From IMG/VR virus record IMGVR_UViG_3300032242_001604, positions 1-22,042 of that record: DNA of 22,042 nucleotides; one strand, written 5' to 3'. Below the pieces are notes generated by a model. The model was not told the DNA's origin, did not search any database, and saw nothing but the letters and a program-made list of their open reading frames with translations. This DNA is from a virus. Made by a program: the position numbers and the translations under genes. This document shows positions 1-22,042 of this stretch, piece after piece; position 1 is the stretch's first letter, and every line of letters begins with the position of its first letter.

Positions 1-777
1 ATTCAAAAGCCACTTGGAGAACTCAAAAGTTGGGTTTACGTTCTTCTCAAGCAAGACATGAGCCTCATAGCGATTGATGCGTGGGGGTTTATCCTCAATA
101 GGGATATGTTTGGCTGACGTAGTAATGTCAGTAAACATAATTATACGGGATTCATACACGTGGAATGAGCCTACAGTTACTGTAAGTGTACCCATTTCAA
201 CGTTTAATAGGGATGCAACAATCTCTTGCAAGAATGAGAAAGTTGGCAAATCATTGGCCATGCCCCAAAGAATGTCTTGACTCCGCATGATGGCACGCAT
301 ATTTAATCTGCCATTACGAATTCTAAATTCAATGGCCAAGGTACAAGGCACATCTTTGGCTTCCAAGTCCATATGGTCTACATCTGACCCGTACATTGGA
401 ATGACAGCACGACGGCTCATAGGGTCTTGCGTTAGCAACTTGGTGATGAACTTGACACCGTGTTTGCCAAACCAATAACTACCATAATTGCTATTTAGTT
501 TGCCATTGGCTACGATCTTGCCCCACTGTGCAGCATGCTCAGCAATGGATAGGTCATGTGGATCTGCTTTGAGGTACCAAGCCATCTCACGCTTTAAGTA
601 GCGTAGATTGAAGTTACGACCTTCAAAAGAGTTAAACCTTACAAGCGGATTGCAAGTGTAAGTGAAGTTCTCAATTTCAAGGCAGCGCTCACCACGTGGT
701 TGCGTCCATTGACCTTCTTGCTCAAGTATAAGATATAGATTAAGTAGGTCCTGCTCATTTTTAATCTTCATTTCCAT
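1..777 (-). CDS. Thymidylate synthase-family enzyme, probable dCMP hydroxymethylase (3' end outside window)
   Basis: Translating 777 down to 1 gives 259 open codons with no stop, so the C-terminus lies beyond the left edge. Family hallmarks are in order: a Glu in an ELLWFL-like block (E64), YGSYW (98-102), DPMSRR (118-123), catalytic Cys in VPC (C145), RSQD (165-168) and a GSFHVY segment. The position that matches Asn177 of E. coli thymidylate synthase is D176. In this family Asn reads dUMP, and Asp at this site is the hallmark of T4-type dCMP hydroxymethylase. I therefore infer a product such as 5-hydroxymethyl-dCMP, made with methylene-tetrahydrofolate. The start at 777 is preferred over the in-frame ATG at 771 because GAGG sits 6 bases upstream. 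The gene overlaps the kinase gene by 17 bp, which suggests translational coupling. Family confidence is high; substrate is inferred. Confidence 0.82.
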   Translation of the reverse strand, partial: MEMKIKNEQDLLNLYLILEQEGQWTQPRGERCLEIENFTYTCNPLVRFNSFEGRNFNLRYLKREMAWYLKADPHDLSIAEHAAQWGKIVANGKLNSNYGSYWFGKHGVKFITKLLTQDPMSRRAVIPMYGSDVDHMDLEAKDVPCTLAIEFRIRNGRLNMRAIMRSQDILWGMANDLPTFSFLQEIVASLLNVEMGTLTVTVGSFHVYESRIIMFTDITTSAKHIPIEDKPPRINRYEAHVLLEKNVNPTFEFSKWLLN

Positions 778-1696
778 AGTCGGCCTCGGTAATGTGATAA
801 GGTTGATTGGGATAGTTTTGCATATGGTACAAAGGTGGAGGCAATTTATGTGCCTGCACTGAATTGTTTAATGCCCATGTGAATGCATTGTTACCTAATG
901 CAAAGATACGTGAGGGTTTAAGCTCACGAATAAATGCAGGATTTGTAGGTGTACCTTGAAATGTTTGTGTATTGACCCAATAGCACTGGGACTCTGGAAT
1001 GCCTTCACGATCTAATGTCTCAGCCAGCATTCTGCTTGGGCCATCATTGTCCAAGAAATTAATGAAAGGCACCACAGCTGCACCGTGGCGTACATTGGTT
1101 CTGGGGCCTCGATCACAAAGCATAAGGTAGTTTCCTTCCTTAAACGTTCCGCCGCCATCTGAGCCATTCTTAGTGCTTGCAGTGTTGATCTTTTCCATTA
1201 AATCATCCACCTCATCGTACTGATAATCATAATGCACGACAGGCAAATCTGTATGTAGCTTTAAAGTCTCATACTCATCATAGACTTGGCGCAATTGCTT
1301 TATAGTGTCCAAGTATTCATCTTCACTCCGAGAAGCAAATGTAGTAGCGCATAAATCAAAGCTAGGCTGGCATTGCACAACAACAGCACCACGAGCCAAG
1401 GCCACCCTTTCCAACATTCTTTTTCTTGGCATGTCCACACGATTAGCGCCACCTCGATACACACTGCCATACACAGGCTCAGAAAGCCATGAACGATCCA
1501 TGATAACGTGGTCATTGTATGTAAGTGCCTGCGTCATTGAACGAAAGTAAATTTTACAGAGTTCCTCAGCTACAAGATTTGTATATGGCCCATGCTTAAC
1601 AATTTGAGTCATATGGTCTGACTGTAGACGCTGTCTAAGCGTCTCAGCCAATGTGGTTTTGCCGGCCCCATCGGGGCCTTCAAGAATGATGATCAT
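761..1696 (-). CDS. Thymidylate/dNMP kinase-like domain fused to a uracil-DNA-glycosylase-like domain
   Basis: The 311-aa protein has two parts. Residues 1 to about 172 are a P-loop nucleotide kinase: Walker A GPDGAGKT (7-14), the DRSWLSE segment (67-73) typical of phage thymidylate kinase-like proteins, and an Arg-containing lid region. A Gly/Ser-rich linker (about 174-187) joins residues 190-311. These resemble the family 4/5 uracil-DNA glycosylase fold in layout: an early CDRGPR segment, VPF, GIPES..YWVN, then PSRIFALGNNA. The usual catalytic and HPSP-type motifs are not intact, so this half may only bind a nucleotide or base. The start overlaps the glycosyltransferase stop (ATGA). Next to a hydroxymethylase-like gene, the obvious role is phosphorylating a modified dNMP, as T4 gp1 does, or a base already in DNA. 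That role is inference; the kinase fold is solid. Confidence 0.75.
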   Translation of the reverse strand: MIIILEGPDGAGKTTLAETLRQRLQSDHMTQIVKHGPYTNLVAEELCKIYFRSMTQALTYNDHVIMDRSWLSEPVYGSVYRGGANRVDMPRKRMLERVALARGAVVVQCQPSFDLCATTFASRSEDEYLDTIKQLRQVYDEYETLKLHTDLPVVHYDYQYDEVDDLMEKINTASTKNGSDGGGTFKEGNYLMLCDRGPRTNVRHGAAVVPFINFLDNDGPSRMLAETLDREGIPESQCYWVNTQTFQGTPTNPAFIRELKPSRIFALGNNAFTWALNNSVQAHKLPPPLYHMQNYPNQPYHITEADYGNED

Positions 1697-2589
1697 TTAA
1701 GGAAGCTTTCTAATTTTTTTAATGTTGCTTTTTTGGTTGCAATCTTGTTATTCAACGCCACGGCTTGTTCTGCTGCCAATAGCTGCATGCGTTCCTCACT
1801 CATGTTTTCAATCTCATGCAATGTGTAAGCATAAGATGAATCTATAACACCTAGCTCTTTCACATCACCGCCAAGAATACAACCTGCATGTGCAGCATGT
1901 AAATACCTAACACGCCACCAACCGCAACCTGCATGCGTGTAGGTTGGGCATAGTACGCCTTTGTATTCACCGTATTGCCAAACAACATCACTTTCAAGTA
2001 TACGTGGCTGCCCCAAGGCTTTACCACCTACACTAAAGACGGGCCATGATAGGTTTTGCATAGTCGCCCATTCATGTGCATCTTTTGAAAGTGATGCGTT
2101 GTACCACTCAATTTTACGCTTAGGCCAAGCCATTTGATGGCAAGCCGGTTGCATATACAAAGATGATGGGTCCCATGCCAAGATAGTCTCTACATCAAGG
2201 CCCATCTTCTTTGTATCACCCCATGGAAAAAGTGGAGCAATCCACTTATGCTCACGCAGGTCGCTTGCAGGAATCATGTCTGCCCATGAATCAAAGATTT
2301 TTTGGAATGACCAGTCATCCAAGCAAATGTAAGCATCCATGCATTCCTGCAAAACACGCTTAGCACCTGCGGGATGAACCGCATTCTTATCCAGTGGGTA
2401 GACATAAAGAAAAACTTTGTCATACCGAGCCAAGTTGGTATCCTCATGTACTGCCATGTGATCTACCTCATGCCCCTGACTAAGATACGCATCACGCATC
2501 AACTCGGGCACCGATACAAACTTGGTTGAGCTTGCACGATTAGGATGATTAGTATGCGTCTCAGTCACACCGGTAATAAGAATCTTCAT
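1693..2589 (-). CDS. Putative GT-B-like glycosyltransferase (DNA modification candidate)
   Basis: The 298-aa protein opens with MKILITGV followed by a GHEVDH turn, the pattern of a Rossmann-type GT-B N-domain. Its C-terminal part has RYLHAAHAGCILGGD (about 228-242), SYAYTLHEIENMSEERMQ and a Lys-rich helical tail. This resembles the donor-binding end of GT-B enzymes, where an R..EA...GC block precedes a short helix and an I..M..ER..L helix; here the usual Glu is Ala or His. No signal peptide or membrane segment is seen. GGAG lies 8 bases before the ATG, and the start overlaps the upstream stop (ATGA). It is co-directional and overlapping with the kinase and hydroxymethylase-like genes, so a role in adding sugar to hydroxymethylated bases fits. 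A different sugar-transfer role, or a non-catalytic GT-B fold, remains possible. Confidence 0.5.
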   Translation of the reverse strand: MKILITGVTETHTNHPNRASSTKFVSVPELMRDAYLSQGHEVDHMAVHEDTNLARYDKVFLYVYPLDKNAVHPAGAKRVLQECMDAYICLDDWSFQKIFDSWADMIPASDLREHKWIAPLFPWGDTKKMGLDVETILAWDPSSLYMQPACHQMAWPKRKIEWYNASLSKDAHEWATMQNLSWPVFSVGGKALGQPRILESDVVWQYGEYKGVLCPTYTHAGCGWWRVRYLHAAHAGCILGGDVKELGVIDSSYAYTLHEIENMSEERMQLLAAEQAVALNNKIATKKATLKKLESFLK

Positions 2590-2807
2590 GCAGGCAACTC
2601 CAATGCAATGTAGCCTTCAGTTGCATCATGATTCACGTCGCCTGTACGCCCGCCAGCTGCAAGATAATCCGCAACGGTCATGCCATCATGATATAACGCA
2701 TAACGCTCGGCCGCCAATGTGCCTGCACGCTTTGGATTGTCAGCCATTAAAAGTTTAATGATGGCCTTTTTGCTTGCACGACGACGAATTTTGACTATCT
2801 CAGTCAT
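2586..2807 (-). CDS. Small conserved phage protein, function unknown
   Basis: A 73-residue protein with a basic N-terminus (KIRRRASKKA) followed by NPKRAGTLAAERYALY, a DGMTVADYLAAGG segment and GYIAL near the end. The NPKR...R..LY.DGMTVA.YL.AG pattern is one I associate with short proteins of many phages; no function is known to me. The start at 2807 is chosen over a longer reading from 2855 because TAGGAGAAAG lies just upstream, with AGGAG 7 bases from ATG, and because the longer form would run into the helicase stop. Its 44-bp upstream gap carries a 15-base motif that recurs in the divergent control region. Its stop overlaps the glycosyltransferase start, so it opens the modification operon and could be transcribed with it. 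Confidence 0.75.
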   Translation of the reverse strand: MTEIVKIRRRASKKAIIKLLMADNPKRAGTLAAERYALYHDGMTVADYLAAGGRTGDVNHDATEGYIALELPA

Positions 2808-2851
2808 AGACTTTCTCCTAGAGTAAATGTAAAAACTTGCATGTATACTTT

Positions 2852-4237
2852 TCAAATATCAACGGGAACCATTTTATCACGTTTCACGTAGTCACGTACG
2901 GCATCTAACAGTTTTTGTTGAGTCTTGTCTTTGCGCTTTACCGCAGATAAGATGGCTTCATCAACTGTATCACGTGCAATGATGTGATGAACTACAATGT
3001 GATTCTTTTGACCTTGACGCCAGAGTCGACGAATAAACTGCTCATAAGTTTCAAGGGACCATGTTAAAGAATACCAGATGACAGCATGGCCCGAACCTTG
3101 TAAATTAAGGCCGTGGCCCGCTGACATGGGATGTGCAAGCAATACCGGTATTTCTCCGGCATTCCAAGACTTAATAATCTTATCAAGCTTAGTGCCAATA
3201 ACCCCAGAACCGATAATAGGAGCATGAGGAAAGACCTGCTTAAGCCTTGCAAGGTCATGCGCAAAGTGATAACCGATAATGCAAGGCTGGCCTGATAGCT
3301 CCTCGACCAGTTCGAGTGCTGCGTCTGTTTTTGCGTCATGGATGTGTAATATCTCTCGTTCATCGCCGTCTAAATACGATCCACCATTCGCAATTTGTTG
3401 GCCTTTCATGACAGCGACTGCAGCATTGACAGCTGTAACATTGCCTGCATCCAACTCAATCGTGAGGTTGTCTTCAAACGACTTGTACATTTTCTTTGCA
3501 GCAGGGGGTAGATCTATATAGATATTGTTATAAGTTAGCTCGGGTAAATCTAGATGGTCCAGCGCTGCCATACGCAGCACTTTGTCTTTCAACTTTTCAT
3601 GGATTCTTACTTCACCATCGGGCTGAATCTTCCATTCATAACCGCCATAACCCGATGGGTAAAAGTATTCTTGTCTGAAACGTGTAATGAAGGGTCCAAA
3701 CGTAGCACCTTGGTCAATGATGTACTGTGGGCCAAAGATGTCAAGCAGACTATTTGGAGCGGGTGAGCCGGTTAGACCCCAACGGCGATCAAACTTGTTA
3801 AGCACAGGCTTTAGGCATTTAAAGCGTTGTGTCCCGGGATTCTTCATGTAGCTAATCTCATCGATTGTCAAGATGTCAAAAGGCCAGACTTTGCCATTAA
3901 GATGCGATGACAGCCATTGAAGGCCTTCATAGTTAATTACATAAATGTCATGGTTCTGTTTGAGTACTTTAGCTTTTGCACCACCATGTAAGACACCTAC
4001 AGAGTAATCAGCAAATTGATCCCATTTTTTAACCTCAACAGGCCATACGCCATGTGCCGGTCTTAAAGGCGCAAGAACCAACATTTTCTTGACCATACCT
4101 TTAAGTCGTAAAGTGCGATAGGCAGACAACACGATGGCTGTCTTACCTAACCCTGGGTCAAGCCATAAAGCACCTGAGCCATGCGTGACAAGAAACTTTA
4201 CAGCTTCTTTTTGATACTCATGAGGTTCCCAAAACAT
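2852..4237 (-). CDS. SNF2-type superfamily 2 helicase/ATPase
   Basis: The 461-aa protein has the ordered motifs of the SNF2 group of SF2 enzymes: a Q-type YQKEAV (8-13), Walker A DPGLGKT (27-33), Walker B ILTIDEIS with D126-E127, motif III GLTGSPAPN, and motif VI EQFIRRLWRQGQK in the second RecA-like domain. It should use ATP to move along or remodel double-stranded DNA, in replication, repair or recombination. At this length it is a minimal two-domain form without accessory domains. The start at 4237 (MFWEPHEYQ) is preferred over 4267 because the helicase homology begins there and it leaves a short 20-bp overlap with the VRR-NUC gene. A weak GAAAG lies upstream. The adjacent nuclease genes suggest joint action. 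Confidence 0.92.
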   Translation of the reverse strand: MFWEPHEYQKEAVKFLVTHGSGALWLDPGLGKTAIVLSAYRTLRLKGMVKKMLVLAPLRPAHGVWPVEVKKWDQFADYSVGVLHGGAKAKVLKQNHDIYVINYEGLQWLSSHLNGKVWPFDILTIDEISYMKNPGTQRFKCLKPVLNKFDRRWGLTGSPAPNSLLDIFGPQYIIDQGATFGPFITRFRQEYFYPSGYGGYEWKIQPDGEVRIHEKLKDKVLRMAALDHLDLPELTYNNIYIDLPPAAKKMYKSFEDNLTIELDAGNVTAVNAAVAVMKGQQIANGGSYLDGDEREILHIHDAKTDAALELVEELSGQPCIIGYHFAHDLARLKQVFPHAPIIGSGVIGTKLDKIIKSWNAGEIPVLLAHPMSAGHGLNLQGSGHAVIWYSLTWSLETYEQFIRRLWRQGQKNHIVVHHIIARDTVDEAILSAVKRKDKTQQKLLDAVRDYVKRDKMVPVDI

Positions 4238-4505
4238 AATCAATACTTTCTTTAGAATCAACAACAAACACGTGATGCTTTAATAGCCTTAAGTCGTGAT
4301 GTACTTTATCTTGTAACGCAGAAGTTTTCCCGCCCGGACGTTTTAGCTCAACCCAGATGATTTTCCCATTAGGTAAAGCCACAATCCGATCAGGCCAACC
4401 TCGAGCAAACCTAATGTGCAATTTCAAAGTCAAAAGCTTATGCTTCTTACATTGCGCTGAGAAGTACCTTTCAAGGTCGCGTTCAAGAATAACTTTGGTC
4501 ACCAT
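4218..4505 (-). CDS. VRR-NUC domain nuclease
   Basis: The 95-aa protein is a stand-alone VRR-NUC domain of the PD-(D/E)XK fold. Visible are RGWPDRIV (D39), IWVELKRPGG with E53-x-K55, and the helix SALQDKVHHDLRLL that follows the active site in this family. Phage members are known to cut branched DNA or nick duplexes and often sit beside a helicase. Start choice: ATG at 4505 has GGAGG 9 bases upstream and overlaps the end of the RecB-like gene by 7 bp; an in-frame start further up at 4550 has no support. The 3' end overlaps the SNF2 helicase start by 20 bp, so the two are probably translated together and may work as a pair at forks or recombination intermediates. Confidence 0.9.
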   Translation of the reverse strand: MVTKVILERDLERYFSAQCKKHKLLTLKLHIRFARGWPDRIVALPNGKIIWVELKRPGGKTSALQDKVHHDLRLLKHHVFVVDSKESIDYVLGTS

Positions 4506-5134
4506 TGGCAAGGCCCTCCATTGCTTTTGCGGAAATGGCACCAACGACAATTGTTTGTTGGCTTAGGCGCAAAGATGTCGTCATTTTCAATCTTTGTAAT
4601 GCGATCGGTAATCCATTGCTTTAATGCATCAAGATCAGAACGTTTATGCGTTGTGTATGACACACGCTTTTTAAGATCAATATAGCAAACCTCGGTGTCT
4701 ACTTCTTCAACCTGAGGGTTGGTTGCCAAGATGACTGCGGCATAGAGCTTTAATTGGTCTTCATAGTCCCTTTCTTTGCCTGTCTTCCAGTCAAGGACGT
4801 GTGCACGAGGGGGCATAAAATACGTAGCATCATAGATACCCCTTAGCCAATAATTAGGGTCCTTAAAGTCACAGGGCTGCCAATCTTTGGTGATGGCAAA
4901 CGCAACTTCACTTTGAGCGCCAAGCAAAATCAATTCATTAATGTATTCATACCAGTAACTGAAGTCTGGACTAAGCAAAGGCATATTTGTCAAAGCCTGC
5001 TCAAACTCGTAATGAATGTCTTTGCCTCGTTGTGCTGCGTCGCCTGTAGGCTCTTGACGATGCTCAAGACGAGTAAGCTTATATTTATACGGGCATTGCT
5101 CGTATGACTTAATGCTTGAGTTACTGAACCCCAT
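4499..5134 (-). CDS. RecB/Cas4-like PD-(D/E)XK exonuclease with probable Fe-S cluster
   Basis: The 211-aa protein matches the RecB-type nuclease domain (PDDEXK_1 / Cas4 group). H41 lies in GKDIHYEFE, D102 in RGIYDA, D115-x-K117 in VLDWKTGK, and the Q127/Y131 motif in DQLKLYA. Four Cys are placed as in AddB/Cas4 Fe-S nucleases: C14 in SYEQCPYKYK, then C196, C199 and C209 at the C-terminus. An iron-sulfur cluster clasping the two ends is therefore likely. The expected activity is exonuclease or endonuclease on DNA ends in recombination or repair. The start at 5134 has GGGA just upstream; extra residues in the longer frame (to 5203) look unrelated to the domain. It follows the 62-aa gene with a 14-bp overlap and precedes VRR-NUC. 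Confidence 0.9.
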   Translation of the reverse strand: MGFSNSSIKSYEQCPYKYKLTRLEHRQEPTGDAAQRGKDIHYEFEQALTNMPLLSPDFSYWYEYINELILLGAQSEVAFAITKDWQPCDFKDPNYWLRGIYDATYFMPPRAHVLDWKTGKERDYEDQLKLYAAVILATNPQVEEVDTEVCYIDLKKRVSYTTHKRSDLDALKQWITDRITKIENDDIFAPKPTNNCRWCHFRKSNGGPCQW

Positions 5135-5309
5135 TTTGTTTCCCTTCGACTTCGGCAAGGTGCATGACACTAACCACAGCCATCTTTGTATCTGCCATAG
5201 CATTAAAGCCTTCTTTTACAGCAGTGTCATAGTCTTTATTTAAGCATGCATCGTACATGCGTTTCAATGCAGCTTCTGCATTAATCAAAGGTTTTGAGTA
5301 GTCAATCAT
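5121..5309 (-). CDS. Small hypothetical helical protein
   Basis: A 62-residue protein that I do not recognise. It is predicted mostly helical (INAEAALKRMYDAC, YDTAVKEGFNAMAD, KMAVVSVMHLAEVE) with no membrane segment and a single Cys. The start at 5309 overlaps the polymerase stop in an ATGA junction, with AGGA 7 bases upstream; the longer reading to 5390 lies inside the polymerase gene and is not needed. Its position between DNA polymerase and the RecB-like nuclease suggests a replication accessory role, but nothing in the sequence shows one. Confidence 0.72.
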   Translation of the reverse strand: MIDYSKPLINAEAALKRMYDACLNKDYDTAVKEGFNAMADTKMAVVSVMHLAEVEGKQNGVQ

Positions 5310-7165
5310 TTTGTGTCCTGATAAGTGTTGCCAATTTTGTAATCGCTGACCATAGGGACATCCATCTGCAATGCGTTGCACATCGCCCATGTCAATGTTT
5401 CAGCTTCACGTTCCAAGTGATCCTCAGGCGCAGAGATGACCAACTCATCATGAACGCTGAGAAGTAAACGACTACCTTTACGCTTCTTTTGATACAGCAG
5501 CATGGCAGCCTTGGCTTGGTCTGCAGCAGAGCCTTGAATCAAAAGGTTGACACCTTTATAGTCAAACTCACGCAAACGGCCATTGATAATTTTAGGCGGT
5601 TCCATCTTGATAAGACGCTCGCCTAATGTTTTGATAGGTTGCTTTAATTTATAACGCGTACGCATTGTGGATTGCATCATCTTTAAGCCTGGTGCCACCG
5701 AAGATGTATATGCATCCATCAATGTCTTGGCCAATGCGTAGGGGACCTCAATCATTTCACTGACCTTCTGCGGCCCAGCGCCATACAAAATAGCAAATGA
5801 TACGCCTTTTGAGTATGTACGTGATACTTCTTGGCCTGCAGCCTCAGTCATCAACTTGGCAGCGTAGGTATGCAAGTCTGCTCGAGCATCTTCTTGATAT
5901 TGCTTCATAAGATTGCCACCTTCAAAGTGAGCAAAGATACGAAGCTCCTGTGCGTTAAAGTCGCATGCCACCAACTTATGACCTTCATCAGGAAGAATAA
6001 AGCTACGGATCAATGGCAAGGGCGCAATATCCAAGTCTGTGGGGATAACTATTTCGTTACGACCCATGCCGGTAATGGCCCCTGCGGAGACAATCTTCGG
6101 GTAACGGACAGGCGCATTTTGAAAGTTTGGTGTTGAGGAGAGTCTTCCTGTTCGGGTCCCCCCACGCTCACCTCGAACACTGTTCCAGTTGGTGTAGATT
6201 CTGCCTGTAGACTCAGAAGCTTGTAACCAGGGCTCAATGAAAGTTGACAAACATGTTGATAAGTTGGCTCTATATCGTAGGACACCTTTTAACTCCTCGT
6301 GTGTAATTAATGCATCTAATGATTCTTTATCAGCTCTAGGCGCCCCTTTGTCTGTTGAAGGCCACCCATTTGTTTTGTCCCAGTAATCAGTGGGATAAAT
6401 ACTATCGACCAGCTGTTTATCGCTGTCGATATTTAATTCAGGAGACTTTAGCAATGCACGCACCCAAACACTACATTTTTCAATATCTATTATTGCTTGT
6501 TGTCGGGCTTTTTCCAAGCCATTACGATCAACCCTTACGCCTAACCGTGAATTTTCAAGCAACATTGGGATCAGTTCCATCTCACGAAGATAAGGCGCTT
6601 CCTGTGAAGGCACGACCTGTGGGTAAAGATGTTCATAAAGCAATGAAGTAAGTTGTACATCAGCCTTGGCATAGCGACCTACCAATTCCACGGGGCCTCG
6701 GCAAATGTATGCGCCCCATGTAGACTTTTTACGCCTTGCCTCGTCCACGTTTTCAATGATCCAAGCTTTAAGTTCATCTCTTTCATCAGGCTGCGCCAGA
6801 CCATAGGTCATCACTAAATCTTTTAAAGATAAAGATTGGACATGTGGATCGTGTAGAAAAGCCAGTATAAGAGTATCATGTATACGAATATGTTCAGGTA
6901 TGGGTAGATCAAGATGAATCTCAGCAACGTCCAAGTCAAACATAGCATTATGAAAGCATATAACACGATCAGAATCATAGATAAGTTCCAACATGGACTT
7001 GACGGCTGCTTTTGTGGTGTTATTCCCTGTGGCATGGCCAAATGCATGGTATCCATCAGGGTATTGGCCTTCAGGGTCGTAGAGGGCCAAGCCAACGGGC
7101 ACGGGTGGGTACTTAGGTCGAGCCTCGATGCCTTCAGTTTCAAAGTCTAAAAAGATAGGTTTCAT
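5306..7165 (-). CDS. polA: DNA polymerase I family (family A) with 3'-5' proofreading exonuclease
   Basis: The 619-aa replicative polymerase has an N-terminal DEDDy exonuclease (D7 and E9 in DFETEG, D77 in HNAMFD, Y165-x3-D169) and then the family A palm and fingers. Motif A is VACDFNAQELR (D402, with F-N-A in place of the usual Y-S-Q). Motif B is R449..K453...F457...Y461-G. Motif C is SVHDELV (D573). RTGRLSSTPNFQN is the template-binding block. There is no 5'-3' exonuclease domain, as in T7-like phage enzymes. F457 matches Phe762 of E. coli Pol I, the residue that selects against dideoxynucleotides; T7 has Tyr there. The start overlaps the upstream stop (ATGA) with no clear Shine-Dalgarno, so translation is probably coupled. 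Confidence 0.97.
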   Translation of the reverse strand: MKPIFLDFETEGIEARPKYPPVPVGLALYDPEGQYPDGYHAFGHATGNNTTKAAVKSMLELIYDSDRVICFHNAMFDLDVAEIHLDLPIPEHIRIHDTLILAFLHDPHVQSLSLKDLVMTYGLAQPDERDELKAWIIENVDEARRKKSTWGAYICRGPVELVGRYAKADVQLTSLLYEHLYPQVVPSQEAPYLREMELIPMLLENSRLGVRVDRNGLEKARQQAIIDIEKCSVWVRALLKSPELNIDSDKQLVDSIYPTDYWDKTNGWPSTDKGAPRADKESLDALITHEELKGVLRYRANLSTCLSTFIEPWLQASESTGRIYTNWNSVRGERGGTRTGRLSSTPNFQNAPVRYPKIVSAGAITGMGRNEIVIPTDLDIAPLPLIRSFILPDEGHKLVACDFNAQELRIFAHFEGGNLMKQYQEDARADLHTYAAKLMTEAAGQEVSRTYSKGVSFAILYGAGPQKVSEMIEVPYALAKTLMDAYTSSVAPGLKMMQSTMRTRYKLKQPIKTLGERLIKMEPPKIINGRLREFDYKGVNLLIQGSAADQAKAAMLLYQKKRKGSRLLLSVHDELVISAPEDHLEREAETLTWAMCNALQMDVPMVSDYKIGNTYQDTK

Positions 7166-7470
7166 TTTTTGTCTTTGTCAATTTTAGATACAATTGCCTT
7201 ACCGTATACATGAAAATTCGCTGGCTGAAGCATGCGTTGCTTAATGTCATCAAGGATCTTACAGGCTTGTGCCTGATGCTGCAATCGTGTTGCCTTAGTT
7301 AAAGGAAATGCTGAGATGCTGTAGGATTGCGCATTGACAGATTCACGAGTAGTTCTAAGTTTATTATTAGTAGTATAGGCTTCACCTGCACGAATAGACT
7401 TTAAAAACTGTGGTGCATATATCTTAATGTAGTCCGAATGAAATGCATCTATGATTTTGCGCTCGGTCAT
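7162..7470 (-). CDS. Hypothetical protein upstream of DNA polymerase
   Basis: A 102-residue basic protein that I cannot assign. It has an N-terminal helical part (KIIDAFHSDYIKIYAPQFLKSI), a polar middle and a charged tail ending in DKDKK. No membrane segment or Cys pair is seen. AAGGA lies upstream of the ATG at 7470, and the gene overlaps both neighbours by ATGA junctions. It is the last small gene before the polymerase, and ribosomes finishing it probably start the polymerase. It could be a processivity or accessory factor, but only its position suggests that. Confidence 0.72.
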   Translation of the reverse strand: MTERKIIDAFHSDYIKIYAPQFLKSIRAGEAYTTNNKLRTTRESVNAQSYSISAFPLTKATRLQHQAQACKILDDIKQRMLQPANFHVYGKAIVSKIDKDKK

Positions 7471-7874
7471 TGATTTTTTTCCTTAAGTTTGTTTTCAACT
7501 GCAACCATAAGTCTTTGCTTTGATTGCCATATGATCATCAATGCATCACGGTCATTGTCAGTTAAGCCAACCCATTCGCGGGATTGCGGTTTTGTATATA
7601 ACGGCACAGACTCGGTAATCTTTTGTCTTTGCATGCCATCAATCCAATTTACGTCTTGACCGTCTGTAAAAGCAATAGGCACAGGCTTATTAAGAGTTGG
7701 AGTTTTATCCAAGGCGTCAGCATAGCCTTGTTGATATGAAGCAGACAGCTCATCTTGCATAACTTCTTTGACTTGCTTATCAGGCTTCTTGGCAGTATAG
7801 TAAGTGATAACCAATGGCTCAATAAGAAAAACAAAAATCAACAGCCAAAAGATTAAGCGTTCAATCTTTTTCAT
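7467..7874 (-). CDS. Single-pass membrane protein with VGLT C-terminal module
   Basis: A 135-residue protein with a basic start (MKKIER) and one hydrophobic helix at about residues 7-25 (LIFWLLIFVFLIEPLVITYY), then a polar region. An uncleaved inner-membrane anchor with the rest in the periplasm or cytoplasm is the simplest reading. The C-terminal 35 residues hold EWVGLTDNDRDALM and end in VENKLKEKNQ. The next gene upstream (7871-8068) has the same WVGLT start and KLKEKN end, so the two share a small module. AAGGAG lies about 8 bases before the ATG at 7874, and that strong site decides the start. No function is known to me. Confidence 0.75.
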   Translation of the reverse strand: MKKIERLIFWLLIFVFLIEPLVITYYTAKKPDKQVKEVMQDELSASYQQGYADALDKTPTLNKPVPIAFTDGQDVNWIDGMQRQKITESVPLYTKPQSREWVGLTDNDRDALMIIWQSKQRLMVAVENKLKEKNQ

Positions 7875-8068
7875 GTGTTCTTCTCCTTGAGTTTGGACTG
7901 AATGGCTCGGGCTATTGACACTTCTATTTTGCATTTTGAACAAGCACCGCATACTCCACATGGGCTTGACCCGTCATCGGACGCATCATAAATTTCATAC
8001 AACTCTTCTTCTGTCAGCCCAACCCAAGGCTTCTTGTACTCTTGGATGTCATCGTCATCTTCAATCAT
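7871..8068 (-). CDS. Small acidic protein with four-Cys knuckle and VGLT module
   Basis: A 65-residue protein. It has an acidic start (MIEDDDD), then KPWVGLTEEELYEIYD and a tight cluster CGVCGACSKC (C-x2-C-x2-C-x2-C) that could hold a metal, and it ends in IQSKLKEKNT. The WVGLT and KLKEKN ends are shared with the membrane protein encoded just downstream; here the Cys cluster is inserted between them. The start at 8068 is chosen because GGAGG lies 6 bases upstream; the ATG at 8074 would sit directly on that Shine-Dalgarno. The gene overlaps both neighbours. Role unknown. Confidence 0.7.
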   Translation of the reverse strand: MIEDDDDIQEYKKPWVGLTEEELYEIYDASDDGSSPCGVCGACSKCKIEVSIARAIQSKLKEKNT

Positions 8069-8222
8069 CTTCATCCTCCGTTGCATCGTTAATCAATTGC
8101 TGTTTAACCAACTCCAAACAACCAATCACGGTTGCCATGTATAGCGTCTCGTCATACTTGTGTATCACTTCTAGCAGTTCATCTACCAAACCGCCAGCGA
8201 CTTTGCCTTGGTTAAGAATCAT
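8061..8222 (-). CDS. Small conserved phage protein, helical, acidic tail
   Basis: A 53-residue protein: GLVDELLEVIHKYDETLYMATVIGCLELVKQQL followed by an acidic end (DATEDEDD). The helix with I..YDETL..AT.IG.LE is a pattern I recall from short proteins of many phages, without a known role. Two starts are possible. ATG at 8222 gives an 11-bp overlap with the upstream gene and has a weak purine-rich site; ATG at 8249 adds nine residues but has no Shine-Dalgarno. I prefer the shorter form with little certainty. Confidence 0.62.
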   Translation of the reverse strand: MILNQGKVAGGLVDELLEVIHKYDETLYMATVIGCLELVKQQLINDATEDEDD

Positions 8223-8466
8223 GCTTGCTCTTTGCTCTGATTTCTTCATGGGTCATTTTGAGCATAGATATTTCCTCATCTCCAATGTACACACGAGTTT
8301 GAACACTGACGCTAGTTGCCGTCAAAAAATGTTTGATTTTTTCACGTTCATGCTCTGCTACCAGTTTGGCAAAGCGTTCTAAATCAGACACGCCCCCAGT
8401 AACAATGCCATCATGTATAGAAAAGCCAGCCTGTCTAGCCAGTTCAATCATTTCATCTTGTGTCAT
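8212..8466 (-). CDS. Conserved small phage protein with ERFAKLV..ERE motif
   Basis: An 84-residue protein starting MTQDEMIELARQAGF, followed by DGIVTGG and then DLERFAKLVAEHEREKI. The I.LARQAGF...LERFA.LV..HERE pattern is a common module in small phage proteins and often appears as one part of longer mosaic proteins; its function is not known. The rest (about 50-84) is not recognisable. The start at 8466 overlaps the upstream stop (ATGA) with GGA nearby; extending to 8526 would run through the upstream gene without support. Confidence 0.72.
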   Translation of the reverse strand: MTQDEMIELARQAGFSIHDGIVTGGVSDLERFAKLVAEHEREKIKHFLTATSVSVQTRVYIGDEEISMLKMTHEEIRAKSKHDS

Positions 8467-8657
8467 GTGTTTTCCAATGGTGGTGTGCAAGTGTGAATTG
8501 CCCCATCGAAAAGGTGCTTGCCACAACGTTGACAGAAGTTCAGCTCAGCTTCCAACTTAGACAGTCTGTCACCTAATTCGCGTATTAGCATCCTAGCCAC
8601 AGCCAATTCTTCAGCCATTTGAAGATACTTAGTTGATGCCATAGAATCATTTGACAT
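8463..8657 (-). CDS. Coiled-coil protein with C-terminal zinc-ribbon-like motif
   Basis: A 64-residue protein. The first 42 residues form a heptad-like amphipathic helix (MAEELAVARMLIRELGDRLSKLEAEL), followed by FCQRCGKHLFDGAIHTC, a C-x2-C plus H-x-C set that could bind one zinc ion. It could be a small dimeric DNA- or protein-binding adaptor, but no function is known. ATG at 8657 has GGAGG 5 bases upstream and overlaps the previous stop (TAATG); the GTG start at 8669 is unnecessary. Confidence 0.72.
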   Translation of the reverse strand: MSNDSMASTKYLQMAEELAVARMLIRELGDRLSKLEAELNFCQRCGKHLFDGAIHTCTPPLENT

Positions 8658-8761
8658 TATGGCCTCCACATAGTTATGTCTAAAGCAATTACCAACATAG
8701 CAATAGCTAATACTGCGTATAACAGTTTGTTGAACATAGAGATGTTTTTTGCGTCAATCAT
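8657..8761 (-). CDS. 34-aa single-pass membrane peptide
   Basis: A very short gene: a polar start (MIDAKNISMFNK) followed by one hydrophobic helix (LLYAVLAIAMLVIALDI) and a short tail ending in WRP. AAAGGA lies 6 bases before the ATG at 8761, one base after the stop of the preceding small gene, and its own stop overlaps the next start (TAATG). The tight fit on both sides supports it as real. A longer reading in the same frame to 8878 crosses the preceding gene and has no ribosome site. Small phage membrane peptides can affect host envelope functions, but nothing specific is visible. Confidence 0.6.
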   Translation of the reverse strand: MIDAKNISMFNKLLYAVLAIAMLVIALDITMWRP

Positions 8762-8762
8762 G

Positions 8763-8927
8763 TTAATCCTTTGAAATTGGAATGCAAATGTATTTGTCAC
8801 TTGCATGTTTGTGTTCTTGTTTTGTAATGCTGCGTATGCATGCACTACGCGTTTCATAAGGCATAGCATACTGCGCAATACATGCAGGATTGCAAAGCAT
8901 ATATACCAATGCCCATGCAGAAGTCAT
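8763..8927 (-). CDS. 54-aa small Cys-rich, possibly exported protein
   Basis: Translation from ATG at 8927 gives 54 residues: a hydrophobic start (MTSAWALVYMLCNPACIA), then a polar region with further Cys, ending in KYICIPISKD. The layout (short hydrophobic N-terminus, scattered Cys, terminal Y.C.P) recalls small exported phage proteins; a cleaved signal peptide is possible but short. The start overlaps the upstream stop (ATGA), with GAGG 8 bases upstream, and the stop lies one base before the next ATG. These junctions are the main support. Confidence 0.6.
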   Translation of the reverse strand: MTSAWALVYMLCNPACIAQYAMPYETRSACIRSITKQEHKHASDKYICIPISKD

Positions 8928-9151
8928 ACACTTGCCTCTTCAGTAAAAGCCTTGGCCACATACGCATTTAAGCGTTTAATGCGATCAGAGTGATAATCAA
9001 CCATGCGCTTGGAATAGTCCAACGCAGTTTGCATATGCAACAACTGCCGCTTGGCTTCCTCCAACTCAATGAGAGCCAGCTCATCAGCCAATGGCGTTCT
9101 AAACGCCGTAGACATAAACTTTTTAAATTTGTAAAAGTATTGCTGCATCAT
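8924..9151 (-). CDS. Conserved small phage coiled-coil protein
   Basis: A 75-residue, mostly helical protein: ELALIELEEAKRQLLHMQTALDYSKRMVDYHSDRIKRLNAYV. The pattern LELEEAKR.LL..Q.A.DY.......Y...RI.RL is widespread among short phage proteins with no known activity. The sequence predicts one long amphipathic helix or helical hairpin. The start overlaps the upstream stop at 9148-9150; two adjacent ATGs (9151, 9148) are possible and differ by one residue. Confidence 0.72.
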   Translation of the reverse strand: MMQQYFYKFKKFMSTAFRTPLADELALIELEEAKRQLLHMQTALDYSKRMVDYHSDRIKRLNAYVAKAFTEEASV

Positions 9152-9387
9152 AATATTTCTACGCCTTTCAATGCGCGGGTAATGCTGTCAAATCTAAGTT
9201 CAAGATTTGGGTTATGTTTAGTAAGCTCAACACCGGTAGGTGTTGCCTTATATGTTCCAATAAAGTCTTTGTCTGCTATCTTTATAGTGACTCTACCCGA
9301 TGCAATGGGATAGCCTGCTAATAGTAGCTGCACTTCATTCTGAGTAATAAAGACTTTTGTTTCTTCTTTGTGTAAATCCACATGCAT
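9148..9387 (-). CDS. Hypothetical beta-rich small protein
   Basis: A 79-residue protein with alternating hydrophobic and charged residues (KVFITQNEVQLLLAG, GRVTIKIADKDFIGTYKA) suggesting a small beta fold, then a polar C-terminus. I do not recognise it. The ATG at 9387 is chosen over a TTG at 9402 because AAAGG sits 7 bases upstream and the latter would lie in the leader motif. It is the first gene after the terminator at 9408-9438, so it begins a new unit whose leader carries TTGATTATTGAAAGG. Confidence 0.72.
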   Translation of the reverse strand: MHVDLHKEETKVFITQNEVQLLLAGYPIASGRVTIKIADKDFIGTYKATPTGVELTKHNPNLELRFDSITRALKGVEIL

Positions 9388-9394
9388 ATATGTT

Positions 9395-9409
9395 CCTTTC
9401 AATAATCAA
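9395..9409 (-). promoter_or_regulatory. Leader motif TTGATTATTGAAAGG, copy 1
   Basis: The 15-base motif ends in the Shine-Dalgarno AAAGG and stands 7 bases before the ATG at 9387, right after a terminator T-tract. The same motif occurs at 12140, 12420 and 13433. It could be a promoter element, a translation enhancer or an RNA-processing signal. Confidence 0.6.
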
Positions 9410-9438
9410 AAGAGAGAGAGGGGCACGCAAGGCCCCTC
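9408..9438 (-). terminator. Rho-independent terminator after the 248-aa protein gene
   Basis: On the minus strand a perfect 7-bp stem GAGGGGC/GCCCCTC with a 7-base loop is followed by a pyrimidine run ending in TTTT. It starts 7 bases after the stop of the gene at 9445-10191. The T-tract is interrupted by C, so termination may be partial. Confidence 0.75.
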
Positions 9439-9444
9439 ATGTAA

Positions 9445-10191
9445 TTAGTACTTGGCTTTAGCGTCCACAGCCGGGGCGCCTTCCTCAATTACTTCATTTA
9501 CAGCACCGGCAGTGTCAATTGCCTTCTGCACTTCTTTGTCAGCACGTGCCATCAATGCCTGAATGATTGCCATATCCTCAATAGCTTTGACAACCGTGAA
9601 GGTTACCTTGAATTGCGTCTTAGGGTCTGGTACAACAGCAATCTCAGTAATGACTGCCAAAGGCGGACGCTTCATTGTTGTGGCGACAGTCTGCACATAT
9701 GTTGCATAGTTCTTCAAACTGGTAACAGGTGGGCGCAACGCTGCAATCTCTGCAGACTCAACCGCGGCAACCGTGCCAATGCTATCAGCAGGGATAAGCA
9801 AAAGGCGACGAGTCTCACGGCAGGCTTTACCCTTACCACCATTAACAGCAGAGCCCCACTCATTCTTAGGGCAGCTTTCACATGTTGCATGCGCAGGCTC
9901 CTCAACATTAGGCGCAGGGCCCATGCCAGTTGCGATTGCAGCAATGGCAAAACACTTTGGGCCAATGATCTTGGTAGGGTCATACCTTGCGTCATAATAA
10001 AGGCGCTCAACAGGGGCTGAGAGGATCACGCATGCCAACTTGTTGTCAGTGATTGCGTTGCCACGATACTTAAGCGTACCGCCTTGTGTTGAAAGGAATG
10101 TTGCCGTCAGGCCAGATTGCTCTGCCTTAACAGTTTCCATAGCCATTTTGGCCAATTGATCTTCAAAAAGCGCGATTTGATTCTTTGACAT
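9445..10191 (-). CDS. Conserved phage protein with Cys cluster, possible nucleic-acid binding
   Basis: A 248-aa protein of uncertain function. The core (about 30-200) looks beta-rich. A likely metal site consists of C80, C104 and C107 (ATCESCPKNEWGS), then C124 in a Gly/Lys-rich stretch GGKGKACRETRRLL. The tail is acidic and low in complexity (EVIEEGAPAVDAKAKY), similar to the acidic tails of single-stranded DNA-binding proteins. No SSB is otherwise visible in this replication arm, so an SSB-like role is an open possibility, not a recognition. A strong AGGAG precedes the ATG at 10191 and a terminator follows the stop, so it should be well expressed and end its unit. Confidence 0.8.
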   Translation of the reverse strand: MSKNQIALFEDQLAKMAMETVKAEQSGLTATFLSTQGGTLKYRGNAITDNKLACVILSAPVERLYYDARYDPTKIIGPKCFAIAAIATGMGPAPNVEEPAHATCESCPKNEWGSAVNGGKGKACRETRRLLLIPADSIGTVAAVESAEIAALRPPVTSLKNYATYVQTVATTMKRPPLAVITEIAVVPDPKTQFKVTFTVVKAIEDMAIIQALMARADKEVQKAIDTAGAVNEVIEEGAPAVDAKAKY

Positions 10192-10209
10192 AAAAACTCC
10201 TAGAACTAG

Positions 10210-10575
10210 TTACTTGCGATAAACGGTAAGTTCCCAAACAGCCGATGTGGATGTTCCGGGTATGGCCTCACCAGCATCCCACCGCTCACGGAATGCTGTT
10301 GAGGAAAGCCGCTTGTGCAGCAATTCGAATTGACCAGTCTCTGCGACATAGTCATAAAATACTTTCCAATCATCAATGGCAGGATGAGTTGTTTGCTTCA
10401 TGCTGCATGTAGCTTTATCGTTGCCTGCTTTGCTAATGCCAGCCTCACTCATCAATGACATAATGTCGTTTTCCAATGCAGTCAATTTACTGGTACATTG
10501 CTTAACCTCATTGCTAAGGGCTTCCCTTTTGGCTTTGACTTCGACGAATTGGTCGATAAGATCATTGATATTCAT
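10210..10575 (-). CDS. Conserved phage protein with N-terminal coiled coil
   Basis: A 121-residue protein. Residues 1-45 form a coiled coil (DQFVEVKAKREALSNEVKQC), then SEAGISKAG, a short beta part, and a C-terminal block with DDWKVFYDYVAETGQFELLHKR, ERWDAGEAIPGT and ELTVYRK. The pattern DW..FY.YI.ET..F.LL..R.S....ER...G..IPG is a widespread phage family with no assigned activity; DNA-end or nucleoid binding, as in Gam-like coiled-coil proteins, is only a guess. The start at 10575 overlaps the upstream stop (ATGA); ATG at 10581 is also possible. Confidence 0.75.
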   Translation of the reverse strand: MNINDLIDQFVEVKAKREALSNEVKQCTSKLTALENDIMSLMSEAGISKAGNDKATCSMKQTTHPAIDDWKVFYDYVAETGQFELLHKRLSSTAFRERWDAGEAIPGTSTSAVWELTVYRK

Positions 10576-10763
10576 TTGCATCTTTCTTTTAACATTGCAT
10601 TAGCCATATCATACGCAACTTTTGCGTACTTTTCGTATGAAGCCTTTTCGACAAACTCAGGATTGCTAAGGAGTCCGATCAGAGCTTGCCCAGCAAAGTA
10701 ATCTTGCATGTCCATGCCCATACGACCGCTACCTGTTGGGAATGCTGGTGGGTTATCAATCAT
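10572..10763 (-). CDS. Small conserved phage protein (PAFP...DYFAGQAL)
   Basis: A 63-residue protein beginning MIDNPPAFPTGS, followed by GMDMQDYFAGQALIGLL and a helix AKVAYDMANAMLKER. The PAFP....GM...DYFA.QAL...A..AY..A.AML..R pattern is very common in small proteins of proteobacterial phages; the role is unknown. It overlaps the MazG gene by 8 bp and the coiled-coil gene by 4 bp. Confidence 0.75.
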   Translation of the reverse strand: MIDNPPAFPTGSGRMGMDMQDYFAGQALIGLLSNPEFVEKASYEKYAKVAYDMANAMLKERCK

Positions 10764-11172
10764 TGTTTTTTTCCTTGTGCTGCGCAGTTTGAATAAGCGC
10801 CAACATCATTGGCTCGGGGGGAGTCCAGCCTGAGGGCTTGACAACGTCGTATTGACTACCGCGCAATGAGCGCATGTGCTGATTGGCTGGAACTTTCTGC
10901 ATATTGGATTTATGCACCACAGCAAAAAGATCGTCAAAGGGAAGGCCCATGGCATGGGCACAGCCTAATGTGACGTACACCAAGTCAATCAAGGCATCAG
11001 CCGCGTCAACCAAGCTCCCCTCTTCATTAGCCCTAAGGTACTCACTAAGCTCTTCCATGATGAAGCGAGCAAAGTAACTGGTCTCGGCCGCTGATAGCAA
11101 ATGCGGATCAGTTGATATAGGCAACTGCATCTTGGTGCGGAACTCGCCTACGAGTTGAAAGTTAGTCTGCAT
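10756..11172 (-). CDS. MazG-like all-alpha NTP pyrophosphohydrolase
   Basis: The 138-aa protein has the metal-binding motif of the MazG/dimeric dUTPase superfamily: EELSE (40-44) followed by DAADALIDLVYV (56-67, D59 and D63), and KSNMQK further on, which is typical of phage HisE/MazG-like proteins. Such enzymes split NTPs or dNTPs into the monophosphate and PPi. Target candidates are dCTP, dUTP or an alarmone; the sequence does not decide. T4 gp56, a dCTPase/dUTPase needed for hydroxymethylcytosine DNA, has the same activity, so a dCTPase role would fit the modification genes here. The start at 11172 has CGAGG 6 bases upstream; about 36 extra codons to 11280 overlap the upstream gene and look non-homologous. 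Confidence 0.85.
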   Translation of the reverse strand: MQTNFQLVGEFRTKMQLPISTDPHLLSAAETSYFARFIMEELSEYLRANEEGSLVDAADALIDLVYVTLGCAHAMGLPFDDLFAVVHKSNMQKVPANQHMRSLRGSQYDVVKPSGWTPPEPMMLALIQTAQHKEKNND

Positions 11173-11425
11173 AGTAAACCTCGAGGATACGTTGGTTGTG
11201 ACGATGCTCAATAGGAACGCGCTTGGTGATGTACTCACGGTCAACTTTGGAAAGACGATCTGTGCAATCAACGTCACCAACCATAAAGCTAAACCAGAAG
11301 CCTTCGCTTACCATGTCAGCATCATTGCATTCTTCATAGGTAACATGCACATTGCAATCGCCAGTCTCAGGCATGTCATCCATGTCAAAGGGAACGTATT
11401 CAAATGTAAATTCATATTCATTCAT
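11162..11425 (-). CDS. Acidic hypothetical protein
   Basis: An 87-residue, strongly acidic protein (FEYVPFDMDDMPETGD, YEECNDADMV) with a more basic C-terminal part (KRVPIEHRHNQRILEVYY). It looks like a small alpha/beta domain; I do not recognise it. Highly acidic small phage proteins sometimes mimic DNA, but the basic end argues against a simple mimic. It has ATGA and 11-bp overlaps with its neighbours. Confidence 0.7.
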   Translation of the reverse strand: MNEYEFTFEYVPFDMDDMPETGDCNVHVTYEECNDADMVSEGFWFSFMVGDVDCTDRLSKVDREYITKRVPIEHRHNQRILEVYYAD

Positions 11426-11625
11426 TTCAAGGCCTCCTCAAATTCAAAAATTTGCTCGTCAATCATTGCTTTTTGGTCATCAGCATACAAAGAGCTGAAT
11501 GGTACAAAGTGGTTTTCTTCACAGCAACTAATGCTACAGCCTTTAGGTTGGCAGCAATAGCAGCAGTACGGTCCGCCATCTTGTAACTCTTGCACAATCA
11601 ATTCTTTAAGTTCAATTTGGTTCAT
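11422..11625 (-). CDS. Cys-rich small protein, possible metal binder
   Basis: A 67-residue protein with six Cys in about 18 residues (CCYCC, then GC and SCC) between an N-terminal helix (ELKELIVQELQDG) and an acidic C-terminal helix (QKAMIDEQIFEFEEAL). The cluster could hold zinc or an Fe-S centre; adjacent CC pairs are unusual for a classical zinc finger. Function unknown. It overlaps both neighbours by ATGA junctions. Confidence 0.7.
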   Translation of the reverse strand: MNQIELKELIVQELQDGGPYCCYCCQPKGCSISCCEENHFVPFSSLYADDQKAMIDEQIFEFEEALK

Positions 11626-12134
11626 GCTGCCACCTCTTCAGTGAGCAAGTCACGTAGCCACAAAGGCTGGCTGTCTTTGCCTTTGTTGTAAACCAATGGC
11701 ATGGTAGCGGCTTTGCTAGCGTAGTAGTGACGATAGGACGCAACGGTGTCATCGGTTTTGTATTCGTCAGGCATTGCCAAAGGCGGGTTGGTCCAATGCA
11801 AGGGCAAGGCGCGCATTGCAGTTGGTGGGTACATTAATTCTTTGGAAAGAACATCGCTAGACTTATGTGTATGGCCGTAGCGCCAAAAGAATTGACGGCC
11901 AAGATGCCGGGCCAAGTCGCTAACCCATTCATAATGAAGGTGGGATTGACGAACCCAGATGGCAGAAGGGTGATTTTTGTGAGTGGGGCGATACGTAACC
12001 TGATCGCCATTGCCATACTCATGGTGTGCTGTTGCAAGAAGCTGGCAGCTTTCAATGAGCATTTTGCCAACATGCTTGTCGCAATGATACGAGGCTGCAA
12101 TAGGCGGCAGGTGATGTAAGAAAAAGACGTTCAT
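11622..12134 (-). CDS. Conserved phage protein (DKHVGKM/NHPSAIWVR family)
   Basis: A 170-residue protein with several conserved polar blocks: YHCDKHVGKMLIESCQLLATAHHEYG, THKNHPSAIWVRQS, Y.WVSDLA..LG..F.WRYG..HKS, PPLAMPDEYK and SYRHYYASK. This is a recurrent phage family; the invariant His, Asp, Lys, Asn and Arg suggest an enzyme. It has been labelled in various ways, including as a DNA-lesion glycosylase, which I cannot confirm from the sequence. No membrane segment is seen. AAAGG precedes the ATG at 12134 as part of the TTGATTATTGAAAGG motif, and a TATAAT lies 64 bases upstream, so it opens a unit. Confidence 0.78.
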   Translation of the reverse strand: MNVFFLHHLPPIAASYHCDKHVGKMLIESCQLLATAHHEYGNGDQVTYRPTHKNHPSAIWVRQSHLHYEWVSDLARHLGRQFFWRYGHTHKSSDVLSKELMYPPTAMRALPLHWTNPPLAMPDEYKTDDTVASYRHYYASKAATMPLVYNKGKDSQPLWLRDLLTEEVAA

Positions 12135-12139
12135 AAATA

Positions 12140-12154
12140 CCTTTCAATAATCAA
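12140..12154 (-). promoter_or_regulatory. Leader motif TTGATTATTGAAAGG, copy 2
   Basis: Identical over 15 bases to the copy at 9395 and 5 bases before the ATG at 12134. It includes the Shine-Dalgarno AAAGG. Confidence 0.6.
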
Positions 12155-12197
12155 TGTTAAGGACCAGAAAACTTGTACGATTTTGTATCGTGAGATG

Positions 12198-12203
12198 ATT
12201 ATA
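12198..12203 (-). promoter_or_regulatory. Candidate -10 box TATAAT for the gene at 12134
   Basis: The minus strand reads GTGTATAATC, a perfect sigma70 -10 hexamer overlapping the stop of the 12199-12411 gene. No good -35 lies at 16-18 bases; a TTGACA is 24 bases upstream, which is too far. The same TGTATARTC string occurs near 13490. This is a weak call. Confidence 0.33.
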
Positions 12204-12411
12204 CACCACTATCGTGCGTTACTGAGATGTCAATAGACTTTTTTATGCTTTCCAAGATAACATCAGGGTACACGGTGCAGCGAACCAGCTGAGAGCGAGC
12301 TTCCCGAAGCTCAGGCGAGTCACACTTGCCAAGTGTTAGTTCCAAATACATCTTGACGGCCTGTACCAGCTTGTCCAGATGGTGCATAGGGAGAGTATGT
12401 TTGTAGTCCAT
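12199..12411 (-). CDS. Small hypothetical protein
   Basis: A 70-residue protein, probably all helical (HHLDKLVQAVKMYLELTL, SPELREARSQLVRC, DVILESIKKSIDIS). I do not recognise it. AAAGG stands 8 bases before the ATG at 12411 within the leader motif, directly after the T-tract of a terminator, so the gene begins a new unit. The 64-bp gap downstream holds a possible promoter for the next gene. Confidence 0.7.
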   Translation of the reverse strand: MDYKHTLPMHHLDKLVQAVKMYLELTLGKCDSPELREARSQLVRCTVYPDVILESIKKSIDISVTHDSGV

Positions 12412-12419
12412 GGGGTTTA

Positions 12420-12434
12420 CCTTTCAATAGTCAA
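12420..12434 (-). promoter_or_regulatory. Leader motif TTGACTATTGAAAGG, copy 3
   Basis: Differs from copies 1 and 2 only at the pyrimidine in position 5. It begins inside the terminator T-tract and ends 8 bases before the ATG at 12411. Confidence 0.6.
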
Positions 12435-12455
12435 AAAATGGGCCCCAAGGGGCCC
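12433..12455 (-). terminator. Rho-independent terminator after the DUF932 gene
   Basis: On the minus strand GGGCCC-CTTG-GGGCCC forms a strong hairpin followed by A and TTTTTT. It starts 6 bases after the DUF932 stop. The T-tract runs directly into the leader motif of the next gene. Confidence 0.88.
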
Positions 12456-12461
12456 GGGGGA

Positions 12462-13424
12462 TTAAGCTAATTCTAACAAAGCTTTTGTGGTTTGTGCCTT
12501 GATTGTTACGCCACCGCCAAACCAGGCGTTTGAGATACGAGCATCGCTTGTACGTGCTGTTTCCCAATCCATCAATTGAGTGACCGCGTTCAACGCGCCC
12601 CAACCAGTACCTTTAGCTGACTCCATCTCGGAGCCGATGCCTGCGCCTTCAAACAATGCCAAAGCACGTTGTGCTGCTCTGCTTGGCTTTTTCTCATCAC
12701 CACCAAGAATCTGAGTGAAGACTTTCTGAGCCTGTGCGGAGCTAATTTTCAAACCGGCCAAGAATTTGGCTGTATGCTCAAAGGTTTTGAATGCATCATT
12801 GAAGTCAGCAAGCTGAGTCTTCACATCAATAGGATTGAAAACCGAGTTGTGACGAACTTGAACTACATTGCCACCACGTTGCTGTGCCAATTGCAATGTG
12901 TTGTTACATACAACACGGACGCTGGTCAGGCGAGCCTGTGTGGCCAAAGAGCCATCACAGCTTGAGGCAAGGAGTAAATACTGTTGGACTTTGTCGCCTG
13001 CCACGCTGAACTCGCCATCCATTTTAGCAAGGGCCCAGTAATGCGCACCACCGCGTAAAACGCCGGCTGTATCTAGGTGAGCAATCGTGCCGACCATGTC
13101 GCGGAAGAATTCCAACACCTCGATGGGTTGCACAATCTTATACGCATTGCTAACCAAGCCAAGGGGTGTATTGGAGTCTGTGCGGTACATGACGCGTTTG
13201 CCATGATAAGTAAGCTTCTCAGCTCGGTTGCCATTCCACGCTGTAGGTGGGATGTCAAAGTTCACATTGGCCATAGCCAATTGGAAGTCAAGGCCTGATT
13301 CCTCGGCCCAAACATCAAGGGGTGAATTGTCAGTAAGGCGTTGGCCAAGGCCGTGCCAAGGAGTATCACCAACGTAAGCGATTGCTGCTTTGCCGGTTAC
13401 TGTAGTTGCGATTGCATGTGACAT
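12462..13424 (-). CDS. DUF932 family phage/plasmid protein
   Basis: The 320-aa protein matches the DUF932 (TIGR03299-type) family. The N-terminal block has GDTPWHGLGQRL, then WAEESGLDF, and YKIVQPIEVLEFFRDMV; the middle has LLASSCDGSLATQARLTSVRVVCNNTLQLA; the C-terminus has WGALNAVTQLMDWE and ISNAWFGGG. Members occur in many phages and plasmids, often near replication and recombination genes, and have no proven activity. The start at 13424 is chosen because AAAAGG lies upstream in the leader motif; the longer form to 13448 would use that motif as coding sequence. It is the first large gene of the left arm and ends in a strong terminator, so it is a single-gene unit, probably expressed early and strongly. 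Confidence 0.92.
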   Translation of the reverse strand: MSHAIATTVTGKAAIAYVGDTPWHGLGQRLTDNSPLDVWAEESGLDFQLAMANVNFDIPPTAWNGNRAEKLTYHGKRVMYRTDSNTPLGLVSNAYKIVQPIEVLEFFRDMVGTIAHLDTAGVLRGGAHYWALAKMDGEFSVAGDKVQQYLLLASSCDGSLATQARLTSVRVVCNNTLQLAQQRGGNVVQVRHNSVFNPIDVKTQLADFNDAFKTFEHTAKFLAGLKISSAQAQKVFTQILGGDEKKPSRAAQRALALFEGAGIGSEMESAKGTGWGALNAVTQLMDWETARTSDARISNAWFGGGVTIKAQTTKALLELA

Positions 13425-13432
13425 GATGGATT

Positions 13433-13448
13433 CCTTTTCAATAGTCAA
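13433..13448 (-). promoter_or_regulatory. Leader motif TTGACTATTGAAAAGG, copy 4
   Basis: Same motif with one extra A before GG, ending 8 bases before the DUF932 ATG at 13424. Confidence 0.55.
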
Positions 13449-13609
13449 GTTAGTTAAACAACAACATCTGGGTTTGATGCTGTAAGTGGACTATACATCC
13501 GAATTCGTGAGTTTTTTCACATTTATGCAAAAAAAGTTTGCGTTTGTTACACTTGTTTTAGATAAAAGTATGCATGTAATACTTTTGTTTTTTCTAAGTT
13601 GTGACATTT
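13449..13609 (-). promoter_or_regulatory. AT-rich leftward control region with dyad
   Basis: This stretch has no convincing gene. It is AT-rich with several A/T runs. At 13490-13495 the minus strand reads TATAGT inside TGTATAGTC, a possible -10 box for DUF932; no strong -35 is seen. At 13564-13586 lies a perfect dyad, aaaagtat-7-atactttt, whose right half with centre (tgcatgtaatactttt) is nearly repeated at 2838-2852. The dyad could be an operator or a weak hairpin. Confidence 0.45.
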
Positions 13610-13717
13610 TTAATACAGTGCTATTTGCTTAATGCCATGAGTATAATGTCCAAGAAGGCGGCCATCAATCGCAATGGTTTCCTTTACACTCCATAAATGA
13701 TCTGCGGAAGAGACCAT
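13610..13717 (-). CDS. Candidate 35-aa peptide in the divergent region
   Basis: ATG at 13717 is followed by 35 codons and TAA. The peptide starts MVSSADHLWSVKETIAIDG and ends in GIKQIALY; its composition looks protein-like. AAAGG lies 7 bases before the ATG, as in the four leader-motif genes, and the leader holds an inverted copy of the motif. It lies in a gap otherwise empty on the minus strand and downstream of a leftward terminator hairpin. An in-frame ATG at 13741 has no ribosome site. It could be a small regulator; it could also be chance. Confidence 0.42.
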   Translation of the reverse strand: MVSSADHLWSVKETIAIDGRLLGHYTHGIKQIALY

Positions 13718-13774
13718 GCTGTTACCTTTGACTATTGACATGAATATAGAAACAAACCAAGGCATGCAACTGAC

Positions 13775-13811
13775 AAAAAATGAGGCCCCGACACGTGAAT
13801 GTCAGGGCCTA
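13775..13811 (-). terminator. Leftward-facing hairpin with T6, no leftward gene upstream
   Basis: On the minus strand AGGCCC-T-GACA, a 6-base loop and TGTC-G-GGGCCT form a 10-bp stem with one mismatch, followed by CA and TTTTTT. The tail matches that of the 12433 terminator (CATTTTTTG). On the plus strand there is no T-tract, so it should stop only leftward transcripts; it may also act as a leader hairpin for the rightward gene. Confidence 0.65.
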
Positions 13812-13855
13812 AAAGTTTATGGCAACTGCTATTTACCATAAAGGAAAATGACATC

Positions 13856-15949
13856 ATGTCGTCAGGCTTTGCTGCCCAAACCACACAACCAAGTGCATTA
13901 TATCAAACCTTTCTCACGAAGAGGGGCTTTACCAATCAGGATGAGCAGGCTTTAGGCCTAGAGCTGCTAGATCCCGATCAAACACAGGCTTTATTAGGCC
14001 ATACACGTGAGTGGAGCATCAAACTCCCGTACTTTGATGTAACTGGAGCCCCTACTTCATTTGCTCGTGTAAGGATCCTCACGCCAAGAGGCAAGATGAA
14101 ATACTCACAGGCTCGTGCCAGTGGGTCTCACATCTACTTTCCGCCTACTGTGAACTGGAAACAGGTTGCGCAGGACGTAGGCATTCCCATCATTATAACG
14201 GAGGGTGAGTTCAAGGCATGGTCTATAACTAAGCAAACAACTGCCGATCAGTTACCTCATGCTACTATCGGCTTGGCCGGCGTTACCAGTTGGACTGACA
14301 AGTCGGGATTGCACCTACACCGTGACTTGATGCAAATCACTTGGCAACGTAAGAATCAGTTCCAACATACACACCGCAAGGTGCACATCATCTTCGATTA
14401 TGATGGGGCCGAGGATGATGGGGAGCCTAACGAACAGGTGGCTATGGCCGAGACTAGATTGGCGGTGACTTTACGCGGTCTGGGAGCTGAGGTACATCTT
14501 TGCCGCGTTGGCAAGTTCAGCGCTGGTAAGGGTAGCAAGTTTGCTATTGATGATCATCTTTTAGCCGGTGGAGCCTTAGGCCAAGTCCTCACAGCGACCT
14601 CGACCGTGCTAAATGGTATAGACACCTTGGAAACCAAGTTGTATGAGTTCAAGACTCAATACGCACTGTACAATGGTGACGTGATTCGACTAAGAGACGG
14701 ATTGATCATGTCGTGGGGCAAGGCCAAAATTGACTCGGCTCAACAATACTTCATGCAGATCACGCAAAGACCTAATGGCTCCACCAGTAGCAGGGAGCTT
14801 CCCCTCATTGAGGAATACAAGAAATGGCCTAGGTGCTGTAAGTTAGATCATATTGGCATGTACCCTGAATACCAAGGTATTCAAATAACACCTGATAAGT
14901 GCTACAACCTTTTCAAACCGTGGGCTTATGATGCTATACCGGGTGATCCGGCTCCGTACTTAGAATTTTGCGAATACTTTTTTCAAGCCGAGCCGCACTT
15001 TGCTGAGTACTGGCATGACTGGGTTGCCAATGTCATCCAATTCCCATGGCGTAGGAATAACACCACACCACAATTTATACATGACATGGAAGGTATGGGC
15101 AAGTCGGCTATTCCGGAGTTCATAGCCGAGATGCTGGGTATGGGTGAGAATGCACCGGCTGCTACGCTAGGCCCCGATGATTTATTTGGCAACTTCAATG
15201 GTGCAATGAGAGGCAAGGTCTTTGTCGTTGTGAATGAGCCCTCATCGGATAGGGATGACCACTCCGCAAAGCTAAAGAATTTGATCACAGGCAAAGAAAT
15301 CACGATCAACAACAAGTATGGGGCTCAGTATTCCATAAAGAACTACGTAAATTATGTCTTCACATCTAATAAGCCTTACATCACTCATATGGGTGCCAGC
15401 TCACGCCGTGAAGCTATTTATAAGTGCCCCACTTTCTCACAGCAAGACATCTTAGAAAGAGTTCGAGCCATGATGAAGTGGGCTCGTACAAACAATGGCA
15501 CAGGCTTCTCAACTGTAATGAATTGGTACATGAATCGTGATGTAGCAAACTTTGATCCCTACGCACCAGCCCCAATGACCAACTACAAACAGATAGCTAT
15601 TTCTCTATCCAAGACACCTCTTGAGTCTTTTGCCATCGACTTGGCTAGCTGGGTTGATGAGCATCTTCAAGGTGTGGCGGCTTTTTCAGCCAACCAAATG
15701 TCTATCCTCTGCGAAAGATGGGGCCACGATAACAAGGTCAAGGCGCAATACATACGCAAAGCACTGCAGCCGCATGGAGAAATAGAGCCCAGCAAGCTGA
15801 TCAAAGTACAAGGTAAGCCACAACGATTTACTACGCTTATCACGACAAAGGCACAGGTAACAGTATCGCAGGGGCAAAATTGGACTTACGTAGTAACACG
15901 GACTGAGGATGCTATAAAGCGTGAAATCGAACAAACTGGGAGCTATTAA
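13856..15949 (+). CDS. Primase-helicase (TOPRIM-like DUF3854 plus SF3/DUF5906 helicase)
   Basis: A 697-aa replication protein. The N-terminal part has a TOPRIM-like fold: IIITEGEFKA (E116) and IIFDYDGAEDD (D181, D183), the DUF3854 arrangement. The C-terminal part is a superfamily 3 helicase: Walker A DMEGMGKSA (K416), Walker B KVFVVVNEPS (N460-E461), sensor FTSNKPY (N505) and SSRRE (R517/R518) as a likely arginine finger. It should prime and unwind DNA for the family A polymerase, probably as a hexamer. The start at 13856 has AAGGA 10 bases upstream; the in-frame ATG at 13799 lies in a hairpin without a ribosome site. It is the first gene of the right arm, and an iteron-like array follows it. 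Confidence 0.9.
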   Translation: MSSGFAAQTTQPSALYQTFLTKRGFTNQDEQALGLELLDPDQTQALLGHTREWSIKLPYFDVTGAPTSFARVRILTPRGKMKYSQARASGSHIYFPPTVNWKQVAQDVGIPIIITEGEFKAWSITKQTTADQLPHATIGLAGVTSWTDKSGLHLHRDLMQITWQRKNQFQHTHRKVHIIFDYDGAEDDGEPNEQVAMAETRLAVTLRGLGAEVHLCRVGKFSAGKGSKFAIDDHLLAGGALGQVLTATSTVLNGIDTLETKLYEFKTQYALYNGDVIRLRDGLIMSWGKAKIDSAQQYFMQITQRPNGSTSSRELPLIEEYKKWPRCCKLDHIGMYPEYQGIQITPDKCYNLFKPWAYDAIPGDPAPYLEFCEYFFQAEPHFAEYWHDWVANVIQFPWRRNNTTPQFIHDMEGMGKSAIPEFIAEMLGMGENAPAATLGPDDLFGNFNGAMRGKVFVVVNEPSSDRDDHSAKLKNLITGKEITINNKYGAQYSIKNYVNYVFTSNKPYITHMGASSRREAIYKCPTFSQQDILERVRAMMKWARTNNGTGFSTVMNWYMNRDVANFDPYAPAPMTNYKQIAISLSKTPLESFAIDLASWVDEHLQGVAAFSANQMSILCERWGHDNKVKAQYIRKALQPHGEIEPSKLIKVQGKPQRFTTLITTKAQVTVSQGQNWTYVVTRTEDAIKREIEQTGSY

Positions 15950-15957
15950 CCATGCAG

Positions 15958-16116
15958 TACTGTTACCGTGTTACCAAGCTGTTTCCCGCTAAGTTATTGA
16001 TTCTAAACGCAAATAACATGGTAACAGTAAGTAACAGTATAAATATAAAAGATAATTTATATATATATATACATCGTATATAGTTTTCGAGCCTACTGTT
16101 ACCTTTTACTGTTACC
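15958..16116. repeat. Three pairs of TGTTACC/GGTAACA repeats, two flanking a TA-rich core
   Basis: Pair 1, direct: TGTTACC at 15961-15967 and 15969-15975. Pair 2, opposite strand: gtaacagta at 16021-16029 and 16031-16039. Pair 3, direct: tactgttacc at 16094-16103 and 16107-16116. Pairs 2 and 3 face each other across 16040-16093, which contains a run of alternating TA near 16057-16071. The array lies between the primase-helicase and terS genes. It could be a replication origin (iterons plus unwinding element), a repressor operator, or a hairpin in the transcript. The remainder of the 220-bp gap, up to 16171, holds only the AAGGA site of terS. Confidence 0.8.
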
Positions 16117-16171
16117 CGCATGTTTGCAAAAAACTTAACACAATTTCTCCAACAAGGATACAATCCGCGCT

Positions 16172-16639
16172 ATGACTACTAAGACACCATCTAAGAACGG
16201 AAAGTTCTTGGGACGTCCTTCAAAGTACGACCCTGCACTTTGTGATCAAGTCGTTGAGCTTGGCCGGCTCGGCTTATCCCGTTATCAAATCTGTTCACGT
16301 CTTAATATTGGTTGGCGTAATCTTCAAAACTGGGAAGGTGCGCATGACGATTTTCGGGCGGCATTGGAAGAATCACGAATCCATGCGCTCAATCATTGGG
16401 AACAATTGGCCCAGACTTACCTGATTGAAACGCCGGGTAGCGCAAAGCTAAACACAGGGCTCTGGTCGCGATCAATGTCTGCACGCTTTCCGCGTGAGTA
16501 TCGCGAAAATACTAAGCATGAGATTGTTGGCAAAGACGATGGCGCAGTTCAAGTTGACGTTGTGCATGACTTCTCACAAGCTTTGCTTAATGATTTGCTA
16601 AGTCTAAGACAAGACGATGCTGAGTCCGGTACTAATTGA
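16172..16639 (+). CDS. terS: Terminase small subunit
   Basis: The 155-aa protein reads GRPSKYDPALCDQVVELGRLGLSRYQICSRLNI followed by NLQNWEGAHDDFRAALEESR. This is the helix-turn-helix and following helix seen in phage small terminases (GRP.KYD...C..V..LG..G.S..Q...L.I). A middle part (YLIETPGSAKLNTGLWSRSMSARFPREY) is also typical, and the tail is acidic. The protein binds the packaging site on concatemeric DNA and hands it to the large subunit. It overlaps terL by 23 bp. AAGGA lies 13 bases upstream of the ATG, which is longer than ideal. Confidence 0.88.
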   Translation: MTTKTPSKNGKFLGRPSKYDPALCDQVVELGRLGLSRYQICSRLNIGWRNLQNWEGAHDDFRAALEESRIHALNHWEQLAQTYLIETPGSAKLNTGLWSRSMSARFPREYRENTKHEIVGKDDGAVQVDVVHDFSQALLNDLLSLRQDDAESGTN

Positions 16640-18044
16640 TCAGTTTGAGCAACGCCTTCGGGGCTCACTTAAGTTAGACGCACTTACGCCTGAGCAAAAG
16701 GCTGCAACGCAGGCAAGACTTAAGTGGTTGATGGCGGCAAGCAAGCATCAGGTCCCTCCTTCAGGCGATTGGTGGGTGATCTGGCTTCTGTTAGCGGGGC
16801 GTGGCGCAGGCAAGACTCGTTGCGCTGCTGAGTGGACTTGGTGGGCAGCATGGACTCAGCCTAACACACGATGGCTCGTATCAGCGCCTACAAGCTCCGA
16901 TGTCCGCGACGTTTGCTTTGAAGGCGAGTCAGGCTTAATGAACGTGATTCCCGATATCTTAGTTGGTGACTACATCAAGAGTTTGCATGAGATCAAACTT
17001 AAGAATGGGTCGATCATTAAAGGGATTCCGGCGTCTGAGCCTAATCGATTCCGCGGACCTCAGTTTCATGGCGGTTGGCTTGATGAGTTGGCTGCTTGGG
17101 AATACTTGGACGAATCATGGGACATGCTTAACTTTGGATTGCGTTTAGGTAAACATCCTAAGCTGATATGTACCACAACGCCTAAGCCAAAGCCCTTGAT
17201 AGTGGATCTGGTTAACCGCGACGGCAAAGATGTGGTGTACACCATGGCCAGTACGTATGACAACATCCACAACCTCGCTCCAACTTTCAAGAATCAGATC
17301 CTCCAGTATGAGGGAACTAAGCTTGGTAGACAAGAGATTCATGCGGAGATCTTAGATCCTGAAGAATCCGGTGTCATCAAGCGTGATTGGTTCAAGCTTT
17401 GGCCTAACGATAAGCCGCTGCCACGCTTTCAGTATGTCGTACAGAGTTACGACTGTGCCACGTCTGACAAAACTAAGAACGATCCAACAGCCTGCTCGGT
17501 GTGGGGCATCTTCAAACCTAGTGATGATAAGCCTATGAGCGTGATGCTCATTGATTGCTGGGAAGAGTATATGCAATACCCAGACTTGAGACCTAAGGTC
17601 GTGGATGAGTATGCTGCGATCTATGGTGATGAGAATGAGTTTGGGCATGGAAAGAAAGTCGATCTCATCGTGATTGAGGACAAGTCCGCAGGCATCTCAC
17701 TCATACAAGACTTGCAACGTGCAGGCCTACCGGTTCGTGGCTATAACCCGGGCAATGCAGACAAGATGACACGGCTTAACATTATTGCGCCCATCATTCA
17801 ACGTGGCCGAGTCTACATTCCCGAGTCTGTTGTCAAACCCGGCATGGCTCGTGACTGGGCTGAGGCATTGATAAGTCAATTATGCGCCTTCCCGGAAGTT
17901 AGACATGACGACTTGGTCGACACGACGTCACAGGCATTAAGAGTTTTGCGAGACATGGGCCTCATTAACATAGATCCGGTGTATGATCCAGGCGAAGTCT
18001 ACCCAGAGGATAGACCAAGAAGGGTGAACCCATATGCCGTATGA
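16617..18044 (+). CDS. terL: Terminase large subunit (packaging ATPase and nuclease)
   Basis: The 475-aa motor protein has Walker A LLAGRGAGKT (61-67), a Walker B block HGGWLDELAAWE (D156, E157) and a coupling motif TTTP (186-189). The C-terminal RNase H-like nuclease has D279 in QSYDCATS, E354 in LIVIEDKSAG and D431/D432 in RHDDLVD. It pumps DNA into the prohead through the portal and cuts concatemers. Length and motif order are those of a complete enzyme. The start at 16617 lies in the end of terS and the stop overlaps the next gene by 11 bp, so the three genes are coupled. A portal gene does not follow directly. Confidence 0.96.
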   Translation: MLSPVLIDQFEQRLRGSLKLDALTPEQKAATQARLKWLMAASKHQVPPSGDWWVIWLLLAGRGAGKTRCAAEWTWWAAWTQPNTRWLVSAPTSSDVRDVCFEGESGLMNVIPDILVGDYIKSLHEIKLKNGSIIKGIPASEPNRFRGPQFHGGWLDELAAWEYLDESWDMLNFGLRLGKHPKLICTTTPKPKPLIVDLVNRDGKDVVYTMASTYDNIHNLAPTFKNQILQYEGTKLGRQEIHAEILDPEESGVIKRDWFKLWPNDKPLPRFQYVVQSYDCATSDKTKNDPTACSVWGIFKPSDDKPMSVMLIDCWEEYMQYPDLRPKVVDEYAAIYGDENEFGHGKKVDLIVIEDKSAGISLIQDLQRAGLPVRGYNPGNADKMTRLNIIAPIIQRGRVYIPESVVKPGMARDWAEALISQLCAFPEVRHDDLVDTTSQALRVLRDMGLINIDPVYDPGEVYPEDRPRRVNPYAV

Positions 18045-19077
18045 TGATGTCGCACCTACAGACATAGCTAGAATGCAAGCTATGTTGCGTATGCAACAAG
18101 CTGAGCCTACATATGATGATGGCGAGTATTTGCTAGGCGCTGATTCCGGTATGCAGCAAGTTGGCTTATTTGGTAAAGGCAGACCTAAGCCTGTTGCGCC
18201 TGTTGACCTTGCTCGTCGTTCCATGTTTGGCTTATCGCCTCAAGCCCCGCTGCCTGACAACTTACCTGCAGTACGCTCATCTGATGTGCCTGTGCCAAAT
18301 GCAGTGCCTTCGCCTTTTATGCCTGTGCAACCAACGCCTGCGCCGCAAGCGCCTGCTGCACCGCTTGAGTCATTAATTAGCAAAGCTGCCAATACACCGG
18401 TATCAAGGCGTGAAGTGTTAAAGAAGGCAGGCCAAGTTGCGCTGAATCAAGCATTGCCTACGCCTAAAGTTACTGATGTCGTACCTGAGATTGTATCGCC
18501 ATTGGCACAAGCTGCTAATATTGCACAACCTGGCTTTATTCCGAATGACATCATTGATACACATTTGCGTAATTATGTACAAGGCATGGCAGCTAATGCA
18601 TATGAACAAGAACCTGGCGCGGTTGCGCAAGGCTTATGGATTATTTCTAGAGATTATTTAAAAAATCAGTTGCCTAAAGAAACAGTACAAGAACTGGATG
18701 CATTGGCGCATCTAACAAAACAAGGTAAACTCCACAAAAATAGCCCTGAACTTTCAGACGAAGCATCACATGAGTTGTTTGTACGAATGCAAAACAATAT
18801 GCGTAAGTTAAAGCCTCATGAACTAGCGGACGTATTAAGTAATTTGCATCAAGAAGACTACCCTAATGCTGAAATATATGAGAATATCGCAGAGCATTTC
18901 TCAAATGCCTTACCTGAAGACGCACGTATTAAACAAATGAATAAGCAACTTGGGCTTAAACCTAAAAATGCAAAAGTAGAAAAGTCATTTGAGAGTTTAA
19001 TTGACCCTCATGAGTTTGACCGCTACATTGAGCAATCATGGGAGCATTCAAAAGTCAAAAAGGAACCTACGAAATGA
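18034..19077 (+). CDS. Pro-rich protein of unknown function between terL and a giant gene
   Basis: A 347-aa protein that I do not recognise. Residues 1-60 are polar. Residues 65-112 are rich in Pro and Ala (PVQPTPAPQAPAAP), a flexible linker. Residues 124-133 read SRREVLKKAG, like a twin-Arg motif but internal and without a following hydrophobic stretch. The last 180 residues are helical and charged. It overlaps terL by 11 bp and the giant gene by 4 bp (ATGA), and both it and its larger neighbour have disordered Pro/Ala-rich N-terminal parts. Its position suggests a virion or packaged protein; it is not a typical portal. AAGGG lies upstream of the ATG. Confidence 0.72.
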   Translation: MPYDDVAPTDIARMQAMLRMQQAEPTYDDGEYLLGADSGMQQVGLFGKGRPKPVAPVDLARRSMFGLSPQAPLPDNLPAVRSSDVPVPNAVPSPFMPVQPTPAPQAPAAPLESLISKAANTPVSRREVLKKAGQVALNQALPTPKVTDVVPEIVSPLAQAANIAQPGFIPNDIIDTHLRNYVQGMAANAYEQEPGAVAQGLWIISRDYLKNQLPKETVQELDALAHLTKQGKLHKNSPELSDEASHELFVRMQNNMRKLKPHELADVLSNLHQEDYPNAEIYENIAEHFSNALPEDARIKQMNKQLGLKPKNAKVEKSFESLIDPHEFDRYIEQSWEHSKVKKEPTK

Positions 19078-22042
19078 CGCCTATCACAGACGCACTAGGT
19101 AACATAATTGGCTATGAAGATGATGCGGCCCCCGCACCGGTTGCCGCGACCGTAAGTCCTCTTGACACTGTCAAGGACGAGCTTAAGAAAATAGCTGCGC
19201 ACTCTCACCCAATGCTTGCACCGTTGTACTTACGCGATATGTCGCGCATAGGTACAAACATGTTAAGTCCGTTTGTAGGCGCCGGTGTTGGTGTATTAGG
19301 CAACATACAAGCAAGGGGCGCAGAACAACTACACAGAGCTGTAGGTGATGAGGCTTCGGCATTGGAAGCTGCTAACAGAGTCGTAAGGCCTGATGCGCCA
19401 GAACAAGCAGCACGCTTTCAAGCAGACTTGCAAACACCATTGATGCGACAAGCACAAGAGGGTTTAGGCAAGACGTTTGATGCTTTACATTTACCTGCAG
19501 GCGGCCCAGGGTCTGGAATGCCAGGGTCAATGCCTATCTCACCTCGCCCATTGATTACACCACATGATGTCAGGGTGTTAGGTGCCGAGGCTACAAGGGT
19601 TGGCCGTCAAGTCCGTGATATACCTACCGACTTTCAGAATGCGCAGTCAGGCGTAACCCGTCTTGATACGGTGACCAATCAACCAACGATGGGCGCAAAG
19701 CTGCAAGGCCTTGCTGAAGATGTAGGTCGCATTACCGAGCAACGTAGAGCGCAAGGCTTAAGTACTTTGCCTGGTGTCCCTGAGGCGCTTACACCTGAGA
19801 CTAACATGTATGCTATGCGGCCACAAGGCACGCGGTTGACAATGCCTGTTGTGCCTGAGTCTACCAATGTTAGGCCTTTATTTAACCATATACCTGCACT
19901 TGTACGTGATGTGATGGGCACACGTGAAGGGCCATTGTCGCCTGAGAATGTAATGTATGAAGTGCGCAATTCACATGTTGGTGAGACAACTACTGAGCCA
20001 CATTTACGTTTAGAGCTTAAACAAGAATTAAGAAACTTTACAGATCAAAAAATTAAAGACTTATACCCTGATGCGCCTACATTTTCAGATGCTAAAGATG
20101 CATTTAACGTTCTTTTTAGCGACCCTCAAGCTCGCGCTGCGTATGACATGAAAATATATGACGAGTTTCTTAACACAACGGAAGGCCAACGTCTTAAAGG
20201 CGCGTTGAAGTTGCCTTCAACAGGTGAGGTGGAAGCTCGGCATGACGCGGCAGCTTCTTGGATCAAAGGTCAATTTACAAACTACCTAACAAAAAATCTA
20301 GGCGCCGAAGGTGACCCTTTGGTTAAGCTTGCTTCACAGGGTATGACGTATTTGCCGGCTGAGACTATATTTGAAAATGCTAGTTCTGCAGTTAGCAATG
20401 CAGGATTGCGTAATAAACGTGAGCAAGCAGGCATGCCAGGTGAGTCTGCACTTGAAGATGTTGAGCAAGCTAAATTCCAAGAACTACAAACCGCAAACCA
20501 AGAGTTGCGTACAGCTGAGGGTGAGCGTACGCGTTTGGCAGAAGTTGCAAGATCACAAGGCTTATTGGGCCCTGAAGATTTGCCTGAGTACGCGGCAACA
20601 ACAAACCCAATTCGAGCATTGGCGCGTAAACGCGATAAGTTGCAAAAAGAGTTTGATAACTTACGATTGGGCGTTGAGTATGAAAAGCTATCTGACCTTG
20701 GCATATCTGCTAAGTCTAAAAAAGACATTAATAGACAATTGCCTTACAGTGAAAGGCAGTTCTTTCCATCAGTAGAAAAGACGCCTGACTCTGAAAAGAT
20801 TTATACAACATCAGGTGGTAATGTATTGGATATGCTAGGCTTTGAGAATATTGCAAAAGACTTTTATAAAGATGTCATGTCAGGTAAGATTCCTTTAGAT
20901 AAAGTTGCAAAGACACCGGTTGATGCGTATGTGCGCAAAGCTGCTGAAGCTCGTGCTGTTAAGGAGAAAGCCGAGAAAGCTGAAATAGCTGCATATGTTG
21001 ATAAAGCGCAAACCAACATGCTTAAGACTTTAGAAGCAATGGTGCCTAATGACAAAGTGTTTGGCAATGTTGGAGCATTAGAAGTTACTAATGCATTACC
21101 TATACAAGAGATTGTGCGCTTGGTTAGTGATGACACTGCTGTCTTGGATCATTGCATTGCAGAGGGTTGTACCGCCGCTGAAGGTACACGCAATCCATGG
21201 GCGCCTACGTATGCCAAGCGTAGGTATGAGCCTATTTATGATCCTGCAACAGGGCGTCTTAATCCTAAAGCAACACGTGACACAACTAGTTATGCTCGTG
21301 CCGCAGCTAGTGGTGATCAATTGATTAGCATGCGCAACATGGAAAATGGATTGCCTGTTGCTACATTCCAATTCCATTTAGAGTCAAGTCCTACTGGGCA
21401 GCCGCAATACACAATTGGGTTTGCATCAGGCTTTAAGAATGGCCCAGTTAAGCCTGAGTACGTTGAGGACATTAAAGCTTATTTGAATAGCCGTGCGGAT
21501 GACATTAAGAATCCCGGCAGTGACTTGCGGGATAACTTAGGCTTGTATGACACCAAGTCAAGTAATGGTATGAATCATTTACGTTTGGACGCAAATACAG
21601 GCATGCTGGCAGCTGAGCTTAGTAGCATTGACTTTAGCGGCCTGCCTCGCTTTGTTACTACTAAAGACTTTAAAGACTACATTGCGAATGGCGCACCTGC
21701 AGCATCGTCCTCTGTAGCATTGCAAAATGCTAATGCTGACAGACTTGAGACTATTAAAAGCACGCTTATGGATAACGCTGAAAGCGTTGTAGGGGATGCT
21801 GTACGAAACTCAAGTTTACAAGACACTGATGAGCTTGAAAGAAGACTAGGCGGCGTCTTTACTGTAGTCAATAGAGATTACTTTCCTACATTTACGGATG
21901 ACCCATTGCCTACATTGAATCGAATAATTGATTTCATTGGCAATGAAATGGACCGTCGTGTTAATAACGCTTCAGACCTCTCTCAAGAAATGGTTGCCGC
22001 ATTAGGTGAGTATGCTGCAGAGCTTGAATATGCACGTGACGA
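19074..22042 (+). CDS. Giant multidomain protein with PcfJ-like domain, probable large polyvalent protein (3' end outside window)
   Basis: Translation from ATG at 19074 stays open for 989 codons to the window edge. Much of it is helical, Ala/Gln-rich and charged, with Pro/Gly-rich links near residues 145-160. At about 685-815 there is a recognisable block: LDHCIAEGC (H693, C694), then SGDQLISMRNMENGLPVATFQF, then YTIGFASGFKNGPVKPEYVEDIKAYLNS. This corresponds to the DHCVGGY..SLRD..G.P..TIE..Q.KG..N..P...Y....FL order of PcfJ-like domains in phage large polyvalent proteins, several of which are thought to be packaged and injected. The remaining domains are unassigned. The start overlaps the previous stop (ATGA). 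It could alternatively be an internal virion protein without enzyme activity. Confidence 0.82.
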   Translation, partial: MTPITDALGNIIGYEDDAAPAPVAATVSPLDTVKDELKKIAAHSHPMLAPLYLRDMSRIGTNMLSPFVGAGVGVLGNIQARGAEQLHRAVGDEASALEAANRVVRPDAPEQAARFQADLQTPLMRQAQEGLGKTFDALHLPAGGPGSGMPGSMPISPRPLITPHDVRVLGAEATRVGRQVRDIPTDFQNAQSGVTRLDTVTNQPTMGAKLQGLAEDVGRITEQRRAQGLSTLPGVPEALTPETNMYAMRPQGTRLTMPVVPESTNVRPLFNHIPALVRDVMGTREGPLSPENVMYEVRNSHVGETTTEPHLRLELKQELRNFTDQKIKDLYPDAPTFSDAKDAFNVLFSDPQARAAYDMKIYDEFLNTTEGQRLKGALKLPSTGEVEARHDAAASWIKGQFTNYLTKNLGAEGDPLVKLASQGMTYLPAETIFENASSAVSNAGLRNKREQAGMPGESALEDVEQAKFQELQTANQELRTAEGERTRLAEVARSQGLLGPEDLPEYAATTNPIRALARKRDKLQKEFDNLRLGVEYEKLSDLGISAKSKKDINRQLPYSERQFFPSVEKTPDSEKIYTTSGGNVLDMLGFENIAKDFYKDVMSGKIPLDKVAKTPVDAYVRKAAEARAVKEKAEKAEIAAYVDKAQTNMLKTLEAMVPNDKVFGNVGALEVTNALPIQEIVRLVSDDTAVLDHCIAEGCTAAEGTRNPWAPTYAKRRYEPIYDPATGRLNPKATRDTTSYARAAASGDQLISMRNMENGLPVATFQFHLESSPTGQPQYTIGFASGFKNGPVKPEYVEDIKAYLNSRADDIKNPGSDLRDNLGLYDTKSSNGMNHLRLDANTGMLAAELSSIDFSGLPRFVTTKDFKDYIANGAPAASSSVALQNANADRLETIKSTLMDNAESVVGDAVRNSSLQDTDELERRLGGVFTVVNRDYFPTFTDDPLPTLNRIIDFIGNEMDRRVNNASDLSQEMVAALGEYAAELEYARD

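Follow-up and report, generated by a model that had tools for sequence, protein, structure and literature searches.

The window analyzed here is the whole 22,042-base IMG/VR record IMGVR_UViG_3300032242_001604. Its last gene lies between the terminase large subunit gene (terL) and the portal gene, an interval referred to below as the slot. Sequence comparisons indicate that the product of this gene is a diverged member of a widespread, unstudied phage family, to which it is linked by a helical platform. On balance, we favor the view that this tailed phage encodes, in a conserved terL-portal slot, a large accessory protein of the polyvalent type whose PcfJ core has a GNAT-like predicted fold; the protein would be produced late, packed into the head and injected, and would act on the host.

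Position and extent of the slot gene

The early genes of the window are mostly located on the minus strand. A minus-strand ORF at 761–1696 has a nucleotide kinase-like beginning (GPDGAGKTT) and a distinct C-terminal half. The plus-strand block runs from a primase-like gene at 13799 through the terminase small subunit gene (16172–16639; phrog_309, E 3.1e-15), terL (16617–18044; Pfam Terminase_6N, E 7.5e-26, and Terminase_6C, E 5.8e-10) and a Pro-rich ORF of 347 aa (18034–19077) to a large ORF that stays open to the window end (19074–22042).

The Pro-rich ORF (10.4% Pro overall, 15.3% in the first 150 residues) is accessory and absent from the close relatives L002 and L003. A weak counterpart was found at the matching position in L049 (phmmer E 0.023 against our own ORF set). 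The two Pro-rich ORFs, at 18034–19077 in the window and at L049:3436–4332, have in common the motif [ST]RRE[VM]LK[KR]AG, which is twin-arginine-like but internal in both.

The best start of the large ORF is the ATG at 19074, which forms an ATGA overlap with the stop of the Pro-rich ORF and is preceded by AAGGA; the slot genes of L002 and L003 start at the homologous point. From this ATG 989 codons are open in the window, and the gene is truncated only because the record stops there. The first 123 bases of locus L004 are identical to the end of the window (123/123 nt), and the locus completes the gene, with a stop at L004:2275 and a product of about 1706 aa. In L004 it is followed by the portal gene (2277–4808; phrog_1216, E 2.9e-16), a Cpn10/GroES-like gene and the major capsid gene. 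A chance ORF is ruled out by the about 1706 open codons and by conservation in L002 and L003. No long direct DNA repeats were found within the slot gene.

Thus the large ORF that the initial annotation had noticed after terL and the Pro-rich ORF is real, and the full gene, whose recovery had been proposed there, is now available. The large polyvalent-type gene had also been placed near the usual position of the portal gene, which holds for the terL-portal interval. The idea that it takes the place of the portal does not hold: the large ORF of the window has no portal profile match and the portal is the next gene in L004, therefore the portal is not displaced and the large gene lies between terL and portal.

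Structure of the window protein

The window protein gave no Pfam, no NCBIfam and no significant PHROG matches. Its N-terminal region (residues 1–386; 19074–20231, plus strand) contains no recognised domain by Pfam or NCBIfam. Residues 387–644 (20232–21005; WIKGQFTNYLTKNLGAEGDPLVKLA...) correspond to the helical platform of the PcfJ core. An HMM of this platform, built from 20 PcfJ slot proteins with the window protein left out, matched these residues with an i-E of 6.4e-15, while the best of 1000 shuffles had an E of 0.83. The platform is predicted to be helical, with pLDDT mostly 64–94, and co-linear BLASTP matches to PcfJ slot proteins cover residues 379–699. The core region is 91–95% conserved between the window protein and L002/L003; hhalign of the window family against relatives of phage DSL-LC04 recovers only a 32-column WIK...DP..KLA block. 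Since the platform matches the conserved PcfJ core, residues 387–644 are not a separate effector, contrary to the suggestion that the stretch before residue 680 might hold further ones.

The platform is followed by a linker (21006–21317) with an insert of about 45 residues and a low-confidence fold (pLDDT below 50 over most of model residues 254–355); it carries H693-C694 (21150–21155). Next come the PcfJ-like strands LISMRN, PVATFQFHLE and QYTIGFAS and the helix PEYVEDIKAYLNS (residues 749–806; 21318–21491), an assignment supported by predicted element order and Foldseek. The residues that had been singled out as PcfJ-like, H693-C694, S752-M753-R754-N755 and F787-K-N-G-P791, are all present at these positions. 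The canonical motifs EGxxMxHCVGGY and SLRxxxGxPxxTxE are incomplete in the window: HC, SMR and GLPVAT are kept, and EG, GGY and the Glu are gone. The Pfam PcfJ family (PF14284) did not reach its cut-off on the window protein. A broad PcfJ-block HMM ranked the window block 16th among about 5000 shuffles, and a strict one scored it at shuffle level. In a tblastn search of the block against phages only Riemerella MuF-type proteins were recovered, at E 3–5, which we took as chance. The block has thus diverged too far to be recognised by Pfam or by sequence statistics, and by sequence alone its assignment is not beyond doubt; it is supported by the upstream platform domain, by synteny and by the predicted fold. 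The variable C-terminal region starts at 21492–22042 and differs between window/L004 and L002; tblastn of its L004-derived part against phages gave no match.

Two structure predictions, whose alignments were largely shared, were compared, one for the window core (pLDDT 69) and one for the canonical core of L046 (pLDDT 83). Both contain strand, strand, strand and helix at SLR/SMR, TIE/TFQ, QIYG/GFAS and the next helix, respectively. As regards the PcfJ-like block of the initial annotation, the predicted order of elements therefore agrees with canonical PcfJ, while the sequence is strongly diverged and several invariant residues are missing.

In Foldseek searches against the PDB the first match of the canonical model was the ESCO1 acetyltransferase (prob 0.97), and the window model also matched GNATs (RimI-type, prob 0.96), with weak E-values for both models. 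With VIA, all 50 of the matches listed for the canonical model were GNATs, with Z below 8 and HAT1 as the best (Z 7.8, rmsd 3.0, 105 aligned); the matches listed for the window model were helical, mostly coiled-coil. Comparison of 34 PcfJ blocks with 20 bacterial GNATs by hhalign revealed no similarity (prob 0.1, E 0.56), and when 29 PcfJ blocks were scanned against Pfam at E 10, no acetyltransferase family was among the matches listed. Proteins of the GNAT superfamily carry (Q/R)xxGx(G/A) at the junction of strand 4 and helix 3. Canonical PcfJ has Q-x-[KY]-G at its strand-helix junction and so retains QxxG, and the window has F783-A-S-G-F-K788 at this site and lacks the full motif. Because the scores are modest, the window VIA list is helical and the profile comparison is negative, we put forward the resemblance of the alpha/beta block of the PcfJ core to GNAT acyltransferases as a hypothesis from the predicted fold. 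Since the window block is devoid of the CoA-loop Gln and of other invariant residues, it may be inactive, altered or a binding module.

Slot proteins of other phages

A PcfJ peptide-pattern scan of viral contigs, blind to gene context, revealed 56 loci. The portal gene was located at most 300 bp downstream of the PcfJ gene in 50 of 54 evaluable loci and terL at most 600 bp upstream in 34 of 41, although these are not independent events because the 56 loci include near-duplicates. The slot protein is thus encoded with the phage portal and terminase late genes. Slot proteins vary in size from 661 to 1987 aa. Canonical PcfJ was present in 10/10 aligned relatives, and several relatives exceed the Pfam cut-off for PF14284, as does DSL-LC04, whose slot contains a PcfJ-like protein (E 5e-9). 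The slot of MW202545 contains a GP88-domain protein (GP88 over its cut-off), and Caulobacter phage GB2A has no such gene between terL and portal. Six loci in bacterial contigs were found with an HC-type core scan. PcfJ relatives L082–L087 lie on contigs of Burkholderiales, Chromatiales, Komagataeibacter, Thiotrichaceae and Leucothrix, which hints at hosts. In L039 a second large ORF (8529–11408; 959 aa) without Pfam matches is located between the PcfJ slot protein and the portal.

Slot proteins are composed of a PcfJ core and exchangeable modules, i.e., they have the architecture of polyvalent proteins. A clear module is the SLT transglycosylase domain of L077 (E 2.5e-12), which accompanies a weak PcfJ match. 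In L046 the PcfJ domain (E 3e-8) is flanked by ART-PolyVal (E 1.5e-6; 29.4 bits, below the 31.2-bit cut-off) and GP88 (E 4e-5, just below its cut-off). The slot proteins of L013/L015 contain a 260-residue insert with HEFEH, a putative HExxH block read by eye. In L016–L019 the common leader is attached to a different PcfJ body, so that one leader occurs with two different bodies, and the PcfJ core is present twice in each of L033 and L038. Hence the polyvalent type proposed for the window gene is borne out at the family level, since its PcfJ slot relatives swap modules.

A peptide motif, [FYM][AKS]xGG(x)(V/I/L), recurs in L004, L005, L006, most slot proteins and other proteins of the virion module, and sometimes precedes a stretch like PSIxxMxxAL. 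In two complete genomes it was counted 10 times in the virion module of DSL-LC04 (0.9 expected) and 9 times in that of MW202545 (0.8 expected), with none in other genes, although these counts are not a blind test because the pattern was first derived from these sequences. The motif may act as a tag for packaging or mark a site of cleavage.

Possible role and comparison with known systems

Slot proteins would be made late in infection, packed into the phage head and ejected into the host along with the DNA, and their enzymatic modules would modify host molecules early in infection. The helical platform and the small alpha/beta block form the constant part, around which family members gain and lose modules; in the window phage this block may have lost or changed its activity or serve for binding. 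For the window protein itself we infer virion packaging and entry with the DNA. A more specific version, which we hold only tentatively, is that PcfJ, a domain common in phages and plasmids, is a GNAT-fold acyltransferase effector to which a phage clade dedicates its terL-portal slot and which is delivered with the genome, the window variant being devoid of the CoA-loop Gln.

Ejection proteins have a size range similar to that of slot proteins. This likeness, together with the late-gene position, the tight coupling to the portal and the long helical platform, would suit a structural protein of the head or of ejection (an internal scaffold, a portal-associated or a DNA-ejection protein) in which the platform is the functional portion and the domains joined to it are incidental. 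We consider this unlikely, however, as the slot of GB2A is without such a gene, another protein of DSL-LC04 is annotated as a DNA transfer protein, and slot proteins exchange bodies and carry SLT, sub-cutoff ART and GP88 modules.

The open reading frame of about 1706 codons and the conservation of the core in L002 and L003 argue against a decaying or inactive remnant carried with other modules. Such an origin of the window PcfJ block seems quite unlikely to us, even though EG of EGxxMxHC, the T-x-E glutamate and the CoA-loop Gln are lost, a 45-residue insert is present and the block score is near chance. PcfJ (PF14284) takes its name from a transfer gene of a conjugative plasmid. This origin, and the fact that polyvalent proteins are found in phages as well as in conjugative elements (PMC5512222), might point to a conjugation-related accessory that processes DNA, the target of the PcfJ core at entry being phage or host DNA and not proteins; we regard this as very improbable, as the Foldseek and VIA matches to the PcfJ block include no prominent nuclease, relaxase or DNA-binding fold.

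If slot proteins are indeed injected effectors with a GNAT-like PcfJ core, PcfJ gains an immediately testable biochemical hypothesis, in which it would bind acyl-CoA and acetylate host proteins or tRNA, and the terL-portal interval becomes a site where injected effectors of environmental phages can be sought from synteny alone.

Polyvalent proteins are large, composed of multiple modules and encoded near portal and terminase genes (Iyer et al., 2017, PMC5512222), and the window protein shares with them its size of about 1706 aa and this neighbourhood. GNATs and ARTs are already given there as modules; PcfJ does not occur in the main text, and we found in that paper no description of a constant PcfJ core in a fixed slot between terL and portal. 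A described function of PcfJ was not found in the literature, where the term mostly refers to pCFJ plasmids of C. elegans. GNATs (HAT1, ESCO1, RimI and the TacT/AtaT toxins) resemble PcfJ in its predicted strand-helix core, and canonical PcfJ also has their QxxG where strand 4 meets helix 3, but the window copy is without the Gln and profile similarity is absent.

The slot protein of MW202545 (UOF78459) resembles that of the window in position and in its GG-type peptide motifs, and the TerL proteins are 64% identical; it differs in having a GP88 module, with no PcfJ match in the record. The PcfJ-like protein of DSL-LC04 (OR003939, WJZ48068) and its IMG/VR relatives share with the window protein the terL-portal position, the platform and the large size, and DSL-LC04 has a GroES gene downstream of the portal, as in L004. 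Unlike the window protein, that of DSL-LC04 is shorter (825 aa) and has an intact canonical PcfJ motif; the two are about 25% identical, mainly within the platform. Two features appear to be new, a PcfJ core that stays constant at a fixed slot and the possible GNAT fold of this core.
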